Virus record (IMG/VR): IMGVR_UViG_3300046723_000197
Coordinates: 1-55,102 of that record
Strand: one strand, 5' to 3'
Length of the DNA: 55,102 nt
Source of the DNA: a virus
Shown piece by piece: positions 1-55,102 of this stretch. The notes under the pieces were generated by a model. That model worked only from the letters and a program-made list of their open reading frames with translations, was not told where the DNA came from and did no database searches. How positions within the stretch are numbered: the stretch's first letter is position 1; each line of letters starts with the position of its first letter. A program made the position numbers and the translations under genes.

Positions 1-612
1 AAGCCGCCGTTCACCGCATCGCCGCAGCAGTACCTGGCGAAGCTGATCACCCAGGTGCGGTCCGGCCAGATGTTCGGCCCACCCGACGCCCCCGTGGCTG
101 ACAGTGACCGCAAGTCGGCGGTCACCATGCTCCATGCCTATGAGCGCCGGGGCGACCTGACCCCCGCTGAGGCGGCGCAGAGAATCGCCGCCGTGAGTGC
201 GGCGAGGACCACGGGCGAACTGGCGCAGTTGTTCGAGGGCCTGCCGCACCTGACCGATGGCATGGCACCATCGGTCCCGCGCCGCTCTGATTTCGGGCCA
301 GCCGAATACCGCGCCTCCGACACCGACCGTGAGCACGCCCGTGAACTGCTCGCCGTCCACGCGGCGGCGGGCCGGCTGCGGGGCCATGAATTCGATGCGC
401 GATCTCTCAAGGCGTCAGAGGCCGTAACCTGCGGAGATCTTGATACATTGTTCGCAGATCTTCCCGTTGTGGAGCAGGCCGCGTCCACAACGGAAGAGGA
501 CCACAGGGACGCCCAGCCCCTGTTCGGCCCGGCCGCGCTCGCCCTGCTGCACGGCAAGGCGGAAGACTTCGTCCCGGCGGCCAGGGCCGCCATGAATGGG
601 AAGGCGCACTAA
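1..612 (+). CDS. DUF1707-repeat protein, 5' partial (possible portal C-terminus)
   Basis: The frame is open from the first base of the window, so the gene starts upstream; GTG at 55 is the first in-window start but need not be real. Two DUF1707-like segments follow one another, each with an arginine- or aspartate-rich opening (ADSDRKSAV; YRASDTDREHA), a helical middle and a closing LFEGLP or LFADLP. DUF1707 is usually found near the N-terminus of small actinobacterial membrane proteins and its function is unknown. The gene stops in a TAATG overlap with the prohead protease, the place where a portal gene normally ends. I infer that this is the portal C-terminus or a small head protein, but no portal motif is visible. 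Confidence 0.6.
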   Translation, partial: KPPFTASPQQYLAKLITQVRSGQMFGPPDAPVADSDRKSAVTMLHAYERRGDLTPAEAAQRIAAVSAARTTGELAQLFEGLPHLTDGMAPSVPRRSDFGPAEYRASDTDREHARELLAVHAAAGRLRGHEFDARSLKASEAVTCGDLDTLFADLPVVEQAASTTEEDHRDAQPLFGPAALALLHGKAEDFVPAARAAMNGKAH

Positions 613-1619
613 TGGCGGCCATCTCGACTTCCGAGGCCAACGACCTCCCGGACAGTGCCTTCGCTTACATCGAGCCGGGAGGCGCCAAGGACCAGGAGGG
701 GAAGACAACCCCCCGCTCGCTGCGGCATTTCCCCGTCCACGACGCCTCGCACGTCCGTAACGCCCTCGCCCGCGCCAGCTCGTCCCCGTTTGGGGACAAG
801 GCGATGGCCAAGATCCGCACGATGGCCAAGAAGTTCGGCGTCCACGTCGGCGAATCGTCTATGTCCCGCGACTACGAGCGGCGCGAGGTGCGGATCACCA
901 GCCAGTTCCGCGATCTGGACCGGCCGATCGAGATGCGTGACATGGGCACCGAAGGCCGGTGGATCGGTGGCTACGCCACCGTGTTCATCCCCCGCGAGTC
1001 GAAGAACCTCGGCGGGTTCAAAGAGCGTGTCATGCCGACGTTCTTCAACGAGGTGCAGTCACGCGGCTGGAAGAACATTGACGACGCCACCGGGGTCGTC
1101 TGCCGGTATAACCATGACTCGAACATGGTGCTCGGCACGACCGAGGCTGACACGCTGCGGCTCTCGCCGGACCGCATCGGCCTCGACTACATGGTGAAGC
1201 CGCCCGAGTCCCGCGCTGACATCCGCGAACTGGTCGAGCGGCGCGACATCCGGTACTCCTCGTTCGCGTTCCGCTGCCACCCAGGCGGGGACGAGTGGGA
1301 CTGGCGCGACGGCCTGGCGCTGCGGACCCTGCATTCGGGTGACCTGATCGACGTGGCCCCCGTGCTCACCCCCGGCTACGGCGACACCACCTCGATGCTG
1401 CGGGCGTTCGACGCGGCGCTGTACTCGATCGCCGACTATGTCCAGGCTGAGGTCGAAGAGGTGCGGGCGTTCGCCGCCGACGACGACCTGCGCAAGTTCT
1501 TCGTCCGCAGCGACCGGCCCACCATGCCGGCTGCTGGCCCGCGCAAGGGGCTGTTCGGCCCGGCCGCGCTCACGTCGATCCTGCTCCGCCGGCGCGACCA
1601 GTGGGACGAAGAGGGCTGA
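612..1619 (+). CDS. HK97-family prohead protease with N-terminal DUF6582-like domain
   Basis: Serine protease that in HK97-like phages trims capsid and scaffold regions during head maturation. Residues 1-80 resemble the DUF6582 type of N-terminal extension (conserved FPVHDASHVRNALA). The protease core runs from about residue 88 to 265. H168 in CRYNHDSNM and S216/S217 in RYSSFAFR are the expected catalytic positions, and IDVAPVLTPGY is the usual late core motif. The start overlaps the upstream stop as TAATG. The major capsid gene follows 1.8 kb downstream, after an insertion of three non-structural genes. Residues 310-325 (GPRKGLFGPAAL) echo a phrase near the C-terminus of the preceding gene (LFGPAALALL). 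Confidence 0.88.
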   Translation: MAAISTSEANDLPDSAFAYIEPGGAKDQEGKTTPRSLRHFPVHDASHVRNALARASSSPFGDKAMAKIRTMAKKFGVHVGESSMSRDYERREVRITSQFRDLDRPIEMRDMGTEGRWIGGYATVFIPRESKNLGGFKERVMPTFFNEVQSRGWKNIDDATGVVCRYNHDSNMVLGTTEADTLRLSPDRIGLDYMVKPPESRADIRELVERRDIRYSSFAFRCHPGGDEWDWRDGLALRTLHSGDLIDVAPVLTPGYGDTTSMLRAFDAALYSIADYVQAEVEEVRAFAADDDLRKFFVRSDRPTMPAAGPRKGLFGPAALTSILLRRRDQWDEEG

Positions 1620-1623
1620 GTCC

Positions 1624-2184
1624 ATGAGACTCAATCCACGCAGGATCGCTATCGCCGGGGCTGCCGCGACCATCCTGGGCCTCGGCGGCTACGGCATCGC
1701 CTACGCCAGCATCCCCGATGGCGGTGGCGTGATCCACGCCTGCTACCAGTCCCCGCCGCCCGCCCACGGCGCGAACCTTCAGGTCATCGACACCGGCAAT
1801 GGCGGCTCGTGTGGCGGCGGCGCGGCCAGCGTCACCTGGAACCAGACCGGCCCGCAGGGACTGACCGGCGCTACGGGCGCTACGGGCGCAACCGGCGCCA
1901 CGGGTGCGCAGGGTCCAACTGGGCCATCGACCGGCGGCTCGACTGGGCTCGATCTCCAGATCATCGTCGCCATCTCAAATACCCGCGCCACGGCGACGTG
2001 TCCTGCTGATCACCCGTTCGTGTTCGGTGGCGGCGGAGCTGCTGTTTCGGCCACCTATTCCGCTCCGGATTCCTTGCCGTCTTCGAGCGAGCCAGAAGCC
2101 AGTAATACCCCGAACAGCTGGACCGCAGGAACGATTAGTGGCAATAACGACACGGTGACGGTCTGGGCAATCTGCGGGAAGTGA
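1624..2184 (+). CDS. secreted collagen-like protein
   Basis: 186 residues from ATG 1624, four bases after the protease stop; a frame extension upstream to 1438 would only overlap the protease. An N-terminal basic stretch and hydrophobic helix (about residues 7-28, ending AYA) form a Sec signal or anchor. A cysteine-containing module with IPDGGGVIHACYQ follows, of the kind that precedes collagen-like repeats in actinobacterial surface proteins. Next come Gly-X-Y triplets (GPQGLTGATGATGATGATG) at about residues 78-100, then a small globular C-terminal domain. A surface or virion-attached collagen-like protein is inferred. It sits directly upstream of two glycosyltransferase genes, so it is a plausible acceptor. 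Confidence 0.7.
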   Translation: MRLNPRRIAIAGAAATILGLGGYGIAYASIPDGGGVIHACYQSPPPAHGANLQVIDTGNGGSCGGGAASVTWNQTGPQGLTGATGATGATGATGAQGPTGPSTGGSTGLDLQIIVAISNTRATATCPADHPFVFGGGGAAVSATYSAPDSLPSSSEPEASNTPNSWTAGTISGNNDTVTVWAICGK

Positions 2185-2810
2185 CTGTGCCATCCGTCAC
2201 AGTCATCACGCCCACATGGCAGCGTCATGACGTGCTGCTGGATCGGTGCGTCCCGTCCGTGCAGGCGCAGGACTACCGCGATTTTGAGCACCTGATCATC
2301 TCGGACGGCCCTGACCGGGAACTCGCTAGGGCCAGCCTGCCGACGAACACGCGGCTGATCCAGCTTAATGAACATGATCCACGGGCTCGCTGGGGCCACC
2401 GTGCCAGGCTGCGTGGCGTCGAGGAGGCGGCCGGGCGCGTGCTCGCCTGGCTTGATGATGATGACAACTGGCGGCCCCGGCACCTGGCCACACTTGCTGG
2501 CCCGGCTATAGGCGGGTTCGCTTACTCGCGGGCCATGGTCCACGGGGGGAACGTGCCGGTGCGTATTGGCGATGGGAGTCCCGCCCATGGCCGGGTGCAG
2601 GTGTCGATGATCGCCCACGACGCGAAGATCCTGGAACTCGAAACGTGGCGCGACGAGACCAACTGGCCAGACTGGGACCTGGTACGTCGCTGGCTCACCT
2701 GTGGTATCCACCACGCCTCGGTTGATGAGGTGACCGTGGACCTCTACCCATCCGGGATAGACATGAAGGCCGGCGTTCTGGTCTCTTTTCCACCATGGCG
2801 GGAGAGCTGA
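2181..2810 (+). CDS. GT2-type glycosyltransferase
   Basis: GT-A fold enzyme predicted to transfer a sugar from a nucleotide donor. The N-terminus VTVITPTWQRHDVLLDRC is the family-2 nucleotide-binding opening, and LAWLDDDDNW (about residue 90) carries the metal-binding DXD. At 209 residues it is a minimal catalytic domain without membrane segments. GTG 2181 overlaps the upstream TGA; GTG 2187 is an alternative. It is paralogous to the gene at 13432-14052, sharing (V/I)I(S/T)PTWQRH, the ASV/PSV-QAQ-Y segment and the DDDD motif. The acceptor is unknown. Confidence 0.8.
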   Translation: MTVPSVTVITPTWQRHDVLLDRCVPSVQAQDYRDFEHLIISDGPDRELARASLPTNTRLIQLNEHDPRARWGHRARLRGVEEAAGRVLAWLDDDDNWRPRHLATLAGPAIGGFAYSRAMVHGGNVPVRIGDGSPAHGRVQVSMIAHDAKILELETWRDETNWPDWDLVRRWLTCGIHHASVDEVTVDLYPSGIDMKAGVLVSFPPWRES

Positions 2811-3295
2811 TGCAGATCGCCTGCTTCTACACCCAGCTGCACCCGGCCTGCAAGGCCACTCTCCCGCCGGGTACTGAGCTGGTGTGGACCGGCAGCGGCG
2901 ACGACGCCTACTGGAATGAGATCAGCAAGCGGTGGACCGGCTGGGATGACCTGCTGATCATCGAGCACGACATGAAACTCCACGATGAGGTCGTGCCGCA
3001 GCTCGAAGCCTGCAAGTCTGACTGGTGCACTTTCCCCTATGAGTACGGCCCCGGGTGGCCGGACGCGCCGCTGATCACCCAGGCGCTCGGCTGCACCAGA
3101 TTCTCCGCCGAGCTGCAGCGCGAGTTCACCACCGAACGGATCGCGGCGGAAGTGTCGAAGGCGGATCACATGCCACCGGAGCCGCTGTGGCATTACTGCG
3201 ACCTGTATATCCGCCGCGCCCTCACCCGGGCGGGCATGAAAGAGTGCCAGCACCGCCCCCTGGTGACCCACCACAGGGGCAGGGCGCTGGTGTAG
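2810..3295 (+). CDS. glycosyltransferase-like protein (stand-alone module)
   Basis: 161 residues from ATG 2810, which overlaps the upstream TGA and has GGAGAG at 2801-2806; an in-frame ATG at 2795 lies before that ribosome site. The core reads RWTGWDDLLIIEHDM, with an ExD-like EHD triad after a hydrophobic strand as in GT-A enzymes, followed by WCTFPYEYG and QALGCTRFSAELQR. The same domain forms the N-terminal half of the 443-residue protein encoded at 18448-19779, so this is a recurrent module. Donor and acceptor are unknown. It is the last gene before the capsid leader, and its TAG stop overlaps a -10-like TAGGAT. Confidence 0.62.
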   Translation: MQIACFYTQLHPACKATLPPGTELVWTGSGDDAYWNEISKRWTGWDDLLIIEHDMKLHDEVVPQLEACKSDWCTFPYEYGPGWPDAPLITQALGCTRFSAELQREFTTERIAAEVSKADHMPPEPLWHYCDLYIRRALTRAGMKECQHRPLVTHHRGRALV

Positions 3296-3418
3296 GATCG
3301 CCCCAGAGGACGGAGTAGGCCATCCCGTCCAGATAGGCCGCAGGGCCGGGGTAATTCCCCGCCTCCTGGCTGGAGCCCGCCGGGGATCACATCCCTACGG
3401 GCTTCGAGGAGGAGCCAA
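3293..3418 (+). promoter_or_regulatory. capsid gene promoter and structured leader
   Basis: TAGGAT at 3293-3298 fits an actinobacterial -10, although no clear -35 is visible. Downstream come GGACGG-AGTAGGCC, GGCCGCA at 3336-3342 and the 20-mer CCTGGCTGGAGCCCGCCGGG at 3365-3384. GGGAT-CAC-ATCCC forms a small hairpin just before the ribosome site GAGGAGGAG. The same order of elements, including the exact 20-mer, precedes the structural gene at 19929. Inferred role: strong late promoter with a translation-controlling 5' UTR. Confidence 0.6.
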
Positions 3419-4732
3419 ATGGCCAGCGAGGTTACCAAGAGGCTTCGGGACCGGCGTCTCAACGTGTGGGAGCAGTGCAAGGCTCTCGCCGACACCGCCG
3501 CCACCGAGAACAGGGCATTTTCCGCAGAAGAGCAGGGTAAGTGGGATGTCCTGAACGAGGAAATGGACACCCTCGACACCCGCATCAAGTCCGCGCTTGA
3601 CGCTGAGCAGCGTTCCGCCGAGGCCGACCAGGCGTTCAACCGCCTGCACGCCGACGCCGAGGGCAAGAAGATGGCGAAGGACCCGGCCGTCAAGATGCTC
3701 AACTCCGAGCTGCGCAAGTTCCTGCTCGGCGACAGCCGGGGCAACGCACCCGGTGGGGCCTACGAGGTCGCCCGCCCGGACAACAGCCGGATCAACTGGA
3801 ACTACGGCCCGGTCAACCTGGCCGAAGTCCGCAGGGCCGAGGCTGAGTACCGGACCCTGGTGTCCACCTCTGTCACCTCCGGTGGCAACCTGGTCCCGAC
3901 AGATTTTTATGACCAGTTGATTGCCCATTTGATTGAGGTCAGCGGAATCCTTCAGTGTGGCCCGACCGTGCTGAACACCGCAGGCGGCGAGAACCTGCAG
4001 ATCCCGAAGACCACGGCGCACTCCTCGGTGAGCGCCGCGACCAGCCAGACGGCGTCGCTGGCAGTGTCCGACCCCGCGTTCGGCCTGATCACCCTCGGTG
4101 CCTTCAAGTACGGCATCCTGCTCCAGGTCGCACGGGAACTGCTGGACGACTCCGGTGTGGACCTCGTCGGGTACCTGGCCATGCAGTCGGGCCGCGCATT
4201 GGGCAACAAGTTCGGTTCCGACCTGGTGACCGGCACCGGCACCACGATGCCGAACGGCCTGATGGCCACCTCCACGGTGGGCGTCACCGGCACCACGACC
4301 GGTAAGGGCGGCGCGGCCCAGTACAGCGACCTGGTCAACCTGGAATACTCGGTCATCGCTCCCTACCGTCAGAGCAAGTCCTGCTACTGGCTGGCGAGGG
4401 ACGCGGCGATCGGTGGGTTCCGGCTGCTGCTCGACGGCCAGTCGCGGCCCATCTGGGAGCCCAGCATGGTTCTCGGGTCGCCTGACCTGCTGCTCGGCAA
4501 GCCGCTGGTGGCGGACCCGTTCATGCCGGCGGTGGCCACTGGCGCCAAGTCGATCGCGTTCGGCGACTTCAGCCAGTTCTTCGTCCGCATCGTCGGCCCG
4601 GTCCGGTTCGAGCGTAGCGACGACTTCCTCTTTGGGACCGATTTGGTCGCTTTCAGGGCAATAATCCGTGGCGACGGCACGCTGGTTGACCAGACCGGCG
4701 CCATCAAGACCTTCCAGGGGCCGGCGACCTAG
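3419..4732 (+). CDS. HK97-fold major capsid protein
   Basis: 437 residues. The N-terminal 100 or so are charged and coiled-coil (the delta or scaffold domain that the prohead protease removes in HK97-like phages). The mature region then begins around residue 115. LVSTSVTSGGNLVPTDFYD is the classical N-arm and E-loop start, followed by ENLQIPKTT, a long spine helix around SGRALGNKFGSDL, and a C-terminal P- and A-domain region containing FGDFSQFFVRIVGPVRFERS. ATG 3419 has GAGGAGGAG upstream and a dedicated leader, consistent with very high expression. A strong hairpin follows the stop. Confidence 0.93.
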   Translation: MASEVTKRLRDRRLNVWEQCKALADTAATENRAFSAEEQGKWDVLNEEMDTLDTRIKSALDAEQRSAEADQAFNRLHADAEGKKMAKDPAVKMLNSELRKFLLGDSRGNAPGGAYEVARPDNSRINWNYGPVNLAEVRRAEAEYRTLVSTSVTSGGNLVPTDFYDQLIAHLIEVSGILQCGPTVLNTAGGENLQIPKTTAHSSVSAATSQTASLAVSDPAFGLITLGAFKYGILLQVARELLDDSGVDLVGYLAMQSGRALGNKFGSDLVTGTGTTMPNGLMATSTVGVTGTTTGKGGAAQYSDLVNLEYSVIAPYRQSKSCYWLARDAAIGGFRLLLDGQSRPIWEPSMVLGSPDLLLGKPLVADPFMPAVATGAKSIAFGDFSQFFVRIVGPVRFERSDDFLFGTDLVAFRAIIRGDGTLVDQTGAIKTFQGPAT

Positions 4733-4736
4733 TACG

Positions 4737-4779
4737 TGAGCCCCGCCCGCTTATCCAAGGGCCTGGCGGGCGGGGCTCA
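4737..4779 (+). terminator. hairpin after capsid gene
   Basis: A perfect 14-bp inverted repeat, TGAGCCCCGCCCGC (4737-4750) and its complement (4766-4779), with a 15-base loop, starts four bases after the capsid stop. No T-run follows, so it may be a partial terminator or an mRNA 3'-end stabiliser that sets a high capsid-to-downstream ratio. Confidence 0.65.
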
Positions 4780-4802
4780 TCACCACAGCAGGAGGACAGG
4801 GA

Positions 4803-5378
4803 ATGGCAACTTACGGCAGCAACAGCACCGAGGAGCCGGGCCAGTACCCGACCACGGAGTGGAGCGACTTCGGCCTGCCCGAGCAGAACTTCGGCTCAGG
4901 TGCGCCTGGTGGCTCACCCACCTCCAGCCAGGTGGACGTAGGCGACACGAACGAGCCGGGCCAGTACCCCGACCGTGAGACCTTCACTGGCGTCGCCCTC
5001 GGCGGCACCGGCGCACCCGGCACCCAGGGGATCAACAGCGACCTGACTGGTGGCCCAGACACGATCCGCGTCACCAAGCCGACGTTCTACAAGTCGATCT
5101 ATGAGCTTGATGAGCCGGGGGCCGTCTGGGACGAGGCGAACGGTGCCGGCTACAAGCAGATCGTCGTCCGCGACTCGATCTCCGGTCCTAACGACTGGAC
5201 CCAGGCGAGTGATGGCTCCTACGGCCCCGGCTACAACATGCCAGGCGTCGAAGGCAACACCCCGACCCCGGGCAGCGGCCAGTACCAGACCGGCGCGGGC
5301 AACGTCATGTATGGCGGGCGGCTGAACGGCACCGGCAACACCAGCCAGCACCCGTCGTGGTCGGGGCCTGGTACCTGA
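4803..5378 (+). CDS. Gly/Pro/Ser-rich protein, probable head accessory
   Basis: 191 residues with no recognised family. It is rich in Gly, Pro, Ser and Thr and has two EPGQYP motifs (about residues 11 and 57) and a related SGQYQTG near the end. The central part, TIRVTKPTFYKSIYELDEPG (about 90-110), is more globular. ATG 4803 is preceded by AGGAGGACAGG. Its position right after the capsid suggests a decoration, scaffold or head-associated protein, but that rests on context only. Confidence 0.6.
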   Translation: MATYGSNSTEEPGQYPTTEWSDFGLPEQNFGSGAPGGSPTSSQVDVGDTNEPGQYPDRETFTGVALGGTGAPGTQGINSDLTGGPDTIRVTKPTFYKSIYELDEPGAVWDEANGAGYKQIVVRDSISGPNDWTQASDGSYGPGYNMPGVEGNTPTPGSGQYQTGAGNVMYGGRLNGTGNTSQHPSWSGPGT

Positions 5379-5379
5379 C

Positions 5380-5610
5380 ATGGCGTCCCAGTTCGCGCGT
5401 GCCGTAGCCAGTGCTCAGGCTGGCTACGGTGGGCGCGGGCGGGACGGCTCGTTCCGCGAGGCGCACAGCCAGCAGCACACCGATGCGATGGACCGCATGG
5501 ACACCCACGACCGGCGGCTCGCCGCGCTGGAGGCCCTGGACCCGTCCACTCTTCACGCGGCTACGGGGGAGATAGAGAAGCCGGGTCCGCAGAATTTCGG
5601 GGAGACGTGA
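5380..5610 (+). CDS. small hypothetical protein
   Basis: 76 residues. The middle (TDAMDRMDTHDRRLAALEAL) is probably one amphipathic helix. It starts one base after the upstream stop and its TGA overlaps the next ATG, so it is translationally coupled within a four-gene post-capsid set. No family recognised. Confidence 0.55.
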   Translation: MASQFARAVASAQAGYGGRGRDGSFREAHSQQHTDAMDRMDTHDRRLAALEALDPSTLHAATGEIEKPGPQNFGET

Positions 5611-5897
5611 TGGAAGACCTCACTGGCAGGTTCATGGCGAACCTTGTGCCCTCCTCGATGCAGGCGGGTAACACCACTGCGGACGACCCCCAGCTGGCCA
5701 TGACAGCCCCCGGCTCCCAGTCCGTTCTGCCGGTGCCCGACAAGATGGACGTGCTCCCGCAGCCGACCTTCACTAACAGCGCCCCGATCCCCGTCGTGCA
5801 CCCAGGCAAGCAGCAGCATGCCCCGTTCGCTCACGGGAACCGTGGCAACGGCACCTTTGAAACGATCAGCATCGGCGGAACGTGGAAGGAAGTTTAG
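5610..5897 (+). CDS. small hypothetical protein, post-capsid set
   Basis: 95 residues from ATG 5610, which overlaps the preceding TGA and has GGGGAGA upstream. It is Pro- and Ala-rich in the middle (VLPVPDKMDVLPQP) with no predicted membrane segment. The ending GNGTFETISIGGTWKEV looks like a short beta element. No family recognised; a head accessory role is a guess from position. Confidence 0.5.
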   Translation: MEDLTGRFMANLVPSSMQAGNTTADDPQLAMTAPGSQSVLPVPDKMDVLPQPTFTNSAPIPVVHPGKQQHAPFAHGNRGNGTFETISIGGTWKEV

Positions 5898-5899
5898 CC

Positions 5900-6085
5900 A
5901 TGCCCCAGCCCGTCTCGTCGCCAATCACCTCGACCCCATCGGTGGACGGCCAGCCGTATGACGCCACCTCGGAAGCGACTATCGGCCCCTGGGTGTCGGT
6001 CGATGACAGGAGCGGCCCCGCGAGCCTGCAGGGTGGCCAGGTGACCGGCGACTTCCCTAGCACTGCCCCGTGGCAGCAGGTCTAG
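5900..6085 (+). CDS. small hypothetical protein, post-capsid set
   Basis: 61 residues from ATG 5900, with GGAAGGAAG just upstream; an in-frame start at 5882 would lie inside the previous gene before this ribosome site. Composition is Pro/Ser/Gly/Asp-rich (SSPITSTPSVDGQP). Its TAG overlaps the stop of the convergent glycosyltransferase gene by two bases, leaving no room for a terminator between the two operons. Confidence 0.5.
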   Translation: MPQPVSSPITSTPSVDGQPYDATSEATIGPWVSVDDRSGPASLQGGQVTGDFPSTAPWQQV

Positions 6086-6864
6086 CGCCTGCCCAGTTCG
6101 GTTAGCCGGCGGGTGAACGCCGGGTACCAGTCGATCTCTTCCCAGCCTGGCTGGCGCTGCGTGTCAAACTGCTGCCTGGTGAACAGCTCATCGACACCGA
6201 TTCCCCACTTCTGTGTCCAGCGGGCGAAGCATTCGGCGTCGTGGTACGGCCCGTTGAAGTTCTGCCGTGTCTCCATCACTTCGCCGATCTTCGGTGCGCC
6301 ACGCCAGAACCGGTCCAGCCCAATGTCGTTGTGCCGCATCTGCCAGACATGCTCGTCGTGGACTGACAGCCGGTCCGGGCAGGTTTGCAGGGCACGCAGC
6401 TCGTAGTCGGCTTCGGGGCCGCCGATGGCGCGGAACCGCTCATCGAACCAGCCGGTGGCGTTAAACCCGGCGAGTGACTGCAGCTGGACCGTGTCACCGT
6501 GCGGGGCGATATAGGTGTCATAGGTGCTGGTGATCAGCTCGTGCCAGCCGGGCAGTACCACCACGTCGTCCTGGGACATCAGGCACCAGTCGCGGGTCTC
6601 GAACGTGTGCCGCATGCACTGGTTCCAGCACCAGGCGATGCTCCCGGTCTCCCAGGAGGAGCGGAAGATGTTCCGCCATATCTTCACCTGCGGGTAGACG
6701 GCCTCGATCTCGCTGTAGTCCACGGTGGGGTCGTTGGCGATGAGATTGACCGTCTCGAACTTGAACGATTCCAGCCAGCCCTTGATGGTGGCGCTCAATG
6801 TGGCCAGCCGGCGGAAGCTCACGATCCACAGGGATACCTCGTCAGGTGTCACGGGTCCAGCCAT
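6082..6864 (-). CDS. GT-A fold glycosyltransferase
   Basis: 260 residues. The N-terminal SLWIVSFRRLATLSATIKGW matches the start of GT2-like enzymes. SQDDVVVLPGW (around residues 97-107) has the metal-binding acidic pair, and the following region with FRAIGGPEADYELRA resembles the acceptor-side motif in which ED or EADYE residues act as base. It is the last gene of the minus-strand sugar operon (9796 to 6082) and overlaps the small gene upstream by 16 bases, indicating coupled translation. Acceptor not evident. Confidence 0.72.
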   Translation of the reverse strand: MAGPVTPDEVSLWIVSFRRLATLSATIKGWLESFKFETVNLIANDPTVDYSEIEAVYPQVKIWRNIFRSSWETGSIAWCWNQCMRHTFETRDWCLMSQDDVVVLPGWHELITSTYDTYIAPHGDTVQLQSLAGFNATGWFDERFRAIGGPEADYELRALQTCPDRLSVHDEHVWQMRHNDIGLDRFWRGAPKIGEVMETRQNFNGPYHDAECFARWTQKWGIGVDELFTRQQFDTQRQPGWEEIDWYPAFTRRLTELGRR

Positions 6865-7082
6865 TCGATTACGGTGCCGTATTCGGGGTGGCCATGGACC
6901 TTCTCCAGGTCATCCCAGCTTGCCCAGATTGAGTGCGAGCGGAACTCGGTGAGCCAGCGCACGCAGGCGGTCCCATCGCTGAAGACGACGCCCTCAAACT
7001 GAACTTCGTCCGGTGGGTTAGCCGTTCCCTGTTCGTAATATTCAGGTGGCGGGCTGGGGCGGTAACAGCGGAACCTTCTCAT
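6849..7082 (-). CDS. small hypothetical protein in sugar operon
   Basis: 77 residues. It has a basic start (MRRFRCYRPSPPPEYYE) followed by a compact region with DGTACVRWLTEFRSHSIWASWDD that may fold as a small beta domain. It overlaps both neighbours by a few bases, as is usual in this operon. No family recognised; role unknown. Confidence 0.5.
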   Translation of the reverse strand: MRRFRCYRPSPPPEYYEQGTANPPDEVQFEGVVFSDGTACVRWLTEFRSHSIWASWDDLEKVHGHPEYGTVIEWLDP

Positions 7083-8569
7083 AGCTCCTCCAGCAGGGCG
7101 GTGCCGCGTGCCACCAGCACCTCATCGAGCGGCGGCGCGTGCAGCGGGGCGCAGTTCAGCAGGGACAGGGCGGCGATCACCATCACGTCGTGGGGGACCT
7201 CGCCGCCGAGCCATTCCCCCAGTGCAGCCATATGCTGCGGGCGCGACCGCCAGGGCCTGAAATCGCCCCGCCTGGCCCGCCCCCAGTGGACGATCATCCC
7301 CGCTACCAGTTTCGCCAGGTCGTAGCGCCGGTCACCCCAGCGGGTCTTGTCGGCGAAGTCTTCCCGCCAGTCGATACCGGTGAACGCGCCATCGGGGGAG
7401 ACGATCACGTTGCCGAGGTTGAAGTCGCCGTGGAAGGTGACTGGCTGGCACCCGCGTTCCAGCTCGCCCCACCTGACGCGGGCCACAGCATGCTGCGCCA
7501 TCTCGCGCAGTCCCGGCCGCAGCATCGCCACGCGGGTGAGCGTCTTCCCCCGGTAGAACCGGTCACAGTCCGGTGCCGGGTTCAGCACCCGCACCGTGCG
7601 CCACAGGTCACGCTGCGCCCAGTCCAGCAGCCGGGGCACGAGGTCAGGGTCACCCTCGGCGGCCTCATAAGCAGGGACGCCCGCCACATACTCGTAGGCG
7701 AACATGTGTGGCCGGGTGCCGGTCAGCTTCGGCACGGCGGCGGCGATGTCAGCCTGCCGCCGGACACGCCTGGCCAGCGAATCCCGATCTTCGCGGAACT
7801 TGACCACACGCCCCCGCTCAGGCAGCACATAGGTCACCTCACCCGGCTTGACCCAGTCGTAACCAGAACGTGCCGCGACCGCCCGTGCATAGGCTGTCTC
7901 GTCGCCGATGTCGGTCCAGCTGATCCGCCGCACAAACAGCGAAGCGAACCTGACCAGCTGGTCAAGCCCGCCGGTCACCTGCCGCTCCCCGGCGAGCAGG
8001 CCCGAGGTGGTGATGCCACCCCAGAAAGACGGCAGGTCACGGCGGGTGATCATCGCCAGCCCGGTGTAGGCGTCGCCAGCCGCTGGCCCGGGGACCTTGT
8101 CGTAGATCGCATACGCCATATGGGTGCTGGGGGAAGAGCTGATCCGGCACCACCGTTCGGGTGCGGTGCCCGCCGGGATAGGTGCGACCCCCGCCCAGGA
8201 TTCCCCGCCGTGCCACAGCGCATCATCGGCCGCCCACAGCGTGTCGCACGAGGCGAAGATCAGGTCATCGCCGCCCACTTCACTGCGGGCAGCGAGCAGC
8301 GAAGTGCCGGGACCGCCGCGCGGCTTATCCCAGCCGGGCACGGGAACGAAGGTGATCTTGTGGTCGGGGTGGGCCAGGTCCAGGTAGTCCCGCACCTGCT
8401 CGGCGCGGTAGCCGGTGCAGACGATGATCCTCGCGCCAGGCGGGGCCAGGCCGATCTGATGGGAAATGACCGCCCGCCCGTCGAGTGGCACCAGCGCCTT
8501 ATGCAGGGCGTCACCAGCCCGGCCCATGCGGGTGCCAGGACCGGCGGCAAGGATGACGAACGCTGTCAT
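7079..8569 (-). CDS. bifunctional sugar/choline-type nucleotidyltransferase and APH-like kinase
   Basis: 496 residues with two enzyme domains. Residues 1-230 are a MobA/GlmU-like nucleotidyltransferase: the opening VILAAGPGTRMG is the nucleotide-binding signature and FASCDTLW the metal-site strand. Residues 250-496 are an aminoglycoside/choline-kinase-type phosphotransferase with HGDFNLGNVIVS (catalytic loop) and TGIDWRED (metal-binding Asp). Such fusions first phosphorylate and then nucleotidylate a small substrate, as in LicA/LicC-like systems. Here it probably makes an activated sugar or polyol for the adjacent transferase. The ATG overlaps the upstream cupin stop. Confidence 0.75.
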   Translation of the reverse strand: MTAFVILAAGPGTRMGRAGDALHKALVPLDGRAVISHQIGLAPPGARIIVCTGYRAEQVRDYLDLAHPDHKITFVPVPGWDKPRGGPGTSLLAARSEVGGDDLIFASCDTLWAADDALWHGGESWAGVAPIPAGTAPERWCRISSSPSTHMAYAIYDKVPGPAAGDAYTGLAMITRRDLPSFWGGITTSGLLAGERQVTGGLDQLVRFASLFVRRISWTDIGDETAYARAVAARSGYDWVKPGEVTYVLPERGRVVKFREDRDSLARRVRRQADIAAAVPKLTGTRPHMFAYEYVAGVPAYEAAEGDPDLVPRLLDWAQRDLWRTVRVLNPAPDCDRFYRGKTLTRVAMLRPGLREMAQHAVARVRWGELERGCQPVTFHGDFNLGNVIVSPDGAFTGIDWREDFADKTRWGDRRYDLAKLVAGMIVHWGRARRGDFRPWRSRPQHMAALGEWLGGEVPHDVMVIAALSLLNCAPLHAPPLDEVLVARGTALLEEL

Positions 8570-8934
8570 GTCCGGCCGTAATCGTCTTCGAGGCGGGTCG
8601 TGTCGGTGTCATCGTCATAGGTGGACACTTCGAGGTAGACCAGCGGTCCCACAACCTGGTGCGCCACGCCGGGCCTGATCCGCACCATGGCCCCGTCGCC
8701 ACCAAGGGTCACCTCGCCGGCTTCGACATGGCCACCGCCGGACAAGATGATGAGCAGCTCGTCCTTGCGGTCGTGGCGCTGCATTGATGTCCGGTGACCT
8801 TCCTGCACAGTCAGGTACTTGATTGTCAGGTCGTGATGGGGGTCATCGAAGCACCGCATGAACCCCCATGGCCGGTGATCGGTCCGTCCGCTCGCCAGAA
8901 GCTGGGCGAGCAGATCAGCCGTGGGCGATGGCAT
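8566..8934 (-). CDS. cupin protein, mannose-6-phosphate isomerase type II C-terminal-like
   Basis: 122 residues forming a single cupin barrel. The opening RPWGFMRCFD, followed by IKYLTVQEGHRTSMQRHDRKDELLIIL written across two strands, is the pattern of the sugar-phosphate isomerase domain found in GDP-mannose enzymes; the metal ligands would be H53 (in QRHD) and the later H in PGVAHQVVG. DYGRT at the end also fits the family. It is inferred to isomerise a phosphorylated sugar that feeds the neighbouring nucleotidyltransferase. It overlaps the aldolase-like gene by 20 bases. Confidence 0.72.
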   Translation of the reverse strand: MPSPTADLLAQLLASGRTDHRPWGFMRCFDDPHHDLTIKYLTVQEGHRTSMQRHDRKDELLIILSGGGHVEAGEVTLGGDGAMVRIRPGVAHQVVGPLVYLEVSTYDDDTDTTRLEDDYGRT

Positions 8935-9796
8935 CGCTGATCACCTCCCGGACGTGCTGATCGTCATAGGGGGCGAGGACGGCGGCCACCTTGGGTGTCT
9001 CCAGGTGGTAGCGCAGCGCGGCGCGGGCCTGCTCAAAACCGGTGCCCTGCCCCCCGGTGAACCAGCGCTTCCAGGCCCCGGTCCAGTAGGCGAATTCCAG
9101 GATCTGCACCCCGTCGTCATGCGGCAGGACGCGCAGCCAGGCGTCCACCTCCACGTTGGCGAACTCGGGTGCCACATTGTAGAACCCGGCCAGGTCATAT
9201 TCCTGCCGCCCGCCGAGCCAGTCCAGGTTGTGCGCCTTCACCGCGACCCGGTAGCTCTCGTAGACGCGGGCTGTTTTCTCCGCCTGCACGACGCCGATCA
9301 GGTGCCCGTATTGCCGGTCGGCCCAGATGTGGCCGCCGAGCGCGGCGACCGCCGCCACCGGCTGGCACAGCTTCAGTGCGATATCGAGGAGCGTGTACAG
9401 CCAGCCCTGGGAGTCGCGCTCGCCGCCGATCTCAATCGCGATCCTGCCGCCGTACCGTTCGCACAGCCGCGCCAGTTCGGCGGTCTGGTTCTCGCGGGGA
9501 AGCTGGCAGACATCGAGATGCAGCACGTCGAACCCGGCGTCCACGTCGGCATCGAGAGCGTTGAGCCAGTTGTCATCGGGATCACCGTTCTGGCAGGGGC
9601 CACCGTGGTCGCGGACCACGTCAGTCACGCCGCCGGACAGCTTCTTCACCGCCTCCACCAGCGTCTTGCTGGTGTAGCCGGTGTAGCCGGGCGTGAATTC
9701 GCCGACCTGCCGGCGGGACGCGACGATCTGCTCGACCTGCAGTTTCGCCGCCTCCTCAACCACGCGCCGGGACGCGGCACCCACGCACAGCTTCAT
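8915..9796 (-). CDS. TIM-barrel aldolase-like protein (GatZ/KbaZ-like)
   Basis: 293 residues, first gene of the minus-strand operon. The segments VVRDHGGPCQNGDPDDNW, AGFDVLHLDVCQ and GRIAIEIGGERDSQGW are arranged like those of the tagatose-bisphosphate aldolase GatZ/KbaZ group (a glycine/histidine loop, an xHLD strand and an E-GGE strand). The later part, LGGHIWADRQYGHLIG, also looks like a barrel strand and loop. The substrate is unknown; with an isomerase-like cupin and a kinase-nucleotidyltransferase downstream it may make or split a sugar phosphate. A different TIM-barrel sugar enzyme remains possible. Confidence 0.5.
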   Translation of the reverse strand: MKLCVGAASRRVVEEAAKLQVEQIVASRRQVGEFTPGYTGYTSKTLVEAVKKLSGGVTDVVRDHGGPCQNGDPDDNWLNALDADVDAGFDVLHLDVCQLPRENQTAELARLCERYGGRIAIEIGGERDSQGWLYTLLDIALKLCQPVAAVAALGGHIWADRQYGHLIGVVQAEKTARVYESYRVAVKAHNLDWLGGRQEYDLAGFYNVAPEFANVEVDAWLRVLPHDDGVQILEFAYWTGAWKRWFTGGQGTGFEQARAALRYHLETPKVAAVLAPYDDQHVREVISDAIAHG

Positions 9797-9942
9797 GCCG
9801 TCACCCGCATGGCATTGGCTCCTCGCATTCGCCTCGGCTGGACGGGCAGGATCTCACCGGCCCGGCGCACCAGCACTGATGCTCCCCCGCGTGTCTTTCG
9901 TTCAGGACGCAAAAATGCTTCAGGACGTGCCGCACAGACGCG

Positions 9943-9948
9943 ATAGTA
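9943..9948 (-). promoter_or_regulatory. possible -10 for minus-strand sugar operon
   Basis: Read on the minus strand this is TACTAT, a good actinobacterial -10, about 150 bases upstream of the ATG at 9796. It sits 20 bases from the plus-strand -10 at 9968, so the region would hold divergent promoters. No clear -35 is visible. Confidence 0.35.
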
Positions 9949-9967
9949 GCGCAGGCCACCCACACGG

Positions 9968-9979
9968 TAGTCTGGCCCG
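9968..9979 (+). promoter_or_regulatory. -10 element for leaderless glycosyltransferase mRNA
   Basis: TAGTCT (9968-9973) is followed by six bases (GGCCCG) and then the GTG start at 9980. A transcript starting 6-7 bases after the -10 would begin at the start codon itself. The same six-base gap occurs at 19780-19791 (minus) and 54830-54841. Confidence 0.55.
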
Positions 9980-10654
9980 GTGGAAGCCGCCGAACTGACC
10001 ATGGTCTGCCCGTCCCGTGGCCGGCCCGGGAACATTGTGGAGCTGACGGAAGCCTGGAAGCAGACAGGCACCCAGGCGCATCTGATGGTCGTGGTGGATG
10101 ATGACGACCCCGAGCTGGACGCCTACCTGTATCTCGATGTAGATCTGCACATCATCTACGAGCCCCGCCGGCTGGGGCCGATCCTCAACTCGGTCATGCC
10201 AGCCGCCGCCCAGCACGGCGGCGCGGTCGGGTTCCTGGGTGATGATCACCGGCCGCGCACGCCCGGCTGGGACAAGGCGCTGGTGGATGCGCTGCCCGGT
10301 GTCGCCTACGGCAACGACCTGTTCCAGGGGCGCAACCTGCCGACTGCCGTGGTGATGTCGGCGGGGATCGTGCAGGCGCTGGGATATTTCGTGCCACCAG
10401 GGCTGATGCACCTGTATTTTGATGATTTCTGGCTGACCCTCGGGCGCGAACTGGGTGCCCTCACCTACCTGGAGGATGTGATCATTGAGCACATGCACCC
10501 GGTGGCGGGTAAGGCCAGCTGGGACGAGGGGTATGTGCAGGCCAACTCGGTGGAGCAGTTCAACACTGACTCCGCCGCCTACCAGCAGTTCATGATCACC
10601 CAGTGGCCGGCTGACCTGGATCTGCTGCGGGCATCAGGGTGGCGCGGTGAGTGA
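9980..10654 (+). CDS. GT2-like glycosyltransferase
   Basis: 224 residues. AAELTMVCPSRGRPGNIVEL is the GT-A opening, VVVDDDDPEL gives the first acidic cluster and FLGDDHRPRTPGW the DxD-type metal site. HLYFDDFW and the closing IIEHMHP with conserved His resemble the acceptor-side end of these domains. It is the first gene of the plus-strand glycan operon (9980-14052), with an apparent leaderless GTG start, and overlaps the next methyltransferase by eight bases. Confidence 0.75.
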   Translation: MEAAELTMVCPSRGRPGNIVELTEAWKQTGTQAHLMVVVDDDDPELDAYLYLDVDLHIIYEPRRLGPILNSVMPAAAQHGGAVGFLGDDHRPRTPGWDKALVDALPGVAYGNDLFQGRNLPTAVVMSAGIVQALGYFVPPGLMHLYFDDFWLTLGRELGALTYLEDVIIEHMHPVAGKASWDEGYVQANSVEQFNTDSAAYQQFMITQWPADLDLLRASGWRGE

Positions 10655-11273
10655 GTGGAAGCTGTTCGAGGGAGATGTCCCATACTTCTCCACCACGGAA
10701 TTCTTCGCGGCCCACCCGTGGGTACCGCCCGAGAACCAGGCTGGCCACGCCCAGCGCCAGGCGATGGTCGGCGGGATGGTCAGTTACATACTCACCCAGC
10801 GGCCGGACATCACCTCCCTGACCGACCTCGGCTGCGGCGACGGCAGCCTCCTGCACCTCCTGCGCGGCCTGCCAGTGAAAGCGTGGGGTTACGACCTGGG
10901 CGAGGCCAACCTGGAACGTGCCGCCGAACTGGGGCTCGACGTGCGCCGGGCGGACATTTTCAGCGGCCTGGAGTACGGGGATCTGCTGATCGCCTCTGAA
11001 GTCGTGGAGCACCTGGCGAAACCGGAGGCGTTCCTGCGGGGCCTGCCCGACTGCAAGGCGCTGATCCTGTCATCCCCCTCAGCGGAAACTGATGAATGGC
11101 ATTATGAGCATCACGCATGGGCGTGGGACATGCGCGGCTACGCCGATCTGGTGACCCGCTGCGGCTGGCGGGTGCTGGAACACCGGGAATGCGACGGCGG
11201 CGTCAACTGGCACGGTGGCGTCACAAAGCCGCAGCGGTTCCAGGCCATCCACGCGCACCGGAAACCACGGTGA
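10647..11273 (+). CDS. class I SAM-dependent methyltransferase
   Basis: 208 residues. SLTDLGCGDGSLLHLL is motif I (SAM glycine loop), AWGYDLGEANLERA the ribose-binding acidic strand, and LLIASEVVEHLAKPEAFL the motif typical of small-molecule and sugar O- or C-methyltransferases. It is part of a set of three consecutive methyltransferase genes, each overlapping the next, in a glycosyltransferase operon, so a sugar substrate is inferred. Confidence 0.78.
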   Translation: MSEWKLFEGDVPYFSTTEFFAAHPWVPPENQAGHAQRQAMVGGMVSYILTQRPDITSLTDLGCGDGSLLHLLRGLPVKAWGYDLGEANLERAAELGLDVRRADIFSGLEYGDLLIASEVVEHLAKPEAFLRGLPDCKALILSSPSAETDEWHYEHHAWAWDMRGYADLVTRCGWRVLEHRECDGGVNWHGGVTKPQRFQAIHAHRKPR

Positions 11274-11809
11274 CGCGGGTACGGCTGCGTCCCGCCTGGA
11301 GCCAGGACCAGCTGATGGCGTTCTGCCCCCGGCCCCACGACCACACGCGCTGGCCCGATCACATCGCCAGGGTGGCGGACACGATCCAGCTGGCCCTCGA
11401 CATGGGCGTCCCCAGCGTGGTCGCCGACCTGGCGTGCGGCGACGCGGCGATCGGCCGGGCGCTCACCCCGGACAAGCTGATCCTCGGCGATTTCGCGGCC
11501 GGCTATGAGATCACCGGCATGATCGAGGACACTATTGACATGATCGGCCACGTCGGCATGTTCATCTGCTCGGAGACGGCCGAGCACCTGGATGACCCTG
11601 ACGCGATGATGGTGAAGATCCGGGAGAAAGCCGACTCGCTGGTGTTCTCCACCCCGCTCGCGGAGTTCACCGACATCAACCCGCAGCATTACTGGGGCTG
11701 GGACCACGATGGGGTGAGGGAAATGCTGGAAACCGCCGGCTGGGTGCCGGAAATACAGCGGGATGTGCTGCACCCGCTTGCCCAGTTCCAGTTGTGGGGG
11801 TGCCGGTGA
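11270..11809 (+). CDS. class I SAM-dependent methyltransferase
   Basis: 179 residues from GTG 11270, which overlaps the upstream TGA; the frame is open further upstream only as a shadow of the previous gene. SVVADLACGDAAIGRAL is motif I with Ala in place of the first usual Gly-like position. LGDFAAGYEITG follows, and FICSETAEHLDDPDAMM is the post-I strand and loop. Near the end, QHYWGWDHDGVREMLETAGW is the usual lid helix. It is predicted to act on a glycan or glycan precursor. Confidence 0.75.
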   Translation: MTRVRLRPAWSQDQLMAFCPRPHDHTRWPDHIARVADTIQLALDMGVPSVVADLACGDAAIGRALTPDKLILGDFAAGYEITGMIEDTIDMIGHVGMFICSETAEHLDDPDAMMVKIREKADSLVFSTPLAEFTDINPQHYWGWDHDGVREMLETAGWVPEIQRDVLHPLAQFQLWGCR

Positions 11810-12555
11810 ACTTCACCTCACACAATATTCTGCTGCCGGATGGGACGCAGACCCTCCCGGGCCAGCTGCCGGTGGCAGAGTCCGGCATATGCCGGGTCGC
11901 ACTAAGCGCCCTGGGACTGGAGTTCGGCTACGGGTCACGTTCCGGTATCAGCGTGGCGGACTTGGGCTGCCTGGAAGGCGGGTTTACCGCCGAGTTCGCC
12001 CGCGCTGGGTATGACGCATATGGCATCGAGGCCCGGCAGGAAAACTACGACAATGCGGTATGGCTGAAGGATGCGCTCGGGCTTGAGAATCTGGGCTTTT
12101 TTCAGGGTGATGTCCGTACGCTACTGCCGGGCACGGAGTTCGACGCAGTGTTCTGCTCTGGCCTGCTCTATCACCTCGACGCCCCGGTGGCGTTCCTGAA
12201 CCTGCTGGGCAAAGTCACCCGGCGCATGCTGATCCTGCACACGCATTTCTCGATGGAAAACGGGCACCCGGAAAGCGTCCACAACCCCACTGGAACCTGG
12301 TGTGAGCCCTTCCAGTCACAGCATGAGGGCCGCACCGGGCACTGGTGCCACGAAGAAGACGACCGGTGGGCGAGCTTCGGCAACACCAAATCGTTCTGGC
12401 TGTGCAAAGACGACCTGCTGCTCAGCCTCCACGAGGCAGGGTTCACGCACGTGTCCGAAGTGCCTGACTGGCACAATACGCAACGTTTCATGACGGTCCA
12501 GGGGTCAGGTGGCGCCTTCCCCGACCACGGTATGTTTGTGGCGGTCAAGCCGTGA
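11806..12555 (+). CDS. class I SAM-dependent methyltransferase (TRM9/Ubi-like), copy 1
   Basis: 249 residues from GTG 11806, overlapping the upstream TGA, with GGGGG at 11796-11800. Motif I is VADLGCLEGGFTAEFARAGY, followed by YGIEARQENYD, VFCSGLLYHLDAPV and LILHTHFS. The C-terminal half (SFWLCKDDLLLSLHEAGF) is the substrate-side cap. The protein at 30313-31014 shares the same series of motifs and is a clear paralogue. It lies directly before an epimerase gene in the glycan operon. Confidence 0.78.
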   Translation: MNFTSHNILLPDGTQTLPGQLPVAESGICRVALSALGLEFGYGSRSGISVADLGCLEGGFTAEFARAGYDAYGIEARQENYDNAVWLKDALGLENLGFFQGDVRTLLPGTEFDAVFCSGLLYHLDAPVAFLNLLGKVTRRMLILHTHFSMENGHPESVHNPTGTWCEPFQSQHEGRTGHWCHEEDDRWASFGNTKSFWLCKDDLLLSLHEAGFTHVSEVPDWHNTQRFMTVQGSGGAFPDHGMFVAVKP

Positions 12556-13700
12556 AGGCGCTGGTGACAGGTCACTGCGGTTTCATTGGATGGCATTTCA
12601 AGACCCGGCTGGAAGCTGACGGCTGGGACGTGGACGGCTGCGACATCGCCGCCACCAACGCCCGCGACGCCCGTGACCTGTTCCGGCATGCTGTCCGCCG
12701 CTATGACCTCGCGGTGCATTGTGCCGCTGTCGTCGGTGGCCGCCACACGATTGAGAACGCGCCGCTCGACCAGGCGGTCAACCTCGAACTCGACGCGGGC
12801 CTGTTCCAGTGGGCGCTGCGCACCCGCCCCGGCCGGGTGATCTACTTCTCCTCCTCCGCCGTCTACCCGGTGGATCAGCAGAGCGGCATTTTCCGGTTCC
12901 CCCTCACCGAGGACATGATCGACCTGGATGTCCCACGCCAGCCCGATGAGCTGTATGGCTGGGTGAAGCTGACGGGTGAGCGGCTGGCCTGTCTCGCCCG
13001 GCGCGAAGGTGTGCCGGTGACGGTGGTGCGCCCATTCTCGGGCTACGGCGAGCACCAGGACATTGACTACCCGTTCGGCGCGTTCGCTGACCGTGCCCGT
13101 AATCGTGAAGACCCGTTCACCATCTGGGGGGACGGGTACCAGGCCCGCGACTTCGTTCACGTCGATGATGTGGTGGACGCCACCCTGGCCGTGGCGGAGT
13201 CGGGCACCGAGGAGCCGGTCAACATCGGCTGGGGCGAGCCGGTGACGATGATGGAGCTGGCGCAGCGGTTCACCAGCGCCGCTGGCTACACGCCAGGATT
13301 TAAACTGAAGACGACCGCGCCGGCTGGGGTGAGCTACCGGGTCGCTGACCCGGCCCGGATGCGCAAGTTCTACCAGCCGCGCGTCACCCTCGATGAGGGC
13401 ATACGCCGTGCCCTGAGAGGCGCCGAGTTACATGAGCCCGCTGGTGTCAGTTATCAGCCCGACCTGGCAACGGCACGAGTGGCTGTTCGACCGCTGCATC
13501 GCCTCGGTGAAGGCGCAGGAGTATTCACCCATCGAGCATGTGATCGTCTGCGACGGCCCCGACCCGGTGCTGGCGGAACTGATCGGCCAGATGGAGATGA
13601 CGGCAGGCTATTCGCTGATCTTCGAGCAGATGCCGCCGAACCCCGACCCACGGTGGGGGACACGCGCCCGGCTGCGCGGCCTGGAACTGGCCACCGCTGA
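12552..13700 (+). CDS. NAD-dependent epimerase/dehydratase (extended SDR), anomalous C-terminus
   Basis: Rossmann enzyme for nucleotide sugars. The N-terminus ALVTGHCGFIGWHF is the NAD(P) glycine motif, VHCAAVVGGRHT is the post-loop, FSSSAVYPV gives Ser, and ELYGWVKLTGE gives the catalytic YxxxK. VRPFSGYGEHQD and DFVHVDDVVDATL are the usual later signatures. The recognisable domain ends at about 13430 (EGIRRALRG). The last 88 or so codons are low-complexity and lie out of frame over the next glycosyltransferase gene. Neighbouring genes meet at ATGA junctions, and an ATGA exists at 13432 but in the wrong frame for this gene, so a one-base indel near 13400-13430 is likely. Confidence 0.8.
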   Translation: MKALVTGHCGFIGWHFKTRLEADGWDVDGCDIAATNARDARDLFRHAVRRYDLAVHCAAVVGGRHTIENAPLDQAVNLELDAGLFQWALRTRPGRVIYFSSSAVYPVDQQSGIFRFPLTEDMIDLDVPRQPDELYGWVKLTGERLACLARREGVPVTVVRPFSGYGEHQDIDYPFGAFADRARNREDPFTIWGDGYQARDFVHVDDVVDATLAVAESGTEEPVNIGWGEPVTMMELAQRFTSAAGYTPGFKLKTTAPAGVSYRVADPARMRKFYQPRVTLDEGIRRALRGAELHEPAGVSYQPDLATARVAVRPLHRLGEGAGVFTHRACDRLRRPRPGAGGTDRPDGDDGRLFADLRADAAEPRPTVGDTRPAARPGTGHR

Positions 13701-14052
13701 CCTGATCGCCTATCTCGATGACGATGACTCCTACCGGCCGGACCACTGTTCCCAGCTGGTGCGGGCACTGGAACGCCACCCCGAAGTGGGCTTCGCCTAC
13801 ACCCAGATGGCCAGCCACGGCGGCGTCATAGATGGAGCGGCCCTGGCTGTCATCGGCTCGGGTGACCTCGGCCCGTGCGCCATCGGCACACCCATGATCA
13901 TGCACCGGCGGGAGCTGCTGGAAATCTCCACCTGGGGACCGCCAGACGCGATGGAAGACTGGCGGCTGGTGGACCGGTGGGTGGAACGGGGCATCAAATC
14001 TGAGTTTGTGCCGTGGGTTACCATAGATGTATGGCCGAGTGCATATCGCTGA
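13432..14052 (+). CDS. GT2-type glycosyltransferase
   Basis: 206 residues. LVSVISPTWQRHEWLFDRC is the family-2 opening, LIAYLDDDDSYRPDH holds the DXD site, and AMEDWRLVDRWVERG near the C-terminus carries the ED base region. It is paralogous to 2181-2810. It is the last gene of the 9980-14052 operon; only 27 bases separate its stop from the first pentanucleotide array. Confidence 0.8.
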   Translation: MSPLVSVISPTWQRHEWLFDRCIASVKAQEYSPIEHVIVCDGPDPVLAELIGQMEMTAGYSLIFEQMPPNPDPRWGTRARLRGLELATADLIAYLDDDDSYRPDHCSQLVRALERHPEVGFAYTQMASHGGVIDGAALAVIGSGDLGPCAIGTPMIMHRRELLEISTWGPPDAMEDWRLVDRWVERGIKSEFVPWVTIDVWPSAYR

Positions 14053-14079
14053 CTCCACGTGGAGCTATGCTGAAAAGCC

Positions 14080-14200
14080 TGGGCGTGGCACGGCGGGGCG
14101 AGGCGTGGCTGGGACCGGCTCGGCGCGGCTAGGCAGGGCTACCTCAAGGCATGGCGCGGCGCGGCTTGGCAGGGCGAGGCTGGGCGAGGCTGGGCATGGG
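14080..14200 (+). repeat. GGCNN pentanucleotide array 1
   Basis: About 120 bases made almost wholly of GGCNN units (GGCGT GGCAC GGCGG GGCGA ...) with one punctuation element, GGCTACCTCA, at 14138-14147. It is in the same orientation as array 3 (29757-30252) and opposite to array 2. It ends exactly where the 13-bp hairpin at 14201 begins. Open frames across it are a by-product of the stop-poor unit and are not called as genes. Confidence 0.88.
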
Positions 14201-14275
14201 TGCCCCAGACGGAAAGGTTCGGTGACGGCCGGTGAGTCAGGCCCCTCACTTCACCTCCTCCGTCTGGGGCATTTT
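14201..14275 (+). terminator. hairpin terminator ending the glycan operon and array 1
   Basis: TGCCCCAGACGGA (14201-14213) pairs perfectly with 14259-14271 and is followed by TTTT. The 45-base loop holds a second inverted repeat (GGTGAG...CTCAC). This is a good intrinsic terminator, but it lies only ten bases before the ATG-ATG at 14282, so it could also act as an attenuator for the next gene. Confidence 0.75.
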
Positions 14276-14376
14276 AAGTCCATGATGCACAGGCTGAAGG
14301 CAACCCCCTGCCCACAGGCTGCGGGTTTTTCCGAGTCAAGCTGCCCCTCGATCAGCTGGCTGCCCACGGGTGGAAG

Positions 14377-15276
14377 GTGCGTTACCAGGCGTTCACCCCA
14401 CCCCCCGAGGTGGCGAACTACAAGCTGATCACCGCCGAGCGGCTGGACCGCCCGCAGGTGCTCGGGGCCTGGCGGCGGCTGCGGCAGGGCCACCGGCTCG
14501 CCTATGAGATAGACGACGACGTGTGGAACATTGACGTGACCAACTTCAGCGCCTACAGCACATATTCGCGGCTGGCGGTGCTCGACGCGGTTGAGAACTC
14601 GATCATCACCTCCGACCTGGTGACCGTGACCACCGAGCCGCTGGCCGAGGCAGTGCGGGCACATACCAGCCATACCAACGTGAAGGTGATCGGCAACTAC
14701 CTCCCCGCCTCTGTGCTCACCATGGAACGCAAGCGCCGTGAGCATGTGACGATCGGCTACGCCGGCGGCGCGAGCCACGCCATGGACATGGCGATGATCG
14801 CCACCACGGTGCGCAAAGTTCTCGACCGCGACCCCGGCCTGCGGCTGCATGTCGTGGGAGTGGACTACCGGCCCACCCTCGGCCACAACCACGCCTACCA
14901 CACCCCATGGGTGGACAACCCAGCCGACTACTGCCGCAGCATGGATCAGTACCTGGATTTCGACATCGGCCTCGCGCCGCTCGCATCCACCAGGTTCAAC
15001 GAATCCAAGAGCCACCTGAAAGCCCTCGAATACGCGGCGATGGGCATCCCTGTCGTCGCCTCAGACTTCGGCCCCTACCCAGGGTTTGTCATCGACGGGG
15101 TGACCGGGTTCCTGGTGCGCAGCAAGAGCGAATGGCGGGACCGTATCCGCGAGCTGGTGGCCGACGAGGATCTGCGTGAGAGCATGGGGGCCAAGGCCCG
15201 CGAGCTGGCTGCCCAGCATACGATTGAGGGCAACTGGCATAGGTGGGCCGCCGCGTACCAGGAGGTACTGACGTGA
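14377..15276 (+). CDS. GT4-type glycosyltransferase, N-terminus frameshifted
   Basis: 299 residues from GTG 14377, but the frame is open and family-like back to about 14310 (TGCGFFRVKLPLDQLAAHGW), where no start codon exists. A natural start, ATG 14282 or 14285, is in another frame; one extra C in the C5 run at 14304-14308 would join them and give a complete GT-B N-terminus. The GT4 C-terminal domain is clear: IGYAGGASHAMDM, LHVVGVDY, DIGLAPL, FNESKSHLKALEYAAMGIPV and GVTGFLV. This is either a one-base sequencing error, a mutated gene, or a gene using a frameshift. It is followed by an ATGA-coupled small gene. Confidence 0.8.
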   Translation: MRYQAFTPPPEVANYKLITAERLDRPQVLGAWRRLRQGHRLAYEIDDDVWNIDVTNFSAYSTYSRLAVLDAVENSIITSDLVTVTTEPLAEAVRAHTSHTNVKVIGNYLPASVLTMERKRREHVTIGYAGGASHAMDMAMIATTVRKVLDRDPGLRLHVVGVDYRPTLGHNHAYHTPWVDNPADYCRSMDQYLDFDIGLAPLASTRFNESKSHLKALEYAAMGIPVVASDFGPYPGFVIDGVTGFLVRSKSEWRDRIRELVADEDLRESMGAKARELAAQHTIEGNWHRWAAAYQEVLT

Positions 15277-15608
15277 TGATCGTCATCATGGACCAGCAGA
15301 TGAGCGGCACCCGCTATGACGGCCGGGACTGGCCAGGCCATGGGGCAGAGTTCGAGGTGCCCGACTGGGAAGGCGTGGAGCTGTGCGCCGGCGGCATTGC
15401 TCACCCGAAGGCGGTAGTAGCGGAGGAGCGCAAGGTGGAAGTCGCCATGCCACCGCCTGACCCTGCCGTGGAGGTGCGCGCAGAGCCCGCAGCCGCCCAG
15501 GTGACGGCCCCGCCCGCCGTGGCGGAGGAGAGTGACGAGAACCTTCCCGTGGAGATGCGCAAGCGCGGCCCCGGCCGCCCCCCGGGCAGCACTAACAGGC
15601 CGAAGTGA
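15276..15608 (+). CDS. small protein with C-terminal AT-hook-like motif
   Basis: 110 residues from ATG 15276, overlapping the upstream TGA, with GGAGG at 15261-15265. Residues 1-45 form a small folded part (FEVPDWEGVELCAGG, reminiscent of short phage head proteins). The middle is Ala/Pro/Glu-rich, and the end KRGPGRPPGSTNRPK contains the GRP-type core of an AT-hook and is strongly basic. It might bind DNA or be a linker in the head; no family is assigned. Confidence 0.6.
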   Translation: MIVIMDQQMSGTRYDGRDWPGHGAEFEVPDWEGVELCAGGIAHPKAVVAEERKVEVAMPPPDPAVEVRAEPAAAQVTAPPAVAEESDENLPVEMRKRGPGRPPGSTNRPK

Positions 15609-15616
15609 TGACGCGC

Positions 15617-15640
15617 TAAGCTGTCCCGTAACAGGCCGCA
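15617..15640 (+). promoter_or_regulatory. putative promoter with GGCCGCA box
   Basis: TAAGCT (15617-15622) fits TANNNT and is followed by GTCCCG and GGCCGCA at 15634-15640. This matches the pattern before other structural genes (3293, 19797, 31272, 32456, 40839). It would serve the small genes from 15663. Confidence 0.4.
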
Positions 15641-15662
15641 CCGTCGATTGAGAGCACGACTG

Positions 15663-16001
15663 GTGACTGCGGCCTGCATTGATGAGCTGGTGAAAGCCTG
15701 GGCGCTCGATGAGATCACCCAGCAGGCTTTCGGTACCGAGTACCGCATCGCGGTCACCTGGGTGCCGGTCCCTGCCCCAGGTGCCCCGAACGTCATTGTC
15801 CCTGCCTGGTATCTGGCGATCACCACCCGCAACCCCCTCATCGGCGAGCCGCGCCTGTGCCACACGATACCGATCGGCATACCCGAGCCCGACGAGAAGA
15901 CGGTGCGCCGGGCCATCGCCGAGGGCCTGCACCTGCTGCTTGACCTGACCGCCTCGAAGCTGGCGGGGGTGAACGGCCATGATCCCACTGCTGCACGCTG
16001 A
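15663..16001 (+). CDS. hypothetical protein
   Basis: 112 residues from GTG 15663 with GAGAG at 15650; a TTG at 15648 is possible. The compact fold alternates strands and helices (YRIAVTWVPVPAPG, AWYLAITTRNPLIG) and ends in a long helix (AEGLHLLLDLTASKLAG). No family recognised. It overlaps the next gene by 23 bases. Confidence 0.55.
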   Translation: MTAACIDELVKAWALDEITQQAFGTEYRIAVTWVPVPAPGAPNVIVPAWYLAITTRNPLIGEPRLCHTIPIGIPEPDEKTVRRAIAEGLHLLLDLTASKLAGVNGHDPTAAR

Positions 16002-16293
16002 GACCCGGTGGGAATGCCCGAACTGCCCGGCCACCCACCTGACCACCGAGCCGCAGCCGCATATCCCGTTCCATGAGTGCCCGGGGCTGCGTGGCATCCT
16101 CGCGCCCTACGTGGAGGAGGGTACTCGCTGCAACGTGCACGCCCTCGGCCGTGAGGATTACGTGGGTCCAGAGCAGGGCCTGCGGGCTGACGCTGATGGC
16201 CGTCCCGTCATGAGCGTGATAACCGAACGGTGGGACGGCAGCAACGACTGCGCCGTCTTCCCCGGTACCGCATCCGCACAACAGGAAGGCTGA
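15979..16293 (+). CDS. small zinc-ribbon-like protein
   Basis: 104 residues. WECPNCPATH and FHECPGLRG form a CxxC...HxxC pattern near the N-terminus that could bind zinc. The rest is polar with no membrane segment. Proteins of this type, which convert a tRNA-like or header Cys pair into a small ribbon, are common beside phage structural genes, but the function here is unknown. Confidence 0.55.
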   Translation: MIPLLHAETRWECPNCPATHLTTEPQPHIPFHECPGLRGILAPYVEEGTRCNVHALGREDYVGPEQGLRADADGRPVMSVITERWDGSNDCAVFPGTASAQQEG

Positions 16294-16296
16294 CCC

Positions 16297-16770
16297 ATGG
16301 CCTGGGCAACGTCCAACATTTCCGGCGCCGGGCTTGACCAGCTCCTGAACGGCACCTTCTATGCCACCAACGCTGGCACCTCCTATGCGGCCGACACGAT
16401 CGACGTCGCGCTGTATAACAACTCGGTCACGCCGGACAAGAACGCCACGCTGGTCAACAACACCTTCAACGGCGGCACCTGGACGGGCAACGAGCTGACC
16501 TCGGCTGGGCAGTGGGCCGCCGGCGGTGTCGCGCTCGGCTCAAAGACCCACACGTTCGGTGCTGGCACGGTGCAGATCAGCGCCGCCAACACCGCTTCGG
16601 GTAACGCCGCGACCCTGACGGGCGTGTTCGGCTGCGCGGTCTACGACGCCACGCTGACACTGAAGTACCTCTACTGCTGGAATTACTTCGGCGGCTCACA
16701 GAGCGTGACCGCTGGTACGTTCACGGTCGTCTGGTCGGGTTCCGGGATTCTCCAGTACACGCTCACCTAG
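16297..16770 (+). CDS. beta-rich phage structural protein
   Basis: 157 residues, almost all predicted beta strand, rich in Gly, Ala, Thr and Asn (AWATSNISGAGLDQLLNG; GAGTVQISAANTASGNAATL). Starting three bases after the previous stop, it has the composition of phage decoration or tail-fibre domains and no signal peptide. No family is named. Confidence 0.55.
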   Translation: MAWATSNISGAGLDQLLNGTFYATNAGTSYAADTIDVALYNNSVTPDKNATLVNNTFNGGTWTGNELTSAGQWAAGGVALGSKTHTFGAGTVQISAANTASGNAATLTGVFGCAVYDATLTLKYLYCWNYFGGSQSVTAGTFTVVWSGSGILQYTLT

Positions 16771-16785
16771 CTAGGAGGCGCTGCC

Positions 16786-17778
16786 ATGCGCCGTCTGGGT
16801 TATGCATTCGCCGTACTAGTGGTGACGGTAATGGTGGCCGTGGTGGGCGCCCGCGCCCTGGCCGCTGGCGGCCTGACCGACGTGACATTCAACGGGTGCC
16901 TGGCGGGCGGGAAGCTCACAGGCGTGCAGGCGACGCGGACCCCTTCGTGCGCAGCAACCGCGACGCCCGTGCAATGGGCAGGGAAGGCAGGCGTCACAGC
17001 CAGCCCGTCGCCAACCATCACATCGCCGAGCCCCAGTCCCAGTGTGAGCACAAGCACAAGTGCCCCCCCGCCGGGGACGTGCGTGACGAGCGACCCATCG
17101 GGGAACTGTGGCCCGTACAGCTACGCCGGCATCACCAACAGCAACGGCTTCAACACCTATGTGTCGAATAACTGCTGGGGCGACCCATCCTGCCAGCAGA
17201 CCGTGACTGCAACCGATCCAGGTAACTGGTCGGTCACTGCGCACGAGCCTGACGGGAACACGGCGGTCATGACCTACCCCGACGTTAAGCAGATGTTCAA
17301 TGACTGGTGCGGCACCGGCTGGAATGACTGCGCCAATATGACCGACACCCCTCTCTCGGCGATGTCGCTGCTGACCAGCAGCTTCACCGAGAACATGCAC
17401 CAGGCGAGCGGCACGATCGCCGAAGCCGGGTACGACCTGTGGCTGACTGGTACCTCCGGTTACGGGGAGGTCATGGTCTGGGTGGATAACTCCAACCGGG
17501 GAACCGGCGGCGCGACGATCCTGGGTACGGCTAACATTGGCGGCCAGTCATACACGGTCATGCACTTCGGTTCGGGTGAGCTGATCTATTCGCTCGACTC
17601 CAACGAGCAGTCGGGCACGGTGGACATCCGGGCCGTCCTCCAGAATGCGGTGAATAACGGGTACGAGTCGCCGGGGCTATCACTGGCCGAACTCGATTTC
17701 GGCTGGGAGATCTGCTCGACTGGCGGCCAGGCGCAGACGTTCACGATAGGCAGCTACTCCATCACGGCTGCGAACTGA
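16786..17778 (+). CDS. secreted GH12-type endoglucanase
   Basis: 330 residues. The Sec signal helix is at about 5-27 (ending ALAAG), followed by a Ser/Thr/Pro linker (PSPSPSVSTSTSAPPP), then a beta-jelly-roll catalytic domain from about residue 115. YGEVMVWVDNSNRG gives the nucleophile E228 in the GH12 ExMxW context, and ELDFGWEICSTGG gives the acid/base E308. GH12 enzymes cut beta-1,4-glucans or xyloglucan. A cellulase-type gene with its own export signal is unusual in a phage late region. It is a host-type accessory gene preceded by AGGAGG and coupled by TGATG to the next methyltransferase. Confidence 0.75.
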   Translation: MRRLGYAFAVLVVTVMVAVVGARALAAGGLTDVTFNGCLAGGKLTGVQATRTPSCAATATPVQWAGKAGVTASPSPTITSPSPSPSVSTSTSAPPPGTCVTSDPSGNCGPYSYAGITNSNGFNTYVSNNCWGDPSCQQTVTATDPGNWSVTAHEPDGNTAVMTYPDVKQMFNDWCGTGWNDCANMTDTPLSAMSLLTSSFTENMHQASGTIAEAGYDLWLTGTSGYGEVMVWVDNSNRGTGGATILGTANIGGQSYTVMHFGSGELIYSLDSNEQSGTVDIRAVLQNAVNNGYESPGLSLAELDFGWEICSTGGQAQTFTIGSYSITAAN

Positions 17779-18497
17779 TGGACCTGGAACAGCTGAAGCT
17801 GTCCCTCACTGGGATCACCGGCGAAGACCCGTGCATCCCAGTGCCCAGCAACGGCCACCGCAGCGAGTTCAGCCGGCCTGACCGTGCCCGGGGCGCGGAC
17901 TGGCCGGCGCATGCCCCGACGATGATCGGGCTGGAGCGGCTGGGCAACATCCAGGAATGTGTGGAGAAGATCCTCGCCGACGACGTGCCCGGTGACCTGA
18001 TCGAGACCGGGGTGTGGCGCGGCGGGGCCTGTATCTTCATGCGGGCCATCCTCAAGGCACACGGTGACACCAGCCGCACCGTGTGGGTAGCCGACTCATT
18101 CGCTGGGATGCCCAGCGCCGAGCACGGCGGCGAAGAGGGCTGGTTCGGCATGCCCCAGCTGGCCGTCCCGCTCGATGAGGTGAAGGCGAACTTCGCGGGC
18201 TACGGGCTGCTTGATGAGCAGGTCCAGTTCCTGCCCGGCTGGTTCGATGAGACGCTGGCCGCTGCACCCATCGAGCGGCTGGCGCTGCTGCGGCTCGATG
18301 GCGACCTGTACTCCTCGACCATGACCGCACTGGAAGCCCTGTACCCGAAGGTGTCACCCGGCGGGTTCGTCATCATTGACGACTGGTGGTTCAAGTCCTG
18401 CCGTGAGGCAGTCACCGAATACCGGGCGAAGCATGGCATCACCACGCCTATCTGGCAGGCTGACTACGGGTACTGGCGGGTGCCTTCCGCACAATGA
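17778..18497 (+). CDS. TylF/MycF-type sugar O-methyltransferase
   Basis: 239 residues. ERLGNIQECVEKILADDVPG and DLIETGVWRGGACIFMRAIL are hallmark segments of the TylF (macrocin O-methyltransferase) family, followed by VWVADSFAGMPS, LLRLDGDLYSSTMTAL and GGFVIIDDWW, which carry the metal-binding acids. These enzymes methylate hydroxyls on sugars, which supports an O-methylated glycan. ATG 17778 overlaps the GH12 stop. The last 50 bases overlap the convergent gene. Confidence 0.85.
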   Translation: MDLEQLKLSLTGITGEDPCIPVPSNGHRSEFSRPDRARGADWPAHAPTMIGLERLGNIQECVEKILADDVPGDLIETGVWRGGACIFMRAILKAHGDTSRTVWVADSFAGMPSAEHGGEEGWFGMPQLAVPLDEVKANFAGYGLLDEQVQFLPGWFDETLAAAPIERLALLRLDGDLYSSTMTALEALYPKVSPGGFVIIDDWWFKSCREAVTEYRAKHGITTPIWQADYGYWRVPSAQ

Positions 18498-19779
18498 TCA
18501 GCCCGTAGCGGTATTCCACCGACTCCACCTCACCGCCAGGCTCGGTAAACAGGGCCAGGAACGATTCGGCGGTGCGCATCATCGAATGGTCACCGGCGTG
18601 CAGCGGGTGGTTCCCGTAGCCGACGAACCAGTCCTCGATCACATACCAGCCACCGGGCCTCACCAGCGGCCACAGCAGCTCCCAGGTGATGCGGGTCAGT
18701 TTCCCCAGGTGGGAGGCATCGTCCACGATCAGATCCCAGGCCGGACAGACCGCCGCGAGCTTGCCGGGCAGGTCGTCGTCTTCCTGGCTGGCGATGATCT
18801 GCACACTCTCCTGCGGCCACACCGACTCTTCGCTGCGGTCCACCCCGGCGACGACCCCGCCGGGGAACAGCGCCTGCCACATGTGCAGCGACTCACCGCG
18901 CAGCACGCCGACCTCACACACCCGCCCGGCTGTGCCGATCTCCGCCGCCATCTTCAGGTAGGTGGGCAGGTAACCCTGGCTGACCTTGTCGCTGGCGAAC
19001 CGCAGTGCGAGCGGCCGGTCGGTGTCGTACTGGGCAGGCACGTAACGCGCCGAGCCGTCCGCGTTCATGTAGCGGGCCTGCAGGGCATTGGCCAGCCGGG
19101 CGGCATCGTCAGGGCAGCTGACCTCGCTCATCTCCGCGCCATACACCTGAATACCAGCCGGCTGGCGCACCGGGTCGAACATGACCGGGATGGGGCGGTG
19201 ATACACCGCCAGCGGGTTGTCATCGGGATGCTTCGGCGGCTCCCCCGGGTGACGCTCGAACCCGGGCGGCCCGAGCGTCGGTGGCCCGCTGTAGTCATGT
19301 CGGTGTTCCACGTCCGGGGCGTGTATGTGCGGTTTCAGCCCGTGGCCGAGGCGCAGCCGCCCGGCGATGACCAGATCGAGAAACTGCCACGGGACACCGG
19401 TCAGGTCAGGGTCGATGATGTTGCGCAGCTTGCCGTCGCGCTCGAACTCGGTGGCGGGGATCTGCCGCTGGAGGGCGGCACCGAACCGGGTGCAGCCGAG
19501 GCCCTGCGTGAGCCGCTGGCCCGAGTTGAAAATCGGGTAGGGGAAGACGCACCACTGCTGCGGGCAGATGAGCAGCTGCGGCACCACGTCGTCGTGGATG
19601 ATCATGTCCTGCTCGATGATCAGCAGATCCTCATCGCCGGTCCACCGCTCCTCGATCGCCCGCCAGTAGGCGAAATCGTCAGCGGACACGTCCACCAGTT
19701 CGGCCCCGGGCAGCCCGGCCACCTGATCGCGGGTATCAGGATCAAGACCCGCCTTTGTATAGCCGAGCAGTATCCGCAT
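18448..19779 (-). CDS. fusion: glycosyltransferase-like module plus class I methyltransferase
   Basis: 443 residues. The first 170 or so match the stand-alone module at 2810-3295: RWTGDEDLLIIEQDM, QWCVFPYP, QGLGCTRFGAALQR. The C-terminal 210 form a methyltransferase of the cephalosporin-hydroxylase/TylF-like group: GRVCEVGVLRGESLHMW, VAGVDRSEE, WDLIVDDASHLGK and RPGGWYVIEDWF. One protein could thus add a sugar and methylate it. ATG 19779 is six bases from a -10-like TAGGCT, so the mRNA may be leaderless. It is convergent with the TylF-type gene, overlapping it by 50 bases. Confidence 0.72.
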   Translation of the reverse strand: MRILLGYTKAGLDPDTRDQVAGLPGAELVDVSADDFAYWRAIEERWTGDEDLLIIEQDMIIHDDVVPQLLICPQQWCVFPYPIFNSGQRLTQGLGCTRFGAALQRQIPATEFERDGKLRNIIDPDLTGVPWQFLDLVIAGRLRLGHGLKPHIHAPDVEHRHDYSGPPTLGPPGFERHPGEPPKHPDDNPLAVYHRPIPVMFDPVRQPAGIQVYGAEMSEVSCPDDAARLANALQARYMNADGSARYVPAQYDTDRPLALRFASDKVSQGYLPTYLKMAAEIGTAGRVCEVGVLRGESLHMWQALFPGGVVAGVDRSEESVWPQESVQIIASQEDDDLPGKLAAVCPAWDLIVDDASHLGKLTRITWELLWPLVRPGGWYVIEDWFVGYGNHPLHAGDHSMMRTAESFLALFTEPGGEVESVEYRYGLIIVRKAPASTRSQPAR

Positions 19780-19791
19780 GGGGGGAGCCTA
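19780..19791 (-). promoter_or_regulatory. -10 element for leaderless fusion-gene mRNA
   Basis: On the minus strand TAGGCT (19791-19786) is followed by six C and then the ATG at 19779. The plus-strand -10 TAGTAT lies only five bases away at 19797, so the two divergent promoters overlap and may exclude each other. Confidence 0.5.
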
Positions 19792-19796
19792 CGCTG

Positions 19797-19928
19797 TAGT
19801 ATTGCGATCAGGACGGTCTAGGCCAACGCCGTTCTTCTGCTGGCCGCAGCCCTCGTGGTGGTCCCACGGGGCCTGGCTGGAGCCCGCCGGGATTCATTCA
19901 CCCGGATCTTGGCTTCAGGAGGCCACAG
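19797..19928 (+). promoter_or_regulatory. structural-gene promoter and leader, duplicate of capsid leader
   Basis: TAGTAT (19797-19802), then GGACGG-TCTAGGCC, GGCCGCA (19842-19848) and the exact 20-mer CCTGGCTGGAGCCCGCCGGG (19872-19891), in the same order as in the leader at 3293-3418. CCGGG...CCCGG forms a hairpin directly before the AGGAGG ribosome site. A strong late leader is inferred. Confidence 0.6.
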
Positions 19929-20549
19929 GTGAGCTTCTACACCGGCACGCAGTGTGAGCTGCTGTATGCGATGCCTGCGTCCGCCCCGGCGGTCACCAAC
20001 ACTGCTACCACAGGCATCCTGTCCGCGAACTCGACCACCATCCTTCCCTACCAGCTACCCGCCGCGTATTTCACGCAGCAGTCCGGCACCGGCACCGGCA
20101 AGTCGCTGCTGCTCAAGGGCGGCGGGTTCTTCACGGTCGGCGCTGCTGCTGACACCCTCACGATGGCTATTTACATGGACACCACGGCGGGCACGCAGCT
20201 GACGATCATGGCGCAGTCGGGTGCGATCACCCCCGTCGTGTCAATCACCAACGGCTGCTTCGAGTTCGAGGTACTGGTCACCTGTTCCGCACTTGGCTCG
20301 GGTGCTAACTCGAAGCTGAACGCGGTCGGTCACATCTTCTGGGGGCCTGGCAACAACGCCGCCGCCCCCACGTTCGCCTCCAACGGCGCGACCAGCGCGG
20401 CCGGTGTCACGATGATCGGTGCCCCGCAGACCGGTGTCACGATCACCAACACCAACGCCTACTACATCGACGTGTACGCCTGGTGGAGCGCCACGACCAA
20501 CTCACCGTCGCTGACGATGAGCAACTTCCTGATCTTCGGCCTGAACTGA
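19929..20549 (+). CDS. structural protein, likely decoration or abundant virion protein
   Basis: 206 residues from GTG 19929 with AGGAGG upstream. Beta-rich, Ala/Gly/Thr-rich jelly-roll-like (LLKGGGFFTVGAAADTLTM; FEFEVLVTCSALGSGANS). The protein at 40924-41484 has the same fold plan (LPA-WY-PG start, a hydrophobic GG strand, an ITC- or IQCTA-GS strand). Its capsid-like leader suggests high expression, hence an abundant virion component. It has no signal peptide. Confidence 0.6.
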   Translation: MSFYTGTQCELLYAMPASAPAVTNTATTGILSANSTTILPYQLPAAYFTQQSGTGTGKSLLLKGGGFFTVGAAADTLTMAIYMDTTAGTQLTIMAQSGAITPVVSITNGCFEFEVLVTCSALGSGANSKLNAVGHIFWGPGNNAAAPTFASNGATSAAGVTMIGAPQTGVTITNTNAYYIDVYAWWSATTNSPSLTMSNFLIFGLN

Positions 20550-20596
20550 CCGCCCGGAGGAGACACCTCTCTCATCTCGGAGGGTTAACGCGACGG

Positions 20597-20630
20597 TGAG
20601 GTGACCGGGATGGTGTACGCGGTCACCTCA
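20597..20630 (+). terminator. hairpin between structural and fibre genes
   Basis: TGAGGTGACCG (20597-20607) pairs perfectly with 20620-20630 across a 12-base loop. No T-run follows. It lies 48 bases after the stop of the structural gene and just before the large fibre gene; a partial terminator or processing site. Confidence 0.55.
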
Positions 20631-20644
20631 GGTGGCGGTGGGCC

Positions 20645-23600
20645 ATGGCCGTAGCGTTCGATTCGGTAGGACCATCCTCCGCTGGGTCGGGCGGCGCTAG
20701 CCCCCGGTCGTACACGCATACCACTGTCGCGGGCGGAACGACGGTCGTGGTCGGCGCGAGCCTCGACGGGGTAGCTGTCGGCGTTACGGCCACCTGCACA
20801 ATCGGCGGCGTCTCAGCAACCTCGCTCGGGCAGGTCGCCTCCGGGGTCGGCGGTACCACCGGCATCGTCCAGGCGTGGTACCGGACGGGGGTCGCGGCCG
20901 GGGCGAATACCATCGTCGTCACCTGCGCCACTGCCGCTGACGTTGAGTGCGGGTCGATGGCGTACAGCGGCGCTGGCGTGCCCGGCGCCCCGTTCACCGC
21001 CCAAAGTTCCGGCACCAGCGGTACTGCCAGCGTTGCGGTCACATCGAACACCAGCGGGAACATGATCGCCGGGTTCGTGGCATGCGGCGATGCCGTCAAC
21101 TCCACGACCAACACCAGCCGGTGGATCAACAACTTCGAGGGCAGCGCTGGGCAGGCGACCGGCAACGCGGCCGGGGCGGACGCACCGGCGACTGGCTCCA
21201 CGGTCACCATGTCGTGGGGCATTAACGTCACCGTGTGGGCTGTCATCGCGGTCGAGGTGCTGCCTTCGCCAGTACCGCCGGGTACCTACGCGAGGCCTGG
21301 CCGCACGTGGCTGCACTACTTCCGCTGCCCGCAGTTCTTTAACCAGCAGCCACCTGGCCCAGTGGCGGCCCAGGCCAACCCGGCCACCGCTACGGCGTCC
21401 GGGGCGGCGCTCAACGCTACGGTCGTTACGGTCAGCGCGGCGGCTGCGCCGCAGTTCAATCCCGGTAAGACGTGGCGCAAGCATTTCCAGTGGCCGCAGC
21501 AGCAGCAGCTATCCGGCCCGCCCCCACTCGCGTGGGCCACCGCTGGGCTCGCTACCGCGACCGGCACCGCGAATGGCCTGAAACCGTATCCCGCCGGGCT
21601 CGGCGGCACCGGATATAATTCATGGTTCACTAACCAGTTCGGCGCTCCGCGCCTGATGGTGATCGAGCAGGCGTGGTCGCTGCCATACAACGCGGGCCGG
21701 TGGAATTCCGGCAACTGGCAGGGCGACATGGACGCCTACTTCGCCGCCCGGGCCGTGCAGGGATACACCGCGTGGTACGGCGTCGCGTGGGGGCAGCAGC
21801 ATCAGGAACCCACGTCGCTGACTTTCGGCCGCACATGGGACGGCGTCTACCCGCTGAACATCAACGGCACCCCCGGCGGCATCGTCACCGGAGCCGAGAC
21901 GGTCACGCTCAACGACACGTTCTGGCAGCGGATCGACTACCTGTTCGCCTCCGCCCGTGCGCAGGGTATCGCCTGTTTCCTCAACATGGGCCTGTCGTAT
22001 GACCACAGCGACACCAATGGCATCTGGTCGCACGCCACCAACGCGCAGGCGACAGCGTTCGGCGCTGCGCTCACAGCCCGGTACCCGCAGGCCACCTACC
22101 CGCATGTGTTCTGGTTCTTCGGCGACGACGACGACGGCCCCAACGACTCGTTTTATGCCGCGCAGCTGTCCGGGATGCAGGGTGCCGGTGACACGCGGGC
22201 GCTGGTCTCGATCGAGCAGTTCACCAACACGAACTGCCACATTGAATTCGACAACAAAACCTCGTTCTCCGGGTCGTTCGGCGCACCGAACGCGACCTAC
22301 AACTGGATCTACTCCTACGACGCGCCGTATTTCGGCGGCGAAGATTCGTACTCCGAAGGTGGCACGTTCACCCACATCCCGGCCGTGTACGGCGACGGGG
22401 TGTATTACGGCGACACCGGCGCCGGCACCATCCCTAACCGGGCGATCAGGAACTTCGCCTGGTGGGCGCTGGCCAGCGGTTCGCGTGGTTTCGCGGCCAC
22501 GTCCGGCCCGTCCGACATTGGCACCGGCCCGACCCAGCTGTGGCAGTGGCCATCCGACGCGATCACAAGGCTGACCACCGACCCTAACGGCACGTTCACC
22601 ACGTCCACGGTGGGGACTATCGCGTCGTTCTTCAGTGGCCTGACCGACTGGTGGAAGCTGATCCCCGACACGGGGAACGTGTTCATCACCGCAGGCCGGG
22701 GCACGCGGGGAACGTGCGACGCGCCGGGCGGCACGTTCAACTTCCGCAACAGCAGCACGTATGTCGCCGGGTCGGTCACCCCGGCGGGGACGCTCGCGGT
22801 CATTTACTGCAAAGCCGCTATGTCGATCACGATCGACCAGACGAAACTGGGTGCCGGGTACACCGCGACGTGGGTGGACCCGCTGTCCCTGGCCACGCAG
22901 GCGGCCACCCCGGCCGCCACGTACAACAGCACCCCGCTGGGGAACAACTCGGCCGGTGACCCCGACTGGGTGCTGGTATTGCAGGGGCCACCCGTCACCC
23001 CGGCGGCATCCGCAGGCTATGCGCTGCCGGGCTTGACATGGCGCAAGCATTTCCAGCATCCCCAGCAGTTCGTCCCGCCGGCACCAGCTGGCGCGGCAGC
23101 CACCAACGCGAACGCCGGCCTCGCATCAGGCACCGCTACTGCCCTCGGCCAGGATAACGACGCTACCTTCGACATCCTGATCTCGCCGAACGCTGGCGCA
23201 GCGGTGGCGACTGGCGCCAGCCTCGGGCAGGACGCCGGGGCAAACATCGCCGCCATCTCGCCTAATGCGGCAACCGGTGCCGGTACTGGCACCGCCCGTG
23301 GCTTCGACACCGGGGACGCGCTACCTGGCGTGTCGTACCCGCCACAGCGGGCGCAGCCCAGCCCAGTCTGGCTGAAGTTCTTCCACCACGAGCAGCAGCC
23401 GGTACCGCCGGCACCATTTAACGTCTACCCGGCCCCGGCGCTTGCGACCGCGACCGCTCTCGGCCAGGACACCGGGGCAAGCATCGCCTCGGTGGCACCT
23501 AATGCAGCTGTCGCGCCTGCCACGGGTACCTCGCTCGGCAACGACACCGGGGCCAACGAGCCTGCGGTCACCGTCAATGCGGGTCTGGCAGCGGGCGTCG

Positions 23601-24664
23601 CCACCGCCCTGGACGCCACCACCTCCGTGCCTGGGCCAGCCCAGACACCGGCCTACCCGGGCGCGGTGTGGCGGCACTACTTCCAGCATCCACAGCAGGC
23701 GCTCCCGCCGGTTCCGGCGCCGATGGTCACCGCGAACGCTGGCCTCGCGTCCGCTACCGGTACCGCGCTCGGGCAGGACGCGGGCGCGAACATTGCCTTC
23801 GTCTCGCCGAACGCTGCGGTTGCCGCCGCCACTGGCGCCGCACAAAGCCCGAATCCCTCGGTCGCGCCCAATGCGGGCCTGGCGGCGGCAACGGGTGCAG
23901 CACAGAACGCTATTGCAAACGTCCAGCCAAATGCGGCCATGGCCCCCGCGACCGGTACCTCGCTGGGCAACGACACTGGGGCTAATGAGCCGGCGGTCAC
24001 GGTCAACGCCCAGACCGCTGCCGCCGTGGCGTCGGCGCTCGATGCGACCACCACGATCCCGGCGCCACCGCCGGCGGTCGCCGCCCCCGGCCGTATCTGG
24101 AAGCATTTCTTCCAGCACCCGCAGCAGCCTGTCCCACCAGCTCCGGTCATAGCCACCTTCGTCAACGCCAATGCTGGGCTCGCCTCCGCCACAGCGACGG
24201 CACTCGGGCAGGACACCGGGGCGAACATCGCGTTCGTCTCCCCGAACGGGGGCAATGCACCGGCTATCGGCACGGCTCCCGGCTTTGACAATGGGATAGA
24301 CAGCGCTTTCGTCTCCCCGAACGCCGGACTCGCCAGCGGGTCCGGCGCGGCGCTCGGGCCTAACCCGCAAGTCACCGTCAACGCGGGACTCGCCGCCGGC
24401 ACTGGCACGGCCCAGAATGTGACACCCTCGTCCGCGTCGGCCGCCGCTGCCACGCCGGCGCTGCCCGGCGGGACGTGGCGCAAGCATTTCCAGCACCCGC
24501 AGCAGTGGCGCCCATTCGTGCCGCAGCCGCCGCCGGCGCTGGTCCCGGCGACCGGCACGTCGTCTGTGTCTGACGTGAATACGGGGGTCGCCAGCGTCTC
24601 CGACCCGCGTAGTGGCCTGGCCACTGTCGGCGAGGGTGCCGGCGGCCTCGCCTCGGTAGGATAA
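20645..24664 (+). CDS. giant fibre-like protein with glycoside-hydrolase-like domain and seven HFQHPQQ motifs
   Basis: 1,339 residues. Residues 1-210 form a beta-rich domain like those of other tail proteins here. About 320-785 resembles DUF4038-type (apiosidase-like) TIM-barrel hydrolases (NWQGDMDAYFAARAVQGY, HVFWFFGDDDDGPND, LVSIEQF, FAWWALASGSRGFAAT). Seven copies of a W+KHFQHPQQ-type motif lie near residues 220, 276, 797, 907, 1007, 1150 and 1276. Between the later ones are Ala/Gly repeats such as NAGLASATGTALGQDTGAN. No signal peptide. A virion fibre or spike that degrades host surface glycan is inferred. The GH assignment is from motif style only. Confidence 0.65.
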   Translation: MAVAFDSVGPSSAGSGGASPRSYTHTTVAGGTTVVVGASLDGVAVGVTATCTIGGVSATSLGQVASGVGGTTGIVQAWYRTGVAAGANTIVVTCATAADVECGSMAYSGAGVPGAPFTAQSSGTSGTASVAVTSNTSGNMIAGFVACGDAVNSTTNTSRWINNFEGSAGQATGNAAGADAPATGSTVTMSWGINVTVWAVIAVEVLPSPVPPGTYARPGRTWLHYFRCPQFFNQQPPGPVAAQANPATATASGAALNATVVTVSAAAAPQFNPGKTWRKHFQWPQQQQLSGPPPLAWATAGLATATGTANGLKPYPAGLGGTGYNSWFTNQFGAPRLMVIEQAWSLPYNAGRWNSGNWQGDMDAYFAARAVQGYTAWYGVAWGQQHQEPTSLTFGRTWDGVYPLNINGTPGGIVTGAETVTLNDTFWQRIDYLFASARAQGIACFLNMGLSYDHSDTNGIWSHATNAQATAFGAALTARYPQATYPHVFWFFGDDDDGPNDSFYAAQLSGMQGAGDTRALVSIEQFTNTNCHIEFDNKTSFSGSFGAPNATYNWIYSYDAPYFGGEDSYSEGGTFTHIPAVYGDGVYYGDTGAGTIPNRAIRNFAWWALASGSRGFAATSGPSDIGTGPTQLWQWPSDAITRLTTDPNGTFTTSTVGTIASFFSGLTDWWKLIPDTGNVFITAGRGTRGTCDAPGGTFNFRNSSTYVAGSVTPAGTLAVIYCKAAMSITIDQTKLGAGYTATWVDPLSLATQAATPAATYNSTPLGNNSAGDPDWVLVLQGPPVTPAASAGYALPGLTWRKHFQHPQQFVPPAPAGAAATNANAGLASGTATALGQDNDATFDILISPNAGAAVATGASLGQDAGANIAAISPNAATGAGTGTARGFDTGDALPGVSYPPQRAQPSPVWLKFFHHEQQPVPPAPFNVYPAPALATATALGQDTGASIASVAPNAAVAPATGTSLGNDTGANEPAVTVNAGLAAGVATALDATTSVPGPAQTPAYPGAVWRHYFQHPQQALPPVPAPMVTANAGLASATGTALGQDAGANIAFVSPNAAVAAATGAAQSPNPSVAPNAGLAAATGAAQNAIANVQPNAAMAPATGTSLGNDTGANEPAVTVNAQTAAAVASALDATTTIPAPPPAVAAPGRIWKHFFQHPQQPVPPAPVIATFVNANAGLASATATALGQDTGANIAFVSPNGGNAPAIGTAPGFDNGIDSAFVSPNAGLASGSGAALGPNPQVTVNAGLAAGTGTAQNVTPSSASAAAATPALPGGTWRKHFQHPQQWRPFVPQPPPALVPATGTSSVSDVNTGVASVSDPRSGLATVGEGAGGLASVG

Positions 24665-24702
24665 GCCTCAGGCAGGCCGCGCTGACCCGAGGCGGCAGCC
24701 GC

Positions 24703-25647
24703 ATGGGCGCAACCGTGTTCTTCCAGAACCAGGCCGGGAACGACACCGCCACCCTGCAGATGATCTTCCAGGTCAGTAGCGTCAACGCCGACCCCACTGC
24801 CGTCTCCTGCGTGATCACCGACCCGACCGGCGTAGCCACCACCCACACCTTCGCCGGCGCGGCTCCCGCTGACATCAGCAAGCTGTCTACCGGCGTCTAC
24901 CAGCTGCTGATCGGCTCCACGATCGTCGGCATGTGGTCGTATGTGTGGATCGGCACCGGCACTGCCGCCGAAGTCGATGCGGGCACCTGGACGGTCAACC
25001 CGGCTTCCACGATCCACCAGTTCTACACCTCGGTGGAGGAGCTGAAGTCCCGTCTGAACATCACCGACACGGTGAGCGACTTCGAGCTGGAACTGGCCGT
25101 GCAGGCGGCGGCGAGGGCAGTCGAGAGCTACTGCGGCAGATTCTTCTACCAAATCGCCGAGACTCGCACCTACGTGCCCTACGACCTGTATGAGCTGCCC
25201 GTCGATGATCTCGTTTCGGTCACGTCGATGGCCACCGACCAGGACGGCGACGGCGTGTTCGAGCAGCCGTGGGTGGCTGGCACCGACTTCGAGCTTTCCT
25301 TCGGGATCTGGGAGTTCAACCAGAACGTCACCGGCGAGGCCCGCCCCTACACCCACATCCGGGCGATCAACGCGGTCGGCGGCGGCAAGTTCTTCCCCTA
25401 CACGTGGCCGTTCAGCCGGCTCGACCGCATCCAGATCGTTGGCGTGTGGGGCTGGCCAGCGGTGCCGTACCGGGTGAAGCAGGCCGCCCTCCAGATCGCC
25501 AGCGAACTGTTCAAGCTGAAAGACTCCCCGTTCGGCCTGGCTGGCACCTCCGAGTTCGGCATGGTCAGGCTGCCCCGGGGCGGCAACCCCTATGTGGCCA
25601 GCCTGCTCTGTGACTATGCCAGCCCGATGCGCAAGGTCGGTATGTGA
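24703..25647 (+). CDS. head-tail connector protein with N-terminal Ig-like domain
   Basis: 314 residues. About 1-105 form a beta sandwich (AVSCVITDPTGVATTHTF). From about 107 the sequence YTSVEELKSRLNITDT, followed by ELAVQAAARAVESYCGR, is the Gp6-like (HK97/SPP1) head-tail connector start, with KQAALQIASELFKL in the C-terminal helix. The connector joins the portal to the tail. Head-completion genes normally follow the capsid; here about 18 kb of glycan and fibre genes has been placed between them. Confidence 0.72.
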   Translation: MGATVFFQNQAGNDTATLQMIFQVSSVNADPTAVSCVITDPTGVATTHTFAGAAPADISKLSTGVYQLLIGSTIVGMWSYVWIGTGTAAEVDAGTWTVNPASTIHQFYTSVEELKSRLNITDTVSDFELELAVQAAARAVESYCGRFFYQIAETRTYVPYDLYELPVDDLVSVTSMATDQDGDGVFEQPWVAGTDFELSFGIWEFNQNVTGEARPYTHIRAINAVGGGKFFPYTWPFSRLDRIQIVGVWGWPAVPYRVKQAALQIASELFKLKDSPFGLAGTSEFGMVRLPRGGNPYVASLLCDYASPMRKVGM

Positions 25648-26099
25648 CCGCCTGGGCAGACCTGCGGGAGAAGGCGCTCTTCGGCCTCATCGACGGCCTG
25701 AACGGGGCGGTCGGCCTCGTCATCGGCCTGCTCCACTCCCACGCGGCGGCGTCGCTGATCTTCGTCGCCCTGCTCGCCCGCGCCGGATCGTCCTCAGTGT
25801 CGATGGCAGGCGCCCAGTATGAAGCCGACGACAGCACCCCCGACCAGGCCATCCGGTGGGGACGGGTCGCGGCGATGGGCGTCGGCTACCTGGTGTCGGC
25901 GCTCGTGCCCGGCATCGGGTTCGCGTACAGCACGCACCTCGGCGTGATCATTTTCGTCCCGGCCTGCATAATTATCCTGGCTGCCATCACCTGGACACGC
26001 GCCCGGAGCACCGGCTGGCTGAAAGCGGCGGTCACCACTGTCGTGATCTTCGCGCTCGCGGTCGGGGCGGGCCTGCTGGCCTCCCTGGTGGCCGGCTGA
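25644..26099 (+). CDS. VIT/CCC1-like multi-pass membrane protein
   Basis: 151 residues from GTG 25644, overlapping the connector stop. REKALFGLIDGLNGAVGLVIG resembles the first helix of VIT-family metal transporters (the xxFGxxDGL motif). It is followed by two or three further hydrophobic helices and a C-terminal pair (VGYLVSALVPGIGFAYS; FALAVGAGLLASLVAG). It is shorter than full VIT proteins (about 230) and lacks their cytosolic metal-binding helix bundle. It lies between connector and tail-completion genes. Transport is unproven; it could be a phage membrane protein with convergent features. Confidence 0.5.
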   Translation: MTAWADLREKALFGLIDGLNGAVGLVIGLLHSHAAASLIFVALLARAGSSSVSMAGAQYEADDSTPDQAIRWGRVAAMGVGYLVSALVPGIGFAYSTHLGVIIFVPACIIILAAITWTRARSTGWLKAAVTTVVIFALAVGAGLLASLVAG

Positions 26100-26111
26100 G
26101 AGGAGGCCCGG

Positions 26112-26399
26112 TTGCACCTGATTCTCAGGATTCTGGGTGTTGATGACCTCTCTGGCCCCTGGTACGGATTCTGGAGCGGGTTCGGCTCCGACCTGACCGA
26201 GTTTGCCCTCATCGGTGCCCTGCTCAGCATGGTCCGGGCGCATAATTGTGAAGTGCATGGCTGCTGGCGGGTCGGCCGTCACGTCACCGCCGCTGGGCAG
26301 CACGTGTGCCGCCGGCACCACCCGGATGGTCACCTGACCGAGGAGAGCGTCCGCGAGGCTCACCGGTTCTACCTGGGAAAGAGGCCCGGTCGTGGCTGA
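26112..26399 (+). CDS. small membrane-associated protein, actinophage type
   Basis: 95 residues from TTG 26112 with AGAGGAGG upstream. One hydrophobic helix (EFALIGALLSMVRAHN) is followed by a Cys/His-rich tail (CEVHGCWRVGRH, VCRRHHPDGHLT) that could bind a metal. Similar short proteins lie beside head-tail genes in actinobacterial phages; their function is unknown. Confidence 0.6.
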   Translation: MHLILRILGVDDLSGPWYGFWSGFGSDLTEFALIGALLSMVRAHNCEVHGCWRVGRHVTAAGQHVCRRHHPDGHLTEESVREAHRFYLGKRPGRG

Positions 26400-26802
26400 T
26401 CTGACTAGTGTCTGTAATGGGCTCGCCACCGCGCTCGGCACAATCCCCGGCCTGCGGGTCAGCTCGGGCTTCACGTCCCAGGTGAACCCGCCGATGGCGG
26501 TGGTCATGCCGCAGCCGTCCCAGTCGCTGCGGTTCGACACGATGGGCGGCGGGATCAGCTACCTGCTGCGGGTCGTGCTCCTCGCCCAGTACGCCCAGGA
26601 CTCCTCGTCGGTGAACCAGCTCAACTCCTACCTGGCGACCACCGGCCAGTTTTCGGTAGCGGCTACGATACTGGCCAACCCCCGGCTCGGCGGTGCGGCA
26701 GAATCGGTGAACATGGACTCAGTGAGGGGATACGGGCTGATGGAATGGGCTGGCCAGCAGTACCTCGGTGCCCAGATACTCGTTACGGTGCTGGCGACGT
26801 GA
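26392..26802 (+). CDS. probable tail completion/terminator protein
   Basis: 136 residues. The N-terminal helix DLTSVCNGLATALGTIPGLRV and the following strand region (PPMAVVMPQPSQSLRFDT, SYLLRVVLLAQ) match the layout of tail-terminator proteins that cap the tail at its head end. It is placed between the connector and the tail tube in gene order. Overlaps both neighbours by a few bases. Confidence 0.55.
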   Translation: MADLTSVCNGLATALGTIPGLRVSSGFTSQVNPPMAVVMPQPSQSLRFDTMGGGISYLLRVVLLAQYAQDSSSVNQLNSYLATTGQFSVAATILANPRLGGAAESVNMDSVRGYGLMEWAGQQYLGAQILVTVLAT

Positions 26803-27869
26803 AGATCCCCAGGCGGGTGCTTATAGTGCATCCCGGCCCGAACTTCTCCGTTTCCGACGTGTTCACCGGCTGGCAGGAAGCCTTCATCGAGGCAGGCATC
26901 GCCTGCCGGGACTACAACCTCGATGACCGGGTCGCCTTCCACGACTCGGCCTACCTGTTCACCGGCAACCACGACAAGGACGGCAACCCCCAGTTCAAGA
27001 AAGCCTTCCACGACAAGGCGGCAGTCATCGGGGTGTCCGCGAACGGGATCTACGCCACCTGTTTCCAGTGGTGGCCCGACGTGGTACTCATCGTCAGCGC
27101 GTTCTTCATCCCGACCGACTTCATGGATGTGATGCGCTCACGCGGCATCAAGGTCGTGCTCCTGTTCACCGAATCGCCGTATGAGGAGACCCGGCAGCTG
27201 GAACGTGCCCGCCACGCTGACCTGGTGCTGCTCAACGACCCGCTGCGGATCTCGATGTATGACGAGGCGGGCATCCCCGCCCTCTACATGCCGCACGCCT
27301 ACCGCCCCGGCCTGCACTACCCAGGGCCGGGCGAAGACCAGTTCATGACCGACTTCGCCTTCATCGGCACCATGTTCCCCTCCCGGCAGGAGTTCTTCTC
27401 CAAGATGGTGGCACTCGGCGCGTTCGACGGGCTTGATTGCACATTTGGTGGAAATTGGAACACGGTGAAAGAGTCCGACCCGCTGATGAAGCTGCTGTCG
27501 CATGAGCGGAACGAATGCGTGGACAACGCGCTCACCACCCGGATCTACAAGTCCGCCAAGGTCGGGCTCAACATGTACCGGCGCGAAGACGACGATGACA
27601 CCCATGAAGGCTGGTCGGCCAGTCCCCGTGAGATCGAGATGGCGGCGTGCGGACTGTTCTTCCTGCGCGAGTCCCGGCCCGAATCGGATGAATTGTTCCC
27701 AATGTTGCCTACCTTCGCCAGCCCGGAGGACGCGGCCGAGCAGTTGCGGTGGTGGCTCGACCACGACATCGAGCGGGGGATCGCCGCCATCCAGGCGCGG
27801 GCACGGATCAGGGACCGCACCTTCGCCGCCAACCTCAAGAAGCTGCTCCAGGCGCTGGATGAGCTGTAA
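26799..27869 (+). CDS. GT-B glycosyltransferase (CgeB-like, GT4)
   Basis: 356 residues from GTG 26799, which overlaps the upstream TGA. RVLIVHPGPNFSVSDVFTGW opens the first Rossmann domain and VVLLFTESPYEE and LVLLNDP follow. DFAFIGTMFPSRQEFFSKM is the CgeB/glycosyltransferase-family-1 motif at the start of the donor domain, and SPREIEMAACGLFFLRESRPE is the donor-binding region. Downstream of the stop is array 2. Like the other transferases here it is cytosolic and without an obvious acceptor. Confidence 0.78.
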   Translation: MKIPRRVLIVHPGPNFSVSDVFTGWQEAFIEAGIACRDYNLDDRVAFHDSAYLFTGNHDKDGNPQFKKAFHDKAAVIGVSANGIYATCFQWWPDVVLIVSAFFIPTDFMDVMRSRGIKVVLLFTESPYEETRQLERARHADLVLLNDPLRISMYDEAGIPALYMPHAYRPGLHYPGPGEDQFMTDFAFIGTMFPSRQEFFSKMVALGAFDGLDCTFGGNWNTVKESDPLMKLLSHERNECVDNALTTRIYKSAKVGLNMYRREDDDDTHEGWSASPREIEMAACGLFFLRESRPESDELFPMLPTFASPEDAAEQLRWWLDHDIERGIAAIQARARIRDRTFAANLKKLLQALDEL

Positions 27870-28490
27870 GCCGAGCCGAGCCCTGCCTTGCCCCGCCATG
27901 CCCTGACCCGCCGTGCCTTGCCCTGAGGTAGCCATGCCCAGCCGCGCCATGCCATGCCTTGCCGCACCCGGCCCTGCCATGCCGCGCCTTGAGGTAGCCC
28001 AGCCCGGCCCTGCCTGGCCAGGCCCAGCCGTGCCCAGCCATGCCTTGCCGCGCCCCGCCCTGAGGTAGCCCAGCCATGCCCCGCCCTGCCCCGCCATGCC
28101 GGGCCATGCCACGCCCAGCCATGCCTCGCCTCGCCTGGCCTTGCCGTGAGGTAGCCCAGCCACGCCCTGCCAAGCCGAGCCAAGCCCGGCCTTGCCACGC
28201 CGAGCCCTGCCCGGCCAAGCCCTGTCATGCCCTGAGGTAGCCCTGCCCAGCCCTGCCTTGCCCATCCTCGCCCTGCCATGCCGAGCCTTGAGGTAGCCCT
28301 GCCACGCCGAGCCTTGCCATGCCGCGCCCGGCCACGCCCTGCCTCGCCTCGCCCCGAGGTAGCCATGCCTAGCCGCGCCGGGCCATGCCAGGCCTGGCCC
28401 CGCCCGGCCCAGCCTTGCCGGGCCTCGCCCTGCCTTGAGGTAGCCCTGCCGCGCCGCGCCTTGCCCGGCCTCGCCTGGCCTGGCCCAGCC
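27870..28490 (-). repeat. GGCNN pentanucleotide array 2 (minus orientation)
   Basis: About 620 bases of NNGCC units on the plus strand (GGCNN on the minus). Eight punctuation elements TGAGGTAGCC (one with a C first) begin at 27924, 27990, 28061, 28147, 28233, 28289, 28355 and 28436. The intervals are 66, 71, 86, 86, 56, 66 and 81, every one 5n+1. The array fills the whole space between the stops of the convergent genes. Long overlapping frames across it have Gly-Ala-Arg-Trp repeats dictated by the unit and are not called as genes. Confidence 0.92.
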
Positions 28491-28494
28491 ATGA

Positions 28495-29070
28495 CTAGTC
28501 GTTTTCGAGCTTACGGAGCCGTTCCTTCAGGTCGGCTATCTCCTGCTCTGTGTGCTTCACTCGCGCACGGTCGTCTAGCCGCGCGTGCTTCAGCATGTTG
28601 ATCTGCTCGTCATGTTCGGCGAGCCGTTCAGCCTGCATCGACAGGATGGCCACAATATTGCTCATCCCACGGCGGACCTCTTGCACAAGCTGGCGCTCGG
28701 CGTTCGCCATGGATGAGGTGTCGATGGCCTCCACGACCGCGAGGCCCCGCCTCTCGGCCCGGCGTGCCCGCTTGCCGTAGCGGCGGCCCTTGTCGAGCAT
28801 CGCCTGGCCCTCGATGAGCTGGTAGCCGGCACCTCGTACCGCCCGCAGGCTGTACGAGTGCTCGCGCTCCAGCAGCCTGGCTCCAGCACCAACCGCCTGG
28901 TAGTAGGCGCTGTCCTGCCGGTCGATCTCAACCTCGGCGGATAGTTCGCTGTGCGGGATGACATCCTCGACCTTCAGGGTGCCTTCCTCGATCCGGCGCA
29001 CCAGGTATTCCATGATCACCTGACCGGCTGAGCGGCCATCGGCCCGCTTCGGGGCGAACTGGGCGTTCAA
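28495..29070 (-). CDS. coiled-coil protein with possible winged-helix N-terminus
   Basis: 191 residues. The middle part, LLEREHSYSLRAVRGAGYQLI, resembles the wing of OmpR-type DNA-binding domains but is not a firm match. Residues 85-110 are basic (KGRRYGKRARRAERRG), and 120-190 form a long helix, the end of which (HTEQEIADLKERLRKLEND) is a coiled coil. The start overlaps the upstream gene's stop. A DNA-associated role is possible. With its partner it forms the cassette enclosed by arrays 2 and 3. Confidence 0.6.
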   Translation of the reverse strand: MNAQFAPKRADGRSAGQVIMEYLVRRIEEGTLKVEDVIPHSELSAEVEIDRQDSAYYQAVGAGARLLEREHSYSLRAVRGAGYQLIEGQAMLDKGRRYGKRARRAERRGLAVVEAIDTSSMANAERQLVQEVRRGMSNIVAILSMQAERLAEHDEQINMLKHARLDDRARVKHTEQEIADLKERLRKLEND

Positions 29071-29666
29071 ATCTTCATCACCTCGGCCTCGAACCGGCCC
29101 CAGCCGTTGACCCGGTTGTCACCCAGGCCCTCAACCACACCGGAGGTGTGGACGATCTCCTCGAACTCATCGAAGTCGAGGAGGTTGGCCAGCAGCAGCC
29201 AGTCCACGGTCAGGCCCCAGGTGGGGAATGCTGGCCGGCATCGGGGGGTGCGCCCGCGCACCGCGACGATCGTCACGTCCTTGTACTTGCCGAGGGCGTA
29301 TAGCTCATCGGGGGTCTTGCCGTCGTCGGGGAACACCAGGGAGGCGTTCGGCTCAGCCGGGTCGGCGATGTTGAGCGCCCGGACGATGTCCTTGCCTTTG
29401 CGCGTGGCCTTCGCGGCTTCCTGGAAGCAGCGGCGGACGTTCATCTTCGGCACCACGATCCGGTCTTCGTGCATGTAGAGGCCGCCCAGGAATTCCAGGC
29501 GCTGGATTTCCCGCCGGTCGTCCTCTGTCTTGGTGCGCTTTTTCGTGATCTTGGCGATCTCCCGTGCCCAGTAGTTGTCTGGGTCGGCGAGCTGGACGTT
29601 GTGCTGTGCATACTGGGTCTGCCCGATCAGGCGCGTTCGCACCTTGACGGCGGTAGTTCCTGCCAT
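29067..29666 (-). CDS. conserved phage protein, possibly RAMP/ferredoxin-like
   Basis: 199 residues starting at ATG 29666 with GGAGGG upstream. The pattern YAREIAKITKKRTKTEDDRREIQ written over its helix, EFLGGLY, VRRCFQEAAKATRKG and a closing GLGDNRVNGWGRFEAEV is shared by a family found in actinophages and prophages. The terminal GLGDxRxxGxGRF is like a glycine-rich loop of RAMP folds; that similarity is by eye. Function unknown. It has its own well-formed minus-strand promoter. Confidence 0.65.
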   Translation of the reverse strand: MAGTTAVKVRTRLIGQTQYAQHNVQLADPDNYWAREIAKITKKRTKTEDDRREIQRLEFLGGLYMHEDRIVVPKMNVRRCFQEAAKATRKGKDIVRALNIADPAEPNASLVFPDDGKTPDELYALGKYKDVTIVAVRGRTPRCRPAFPTWGLTVDWLLLANLLDFDEFEEIVHTSGVVEGLGDNRVNGWGRFEAEVMKI

Positions 29667-29720
29667 GCGGCCCTCCTAGTTCCATATCCTCGGCGGGAAT
29701 CCCCAGCGAGGGTGAGCGCA

Positions 29721-29750
29721 AGACTATGTTTAAATCTGTGCTACAGTCAA
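29721..29750 (-). promoter_or_regulatory. sigma-70-type promoter for the two-gene cassette
   Basis: On the minus strand TTGACT (29750-29745) is followed by an 18-base spacer and TAGTCT (29726-29721). The leader of about 50 bases carries GGAGGG before ATG 29666. This is one of the two clearest promoters in the window, next to the low-GC edge of array 3. Confidence 0.75.
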
Positions 29751-29756
29751 ATCGCA

Positions 29757-30252
29757 TGGCTCGGCTGGGCGAGGCCAGGCGGGGCTTGGCGCGGCTAGGC
29801 TGGGCGGGGCCAGGCATGGCTACCTCAAGGCACGGCGTGGCTTGGCCCGGCGCGGCGAGGCCCGGCGCGGCTCGGCCCGGCGCGGCCCGGCAAGGCATGG
29901 CTACCTCAGGGCACGGCGGGGCATGGCCCGGCGTGGCTCGGCATGGCAGGGCCTGGCTCGGCATGGCAGGGCCTGGCTCGGCATGGCAGGGCCTGGCTCG
30001 GCATGGCCTGGCATGGCTACCTCAGGGCGGGGCATGGCTGGGCGCGGCGCGGCGGGGCAAGGTCTGGCCAGGCCGGGCACGGCAGGGCTACCTCAGGGCT
30101 AAGCGGGGCCAGGCGGGGCGCGGCTAGGCGGGGCGGGGCTCGGCCGGGCGCGGCCAGGCTTGGCGCGGCGCGGCACGGCAGGGCTACCTCAGGGCACGGC
30201 TCGGCTCGGCAAGGCCAGGCTGGGCCGGGCGGGGCATGGCTGGGCTACCTCA
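29757..30252 (+). repeat. GGCNN pentanucleotide array 3
   Basis: About 495 bases of GGCNN units with six GGCTACCTCA elements at 29818, 29899, 30015, 30086, 30182 and 30243. The intervals are 81, 116, 71, 96 and 61, all 5n+1. It is opposite in orientation to array 2. The final element abuts the 15-bp hairpin at 30253. It begins within a few bases of the divergent cassette promoter. Confidence 0.92.
29941..30000 (+). repeat. three exact 20-bp tandem copies inside array 3
   Basis: GCATGGCAGGGCCTGGCTCG is repeated three times without change. Twenty bases are four pentamers, so this is a recent duplication that kept the array's phase. Confidence 0.95.
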
Positions 30253-30294
30253 CCTGGCTGGGTTCCCGGTGTTTAGACTGGGAACCCAGCCAGG
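30253..30294 (+). terminator. 15-bp perfect hairpin at the end of array 3
   Basis: CCTGGCTGGGTTCCC (30253-30267) pairs with 30280-30294 around a 12-base loop, GGTGTTTAGACT. The loop holds a -10-like TAGACT, so the palindrome could be an operator over a promoter for the gene at 30313 as well as an RNA hairpin. No T-run follows. Confidence 0.65.
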
Positions 30295-30312
30295 CTCTGA
30301 GCGAGGTGCGCT

Positions 30313-31014
30313 ATGGCTACCATCCCGCGCCGATGGTTTAGCGAAGTAGGGCCAGCCCGCAGCAGGGGCATGACGTTGCTGCCGACCGTGCACCGCAGCA
30401 ACGACGCGGGCGGGCAGACCTATGGCGCCCACCCAGCCAGGCTCGCTGCAGCGCTGCGGCTGCTGGACACGGTCTGCGGGCCATATACCTCTGTCGCTGA
30501 CCTCGGCTGCCTGCACGGTGCCTACACGATCGCCTTCACCAAAGCCGGGTACCTCGCCACCGGCATCGACGCGCGGGCGGAGAATATCGCCGTCTGCCGT
30601 GAAGTGGCAGCCGGGACGCGCGCCCAGTTCATCTGTGATGATGTGCGGAACATCGAAAACCACGGCCCGTTCAACGCGGTGTTCTGCTGCGGGCTGCTGT
30701 ATCACATGGAGCAGCCGGTGAAGCTCCTGCACCAGCTCGCGCAGGTCACCAGCGAGCTGCTCATTGTCCAGACCCACTACTCGACAACGGGCGGCAGCCA
30801 GAACGAGGGCTACGAGGGCTGCTGGTACATCGAGGGCGACCTTGCCCACCCGTGGTCCGCGTGGGGGAACGAGCAGTCCTTCTGGCTCACGCGCCCGGCG
30901 CTGTTCGCCGCGATCCAGGACGCCGGGTTCGGCTTGGTGGCTGAGATCCACGACCACCTCGGGGATGTCAACGGCTCAGCTGGGCGGCTCATGGTGGCCG
31001 GGATCAAGCAGTAG
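30313..31014 (+). CDS. class I SAM-dependent methyltransferase, copy 2
   Basis: 233 residues. TSVADLGCLHGAYTIAFTKA is motif I, ATGIDARAENI motif II, FNAVFCCGLLYHMEQPV the acidic post-I loop and LIVQTHYS the next strand. The same chain of motifs is in the protein at 11806-12555. Variable first 30 residues suggest different substrates. It stands alone after array 3, away from the main glycan operons, and its end overlaps the convergent small gene by 11 bases. Confidence 0.78.
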   Translation: MATIPRRWFSEVGPARSRGMTLLPTVHRSNDAGGQTYGAHPARLAAALRLLDTVCGPYTSVADLGCLHGAYTIAFTKAGYLATGIDARAENIAVCREVAAGTRAQFICDDVRNIENHGPFNAVFCCGLLYHMEQPVKLLHQLAQVTSELLIVQTHYSTTGGSQNEGYEGCWYIEGDLAHPWSAWGNEQSFWLTRPALFAAIQDAGFGLVAEIHDHLGDVNGSAGRLMVAGIKQ

Positions 31015-31216
31015 GGAAGCCGCGCCGCATCCAGCTGACGAACACCTCCGCCTCCACCCGGCGTCCCCGCCTGGCGTGCTGCAAGAACTCCAGCTGCCCG
31101 GACTCCATAGCGCGGTACACGCTGGCACGGGACAGCTGCGAGCCTTCACACACTTCGGCGACCGTCATCCAGTACAGCGACGGTGGCTCCTGGTAGCTGC
31201 CCCACGCCTGATCCAC
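31004..31216 (-). CDS. small helix-turn-helix DNA-binding protein (excisionase-like)
   Basis: 70 residues from GTG 31216; ATG 31168 (54 residues) is the alternative. The core MTVAEVCEGSQLSRASVYRA is a MerR/excisionase-type helix-turn-helix, followed by the wing EFLQHARRGRRVEAEVFVSW. The frame is open further upstream but without related sequence. Such proteins control lysogeny or late genes; here it could control promoters nearby. Convergent with the methyltransferase gene. Confidence 0.7.
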   Translation of the reverse strand: MDQAWGSYQEPPSLYWMTVAEVCEGSQLSRASVYRAMESGQLEFLQHARRGRRVEAEVFVSWMRRGFPTA

Positions 31217-31271
31217 ACCACTATTTTCGCGCCGTGAGACGCCAGGAGACACCCCGGGCGGGCGCGTTGGG

Positions 31272-31293
31272 CATAATGGAGCCTGAGGCCGCA
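31272..31293 (+). promoter_or_regulatory. promoter element before major tail protein
   Basis: CATAAT (31272-31277) followed by GGAGCC, TGA and GGCCGCA (31287-31293). The segment ATAATGGAGCC plus (T/-)GAGGCCGCA recurs almost exactly at 40840-40859. The tail gene's GTG with GAGGAG is 26 bases downstream. Confidence 0.5.
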
Positions 31294-31319
31294 CCCTCTG
31301 TCTGAGCTGAGGAGCGGCT

Positions 31320-31739
31320 GTGGCGCGTATACATGGGAAATCAGGGTTCGTGTATATGGGCATCGCCTCGGGCGCTGTCGCCAGCCCGATCGCGTTCCTG
31401 ACCAACTGGAACCTGAACTTCACGGTGGACCAGCCGGAAGTCACGGCGTTCGGCGACGCCAACAAGATCTACGTCTCGGGCCTGCCCGACGCATCCGGCG
31501 ACTTCACCGGGTTCTTCGATGACGCGAGCCGCCAGATCTACACCGCCGCCCGTGACGGGATCGCCAGGAACTTCTACCTGTACCCCAACACGGTAGCGGA
31601 CCCCAATATGTATTGGTTCGGCCAAATCCTGCCTGATTTTACAGTAAGTGGCGGAATTGCCGAAGCAATTGGTGTGAAAGCCAATTGGAAGGCCTCAACG
31701 GCGGTCATCAAGTATGCGCCTGTTGAAGGGTACGGGTGA
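31320..31739 (+). CDS. major tail (tube) protein
   Basis: 139 residues from GTG 31320 with TGAGGAG upstream. The order ARIHGKSGFVYMGI, NLNFTVDQPEVTAFGD, DASGDFTGFFDDASRQIY, FYLYPNTVADPNMYWFG and FTVSGGIAEAIGVKANW is that of small actinophage tail-tube proteins. It polymerises around the tape measure. Bases 31600-31690 are less GC-rich than the surroundings. Confidence 0.8.
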   Translation: MARIHGKSGFVYMGIASGAVASPIAFLTNWNLNFTVDQPEVTAFGDANKIYVSGLPDASGDFTGFFDDASRQIYTAARDGIARNFYLYPNTVADPNMYWFGQILPDFTVSGGIAEAIGVKANWKASTAVIKYAPVEGYG

Positions 31740-31741
31740 TC

Positions 31742-31786
31742 CTGGGGTCTTGACCCCAGTCACAAAGTTCGTATATGCTCGGGGAC
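31742..31786 (+). promoter_or_regulatory. promoter with palindrome over -35 (HNH gene)
   Basis: TTGACC (31750-31755), an 18-base spacer and TATGCT (31774-31779), then seven bases to ATG 31787, so the mRNA is probably leaderless. CTGGGGTC-TT-GACCCCAG (31742-31759) is a perfect palindrome that overlaps the -35, a likely operator or the end of the tail-gene transcript. Confidence 0.68.
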
Positions 31787-32458
31787 ATGGCCGCTACCCG
31801 AGCATGCGAAATACCCGACTGTCCTGGTGTGCACTACGCCAAGGGCCTATGCCGGAACCACTACCGTCGTCAGATGCTGTATGGCGACCCATTGGGCGGA
31901 AACCGCACCCCGGAACGCCAGCCCAGTATCTGCACCGTGGAGGGCTGCACTCGCGCCGCCGCCACGCATTCCTACTGCCTGGCGCACTACATGCGCTGGA
32001 AGCGGCATGGTGACCCGCTCGGCGGCCGGCCGCGCATGCGCGAGCAACTACCAGAGCACTGTCTGATAGAGGGCTGCCCTAAGCCCCCTGCGGCGCGGGG
32101 CTGGTGTTATAGCCACTATGAGCGCTGGCACAGGTGCGGCGATCCCGAGGCTCCCATGCGCCGCGCCGCCAACGGCACTGGCTGGCGTGGCATCGACAGT
32201 CGCGGCTACATGGTGGTCAAGCACGGCAGTAAGACTGAGCTTGAGCACCGGCTCGTTATGGAGGAAACACTTGGCCGCAAGCTCCTGCCAGGTGAAGAGG
32301 TTCACCACAAGAACACGATCAAGACCGACAACGACCCCTCTAACCTGGAACTATGGAGTGGCAGTCAGCCAAGAGGCGGTCGAGTGGAGGACAAGATCGA
32401 CTGGGCACTGGAGTTCCTGGGCCTCTACGGCGAGGTGGATTTTAAGCGGCTGCGCTAG
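31787..32458 (+). CDS. HNH homing endonuclease with three zinc knuckles
   Basis: 223 residues from ATG 31787; ATG 31775 is in frame but lies in the -10. Three similar fingers each with C-x4-C...C-x2-H (CEIPDC...CRNHY, CTVEGC...CLAHY, CLIEGC...CYSHY) cover residues 5-110. The HNH domain follows: EHRLVMEETLGRKLLPGEEV then HHKNTIKTDNDPSNLELW. It is a free-standing mobile gene inserted between tail genes, with its own promoter. Confidence 0.85.
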   Translation: MAATRACEIPDCPGVHYAKGLCRNHYRRQMLYGDPLGGNRTPERQPSICTVEGCTRAAATHSYCLAHYMRWKRHGDPLGGRPRMREQLPEHCLIEGCPKPPAARGWCYSHYERWHRCGDPEAPMRRAANGTGWRGIDSRGYMVVKHGSKTELEHRLVMEETLGRKLLPGEEVHHKNTIKTDNDPSNLELWSGSQPRGGRVEDKIDWALEFLGLYGEVDFKRLR

Positions 32459-32487
32459 TCTGTCCCCAGCCCACATTGGAGGCCGCA
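32456..32487 (+). promoter_or_regulatory. putative promoter and GGCCGCA box before glycosidase-like gene
   Basis: TAGTCT (32456-32461) overlaps the HNH stop codon. GGAGG (32478-32482) runs into GGCCGCA (32481-32487), which directly abuts ATG 32488. The -10 to GGCCGCA spacing is 25. Confidence 0.45.
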
Positions 32488-33255
32488 ATGTCCGTCACCG
32501 TCGTTCACGACGCCATCCACGTCAACGTGCCGCACCTGCCGCCGGGGATGGCGGCTGGCTACACGACCGGCTCGACCGACATCCAGTGGACTGCGGCTGA
32601 CTGGCATGCCCACCCAGGCGCGGTACGGATCGACCAGGACGCGAGCGCCTCCGACCCGCAGGCCGACGTGCTCGACGTGGAGAGCTTCGCGGCCACCAAC
32701 GCCGAATCGGCTGGCTGGTACCGCCGGGCGCTGGCCAGTTTCAACGCGGGCACGCGGCCGGGGCAGCGTCACCCGGCGATCTACTGCAGCGCGGGCAATG
32801 TGACAGCGCTGGTGAACGCGCTGATCGCCGGCGGGGTCCGCTCTGGCCCTAACCTGTGGGTGGCGAAATGGGACTTCAGCTCGGTAGATGACATCGCCGC
32901 CATCAATAATGCGTCGGGACCGTTCCCGATCATCGGCGGGCAGTTCTCGGACGGCCAGTTCTACGACAGCAACGTGTTTTCTTCGGCCTGGCTGGCGAAT
33001 ACGTCGATGCCGCCGCTGCCGAAGCCACCGGCTACGCCAGCTCAGGTTGAGGCGAACGGGCGGCAGTCGTGGCGGGAACTCGCCCACGCCCACGGCACGA
33101 CCGTGGTCCGCTCGCTGGAACTGACGGTGGAGCACCAGCACGGCCAGCTCTCCCAGCCCCGCCAGGCCGCTTACGTGGCGGTGGGGGACTGGAATGCGAT
33201 CCTGCCTGGCCCGGCCGGGAATGTGCCGGGCGTCAAGATCTGGGTCGGCAACTGA
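32488..33255 (+). CDS. glycosidase-like (DUF1906/GH25-like) phage protein
   Basis: 255 residues from ATG 32488. GAVRIDQDASASDPQADVLD, followed by VESFAATNAESAGWYRRALA, and PAIYCSAGNVTALVNAL resemble barrel hydrolases whose catalytic DVE strand is seen here as LDVESF. LWVAKWDFSS and IIGGQFSDGQFYD complete the barrel. The C-terminal 80 residues form an unrelated linker and small domain (RQSWRELAHAHGTTVVRSLE). Proteins of this family are common in Streptomyces-type phages near tail genes. Action on peptidoglycan or surface glycan is inferred. Confidence 0.62.
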   Translation: MSVTVVHDAIHVNVPHLPPGMAAGYTTGSTDIQWTAADWHAHPGAVRIDQDASASDPQADVLDVESFAATNAESAGWYRRALASFNAGTRPGQRHPAIYCSAGNVTALVNALIAGGVRSGPNLWVAKWDFSSVDDIAAINNASGPFPIIGGQFSDGQFYDSNVFSSAWLANTSMPPLPKPPATPAQVEANGRQSWRELAHAHGTTVVRSLELTVEHQHGQLSQPRQAAYVAVGDWNAILPGPAGNVPGVKIWVGN

Positions 33256-33839
33256 CCGAGGACGAACTCCGCGAGCTGGCCGGCTATACCGGCCCGCCTG
33301 AGGTAACGTTCGCCGGGCAGCAGTGGAAGGTCCGCTCCGACCCGCTCGCCGCCCTGCTGCGGTATGTGCTCGCGGATATAAAGGCCAAGCCGGAAGAGGA
33401 CGCGGAAGGCCCGGCCCTGGCTGCCATGCACCGGCTGCTGGAAGACTGCCTGGTGGACTTCCCGGCGTTCAGTGCCGCCGCGTTCACCGCCAAGGTCACC
33501 TTTGACGATATCCAGGCAGTGGCTAAGGCGGTCATCGAGTACACGTGTGCCCGGAATTTCTGGCCGGCGATGCGGCTGCTCGGCTACCTGGCTGGCAGCC
33601 TGGAGGAGATCGACGGCAACCTGCTGCGCACGTCGGCGCGGGGCCTGACCAGCCTGACCGCCCGTGAAGCCTGTAATCTGGCATTGGCGATATGCCTCGA
33701 TGGCCGTGATGAGGAGTCTCGCCAGGAGTTCTTCATCGACCTCAGCTATGAGGGGTCGCCGGAAGCTGAGGCCCTGGCGGCGCTGAGGGAGTACAAGGCA
33801 GCTCAGGCTGCGGCGGCGGAGGCCAGTGATGGCGAATGA
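33252..33839 (+). CDS. tail assembly chaperone-like protein, CTG start
   Basis: 195 residues if it starts at CTG 33252, which overlaps the upstream TGA in the CTGA manner used elsewhere as ATGA. No ATG, GTG or TTG occurs in frame near the start of the conserved part (LTEDELRELAGYTGPPEVTF). GPALAAMHRLLEDCLVDF and LTAREACNLALAICLDGRDE are conserved helices of actinophage tail assembly proteins. Tail chaperones precede the tape measure and help it fold. The frame remains open far upstream only as a shadow. Confidence 0.65.
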   Translation: MTEDELRELAGYTGPPEVTFAGQQWKVRSDPLAALLRYVLADIKAKPEEDAEGPALAAMHRLLEDCLVDFPAFSAAAFTAKVTFDDIQAVAKAVIEYTCARNFWPAMRLLGYLAGSLEEIDGNLLRTSARGLTSLTAREACNLALAICLDGRDEESRQEFFIDLSYEGSPEAEALAALREYKAAQAAAAEASDGE

Positions 33840-34200
33840 GAACGTTGAGATCACCTTCGATGAGAGCGCCCTGGCGCTGTGGTATGTGGCGGTGTCGGAG
33901 GAGCTGCTGCCCCGCATCGCCACCGAGGTTGAGGATCTGGCCCGCGCTATCGCACCCATCCGTGGCCGTCACAGCCCCGTCCCCAAGTGGGCCAAAAAGG
34001 GGTACATCGGGGTGCCTGGCCGGCTGAAGGCGTCGGTGCAGTCGAGCGTGGACCGGGACTATATCGGCCCCTACGCTGACATTGCGGCCCTGTGGTATGG
34101 CCGGTTCATGGACCCGCCGGCGAAGCAGATCAAGCGGTACATCCCATTCCTGCCTTCGGCGCTGATGTGGACCGTGGACGGCAGGGAATATCACCTGTAA
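33829..34200 (+). CDS. probable minor tail/neck protein
   Basis: 123 residues from ATG 33829 with GGAGG ten bases upstream; overlaps the previous gene by 11 bases. VEITFDESALALWYVAVSEE and TEVEDLARAIAPIRGRHSP resemble the HK97 gp10-like group (tail completion), as does the late KRYIPFLPSALMW. Assignment is tentative. Confidence 0.55.
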   Translation: MANENVEITFDESALALWYVAVSEELLPRIATEVEDLARAIAPIRGRHSPVPKWAKKGYIGVPGRLKASVQSSVDRDYIGPYADIAALWYGRFMDPPAKQIKRYIPFLPSALMWTVDGREYHL

Positions 34201-34531
34201 GCGGGGATTGATATCCAGGGTCATGCGGGGCAGCCCAGCGGCGGCCGACAGCAAGGCCCGCAGACCGTCGTCACCGGGGCGGGGCGCGAACCCGCAATAC
34301 CGGCACCGCAGTTCCAGGCTTGAGCTGTGCCCTCTGGGCGTGTAGGTGGCGGGGATGGGCAGCGGCCCGTTGTAGGCGAACACAGTGACAGGCCGGCGCC
34401 GCCCACGGTGCCCGCACACGAGCCTGATCATGGCCGTCATGGTAGCCTGGCAGCACTTCCCCGGCCTCCGGGTTGAGAACAGGGCGTGCGCATGGCACCG
34501 CGCCCATCCTCCCCACGCAAGCAGGCCGTAC
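34201..34531. other. 331-base gap, possible decayed minus-strand ORF
   Basis: No plus-strand gene fits. On the minus strand a start at 34440 or 34431 gives MIRLVCGHRGRRRPVTVFAY then LELRCRYCGFAPRPGDDGLR, a CxH...CxxC pattern like a small zinc protein. It has no stop until deep inside the plus-strand gene at 33829-34200, so it is either broken or chance. No promoter or hairpin was noted here. Confidence 0.3.
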
Positions 34532-34930
34532 ATGTCGAACACCCGCAGCACCACACCGCCGAAAGGCCGGGCGACACCTGCCCGGCAGTCTAAGCCTGAG
34601 CCGCCGTCGTTCAAGCTGATGGGGGCCGAATACAGGCTCGCCGACAAGGTGGGCATCTGGCCGCTGATGCAGTATGCGCGGGCGATCGAAACCGGCGACA
34701 ACGACATGGGCCAGCGGCGGATGATGGCCTCCGCCCACGCGATCCTGGAAGACTCGGTCCACCCTGATGACTGGGGCCGGTTCCAGGAAGACATGATCAG
34801 CAAGAAGATGGACGACCTGCTGGTGGTGCTCGACGCTGTCATGGGCGCTGTCCGCATCGCTGACGCTAAGCGGTCCCGTAATGGCCGCCGCACTCCTGCC
34901 CGGGCCGCTACCGCAGAGATCGCCAGCTGA
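34532..34930 (+). CDS. tail assembly chaperone
   Basis: 132 residues from ATG 34532; the frame is open upstream to 34385 without related sequence. The folded part FKLMGAEYRLADKVGIWPLM, QYARAIETGDNDMGQRRMMA and HPDDWGRFQEDMISKKMDDL is helical and typical of the protein encoded just before the tape measure in actinophages. The basic tail (KRSRNGRRTPARAAT) is near the stop. No slippery sequence leading to an extended product was seen. Confidence 0.68.
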   Translation: MSNTRSTTPPKGRATPARQSKPEPPSFKLMGAEYRLADKVGIWPLMQYARAIETGDNDMGQRRMMASAHAILEDSVHPDDWGRFQEDMISKKMDDLLVVLDAVMGAVRIADAKRSRNGRRTPARAATAEIAS

Positions 34931-34944
34931 CCCGGGAGTAAGCC

Positions 34945-37900
34945 GTGGCGGACGCCTTCGCGCTGGCTAATGCCTTCGTGCGGATCAGGCCGGACACGGC
35001 CGGTTTCCGCCCCGAGGCTGACGCGAAGCTGAAGGCTGCCCTGGCGGGACTCGACCCGACCGTCAAGATCAAGGCGAACACCGACGCGGCGAAGCTGGTT
35101 GCCGGGGATCTGAAGGCTTACCTCGATTCGCTGGTGAAGCGCAACTATGACCTGCGGCTGAGCGTAGACGACAAGAACGTGAAGGCGAAGCTCGCCGCCG
35201 ACTACGCCATGCTGCTGAAGCTCAACAAGCGGATTGAGGCGGGAGTCTCGCTGGCCGGCGCGGCCAAGATGCAGGCGGACCTGCTGCGCATGGACGCCTC
35301 GCTGGACCGGCTCAAGGTGAACCTGGATAAGGCGTCTGCCGCCGCCAGGGCCGCGTTCATCACCATGGAGACCGAGACAAGCGACCTGAACGCGAAGCTG
35401 GCGCAGACCGACGACGCCGCTAAGGCCGTGTTCTTCACTATGGCCGGGGGCGGCGCCATCTTCGGGACGCTGGGCGGGCGGATCTCCCTGTTCGGCGCAC
35501 AGACCAAGCAGACGATCTTCAACTCGATCACCGGCTGGCACCTGATGGCTGACGTGATCATTGAGGCGGCTGCGGTCCTGATCCCGGCGACGATCGCCGT
35601 GATCGCTTTCGGTGCTGCGGGTGCGCCGGCGGTTGAGGCGATCACCAAGCAGATGCAGAACATGAAGATCGTCACCGAGGCGACGGGCAAAGCGCTCGGC
35701 CCGTTCACGGGCGGTTTCCAGAAAGTCGCCGAGGCGGTGCGCCCGCAGGTTTACCAGATGTTCGGTGATGCCCTGACGATCATCAACAAGCACATGGGGG
35801 AGTTCAGGACGCTGGCGCTGGGCACCGGCAAGGTGCTGGACCAGCTCGCTGCCCGTGCCAGCGTCGCCTTCCTGTCGGGCGGGTTTAACGTCTTCCTGCG
35901 CCATGCCATCGGTGATGTCAAGCAGCTCGGCGACATTGTCGGCAACATTTTCGGCACGATCGGCAACTTCCTGAAAGTCATGCCCGGCTATGCGCAGGTG
36001 CTGCTGACCATCCTGGACAACACGACCAAGGTGATCGAGCGGGTCACGGGCGCGGGCGTGGTGCAGAGCTTCGCTCACCTGGGACTGATCGGGCATGGTG
36101 CGTTCGTCTACCTCGGCCTCGGCGCGACCATCGCCGCCAAGGCGGTCACGTTCAGCCTGGACAGGATCTCCAAGGTGGCCCTGGCCAGCGCGATCGGCCT
36201 GGGCAGGCTCGGCTCCGTGGGCAAAGTCGCCGCTGCGGGCATGGAGAGGTTCGCTTTCGCCGCCTCTGGTGCGGCGACCCTGCCGTGGGGCTGGATCGCT
36301 CTCGCGGCGGTGGCTACCGGCATCCTCGCCTACAAGATCATCACGCTCAAGGACGCTACCCAGACGTGGCTGGGCTCGATGCAGGATGCCCTGAAGGCGC
36401 AGAACGCGGTCATCGGGTTCACGGCTCTGCAAGAGGATCAGGTTTTCGTCATTGCCCGCCTGGTGCGGGCGCAGACAGCGCTCAACAAGGTGCAGGGGGC
36501 CTCTCCCCAGGTCAACGCGGGCCGCGCTGGCACGCAGGGCATCACCGCCCAGAATGTGGCAATGAACCAGCAGGTCGTTATCTCCAGGGATCTGCAAGCC
36601 GGCCTGCACCAGCTCACAGGCGAATCCATCCTCTATAACCAGAGGATGGCCACGCTCGTGGCCACCTTTGGCAGCGCGGGCGAAGCATCCGGCCTGCTGA
36701 TCGCCTCCGGTATCACCATGAACCAGATGCTGGATACCAACCAAAACCACTGGCTTCAGGTACTCCAGCAGGTGGGTGCCACCCAGGTGGCCTATCAGAC
36801 AATGGGTCAGACCATGGGGATGCTCGGCGCGGACATGAACGCGCTCAACATCATGGCGTCGGACCAGGTCACCCAGATGACCAAGGTGAACCAGGCCCTT
36901 GATGGCGTGCTCCAAATCGTCCAGGGTGGCCAGAGCACATTCCTGCTCTTTGAGCAGGCTCTCCAGGGCATCGGCACGGCGGCGGGGGCTACCGGGGCCA
37001 GCATGAAGGGGATCGGGCCGAACTCGGTCGCCCTGCGGCTCGCCTGGCAGACGGCATACACGGCAGGGTTCAAGCTGCTTGACGCGCTGCGGATGATGAC
37101 CGCGATCTCGCCGGGCGCCAGCAAGGGCAGCTTCCCGCAGCTGACGAGGGCGATGAAAGACTCCCTGGCTCAGCTGCTGCCGATGGGCAGGCAGAGCACC
37201 GCGACCCGGGCGCAGATGGTGTCCCTCGCCAACTCGATCAACCCGGCTATCACCAACTTCAAGCAGCTGACCACATGGATTGGCAACATCAAGCACCCCG
37301 GCAAAGACCTGAATGACCTCCTGGCGTCAATGGGTCTCAATATGCAGGACCTGGCGAAAGACGCGGCGAGCCTGTCCACCACGATGCAGACGCAGATGAA
37401 CGCGGTGTTCTCTTCCGCGAAGCTCGCGGCGAGCGGGGTTGACGGGGCCGTCAAGAAGCTTGGTACCGACATGGGTGCCACCCACCCGAACTTTAAGCAG
37501 ATACAGGGCGATGCCCAGGTTCTCTACGACAAGCTGGTCCGCAACCACGTTATGAGCAGGCAGGTCGCCCGGGACTTCGTCACCGCCCTCGACCCGGCCT
37601 TCCACGACACCGGGAGAGCCGCAGGAAATAGTGGCGCGGCGCATCAGGTGGGCATCTTCGCCGGCAGCATGAGTAACGCCCAGAAAATCGCGGACACGTT
37701 CGTGCACCGCAGCCCCTACCACGTGCAAGTCATCGAGACCGGCAAGGGGACGTTCAGCGTCAGCCAGGGCGGTATCTTCGCCAAGACCTCGCCAGGTTCG
37801 CCCGCACTGGCCCATCCGGCGGCACCGGGAGCGGCGGGGGGCATGTTCGTCCCCGGCTCGGGCCAGGGTGACACGGTGCCCGCGTGGCTGACGCCTGGTG

Positions 37901-38685
37901 AAGTGGTCGTCCCCAAAGGCATGGTCCGCGCTGGCGCGGTCGATCACCTGCGGGGCAGGGTTCCTGGTTTCGCCGCCGGTGGCATGGTGGGGAATCTGGG
38001 GGTAATGAACGGCCAGGCCACCACGATGTTCCACCACCAGTTCGTCAACCGGTTCACCAAGGCAATGGAATCGGCGATGACTTCGGCCATGCGGTCCGCT
38101 ATCTCGGCGGCGATGTCCACCGCCGCCGCTGGCAGTCCCGGTGGTGGCGTCCAGCGGTGGCGCGGCCTGGTGCTGCGGGCACTGGGAATGGAGGGCCTGT
38201 CGCTCGGCCTGGTTAACGACGTTCTTTATCAAATGCAAACAGAAAGCGGCGGAAATCCGAATGCGATAAACCTGACTGATGTCAATGCCAGGAATGGCGA
38301 CCCGTCTCGCGGATTGATGCAGACAATCGCTACAACGTTCTCTGCCTACCATTGGCCCGGTACAAGCTGGGATATCTTTGACCCATTTGCGAACATCGCC
38401 GCCGCTATCAACTATGGGGCGCATAACGGCCGGGGATTCGGGTCCGGGCCGGGGCAGATCGGCTCCGGTCACGGCTATGGCCTCGGTGGCATGGTGATGG
38501 ACAATGGTGGCTGGATCGGTCCCGGCGCAACCATGGTCAGGAACAACACCGGCCGGGCCGAGCACCTGGTGCCCACCACCGGCCGTAGCGGGGGGGACGT
38601 GCATATCCACGGCGACCTGAACGTCCGCGAGCAGGCCGACGCCTACCTAATTGCCCGCTCCCTTGCCTTCCAGCTGGATGCGTGA
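34945..38685 (+). CDS. tape measure protein with C-terminal transglycosylase domain
   Basis: 1,246 residues from GTG 34945 with GGGAG upstream. N-terminal ALANAFVRIRPDTAGFRPEA is the usual tape-measure start. Long helical regions follow with hydrophobic segments at about 190-225 and 440-470. A repeated Gly-rich MVxxNGGWIG segment is near the end. Residues 1070-1160 are a lysozyme-like SLT domain: LVNDVLYQMQTESGGNPNAI with catalytic Glu near 1101, then GLMQTIATTF. It determines tail length and opens peptidoglycan at entry. Bases 38225-38400, within the SLT domain, are clearly less GC-rich, which suggests a separate origin for that domain. Confidence 0.9.
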   Translation: MADAFALANAFVRIRPDTAGFRPEADAKLKAALAGLDPTVKIKANTDAAKLVAGDLKAYLDSLVKRNYDLRLSVDDKNVKAKLAADYAMLLKLNKRIEAGVSLAGAAKMQADLLRMDASLDRLKVNLDKASAAARAAFITMETETSDLNAKLAQTDDAAKAVFFTMAGGGAIFGTLGGRISLFGAQTKQTIFNSITGWHLMADVIIEAAAVLIPATIAVIAFGAAGAPAVEAITKQMQNMKIVTEATGKALGPFTGGFQKVAEAVRPQVYQMFGDALTIINKHMGEFRTLALGTGKVLDQLAARASVAFLSGGFNVFLRHAIGDVKQLGDIVGNIFGTIGNFLKVMPGYAQVLLTILDNTTKVIERVTGAGVVQSFAHLGLIGHGAFVYLGLGATIAAKAVTFSLDRISKVALASAIGLGRLGSVGKVAAAGMERFAFAASGAATLPWGWIALAAVATGILAYKIITLKDATQTWLGSMQDALKAQNAVIGFTALQEDQVFVIARLVRAQTALNKVQGASPQVNAGRAGTQGITAQNVAMNQQVVISRDLQAGLHQLTGESILYNQRMATLVATFGSAGEASGLLIASGITMNQMLDTNQNHWLQVLQQVGATQVAYQTMGQTMGMLGADMNALNIMASDQVTQMTKVNQALDGVLQIVQGGQSTFLLFEQALQGIGTAAGATGASMKGIGPNSVALRLAWQTAYTAGFKLLDALRMMTAISPGASKGSFPQLTRAMKDSLAQLLPMGRQSTATRAQMVSLANSINPAITNFKQLTTWIGNIKHPGKDLNDLLASMGLNMQDLAKDAASLSTTMQTQMNAVFSSAKLAASGVDGAVKKLGTDMGATHPNFKQIQGDAQVLYDKLVRNHVMSRQVARDFVTALDPAFHDTGRAAGNSGAAHQVGIFAGSMSNAQKIADTFVHRSPYHVQVIETGKGTFSVSQGGIFAKTSPGSPALAHPAAPGAAGGMFVPGSGQGDTVPAWLTPGEVVVPKGMVRAGAVDHLRGRVPGFAAGGMVGNLGVMNGQATTMFHHQFVNRFTKAMESAMTSAMRSAISAAMSTAAAGSPGGGVQRWRGLVLRALGMEGLSLGLVNDVLYQMQTESGGNPNAINLTDVNARNGDPSRGLMQTIATTFSAYHWPGTSWDIFDPFANIAAAINYGAHNGRGFGSGPGQIGSGHGYGLGGMVMDNGGWIGPGATMVRNNTGRAEHLVPTTGRSGGDVHIHGDLNVREQADAYLIARSLAFQLDA

Positions 38686-39590
38686 TGATTACCTCAGCGA
38701 CCCTCCTCGACACCACCCGGGGCCTTCAGCTGGTGCTGAACCCCCGGCCGGGTGTGCTGGCGCTGCACGCGATCGAGATCACCCCCACCGTGCGTGAAGT
38801 GACCGAGGACTGGGCGCAGGCTGACGGTGCGCTGGACACCTCGCAGTGGATGTCGGCGGCGGCGGTGACACTGGGCATCACGGTCATGCCATCCCAGCCG
38901 GGTGTGCTGGATCAGCTCACCCAGTTCCTGGCCCCGTGGGCGCGGCCTTATCTGCTCGTCACTGACAGCGACTGGGCGGCTCCCCGGCAAATCCAGCTGC
39001 GGGCCGACCCGTGGCAGCACCCGCTGGAGATCCGTGGCGGCGGCAGCATCAAGATCCGTGAGATGCAGCTGGCGTTCAAGGCACCACGGGGGGTGTGGGA
39101 AGACTCCAGCATCCAGATTTTCGACCTGAACGCGATCCTCACCGACACCAACGGCCTGGTCTTCGCAGACACAACCGGGGTTGTGGTCACCGACGTGGCT
39201 GGGTATATCTTCCCCGCTTCCAGCACGTCGGGCAGCTCGATCGTCAACGTGACCGGGAACACGCGGCCGGCATGGCGGGCGCGGATGTATGGGCCGTGCA
39301 ACGGCCCTCAGCTGTCAAACGACACCACCGGCCAGTCGCTCAACTTCGACCCGACGCTGGTGCTGAACCCGGGGGATTTCCTGGAGCTGAACTCGGGGCC
39401 TGGCCCGCTAGCGCGGACCGCGAACCTGAACGGCCAGACCGACTCATCGCGGCTGTCGTTCATGACCTTCGCATCGAGCGAATGGTTCCCGATCGACCCG
39501 GGGCTGAATAACATCCGCTACCACCCGGTGAGCGGCGGCTCGGTGGGCGCGATCTGTGAGCTGACCATCTACCCAGTGTGGCTGCCATGA
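38685..39590 (+). CDS. distal tail/minor tail protein
   Basis: 302 residues from ATG 38685, overlapping the tape-measure stop. VLALHAIEITPTVREVTEDW, the barrel-like middle ITVMPSQPGVLDQLTQF and RADPWQHPLEIRGGGS, and the later beta domain NLNAILTDTNG-like region and TIYPVWLP end are consistent with the Dit-type or phage tail protein after the tape measure. It anchors the baseplate. Family inferred largely from position. Confidence 0.62.
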   Translation: MITSATLLDTTRGLQLVLNPRPGVLALHAIEITPTVREVTEDWAQADGALDTSQWMSAAAVTLGITVMPSQPGVLDQLTQFLAPWARPYLLVTDSDWAAPRQIQLRADPWQHPLEIRGGGSIKIREMQLAFKAPRGVWEDSSIQIFDLNAILTDTNGLVFADTTGVVVTDVAGYIFPASSTSGSSIVNVTGNTRPAWRARMYGPCNGPQLSNDTTGQSLNFDPTLVLNPGDFLELNSGPGPLARTANLNGQTDSSRLSFMTFASSEWFPIDPGLNNIRYHPVSGGSVGAICELTIYPVWLP

Positions 39591-39940
39591 GTGTCGTGGC
39601 GCTGCTCACCAATAGCGACGGGTCCACTATCGGGCCTGCGGCCTACGCCTCGAACCCTGATGGGACAGCACCAGCGCTGATCGGCATCGGCGGTGCTTCG
39701 TCCATGGTCAGCCGGGGTGCCGATTCGAGGCGTGTCCTGGCGGTGCTCACCGACTGGTATGCCCTGATGGGGACGGCGGCAGCACCGGGGGAGAGCGCCG
39801 ACGCTGACGTTTCCGTGGCTGGCCGGGCCAGCCCGGGGCTGGCGAACCCGGGTGATCCGGGCGGGGCACTGACTGCCACCGTTTATGCGTACAGCTACGC
39901 CTACAGCGCCCCGGCCCTGACGCCGGTAGGGGAGAGGTAA
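39587..39940 (+). CDS. small minor tail protein
   Basis: 117 residues from ATG 39587, overlapping the upstream TGA. Ser/Ala/Gly-rich with a core SMVSRGADSRRVLAVLTDW; ends in YSYAYSAPALTPVGER. No family recognised. Its TAATG junction couples it to the next tail gene. Confidence 0.5.
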   Translation: MSVVALLTNSDGSTIGPAAYASNPDGTAPALIGIGGASSMVSRGADSRRVLAVLTDWYALMGTAAAPGESADADVSVAGRASPGLANPGDPGGALTATVYAYSYAYSAPALTPVGER

Positions 39941-40587
39941 TGGCGGCACTTGAGGTTTTCGCCCACAACGGCACCGCTGTCGTCAGCGCGGGCGGCAACA
40001 CCAGCCCATCGCCGGGGACTACGGAGACGTGGACGGTGGCGGGTGGCTCGACCCTGCCAGCAGCGGCTACGGGCGTCACCCAGTTCCATGTGGGCGACCC
40101 GGCATTTCCAGGTGAGCTGATCCTGGTGACGAACGTGTCCGGGGTAACGCTGTCGGTCACGCGGGGAGCGGATTCGACTACGCCAGTGGCGCATGGCTCG
40201 AACTTCACGATCCGGCAGGTGCTGCCCGCGAGCTGGCTCACGTTCGTGCAGACCTCGGTGTTCGGGATCGTGGCGGCGGTCTCAGTGCTCACCGATGTGG
40301 CGGTGATCGCGGTCAACGCGGCGCTGGGGAACCATTTCCGGGTGACACTCGCCGGGAACCGGCAGCTGCAGAACCCCACGAACCCCGTCGATGGGCAGAA
40401 AATTACGTTTGAGGTCATTCAGGATGGCACTGGAAACCGCACGTTGTCGTATGACACGGCCTATGATTTCGGGATCGCTGGGGCACCCATCCTGACCACC
40501 ACGGCGGCGGCGCGGGACTTGATCGGGTTTGTCTACAGCTCCAGCAAGGCCGCCTGGCTGTTCTCAGGGATAACGAAGGGCCTATGA
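39940..40587 (+). CDS. tail protein with shared C-terminal beta domain
   Basis: 215 residues. The N-terminal half (HNGTAVVSAGGNTSPSPGTT; VTLSVTRGADSTTPVAHG) is a beta domain typical of virion proteins. The C-terminal half, NAALGNHFRVTLAGNRQLQN, then PTNPVDGQKITFEVIQDGTG and DLIGFVYSSSKAAW, is the same domain that ends the protein at 47284-48207. Possibly a receptor-binding or trimerisation domain. Confidence 0.58.
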   Translation: MAALEVFAHNGTAVVSAGGNTSPSPGTTETWTVAGGSTLPAAATGVTQFHVGDPAFPGELILVTNVSGVTLSVTRGADSTTPVAHGSNFTIRQVLPASWLTFVQTSVFGIVAAVSVLTDVAVIAVNAALGNHFRVTLAGNRQLQNPTNPVDGQKITFEVIQDGTGNRTLSYDTAYDFGIAGAPILTTTAAARDLIGFVYSSSKAAWLFSGITKGL

Positions 40588-40590
40588 GAT

Positions 40591-40830
40591 ATGCCCTCCA
40601 CTGATCTGACGCCGCCGGGGCTGAACTCGCCCATGGCGTGGCAGTTCATTCCGCTGCCGGTCGCTGACCCATCGGCTGCGCCGCCGCCGTTCAATGAGGG
40701 CACTGCGCTGCCGGTGAACCCCCCGGGCCTGCTGTCGCCGATGGCGTGGCAGTCCCAGCCGGCCCGGGGAACACCAGACACGTCGGCGGCGCCGCTCGCC
40801 GCAGGGCCGCTCACCGCGCTTTTCCCATGA
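40591..40830 (+). CDS. small proline-rich protein with an internal repeat
   Basis: 79 residues with two copies of PPGL(N/L)SPMAWQ (about residues 8 and 44), each followed by a Pro/Ala tail. No ribosome site is obvious; three bases separate it from the previous stop. Unknown function. Confidence 0.45.
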   Translation: MPSTDLTPPGLNSPMAWQFIPLPVADPSAAPPPFNEGTALPVNPPGLLSPMAWQSQPARGTPDTSAAPLAAGPLTALFP

Positions 40831-40838
40831 TTTTCACC

Positions 40839-40923
40839 GATAATGGAGCCGAGGCCGCAGCCGCAACGGGCTACCTGTTCCCCGCCATGGGGGACGTAGC
40901 TGCTGACGAAGGGTGGCCTTGAA
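40839..40923 (+). promoter_or_regulatory. promoter and leader before structural protein 40924
   Basis: GATAAT (40839-40844), then GGAGCC, GA and GGCCGCA at 40853-40859, almost the same as at 31272-31293. The 70-base leader ends with GAAGG before ATG 40924. The downstream gene is related to the one behind the leader at 19797. Confidence 0.5.
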
Positions 40924-41484
40924 ATGCCCTACCAGTCCTGGGAGTCGCTGCTTAACGCCGGCGCGCCCTGGCAGACCACGGCGGGCACTGTCCTGAACAC
41001 TGCCGCCACAGCGACGATCAGCCCGCAGGCGGCAGGCTCGAAGGACTACACGCTGCCCGCGAACTGGTGGTATCCGGGTGCGGTGATCAAGGTGACGGCC
41101 CGTGGCATCCTGTCGTCCGGGTCGTCCGGCTCGAACCTGACGGTGCTGCTCGCGGCCGGCGGATCGCCCACGACCCTGTCTACGTCGGCGGCTATCGCGC
41201 TGGGCACCGGCTCGGTGACGAACATGCCGTTCCGGCTGACCGCCAACATCCAGTGCACCGCGATCGGCTCGTCCGGCAACACGCTCACCACCCAGGGTGA
41301 ACTGATGTTCGAGACTTCGGTCACCCCGGCGTTTGGCACCGCGAACACCACGATCGCACCACTGGCCAGTACCGCTGCCGCGCTCGACACGACGGTGGCG
41401 ATGGCACTGAACCTGCGGGCCACCCTGTCGGCGGCGTTCGGGGCGATCACCTGCCAGCAGTTCCTGCTTGAGTCCCAGGACTGA
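40924..41484 (+). CDS. structural protein related to 19929-20549
   Basis: 186 residues. YTLPANWWYPGAVIKVTARG, LTVLLAAGGSPTTL and FRLTANIQCTAIGSSGNTL give the same succession of beta strands as the protein at 19929. Stands behind its own leader. A virion surface or decoration protein is likely. Confidence 0.58.
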   Translation: MPYQSWESLLNAGAPWQTTAGTVLNTAATATISPQAAGSKDYTLPANWWYPGAVIKVTARGILSSGSSGSNLTVLLAAGGSPTTLSTSAAIALGTGSVTNMPFRLTANIQCTAIGSSGNTLTTQGELMFETSVTPAFGTANTTIAPLASTAAALDTTVAMALNLRATLSAAFGAITCQQFLLESQD

Positions 41485-41489
41485 GGCCC

Positions 41490-42410
41490 ATGGCTTTCCT
41501 TGTCGATTTCATGCAGCCGGCGACCGGCGATGCGTCGATCAACGTGCCGGCGTCCACGTTCCGCATGGCCCTGCAAGCCCTCGTCGGTGGCTCCTCAGCG
41601 TCGAAAGAGGGCGTCATCGCCCCCACGTCGTCGGTCGTCGTGCAGCGCGGCGCGGGCGCGAATTTCAGCGTGGATATACAGCCATTCCAGGCGGTCATCG
41701 CCGGCGAAGATGTCACCGATCAGGGTGCCTATGTGGTGACCAACACCGCCGTGTTCAACCTGGCAACCCCCTCGGCCCCCGGCTCGGGCACCAGGACGCA
41801 CCGGCTCGTAGCCCAGGTGCGCGATAAGAAAAATAATGGCGCCTGGACCACCTATGACTGGACACCGCTGATCATCGCCGACAGCGGCTCGGGCGAGCCG
41901 GCCGAGCCGGCTAGTTCGGAGACGCTTGCGCACATCGTGATCGCAGCCGGCCAGGCGAACGTGTCGAACGCGAACATCACCCAGGGCTATCAGGTGCTGC
42001 GGTCCCTGCTGCCGGTCGATCCGCAGCAGTCGTTCCAGGCCGGTGCTGGGGCATGGAACGTCACCAACACCTGGGTGGCTTTCGGGGCCGGGAACTGGCC
42101 ACCGGTCACTTTCACCGTCCCCCCGTCAGGGAAGGTGTATATCACGATCCAGGCTGGGGTGATCGGCAGCTCGGGCAACACCGCTGCCATCAGCTGGGCG
42201 ATCTCGGGGGCCGATTCGGTGGCATCTACGCTGGGCCGGTGTGTCAGCGCGGGCGGCGCGGGCTCGGTGGCGATCCGCGCCTCCAACCGGTCGCTGGTGA
42301 CGGGGCTGACTCCCGGAGCATCCGACACGGTGACCCCGGCCTGGTTCCAGAATGGCAGTGGCTGCTCCGACACCACTGACGGCCATCTGATCGTGGAGGC
42401 GGTGCAGTGA
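41490..42410 (+). CDS. minor tail protein, receptor-binding candidate
   Basis: 306 residues. The first half (VDFMQPATGDASINVPASTF; VQRGAGANFSVDIQPFQAVI) matches a family of actinophage minor tail proteins with a baseplate-like N-terminus. The second half is a beta domain (GKVYITIQAGVIGSSGNTAA) of the TNF-like or jelly-roll type. Its end overlaps the next GTG. Confidence 0.6.
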   Translation: MAFLVDFMQPATGDASINVPASTFRMALQALVGGSSASKEGVIAPTSSVVVQRGAGANFSVDIQPFQAVIAGEDVTDQGAYVVTNTAVFNLATPSAPGSGTRTHRLVAQVRDKKNNGAWTTYDWTPLIIADSGSGEPAEPASSETLAHIVIAAGQANVSNANITQGYQVLRSLLPVDPQQSFQAGAGAWNVTNTWVAFGAGNWPPVTFTVPPSGKVYITIQAGVIGSSGNTAAISWAISGADSVASTLGRCVSAGGAGSVAIRASNRSLVTGLTPGASDTVTPAWFQNGSGCSDTTDGHLIVEAVQ

Positions 42411-45400
42411 GCACCACTGTCAACAACACGACCATGGCTGCCGTGGGGACCGGTGGCGCACTCGCGGTGACCGTTTCCACCAAGGACGGGCTGGGGATCG
42501 TCTCTGGCGACCTTATCGTCGCCAACTGCCTGTCCAACGGCACGCATGTGGCGAACGCGATGGCCGTGCAGGACAGCGTCAATGCGACCCCGTTCACGAA
42601 CGGGAAAGAGCAGCAGCTCGGCAGCGGCTCAGCCAAATGGCAGCAGGTGCTGTATTACCAGGCCGTGGCGAACGTGCCGGACGGTTCCACGATCACCCTG
42701 ACCCCTTTCGCGGCGGCCACAGTCACGGGCCTGTCGGTGACTGTGGTCAGGTATGTGACCGGCACGATTGCTAACGCTTTCGTCTCGCAGGGCAACACGG
42801 CTAACACCGCGCAGGGTGCGCCGGCGCTCGGTGCCGCGCCCACCATCGGCCAGTTCGTGATGACGTTCGACGCGGCCGATTCGGGCACCCTCACCCAGGC
42901 TGCGGCCTTTGCTCTTGACAGCGCCGTGGTCGGTGCGTCCTGCACCCTCGCCAATGCCTACGCGACCGCTGATGGTGTCTCCACGTTCGCCTCCACCTGG
43001 ACCGACACGGCCAGCGTGGTGTCGGCGACGATGACGGTGGCCTTCACCTTCGCCGGGGTCGGCGTTCCGTACCGGGTGGGCCAGCTCACCTCGGCAGCCG
43101 GGTCCGCCACCAGTGTGGTGACGGTGGCCACGACGACGATCGCCAACGACGCCCTGTTCGTCGTCTGCGGGTGTGGCGGCGGCGGTGTCCCGACCGCGAA
43201 CTCGGTCGCTGACACTAAGTCACACACCTATACGCTCGCCGCGTCGGTGATCGCCCCCAACGGCATGTGTGTGTGGATCTTCCAGTCCCTGCACGCCGCG
43301 ACGCCACTGCTGTCGTCCGGCGATACGGTCACTGTGACCTGGAGCGGGACCACGAACCAGAAGAACGTCGAGGTGATCGCCTGCGCCGGGGTCAATGCGA
43401 CGGCTGCACTGGACCAGATCGCGTCGGCCTACGCCACCGGGGCCGCACCATCGGTGACCACAACCGCGAGCCTGGCCAACAACAATGAGCTGGTCCTGGC
43501 CGCGATCACATCCGGGTATGCGACAGCGAGCATCACCTGGGCCGCCGGGATCACGGCGATGGACACGGGGCTGCGCTCCGCCGGTGGCGTCTACACCTCG
43601 GTGGGCACACAGGTCATCACCAACTCGACCTCGGCCCCGACCGCAGGGGCCACCCTGGGTGCTTCCGGTGTGTGGGCTGAGCTGATGATCACCCTGCTAC
43701 CCGACCCACCAACCGGCGCTGCGGCGACGATCACGATCACCAACGCCTCACCGCTGCCGCCGGGGCAGGTGGGTGTGGCCTATTCAACCCAGATGGCGGC
43801 GACGGGCGGCGCGCCGCCTTACACGTGGGCGGTCACCGCCGGCGCGGTCCCCCCTGGGCTCACCCTGGCATCCGGCAGCGGCGGCGGCGGTTCCTCCGAC
43901 TTCACCTACATCGGGGTCAACACCGGCCCGCAGGGCAGCCCTACGCTGGGGGGATTCAGCAGCCAGTACGCGGCGCTCGGCCCGCTGGGCTGTTACAAGT
44001 TCTTCGGCACTGTGGGGCTGGGGCTGAACGGCTATAACTGGACCGGTTCCCTCGCCGACCAGATCACCACCTGGTGCGCCCAGAACGGGAAGCCGCAGCC
44101 GTTCTGCTACTTCTCGTGGGGGCCGGCGCTCAGCTCGGCGGCGCAGCTCACGGCGTTTATCCAGTCGATCCCGCACACGGTCAAGGCGGTCGGGTTCACA
44201 TTCGACTCCGAACCCGAAGCGACGTGGGCTCCCGGTACCGGTACCAACGGGTTTATCACCGCCTACCAGGGCCAGGCGAACATCATCCACGGGGCGCAGG
44301 CGAACACACCCGTGAAGCTCTACATGATGACCGCCTCCCTGACTGCCGGGTATGCGACCGGCGGCAACGGCCTGACCGGCGGGTACATCCCCGGCCCGTC
44401 GTTTGTGGACGTGTACGGCATGGACTTTTATGACAGGCACAATTTCGTCGTCGGGTCCGATATGGGCTCCACCGTTCAGTGGCACAACTGGCTGAACCTG
44501 GTCAAGGGGTTCGGGAAGCCGATCGGGATCACCGAGTTCGGCCTGTCCGGGTACGGGTCGGACGCGGCGCAGACTACCCGCCTCCAGGCCGACATCGCCT
44601 ACCTCAAAACGGCGTTCGGGCCGCCGGCCGGCGGCAACCCCGGCGGGACGGTCAGCCAGCTGCCGCTGTTCGTGTGGCTGTACTGGAACACCGCCTCCGG
44701 CGGAATCAATGACATGCTCGGCCCCAATGTGAAGGCGACGTGGGCAGGCGTCGCGGCGACCCAGGCCGGCGCGCCAGCGGGGGGCGGCACCGGCGGCCTG
44801 ATATCAGGGACGCCGACCGTGGCGGGCACCTCAACGCCGACGATCAGGGCCACCGACTCGGCCGCCGCGACCGGCTCGAAGGCATTCTCGCTGGTCATCT
44901 CGGGCTCAAGCTCACTGGCAGTCGCCACTACCAGCCTGCCGGGGGGCACGGTGGGCACGGCTTACAGCGGGGGTCAGCTGGCCGCTACCGGTGGCACCAT
45001 TCCTTACACGTGGAGCCTGAACTCGGGGACGCTGCCACCGGGACTGGCGATTGTGGACCAGTCGATCACCGGCACGCCCACCTCGAACGGCACCTCATCG
45101 TTTGTGATCAAGGTGACTGACAACGTGGCGGCGACCGCGACAGCGAGCCTGTCGATCATTATCTCCACCGGCCTGCAAATCACCACTACCTCGCTGCCAC
45201 CGGGGCAGGTGGGAGTGTCATATGCCTTCACGCTGTCTACCGCTGGCGGCACCCCGCCATATCTATGGTCGGCGGCGCAGGGTATGCCCGCCGGGATGAT
45301 CCTGGACACGGCAGCGGGCATCATGTCCGGGGTGCCTGAACTCGCCGGGTCGTTCCCAGAGACCTTCACGGTCACTGATGGTGCTGGGGCATCGGCGACC

Positions 45401-45787
45401 TCGGTGCCGATGACCCTCGCTGTCGCTCCTGTCACGGGCGGCCTGCCGCCGATTGGCCGCCGCAGGTTCGGCGGCACGACCGCTGACTGGACATTCCAGT
45501 TCGTCGGGGACGCGATCGACCGCGCCGCTGGGGTGACCGTGACGTTCTACAACGCGCTCACCGGCGGTGACCAGATCACCGATCTGACCACGGCCGGCGG
45601 TGGCCCGATCACCTCGGTGGTCAGCGACGCCAGCGGTGAGATCCCTGAGTTTTTCGGGCCTGCCAACGTGGTGGAAATGTTCGCCGACGCGAACGGTGGC
45701 CTCGGCCCGCGCCGGCGGGTCACCGCCGCCGACCTGGGTGACCTGACGGTCGTTATGTATAACGCCCTCAAGCTGCTGACCGGGTAG
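42407..45787 (+). CDS. tail protein with He_PIG Ig repeats and an inserted glycoside-hydrolase-like domain
   Basis: 1,126 residues from GTG 42407, overlapping the upstream stop. About 1-430 are two beta-rich domains. An Ig-like He_PIG repeat begins at about 442 (LPPGQVGVAYSTQMAATGGA) but is broken after GLTLASGSG. A hydrolase-like barrel of about 300 residues (FCYFSWGPALSS, VGFTFDSEPEATW, PIGITEFGLSGYG, with E in each possible active site) is inserted, and the repeat resumes with GLISGTPTVAGTSTPTIRAT at about 798. Two complete repeats and a phage-type C-terminal domain follow. No signal peptide. A depolymerase-like virion protein is inferred. Confidence 0.66.
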   Translation: MSTTVNNTTMAAVGTGGALAVTVSTKDGLGIVSGDLIVANCLSNGTHVANAMAVQDSVNATPFTNGKEQQLGSGSAKWQQVLYYQAVANVPDGSTITLTPFAAATVTGLSVTVVRYVTGTIANAFVSQGNTANTAQGAPALGAAPTIGQFVMTFDAADSGTLTQAAAFALDSAVVGASCTLANAYATADGVSTFASTWTDTASVVSATMTVAFTFAGVGVPYRVGQLTSAAGSATSVVTVATTTIANDALFVVCGCGGGGVPTANSVADTKSHTYTLAASVIAPNGMCVWIFQSLHAATPLLSSGDTVTVTWSGTTNQKNVEVIACAGVNATAALDQIASAYATGAAPSVTTTASLANNNELVLAAITSGYATASITWAAGITAMDTGLRSAGGVYTSVGTQVITNSTSAPTAGATLGASGVWAELMITLLPDPPTGAAATITITNASPLPPGQVGVAYSTQMAATGGAPPYTWAVTAGAVPPGLTLASGSGGGGSSDFTYIGVNTGPQGSPTLGGFSSQYAALGPLGCYKFFGTVGLGLNGYNWTGSLADQITTWCAQNGKPQPFCYFSWGPALSSAAQLTAFIQSIPHTVKAVGFTFDSEPEATWAPGTGTNGFITAYQGQANIIHGAQANTPVKLYMMTASLTAGYATGGNGLTGGYIPGPSFVDVYGMDFYDRHNFVVGSDMGSTVQWHNWLNLVKGFGKPIGITEFGLSGYGSDAAQTTRLQADIAYLKTAFGPPAGGNPGGTVSQLPLFVWLYWNTASGGINDMLGPNVKATWAGVAATQAGAPAGGGTGGLISGTPTVAGTSTPTIRATDSAAATGSKAFSLVISGSSSLAVATTSLPGGTVGTAYSGGQLAATGGTIPYTWSLNSGTLPPGLAIVDQSITGTPTSNGTSSFVIKVTDNVAATATASLSIIISTGLQITTTSLPPGQVGVSYAFTLSTAGGTPPYLWSAAQGMPAGMILDTAAGIMSGVPELAGSFPETFTVTDGAGASATSVPMTLAVAPVTGGLPPIGRRRFGGTTADWTFQFVGDAIDRAAGVTVTFYNALTGGDQITDLTTAGGGPITSVVSDASGEIPEFFGPANVVEMFADANGGLGPRRRVTAADLGDLTVVMYNALKLLTG

Positions 45788-45790
45788 CCC

Positions 45791-47287
45791 ATGGCAGCTA
45801 TCCCGGTTTTCAGTCACGTGGTGATCGTGGCGATGGAAAACCACGGCTTCGGGCAGATCATCGGCGCCTCCACTGGTGCGCCGTTCATCAACAACACGCT
45901 GGTGCCGGGCGGGGCGCTGTTCAGCGGCTACCACGCGCCGGGGCACCCGAGCTTCCCTAACTATTTCGTCCTGGTGTCGGGCACGACGTGGGGGTCGGCG
46001 CAGTTCCAGACGGGCGGCGACAAATGCCCGCCGACCGGATGGCCGTTTACTGGGCCGAATATCGGGTCGCTGCTAGTGGCGAAGGGCCTGACGTTCAAGA
46101 ACTACTGCGAGAACCTGCCAGCCAACCACCAGTCGGGCGACGCCGCACCCTATTACGGGCACCACAACCCGATCCCGTTCTTCTCCAACGTCGCTAACAG
46201 CCTGACCGTCGATTTCACCACTTTCCCCACCACCACGGCTGGGTTTGCGGCGCTGCCGACAGTGTCGTTCGTCGTCCCCAATGGCAACGACGACATGCAC
46301 GACGGGACGGTCACCCAGGGCGACACCTGGCTCAACACCCATTTCAGTGCCTACGCGGCGTGGGCGAAGCTCAACAACTCGCTGCTGATCGTCTGGTGGG
46401 ATGAGGACTACGGGACGGCGGACAACCCGCCTGAGATTTTCTACGGTGCGAATGTCAAGGCCGGCCGCTACCCCGAGACGCCGCTGAGCCACGTCAATTT
46501 CCTGCGCACCTTGTGCGACATGTATGGCCTGGCGGCACCAGCCGGGGCGGCTACCGCAACCCCCGTCACTGATGTGTGGAGCGGCACCCCGCCACCGCCC
46601 AATGCGCTGATTATTGATACGACTTCCATCCCGGCCGCGACCGCCGGCACGTTCTACACCACCACACTGGCGGCCAGCGGCGGCACCCCGCCGTTCACCT
46701 GGTCGGTGGCCAGCGGACTGCCCCTCGGCATCACGATCAACGCCAGCAGCGGTGTCATCTCTGGCACAGCGGCGAACGGCGGGAACTTCCCGTTCACCGC
46801 ACAGGTGCACGACGTGGGCAGCCCCGTCCAGACCGACACCCAGGGACTGACGCTGGTGGTGAACACCGGCCCCCCGCCGCCCCCCGGGCAGCCGTCGATC
46901 ACCACCACCAGCCTGCCCAATGGCCAGGTGGCCACCGCCTACTCGGTCACCTTGATGGGCACTGGCGGCACGCCGCCGTATGCGTGGTCGCTCATCGGCA
47001 GCCTGCCCTCAGGACTGGCCCTGTCCGGGGCAGTGCTCTCCGGTATTCCGGGCAGTGCGGGGTCGTTCAATCTCACGGCCCACCTGCTCGACTTCGCCGG
47101 GCAGTCCGCCACCCCGGTGCCACTGACCCTGACTGTGGGCACTGGGCCACCGCCACCGCCCCCGCCGAGTGGCAGCCCATTCGCTACCGGCGCGGGGGTC
47201 AGCACCACCATGGTGCCTGCTGATGTCATGGGGGCCACGCTGGTGAACACGCTCGGCTTCGTCGCTATCCAGGATGTGACACCGTGA
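45791..47287 (+). CDS. phosphoesterase-domain tail spike with two Ig repeats
   Basis: 498 residues. Residues 1-270 are an acid phosphatase/phospholipase-C-type phosphoesterase (PF04185-like): HVVIVAMENHGFGQIIG, GYHAPGHPSFPNYFVLVSG, VPNGNDDMHDGTV and LLIVWWDEDYG carry the usual metal and nucleophile residues. Two He_PIG repeats follow (GVISGTAANGGNFPFTAQVH; SLPNGQVATAYSVTLMG), then a proline-rich linker. An enzyme cutting a phosphodiester surface polymer such as teichoic acid would fit a tail protein; the substrate is not shown by the sequence. Confidence 0.68.
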   Translation: MAAIPVFSHVVIVAMENHGFGQIIGASTGAPFINNTLVPGGALFSGYHAPGHPSFPNYFVLVSGTTWGSAQFQTGGDKCPPTGWPFTGPNIGSLLVAKGLTFKNYCENLPANHQSGDAAPYYGHHNPIPFFSNVANSLTVDFTTFPTTTAGFAALPTVSFVVPNGNDDMHDGTVTQGDTWLNTHFSAYAAWAKLNNSLLIVWWDEDYGTADNPPEIFYGANVKAGRYPETPLSHVNFLRTLCDMYGLAAPAGAATATPVTDVWSGTPPPPNALIIDTTSIPAATAGTFYTTTLAASGGTPPFTWSVASGLPLGITINASSGVISGTAANGGNFPFTAQVHDVGSPVQTDTQGLTLVVNTGPPPPPGQPSITTTSLPNGQVATAYSVTLMGTGGTPPYAWSLIGSLPSGLALSGAVLSGIPGSAGSFNLTAHLLDFAGQSATPVPLTLTVGTGPPPPPPPSGSPFATGAGVSTTMVPADVMGATLVNTLGFVAIQDVTP

Positions 47288-48207
47288 CCGCCCTCATCCC
47301 GCCGAACAACCTCCAGCCAGGCGACCCGCTGCACATCTTCTACCACAACAACATCGCTGACGTGCTGACCCAGCAGAACACGCTCCTGCTGGTGCCGACA
47401 GCGGTGCTCACCGCGAACTACACCGCTAATCCGCGTGACCTGGTGCTGATGGACACCACAGCAGGCAGTCTGGTCGTCTCGCTGCCAGTCGCCCCGCCGG
47501 ACATGACGTGCATCGAAGTGAAGATGGTCGGCACCACCGGCGGCCACACCACCACGATCAACACTGGCGGCGCTGACCAGTTCAACGCGGACGGCACCAC
47601 CAGCCGCACCCTGACCACCCTCGGCCAGTCGCTCACGCTGCTGTATTCGGCGGCGGCGTCCCGCTGGTATGGGCTGCAAGGTGAGAACGCGGCCGGCTCA
47701 GGCATGACCAACCCAATGTCGGTCCTCGGTGACATCATCTACGGCGGCTCCGCTGGCGCGGCGACCCGGCTGGCCGGCGACACGACCAACGTGCGCAAAC
47801 TGCTGCGCAGCCTGTCATCGGCTGGGGTGGCGGCAGCACCCGTGTGGGACACGCTCACCACCACCGACATGCCGAACCAGATAGCGGCCAAGGTGGTGGC
47901 GCTGAGCGACACCTCCACCATCGCGGTCGATGCTTCTCTTGGCAATGACTTCCGGGTCACCATCGGGGCCAGCCGCACCATGGGCAACCCCACTAACCCG
48001 CTCGACGGGCAGAAGATCCTGTTCCAGATCACCCAGGGCGGCGCCGGCTCGTTCACGATCACCTGGAGCAACGCCTACATCTTCTCCACCGGCCTGCCCC
48101 AGCCCACCCTGACCACCACGACGGCCAAGACGGACCTGGTCGGCTTCGTCTACAACGGCAGCAAATCCAAGTGGCTGATGGTGGCTTACGTGCTCGGATT
48201 TAGCTAA
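47284..48207 (+). CDS. tail protein with shared N- and C-terminal modules
   Basis: 307 residues from GTG 47284. The N-terminus IPPNNLQPGDPLHIFYHNNI followed by ADVL matches the start of the beta-helix protein at 50226 (HVDFHNNISDVL). The middle is beta-rich. The C-terminus DASLGNDFRVTIGASRTMGN and DLVGFVYNGSKSKWLM matches the C-terminus of 39940-40587. A module-shuffled tail protein. Confidence 0.58.
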   Translation: MTALIPPNNLQPGDPLHIFYHNNIADVLTQQNTLLLVPTAVLTANYTANPRDLVLMDTTAGSLVVSLPVAPPDMTCIEVKMVGTTGGHTTTINTGGADQFNADGTTSRTLTTLGQSLTLLYSAAASRWYGLQGENAAGSGMTNPMSVLGDIIYGGSAGAATRLAGDTTNVRKLLRSLSSAGVAAAPVWDTLTTTDMPNQIAAKVVALSDTSTIAVDASLGNDFRVTIGASRTMGNPTNPLDGQKILFQITQGGAGSFTITWSNAYIFSTGLPQPTLTTTTAKTDLVGFVYNGSKSKWLMVAYVLGFS

Positions 48208-48905
48208 TGAGCGCGGCGGTCGCATCGGCGACAGGCTTCAGCACGGGCGCCAACATCACTGCCCTCACCGCTACTGTCACCCTGCCCAGCGGTGCCATGA
48301 ACGGTGACGTGATAGTTATCTTCGTCAACGAGACCGGCTCGGGCCTTACCTGGTCGGTCCCGAACTTCACCGCTGTCACGGCGGCGAGCGGGACCAACTG
48401 CTCCTGCCAGGTGCTGTACCGGATACTCGACGGCAGCGGCAACGACCCTGGGGCCACGTTCACGATCACCGAATCCGCCGGCGGCCAGTTCGCTGGGACG
48501 TGCATGCGGGTCACGGGTGCGAGCAACACCAGCCCGTTCGACCCGGCGCCCACCTCCGGGCAGGTCAACGCCTCATCCACGAACATCACCGCGCCGGGGA
48601 TCACCACCACAGTCAACGGCGACCTGCTGATCTGGGGCGGGTGTGACCGGGTGCCCAGCGGCGCGCCGAACGCGATCACCCTGCCCGCTGGCTACACCGA
48701 CAGCGGGGCTGGCCAGAGCAGCAGCAGTGCTGCTGGCCACAGCAACTCGGGGAACATTGCCGGCTACATCACGCAGGGCTCAGCTGGTGCCACCGGCAAC
48801 GTGGTCGGCACGGAAGGCTCAGCCACCGCCAACGGCGCTGTCCTGCTCGGAATGCAGGCTGCCGCAGCTGTCACCGCCGCCAGCAATATGCTGCTTATCT
48901 ACTGA
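48207..48905 (+). CDS. jelly-roll-like tail protein
   Basis: 232 residues. TLPSGAMNGDVIVIFVNETG, FTAVTAASGTNCSCQVLYRI and GQFAGTCMRVTGASNTSPFD make a beta sandwich similar to the N-terminal domains of 20645 and 42407. Starts at a TAATG junction and ends with GGAGG before the next gene. Confidence 0.55.
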   Translation: MSAAVASATGFSTGANITALTATVTLPSGAMNGDVIVIFVNETGSGLTWSVPNFTAVTAASGTNCSCQVLYRILDGSGNDPGATFTITESAGGQFAGTCMRVTGASNTSPFDPAPTSGQVNASSTNITAPGITTTVNGDLLIWGGCDRVPSGAPNAITLPAGYTDSGAGQSSSSAAGHSNSGNIAGYITQGSAGATGNVVGTEGSATANGAVLLGMQAAAAVTAASNMLLIY

Positions 48906-48914
48906 GGAGGCCCG

Positions 48915-50225
48915 ATGCCCGTCCTGAGCGGCCAGGTTCCGCCTCCACCGCCGCCACCGCCGCCGCCACCGCCACCCAGGCTGGCTGGGCCACGGCGGGA
49001 CTGGCAGTTTGTCCTCGGCCCGCCCACAGGCGGGTGGGTCACCCCGCTGACGCAGGCGACGAGCCGGACAGTCACCTGGCGGCTCACCGACTCGCACGAG
49101 GCCAGTTTCACAGTCAACTGTGACGCGGGGCTCGATACTGGGATCGTGCCGCTGGTCACCGACCTGCATGTGCTGTTCGCCGGGCTGCCGCTGTTCCGTG
49201 GCCGCGTCGGGATCGGCGGGAACTGCTCGGACGTGATCAGCGCCACCAGCGGGCACCACGCAACATTCCCGGCGCTGTCCTACCGGGGCATCCTGGAACG
49301 GCGCATCTTTTATGGCAACACCGACCGGGTGTTCACCAACATGGACATGGCCCCGCTGGTCATGGCGATCCTCGGCATGACCCAGACCCAGCAAGGCGGG
49401 GGGCTGGGCATCACCGGCGGGATCGGTTTCCCCACGCTGGGCCATATTGTCCCCACCCAGACGGTCACCAGCGGCGATGTCATCGGCCAGCTGATAGACG
49501 AACTCGCCTACCAGAAGGACATCGGGTTCGACTGGGACATCACCCCGCAGGATCAGTCGCTCCAGACGATCGACCTGTGGCTGGGCTCGCGCGGCACCGA
49601 CCGGGGTGTTGTCCTGCAGTTCGGTGATGGGCTGACCACGGGTGAATGGACGCGGGACCTGGACACGTCGGTGTATGCGAACGCGCTGCACATGAGCGGC
49701 TCCGCGCCGGCGCCCACCAAGGCGGTGCCGTCGCCGGTGCCGCCCACCCCGGTTGAGGTCGTCGTGTCCGATATTGCGACCCGGCCGGAAGGCCGCTGGG
49801 ATGCGGTGCTGACTTCCGAGGAGCTGGATGAGAGCCATCTCGCCGCCTACGCCGAGCTGACCCTGGCAGCCGACGCGATAGCCACCCCCTCCTACACCAT
49901 TCCCCTGAAGCCGGGTGCGTGGGGCGGCCCGTCGCATATCTGGATCGGCGACATTGTGCATGTGGTGCTCCAGTCGGGCCGGTTCCAGGGGACGCGGGAA
50001 CGGCTGCGGGTGCTGGAGATCAGCGCGAACGTCGGGCAGGATCTGGTGCAGGTGGTGCTGACCCTCGGCGCACCGAGGCTCGACGTTCACCGGCAGCTGC
50101 GCCGGCTCGCCCGTGAGCTGCGCAAGGCACGTAAGCACCGGCACGCGGGCCGTGACCCACGGCCCATCTACCAGATCACCGGCCCGTCGAGCGGGCTGAG
50201 CCAGAACTTCGGGGAGGGGATATAA
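48915..50225 (+). CDS. ReqiPepy6 Gp37-like minor tail protein
   Basis: 436 residues with GAGGAGG upstream. A tract of 13 prolines at residues 9-21 precedes the folded part. DWQFVLGPPTGGWVTPLTQA, RTVTWRLTDSHEASFTV and FRGRVGIGGNCSDV are typical of siphovirus Gp37-like baseplate proteins, as are YRGILERRIFYGNTDRVF and LIDELAYQKDIGF. The C-terminal part is a basic helix region (LRRLARELRKARKHRH). Part of the baseplate hub in related phages. Confidence 0.72.
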   Translation: MPVLSGQVPPPPPPPPPPPPPRLAGPRRDWQFVLGPPTGGWVTPLTQATSRTVTWRLTDSHEASFTVNCDAGLDTGIVPLVTDLHVLFAGLPLFRGRVGIGGNCSDVISATSGHHATFPALSYRGILERRIFYGNTDRVFTNMDMAPLVMAILGMTQTQQGGGLGITGGIGFPTLGHIVPTQTVTSGDVIGQLIDELAYQKDIGFDWDITPQDQSLQTIDLWLGSRGTDRGVVLQFGDGLTTGEWTRDLDTSVYANALHMSGSAPAPTKAVPSPVPPTPVEVVVSDIATRPEGRWDAVLTSEELDESHLAAYAELTLAADAIATPSYTIPLKPGAWGGPSHIWIGDIVHVVLQSGRFQGTRERLRVLEISANVGQDLVQVVLTLGAPRLDVHRQLRRLARELRKARKHRHAGRDPRPIYQITGPSSGLSQNFGEGI

Positions 50226-52028
50226 ATGGCCACCGCGATCCCCCCGGATTCGTCCCGGGCGGGTGACTCCGGTCACGTGGATTTCCACAACAACATCTCG
50301 GACGTGCTGTCGCTGTATGCGCAGGCGCTGGCCCAGCAGGCTCACGCCTCGGCCTCCGGCAATGCCGCGATGATATCTGCCATCCAGGCGCAAGTGAGTG
50401 CGCCCGGCGGCGGCTACAGCTTTGGCTCCCCCCCTAACGCCCTCAACCCGGTCTACGCCGGTGGCGCTGACCCTGCCGGCGTGGCGGATTCGACAGCGGC
50501 GATCCAGGCGGCGCTGAACGCCACCAGCGCCGGTCAGCCGACCGTGCTGCCGGTGGGCACGTTCCTGATCTCCTCACCGATCACCATGTTCTCCGGGGAT
50601 GAGCTGATGGGCAGCCACGGCTCTAAGCATGTCCTGACCGGCACCATCCTGAAACTGTCCGCTTCATTCGCGGGCGCTGCCGCGATCATCCTCGCCCCCA
50701 GCTCGTCCGAGCAGCGGGTCACCCGGGTCAACATCGACGGGTCGCTCGCCACAGCGAACACGGTCATCGGGATCAAAGCCGACACCTCCACCGGCCCCGT
50801 GCAGTACGTCCAGCTGTCGGACATCCTGATTACCGGCGCGGGCATCTCCACCGGCGTATCTGCGCAGTCCACCGGGGCGAACCTGCCCAACGGGTGGCGG
50901 TGTGAACGGGTCGTCGTCCTGAACAACGGCGGCACCGGCATCCTGCTGGCCAACGCCGCCGATGGCCACTGGACCAACTGCCAGACGATCGGCGCCGGGA
51001 ACTTCGGCTGGTCCATCAACGGCTGCACCAACAGCCTGTTCACCGCGTGCCGCGCTGACTTCGCCGTCAACGACGGGTGGGCCGTCACCGGCTCCTGGTC
51101 AACCGGTGCCGGGTCGGGCGGCTGCCAGTGGATCGGCTGCTCCACCGACCGCAACGGCCATTCCGGGGTGAACATCACCGCCACCGGCAGTGTGCCGATG
51201 TTCTTCGACGGGATCATGTGCCGCCGCGACGGCTCCTCTTCCGTCTCCGGCGGGTTCGCCGGGCTGCGGCTGAACGGGGCCACGGTGCCGGTGACGGTGG
51301 ACGGGATCACCGTGTGGCCGGGGCCAGCGGACGACGGGTCGGGGAACGTTACCCCCCAGTACGGCATCAGTGTTATCGGGTCATCTGCATACCTGCAAGT
51401 CGCGTCCGGGTATGTGCAGGGCGTGTCGTCGTCGGTGAATAACGACGCAACCAACACCTACGTGGGTATTTCGCTAGATACGATCCGTGCGTCCGGGCCG
51501 AACACGGCGGCGGTGTTCGACGGTCAGGCCACCTCGAAGGCGAATATTTCTGAGGTGGACGTGGCGAGTACCGGTACCGAAACTGACCTGGTCACGCTGA
51601 CACTGCCAACGGGCTACCTGAAAGCGGGGACCGCATTCCGCATCGACCTGTCTGGCACCGCCCAGTTCATTTCCACCTCCGGGACGCTCACATTCAGGGC
51701 CTACCTCGGCGGCGTGGTTTCGACGGAGACGGTGCAGATGGCGAGCCAGGGAAGCGCCGGCGGCCCGTCCGGGTTCTGGCTCACCATGCTGGTCACCGTC
51801 CGTGCCGCTGGCGTGTCCGGCACGTTCGTCTCCACTGGGCGCGGCGAAATCGAGTCCGCCACCCGGGTCAACCTGTCGCAGGGCAACGTGCTGACCACGG
51901 CTACCGTGAACACGACTCAGGCGTCACCGGTCGTCAAGGTCTCTGCGCAGTGGCAGACCGCTGACCCCTCCAATGCGCTCAAGGTGTCGGTAGCGACGAT
52001 TGAGCCGGCCGGCCGGGTGCTGACATGA
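50226..52028 (+). CDS. right-handed beta-helix tail spike
   Basis: 600 residues. N-terminal attachment module with HVDFHNNISDVLSLYAQALA, then a pectate-lyase-like helix from about residue 80: AGVADSTAAIQAALNATSAG, TVLPVGTFLISSPITMFSGD, VVLNNGGTGILLANAADGHW and CSTDRNGHSGVNITATGS are typical rungs. A C-terminal beta domain (residues 450-600) probably drives trimerisation. It likely binds or cuts host surface polysaccharide. No catalytic triad assigned. Confidence 0.72.
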   Translation: MATAIPPDSSRAGDSGHVDFHNNISDVLSLYAQALAQQAHASASGNAAMISAIQAQVSAPGGGYSFGSPPNALNPVYAGGADPAGVADSTAAIQAALNATSAGQPTVLPVGTFLISSPITMFSGDELMGSHGSKHVLTGTILKLSASFAGAAAIILAPSSSEQRVTRVNIDGSLATANTVIGIKADTSTGPVQYVQLSDILITGAGISTGVSAQSTGANLPNGWRCERVVVLNNGGTGILLANAADGHWTNCQTIGAGNFGWSINGCTNSLFTACRADFAVNDGWAVTGSWSTGAGSGGCQWIGCSTDRNGHSGVNITATGSVPMFFDGIMCRRDGSSSVSGGFAGLRLNGATVPVTVDGITVWPGPADDGSGNVTPQYGISVIGSSAYLQVASGYVQGVSSSVNNDATNTYVGISLDTIRASGPNTAAVFDGQATSKANISEVDVASTGTETDLVTLTLPTGYLKAGTAFRIDLSGTAQFISTSGTLTFRAYLGGVVSTETVQMASQGSAGGPSGFWLTMLVTVRAAGVSGTFVSTGRGEIESATRVNLSQGNVLTTATVNTTQASPVVKVSAQWQTADPSNALKVSVATIEPAGRVLT

Positions 52029-52041
52029 AAATCTCTCACGC

Positions 52042-52980
52042 CTAGTGGTGGATGATCAGGATGATCGCCACTACGACGGAGACCAGGACGGCGACGATGC
52101 TGATCCCCACGGTGATCTGGCTACGGACGCGGTCGCTGGCCGCGATCCGTTCCATCTGGGTATAAGTGTTATCTGACCGCTGTTCCCCGCGCTGCTCATT
52201 GCGGCCCACCCCGCCCGCTTCCAGCCGCACGATCCGTTCCTTGATGTCAGCGAAAGTGTCCGCGAGAGCCTGCAGCCCCGTCTGTGTCTGGGCCGCGTTG
52301 GCGGTGATCGTTTCCTTGGTCGCCACCTCGGACTTGGAGATAGCGACCGTGTTCGACTCGTTCTGCTTCTCCACCGCCTTCTCGGCGGCGGCCAGGGCGG
52401 CGGCGAGGGCCAGGGCATTGGAGGCGAATAGCCCTTCGATCGCCTTGAATTTCTCCTCAGCCACGTCACCCACCCGGTGAGTCTCAGCGGTGGCCAGGGT
52501 GATCTGGGCCAGCGTGAACTCGCGCACATGCTGGGTCTCGGAAGTGATGTCAGTCGGGGTCTTGGCCACATCGGCGGCGAGCAGTTTCGTCGCCCGGTCG
52601 ATGGCGTCGATCCGCGCCTCGATGAGTTCCCGCAGGTTCGTGATCTCGATGCCGCGTTCTTCGCGGAGCCGGTCGCGGACGTGATCGATCTCCGTGTGGA
52701 GGTGGGTGACTTCGCCCGCATTGATGCTGGTGGCTTTGTCCATCCCGTCGAGGCGTGTCTCCAGCAGTTCCCGCAGTCCGCTGACCCGTTCGGTGATGGT
52801 CCGGTTGAGCGCCGCCTCGGTCTCACGCAGCTGCTGGGTAGTGAGCAGGGTCGGGTCAGGACGGGGCCGCCAGTCGTACTGGCGGGACGAGGCCGCCTGT
52901 GCGGCCACATCGTTCTCGGCCATCTCATCGCCGTTACCGTCAGGCGCAGGCATCCCGCGTCTTGCGGGGTGCCTTGCCAT
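52042..52980 (-). CDS. long coiled-coil protein with C-terminal membrane anchor
   Basis: 312 residues from ATG 52980 (ATG 53001 is in frame but is upstream of the GGGGGGG ribosome site). A disordered N-terminal 40 residues is followed by repeated heptad regions with ETRLDGMDKATSINAGEVTH and IEARIDAIDRATKLLAADVA, which resemble each other. The final 25 residues (ITVGISIVAVLVSVVVAIIL) form one membrane helix. Minus strand within the plus-strand lysis region. It might be an attached tail chaperone or a membrane spanin-like protein; no family assigned. Confidence 0.65.
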   Translation of the reverse strand: MARHPARRGMPAPDGNGDEMAENDVAAQAASSRQYDWRPRPDPTLLTTQQLRETEAALNRTITERVSGLRELLETRLDGMDKATSINAGEVTHLHTEIDHVRDRLREERGIEITNLRELIEARIDAIDRATKLLAADVAKTPTDITSETQHVREFTLAQITLATAETHRVGDVAEEKFKAIEGLFASNALALAAALAAAEKAVEKQNESNTVAISKSEVATKETITANAAQTQTGLQALADTFADIKERIVRLEAGGVGRNEQRGEQRSDNTYTQMERIAASDRVRSQITVGISIVAVLVSVVVAIILIIHH

Positions 52981-53008
52981 TGTGCCCCCCCCTGCACACA
53001 TATGAGCC

Positions 53009-53035
53009 GGTAGTTAACTAGCTTAACTGGCTACC
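53009..53035. promoter_or_regulatory. AT-rich palindrome in the divergent lysis region
   Basis: GGTAG...CTACC flanks AGTTAA-CTAGC-TTAACT (53012-53028), an imperfect 27-base palindrome with a core far less GC-rich than the surroundings. It lies between the divergent coiled-coil and holin-like genes and is placed to be an operator or overlapping promoter. Confidence 0.5.
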
Positions 53036-53133
53036 CGTACCTGCCGCACTGAAGAAACTGGCCGCTATTACCACTGCCGGCGGCCTGTTACCAGCTACGC
53101 TGCTGGCAGCAGTCCCACGAAAGGGGACGCATT

Positions 53134-53334
53134 GTGACCGGTCTCATGGAGTACGTGGCCACACACCGCAAAGCGATCCTGGCTGGCCTGCTGGCAGGTA
53201 TCGCGGCCTATTTCGCCGCGTCGTCGGCGGGTGCCACCTGGAAGGCGTCCCTGGTGGCCGCTGTCATCGCGGCAGCCGGCAGTGGCACAGGCGTTCACTT
53301 CATCCCCAACAGGCCGGCGAAGCCAGCCGCTTAG
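53134..53334 (+). CDS. holin-like small membrane protein
   Basis: 66 residues from GTG 53134. Two hydrophobic segments, AILAGLLAGIAAYFAAS and WKASLVAAVIAAAGSGT, are joined by a short turn, with a basic first segment and a PNRPAKPAA tail. Two-helix proteins of this length before endolysin genes are commonly holins, which make the membrane hole. A good terminator follows at once. Confidence 0.62.
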   Translation: MTGLMEYVATHRKAILAGLLAGIAAYFAASSAGATWKASLVAAVIAAAGSGTGVHFIPNRPAKPAA

Positions 53335-53347
53335 CCCCCCCCAGACA

Positions 53348-53387
53348 CCCTCCCTGTGCCACGCGGCCGGCACAGGGAGGGTTTTTT
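53348..53387 (+). terminator. intrinsic terminator
   Basis: CCCTCCCTGTGCC (53348-53360) pairs perfectly with 53369-53381 across an eight-base loop and is followed by six T. The clearest intrinsic terminator in the window. It separates the holin-like gene from the lysins. Confidence 0.92.
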
Positions 53388-53463
53388 ACTCTCCGTAACT
53401 GACACCACCGGTTTCGCGGTGACACTATCGGCCCCTGCCCGGCTGGGTTAGGTTCGCCCAATT

Positions 53464-53493
53464 GCTGCCGCAGCCCTGACCCGCTGCGGCAGC
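53464..53493 (+). promoter_or_regulatory. 5' UTR hairpin before LysM lysin
   Basis: GCTGCCGCAG (53464-53473) pairs with 53484-53493 around a ten-base loop. TAGGTT at 53449-53454 is a possible -10 without a clear -35. The GTG start follows at 53523 after GGAGAAGAG. A leader or weak terminator is possible. Confidence 0.45.
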
Positions 53494-53522
53494 GTCTTGT
53501 CCCCGGACCCCGGAGAAGAGCC

Positions 53523-54368
53523 GTGCTGCGCACCGGTCTGCAACTGCGCCCTGGGCGCTATCAGGTACCACGTTCAACTATCCGCCACTGGCCTATCCTG
53601 GCCGCCACCGTCACTGCCGCCACCGTGATCGTGGCGGCTTTCGCGTTCACCACCCCCCATCAGCGGCCCAGGATCGCCGCTGCCCGCACCCGGCACGCCG
53701 CCGCAAGGGTCACCAGGACCCGGGTGCTGGCGTCCGGGAGCGTCAGCCCTGGCCCCATGGGGGCGATGATGCACTTCGCCCCCCGTGCCCACGTTCAGCT
53801 GACCCGGTATGTAGTCCAGGCGGGTGACTCGTTGTCGCTGATCGCCCACCGGCTCTACGGCCAGGCGTCCGAATGGCCAGCGCTGTGGTGGGTGAACCGC
53901 TCGCACGTGCACAACCCGGCCGCCCTGAAGGTGGGCACGGTGCTGGACCTGTCGCTGCCCACGCACCCGCATGAGGCACGGCTGCTGAAAGCGGCGCTCG
54001 CGGCAATCCCCCAGCCGGTGGTGCGGCAAGGTGCTGCGCCCACCGCATCCACCGGCCAGGGGACGACTGCCCCCGCCCCAGTCGTCGCTGCCCCCGTCTC
54101 GGGAATCTACTCCTACTCCGCCCTGGAATCTCTGTGGGTGAGCGCGGGAGGCCCAGCGAGTGCGGAAGCTGCGGCGGCGACGATCGCTGAGTGCGAATCG
54201 GGTGGGAACCCGCAGGCGTACAACCCCTCGGGGGCTACGGGTTTGTGGCAAATCCTCGGGTCGGTGGTGCCTGGCAATCTGACTGACCCGATGGTCAATG
54301 CAGAAAATGCCGTGGCCAAGTTCCACGCCTCGGGTGACACGTTCGCGCAATGGGTGTGTACGGCATGA
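53523..54368 (+). CDS. LysM plus transglycosylase-like lysin
   Basis: 281 residues from GTG 53523. A membrane or signal-anchor segment at about 20-45 (ILAATVTAATVIVAAFAF) is followed by a disordered basic region. LysM lies at 92-143 (YVVQAGDSLSLIAHRLYGQA), which binds peptidoglycan. A transglycosylase-like domain lies at about 195-281 (IAECESGGNPQAYNPSGATG, LWQILGS), with Glu in ECESGG as the likely catalytic residue. It cuts the glycan strand at lysis or entry. Its stop overlaps the next ATG. Confidence 0.8.
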   Translation: MLRTGLQLRPGRYQVPRSTIRHWPILAATVTAATVIVAAFAFTTPHQRPRIAAARTRHAAARVTRTRVLASGSVSPGPMGAMMHFAPRAHVQLTRYVVQAGDSLSLIAHRLYGQASEWPALWWVNRSHVHNPAALKVGTVLDLSLPTHPHEARLLKAALAAIPQPVVRQGAAPTASTGQGTTAPAPVVAAPVSGIYSYSALESLWVSAGGPASAEAAAATIAECESGGNPQAYNPSGATGLWQILGSVVPGNLTDPMVNAENAVAKFHASGDTFAQWVCTA

Positions 54369-54832
54369 GGGCGATCCGTAAACTTGCTGCCATACTCGTG
54401 CTCGCCGGGGCTGTCGCCCTTCCGGTTCAGGCTTCCGCGCCAGCCTCGGCGAGCACGTCCAGTCACCGCTTCGGCGCCTACGAATACGCGGTCCACCATC
54501 GCGGCTGCTGGTACTCGTGGGGGGGCACCGGGCCGTGCTCCTATGGTTATGACTGCAGTGGCCTGGTCGTCGCCGCCTACGCCAGCCAGGGCATCAGCCT
54601 GCCGAGGACTACCTACGACATGCTGGGCAGCTCGAAGCTGGTGCGGGTCAGCCACAGCCAGGCCCGTGAGGGTGACCTGGTTTTCTACGGCAGCGGGCAT
54701 GTGGAGCTGTACCGGTGGTCGCATGAGACGATCGGTGCGCTCACGTCCGGGACGGTGGTGAACTATCACCGCTGGTACTCCAGCTCGTGGTGGCAGCCCT
54801 CGGGTTACTACCACGTGCGCGGCGCGGGGTAG
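54365..54832 (+). CDS. secreted NlpC/P60 endopeptidase (lysin)
   Basis: 155 residues from ATG 54365, overlapping the upstream TGA; an in-frame start at 54350 is inside the previous gene. Signal peptide at 1-30 (LAAILVLAGAVALPVQASA). The NlpC/P60 domain has C64 in YGYDCSGLVVAAYASQG, H112 in GSGHVELYRW and a third residue in NYHRW. It cleaves peptide cross-links of peptidoglycan. With the LysM protein it makes a two-enzyme lysis set. Confidence 0.82.
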   Translation: MRAIRKLAAILVLAGAVALPVQASAPASASTSSHRFGAYEYAVHHRGCWYSWGGTGPCSYGYDCSGLVVAAYASQGISLPRTTYDMLGSSKLVRVSHSQAREGDLVFYGSGHVELYRWSHETIGALTSGTVVNYHRWYSSSWWQPSGYYHVRGAG

Positions 54833-54841
54833 GGTCGTCCC
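54830..54841 (+). promoter_or_regulatory. -10 element for leaderless zinc-protein mRNA
   Basis: TAGGGT (54830-54835) overlaps the upstream stop codon and is followed by six bases (CGTCCC) and the GTG start at 54842. Same geometry as 9968 and 19780. Confidence 0.5.
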
Positions 54842-55102
54842 GTGAAACCCCGGGGCAGCGAATGCCAGTGCGGCCTGTGCGGTGCCACGTTCACGGGCGT
54901 GACCCTGTTCGATAACCACCAGGACGTGAACTACACCCGCCAGCCGGTCATCATCTGCCGCGACCCCGTAGCGCTAGGACTGGGGCACGACCCCAGGGGT
55001 ACCTGGGGTACACCGGAAGGGCTGCGAGCGCGGGAGCGTTCGGCCTCGCTCCTCGCTGCGGCATGTTCAGCACGTGCCCAGGCAACGGCAGCGGACGATG
55101 CG
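54842..55102 (+). CDS. FDXHR-type zinc-binding protein, 3' partial
   Basis: The frame is open from GTG 54842 to the last base of the window (87 codons). ECQCGLCGATFTGVTLFDNH is the FDxH motif with the preceding CxC...CxxC zinc ligands, and YTRQPVIICRDPVALGLGHD and GTWGTP follow as in the FDXHR family of actinophages. The function of the family is unknown. It follows the lysins. Confidence 0.75.
   Translation, partial: MKPRGSECQCGLCGATFTGVTLFDNHQDVNYTRQPVIICRDPVALGLGHDPRGTWGTPEGLRARERSASLLAAACSARAQATAADDA

Follow-up and report, generated by a model that had tools for sequence, protein, structure and literature searches.

The locus described here raises the question of what is specified by long stretches of phage DNA composed almost exclusively of the pentanucleotide GGCNN, in which GGC is held while the last two bases vary. 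The window, that is, the whole 55,102-nucleotide stretch that was analysed (IMG/VR record IMGVR_UViG_3300046723_000197, positions 1 to 55,102), comes from a virus record that carries capsid and tail genes. Direct reading revealed three arrays, at the places where an initial annotation had put them. Array A1 (27868–28490, with GGCNN on the minus strand) comprises nine guide segments of approximately 9–15 units, between which lie eight copies of GGCTACCTC(A/G)N. A2 (29758–30252, plus strand) has six segments of 10–21 units and six copies of GGCTACCTCAN, while A3 (14082–14197, plus strand) is an orphan with two segments flanking one GGCTACCTCAA. This gives 17 guide segments in the window, most of them 9–17 units in length and one of 21. 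On the basis of protein family, fold, gene order, array form, and the recurrence of array plus vipr across phages, we are highly confident that they encode the guide RNAs (vrRNAs) of a VIPR system carried by the phage.

Across the three arrays 215 pentamers lie in strict register, and 207 of them begin with GGC; the others are two GGA, two GGT, and one each of GAC, GTC, AGC and CTG. GGC or GGT thus accounts for 209/215 units, and all 16 NN dinucleotides are represented. Uninterrupted GGCNN runs extend to as many as 22 units, compared with three in the real window outside the arrays and a mean of 3.1 (maximum 4) for the longest run when the window was Markov-shuffled 100 times. With an NN entropy of 3.8 bits in A1 and A2 the arrays are not simple tandem repeats (microsatellites), which consist of near-identical units; among the matches listed, nearly all GGC-containing repeats of bacterial genomes had values of 2.3 bits or less. 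Position-3 C is conserved about as well as GG, which is more than a two-quartet quadruplex would need. We found no sign that the arrays owe their form to G-quadruplexes or to half-turn bending, and these earlier suggestions appear to be wrong or unsupported. Within the 21-unit segment 2 of A2 (29940–30004) the four-unit block AT AG CT TC is present three times, perhaps through recent slippage or as a guide under construction.

It had been stated that no described element has this form, and plain literature searches for GGCNN or for pentanucleotide repeats in phages yielded no record; nor did the window have a family match in Rfam. Such an element has been described. According to the main text of a bioRxiv report of 2026 (PMC13142463), VIPR is a CRISPR-like system which is carried by phages, apparently against rival phages, and in which Vipr, a small RAMP protein of ancestral kind, is joined by an accessory gene (vap) and GGY/NN guide RNAs. 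The system is reported there to read dsDNA with a one-base skip, GGC being held by protein while NN pairs with the target DNA, and in SUSP1 transcription of phages or satellites that compete with it is repressed by this binding, with the aid of Vap (PMC13142463). The vrRNA consensus given in the same text is one of GGY/NN repeats in tracts of 9–16 with an invariable 3' part (PMC13142463), and the agreement of our arrays with this form supports the identification.

The gene between A1 and A2, vipr (29067–29666, minus strand), specifies a 199-amino acid protein predicted to have a RAMP fold and to bind guide RNA. It belongs to phrog_4652, for which PHROGs gives the function as unknown, and a Pfam search found no domain in it. 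The family profile matches the SUSP1 Vipr protein (PDB 36pp_D) with an E value of 3.3e-45, and the window protein alone matches it over the full length (1.9e-8). An AlphaFold2 model (pLDDT 96.5, pTM 0.90) has as its best structural neighbours the Csm3/Cas7 RAMP subunits (Foldseek E 1.6e-6; VIA Z 11.2). The C-terminus is glycine-rich, with the invariant or near-invariant pattern G180-x-G182..R185..G190, and the protein thus has the features of a Vipr, namely a small (~20 kDa) RAMP with an RRM core and a glycine-rich loop. It is 25–26% identical to the Vipr of Felixounavirus, the closest Viprs from isolated phages being those of Mycobacterium phage LittleE and Gordonia phages Trine and MakoManhole (33–36% identity).

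The vap-like gene (28495–29070, minus strand) encodes a protein of 191 amino acids with a predicted N-terminal GntR-like winged helix and a long C-terminal coiled coil. Its AlphaFold2 model (pLDDT 95.1) has GntR-type DNA-binding domains as top structural matches (Z up to 8.9); Pfam gave weak matches only. The HMM family to which it belongs, Z, also takes in the gene after vipr in Felixounavirus (2.6e-22), LittleE gp33, MakoManhole gp77 and Trine gp40. The locus therefore has the minimal VIPR composition of vipr and one vap gene, with arrays in the flanking intergenic DNA, and is phage-borne. A tree of Vipr sequences separates all Z-associated members, those of Felixounavirus and the window among them, from all those with an unrelated accessory family, Y; the support for this split, 84/95, is below the usual threshold. 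These relationships, drawn from Z- and Y-associated Viprs, point to a putative type II assignment (SUSP1 clade), types VI and VII also having a DNA-binding vap.

A1 would occupy the 3' UTR of the vipr-vap mRNA, starting 4 nt past the vap stop codon, and its far end reaches the stop of a convergent plus-strand gene. A2 is divergent from vipr. A3 follows a glycosyltransferase-like gene, on its downstream side, and is separated from the vipr locus by 13.7 kb. The surroundings of A3 (12552–18497) are a phage cluster of nucleotide-sugar epimerase, glycosyltransferase and methyltransferase-like genes. A sigma-70-like sequence (TTGACT-16-CATAGT, 29723–29750, minus strand) is placed to drive vipr-vap-A1; as the one match in 3.2 kb, where 0.2 were expected, it is a candidate promoter by consensus alone. 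An 18-bp hairpin (30253–30294, plus strand) stands directly 3' of the last GGCTACCTCA of A2, with a fold z of -5.5 relative to shuffles, and could be either an RNA 3' end or a terminator. After A3 there is a long hairpin followed by TTTT (14200–14275, plus strand; z -5.2), which is probably an intrinsic terminator.

By analogy with the published system, transcripts of the arrays would be bound by Vipr (29067–29666), which is thought to oligomerise on the RNA, each pentamer taking one subunit. GGC would be held by the protein, and the free NN dinucleotides would jointly specify a dsDNA target with one skipped base between pairs. Binding to the target would then repress transcription of competitors, helped by the DNA-binding-type Vap (28495–29070). 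Lying as it does 4 nt beyond the vap stop, A1 would presumably be made from the vipr-vap transcript, and the 11-nt word most likely ends one guide RNA and marks it off from the next. That the arrays of this phage are expressed as RNA, that RNPs form, and that targeting follows a one-base skip and leads to repression, we infer from the published system.

The initial annotation had described a fixed 10-mer that breaks the arrays 15 times at intervals of 5n+1. We found 14 exact copies of GGCTACCTCA and one GGCTACCTCG (28355) over the three arrays, and the 12 intervals between successive copies in A1 and A2 could all be reproduced as 5n+1 provided that the GGCTACCTCG variant was counted. This spacing arises because an 11-nt unit, GGCTACCTCAN, stands in for two pentamers; the rule simply reflects how long this constant terminal or spacer element is, and no separate law is involved. 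The 10-mer does recur 15 times, but it is not the whole of the constant element. The pentamer preceding it is GGCAG, GGCAT or GGCTG in all 15 cases, WK units making up 35% of all units, and the following base is G or A in 13 of the 15; the constant element is thus longer, GGCWKGGCTACCTCAR, and follows 15 segments. It separates successive guides and, for each vrRNA, is most likely either a short 3' tail or a processing element.

The same punctuation word occurs in an array of an unrelated 113.7-kb contig (L011), while other phages have the separators GGCGTTCAR, GGCACCGCA, GGCA or GGCNAGGAACGN, so that the word varies by phage. The phase shift which it introduces is +1 for GGCTACCTCAR in the window and -1 for GGCA, GGCGTTCAR and GGCACCGCA elsewhere. 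One might speculate, and we do so tentatively, that the end of a guide is set by this break in register, the constant word stopping the Vipr filament, marking the vrRNA end and replacing the structured tail of SUSP1; being phage-specific, it may be the only word which each Vipr accepts, keeping rival arrays apart. Anti-Shine-Dalgarno mimicry by CTACCTCA was considered and dropped. We did not find the GGCWKGGCTACCTCAR punctuation, phage-specific words, an orphan array such as A3, or tRNA-like separators (see below) in the main text of PMC13142463. Short phage-specific guide separators are a feature deserving functional interest.

L012, a divergent contig that comes from a different sample set and whose Vipr is about 90–91% identical to that of the window, carries arrays in the corresponding positions with NN content that differs from the window's. 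Since its arrays are so placed, and since L011 shares the punctuation word, misassembly can be ruled out. When homologous arrays of the two are aligned, roughly half of the NN positions are different with the register kept, a count that was conditioned on units keeping GG[CT] and is by itself no measure of GGC conservation. The earlier view that the frame is held while NN is free is borne out to this extent, but in the known system NN is guide information rather than filler. A2 and its L012 counterpart are near-identical at the start and different in the interior, guide A1.4 is kept and duplicated in L012, and L012 has an extra array after a methyltransferase-like gene. This pattern is what fast retargeting would look like. 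Hairpins of the A2 type, with altered sequence and the stem kept, follow both plus-strand arrays of L012 (z -5.9 and -5.3). Right at the start of the extra array (L012 4470–4486) stands TTGAGGTAGCAT, the complement of the punctuation word.

Searches for targets gave the following results. Concatenated NN bases compared with the window itself at gaps of 0–6 produced chance matches, except that the arrays matched themselves at gap 3. Against 4 Mb, on both strands, no guide had a match above 19/20, and a skip of 1 showed no clear excess over skips of 0–4. Exact one-skip scans of IMG/VR yielded no match for guide A1.5, 21 for A1.4 and four for A1.1, the flanks of these being at chance. For phages of Mycobacterium cluster F1, guide 1 had no exact match in IMG/VR and one two-mismatch match among 390 genomes that belong to the same family as a Nocardia sp. 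genome. F1 guide 3 had three matches in IMG/VR, the best of which, in a Pseudomonas-type phage portal gene where the skipped base falls on codon position 1, was judged to be due to chance; guide 4 had two, one of them full, but this guide is so short that chance is possible. No convincing natural target under the one-base-skip (xNN) rule was therefore found for the scanned window and F1 guides, which tells against the guide-RNA reading, as does the tail, short and linear here but reported as a structured pseudoknot in the SUSP1 clade (PMC13142463). This lack of targets, the detachment of A3 from vipr and the threefold internal duplication in segment 2 of A2 would suit arrays that derive from vrRNAs and now act as decoys or sponges, titrating for example the Vipr of a rival phage, with no active guides. 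We consider that improbable, because the phage's own vipr and vap are intact beside intact long arrays, most segments are guide-like in length, and NN diversity is high.

The reading of the arrays as guide-RNA stores is also supported by their distribution. The initial annotation had proposed that phage genomes be scanned for the pattern, and when virus contigs were searched with (GGCNN)8 at least 119 stretches came to light; degenerate arrays were present in 107 of these among the matches listed, many with array-specific separators. Reading of the upstream proteins, followed by iterated HMM searches, defined three recurrent families, X, Y and Z, and in this way array and vipr were linked independently of the VIPR preprint. 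Family X (Vipr) was found in 85/112 array-bearing virus loci among the matches listed. Y and Z are mutually exclusive, never occurring together, and one or other is present in about half of array loci. Of 100 arrays, 72 shared the strand on which the upstream gene is transcribed, as against 28 that did not, and they often lay a few bases past its stop codon. As a control we took 120 bacterial and archaeal loci with (GGCNN)10 matches. Among the matches listed, 10 of these 120 had degenerate arrays, the remainder being mostly plain microsatellites, and X, Y or Z accompanied six of the ten and none of the remainder. BLAST with arrays alone mostly fails to retrieve relatives. VIPR systems can nevertheless be found by the array itself, as most of the (GGCNN)8 matches listed in virus contigs carry a Vipr gene.

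Because the protein next to vipr has a GntR-like DNA-binding domain and the arrays adjoin its gene, one could also regard them as iteron- or centromere-like DNA sites for that winged-helix protein, used in replication or partition, with Vipr incidental. This is very unlikely. Arrays occur as well with vipr and the unrelated Y, or with neither accessory, which makes vipr and not the winged helix the constant partner; that partner is homologous to a proven vrRNA-binding protein; and the preference for the transcribed strand is unexpected for DNA sites. A neutral degenerate microsatellite or coding repeat can be dismissed almost outright: slippage can create degenerate tandem repeats and a few segments are recently duplicated, but GGC is held in 207/215 units while NN is diverse, one gene family is recurrently linked in unrelated phages, the bacterial GGC-containing microsatellites among the matches listed have no association with the vipr family, and no reading frame would survive the shifts in register of +1 or -1. 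Primase sites, R-loop origins, restriction-site or methylation arrays and coding repeats were likewise considered and dropped.

If the arrays are guide-RNA stores, as we believe, a puzzling pattern has been identified with part of a system reported only in 2026. The system of Escherichia phage SUSP1 (type II; PMC13142463, PDB 36pp), so far as the text describes it, resembles that of the window in full-length Vipr homology and in having GGY/NN arrays on both sides of a vipr-vap pair; the accessory, furthermore, falls in the HMM family of the Felixounavirus post-vipr gene. Felixounavirus uses both GGT and GGC, whereas the window has GGC almost only. SUSP1 has, in the same text, separate vrRNAs, each with a structured (pseudoknot) tail, whereas the window has long tandem arrays with a short linear 16-nt constant element, and one array remote from the genes (PMC13142463). 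Among isolated phages, GGCNN arrays adjoin a phrog_4652 (Vipr) gene in Mycobacterium cluster F1 (Quico, Donkeykong, Mattes, Saal and others) and in Gordonia phage Pipp, where, unlike in the window, the accessory is of the Y type and not a winged helix, and GGCA (-1) serves as punctuation in place of GGCTACCTCAN (+1). LittleE (gp34/gp33), Trine and MakoManhole share the accessory family of the window but have shorter arrays, and in LittleE and MakoManhole the segments are split by tRNA-like elements instead of GGCTACCTCA. The Mycobacterium smegmatis phages of cluster F1 and LittleE, together with the Gordonia phages, offer tractable isolates for the study of actinophage VIPR.

Class 1 CRISPR-Cas systems, with their Csm3/Cmr4/Cas7 backbone, are similar in RAMP fold and in having protein-held nucleotides at intervals along the guide RNA. 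Their period is 6 with five displayed bases, as opposed to 5 with two in VIPR. The window does not contain such a system: direct repeats with contiguous spacers are absent, and just vipr and vap, with no other cas genes, lie between the arrays.

Some minor features of the wider collection may be recorded. In the arrays of loci L011–L135 the first N of GGCNN is a purine in approximately 68% of units and C in 12%, which could reflect either avoidance of the self-pairing GGCC or a codon-position-1 signature of the targets. Several Z-type loci have tRNA-like minihelices after or between GGCNN arrays, composed of an acceptor-like stem and a GGTTCGANTC T-arm, without an anticodon arm: LittleE (L260 3150–3540), MakoManhole (L262 2870–3100 and 1640–1700) and, as tails, L020, L035, L108 and L122. 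T-loop words were found within 90 nt of 5/143 array ends versus a background of 0.26%; a single-sequence fold of one example was no better than shuffles. One possible role for these elements would be to attract RNase P or RNase Z, which would then cut guide RNAs. Lastly, annotated genes of several deposited phages overlap arrays or start inside them, namely Donkeykong gp48 (L014 2477–2863), DRBy19 gp51 (L259 2509–2673), ByChance gp39 (L256 2488–2646), Philus gp52 (L257, from 2556) and Trine gp40 (L261, from 2591). Since GGCNN arrays have few stop codons in any frame, these genes are probably false or have been given the wrong start.
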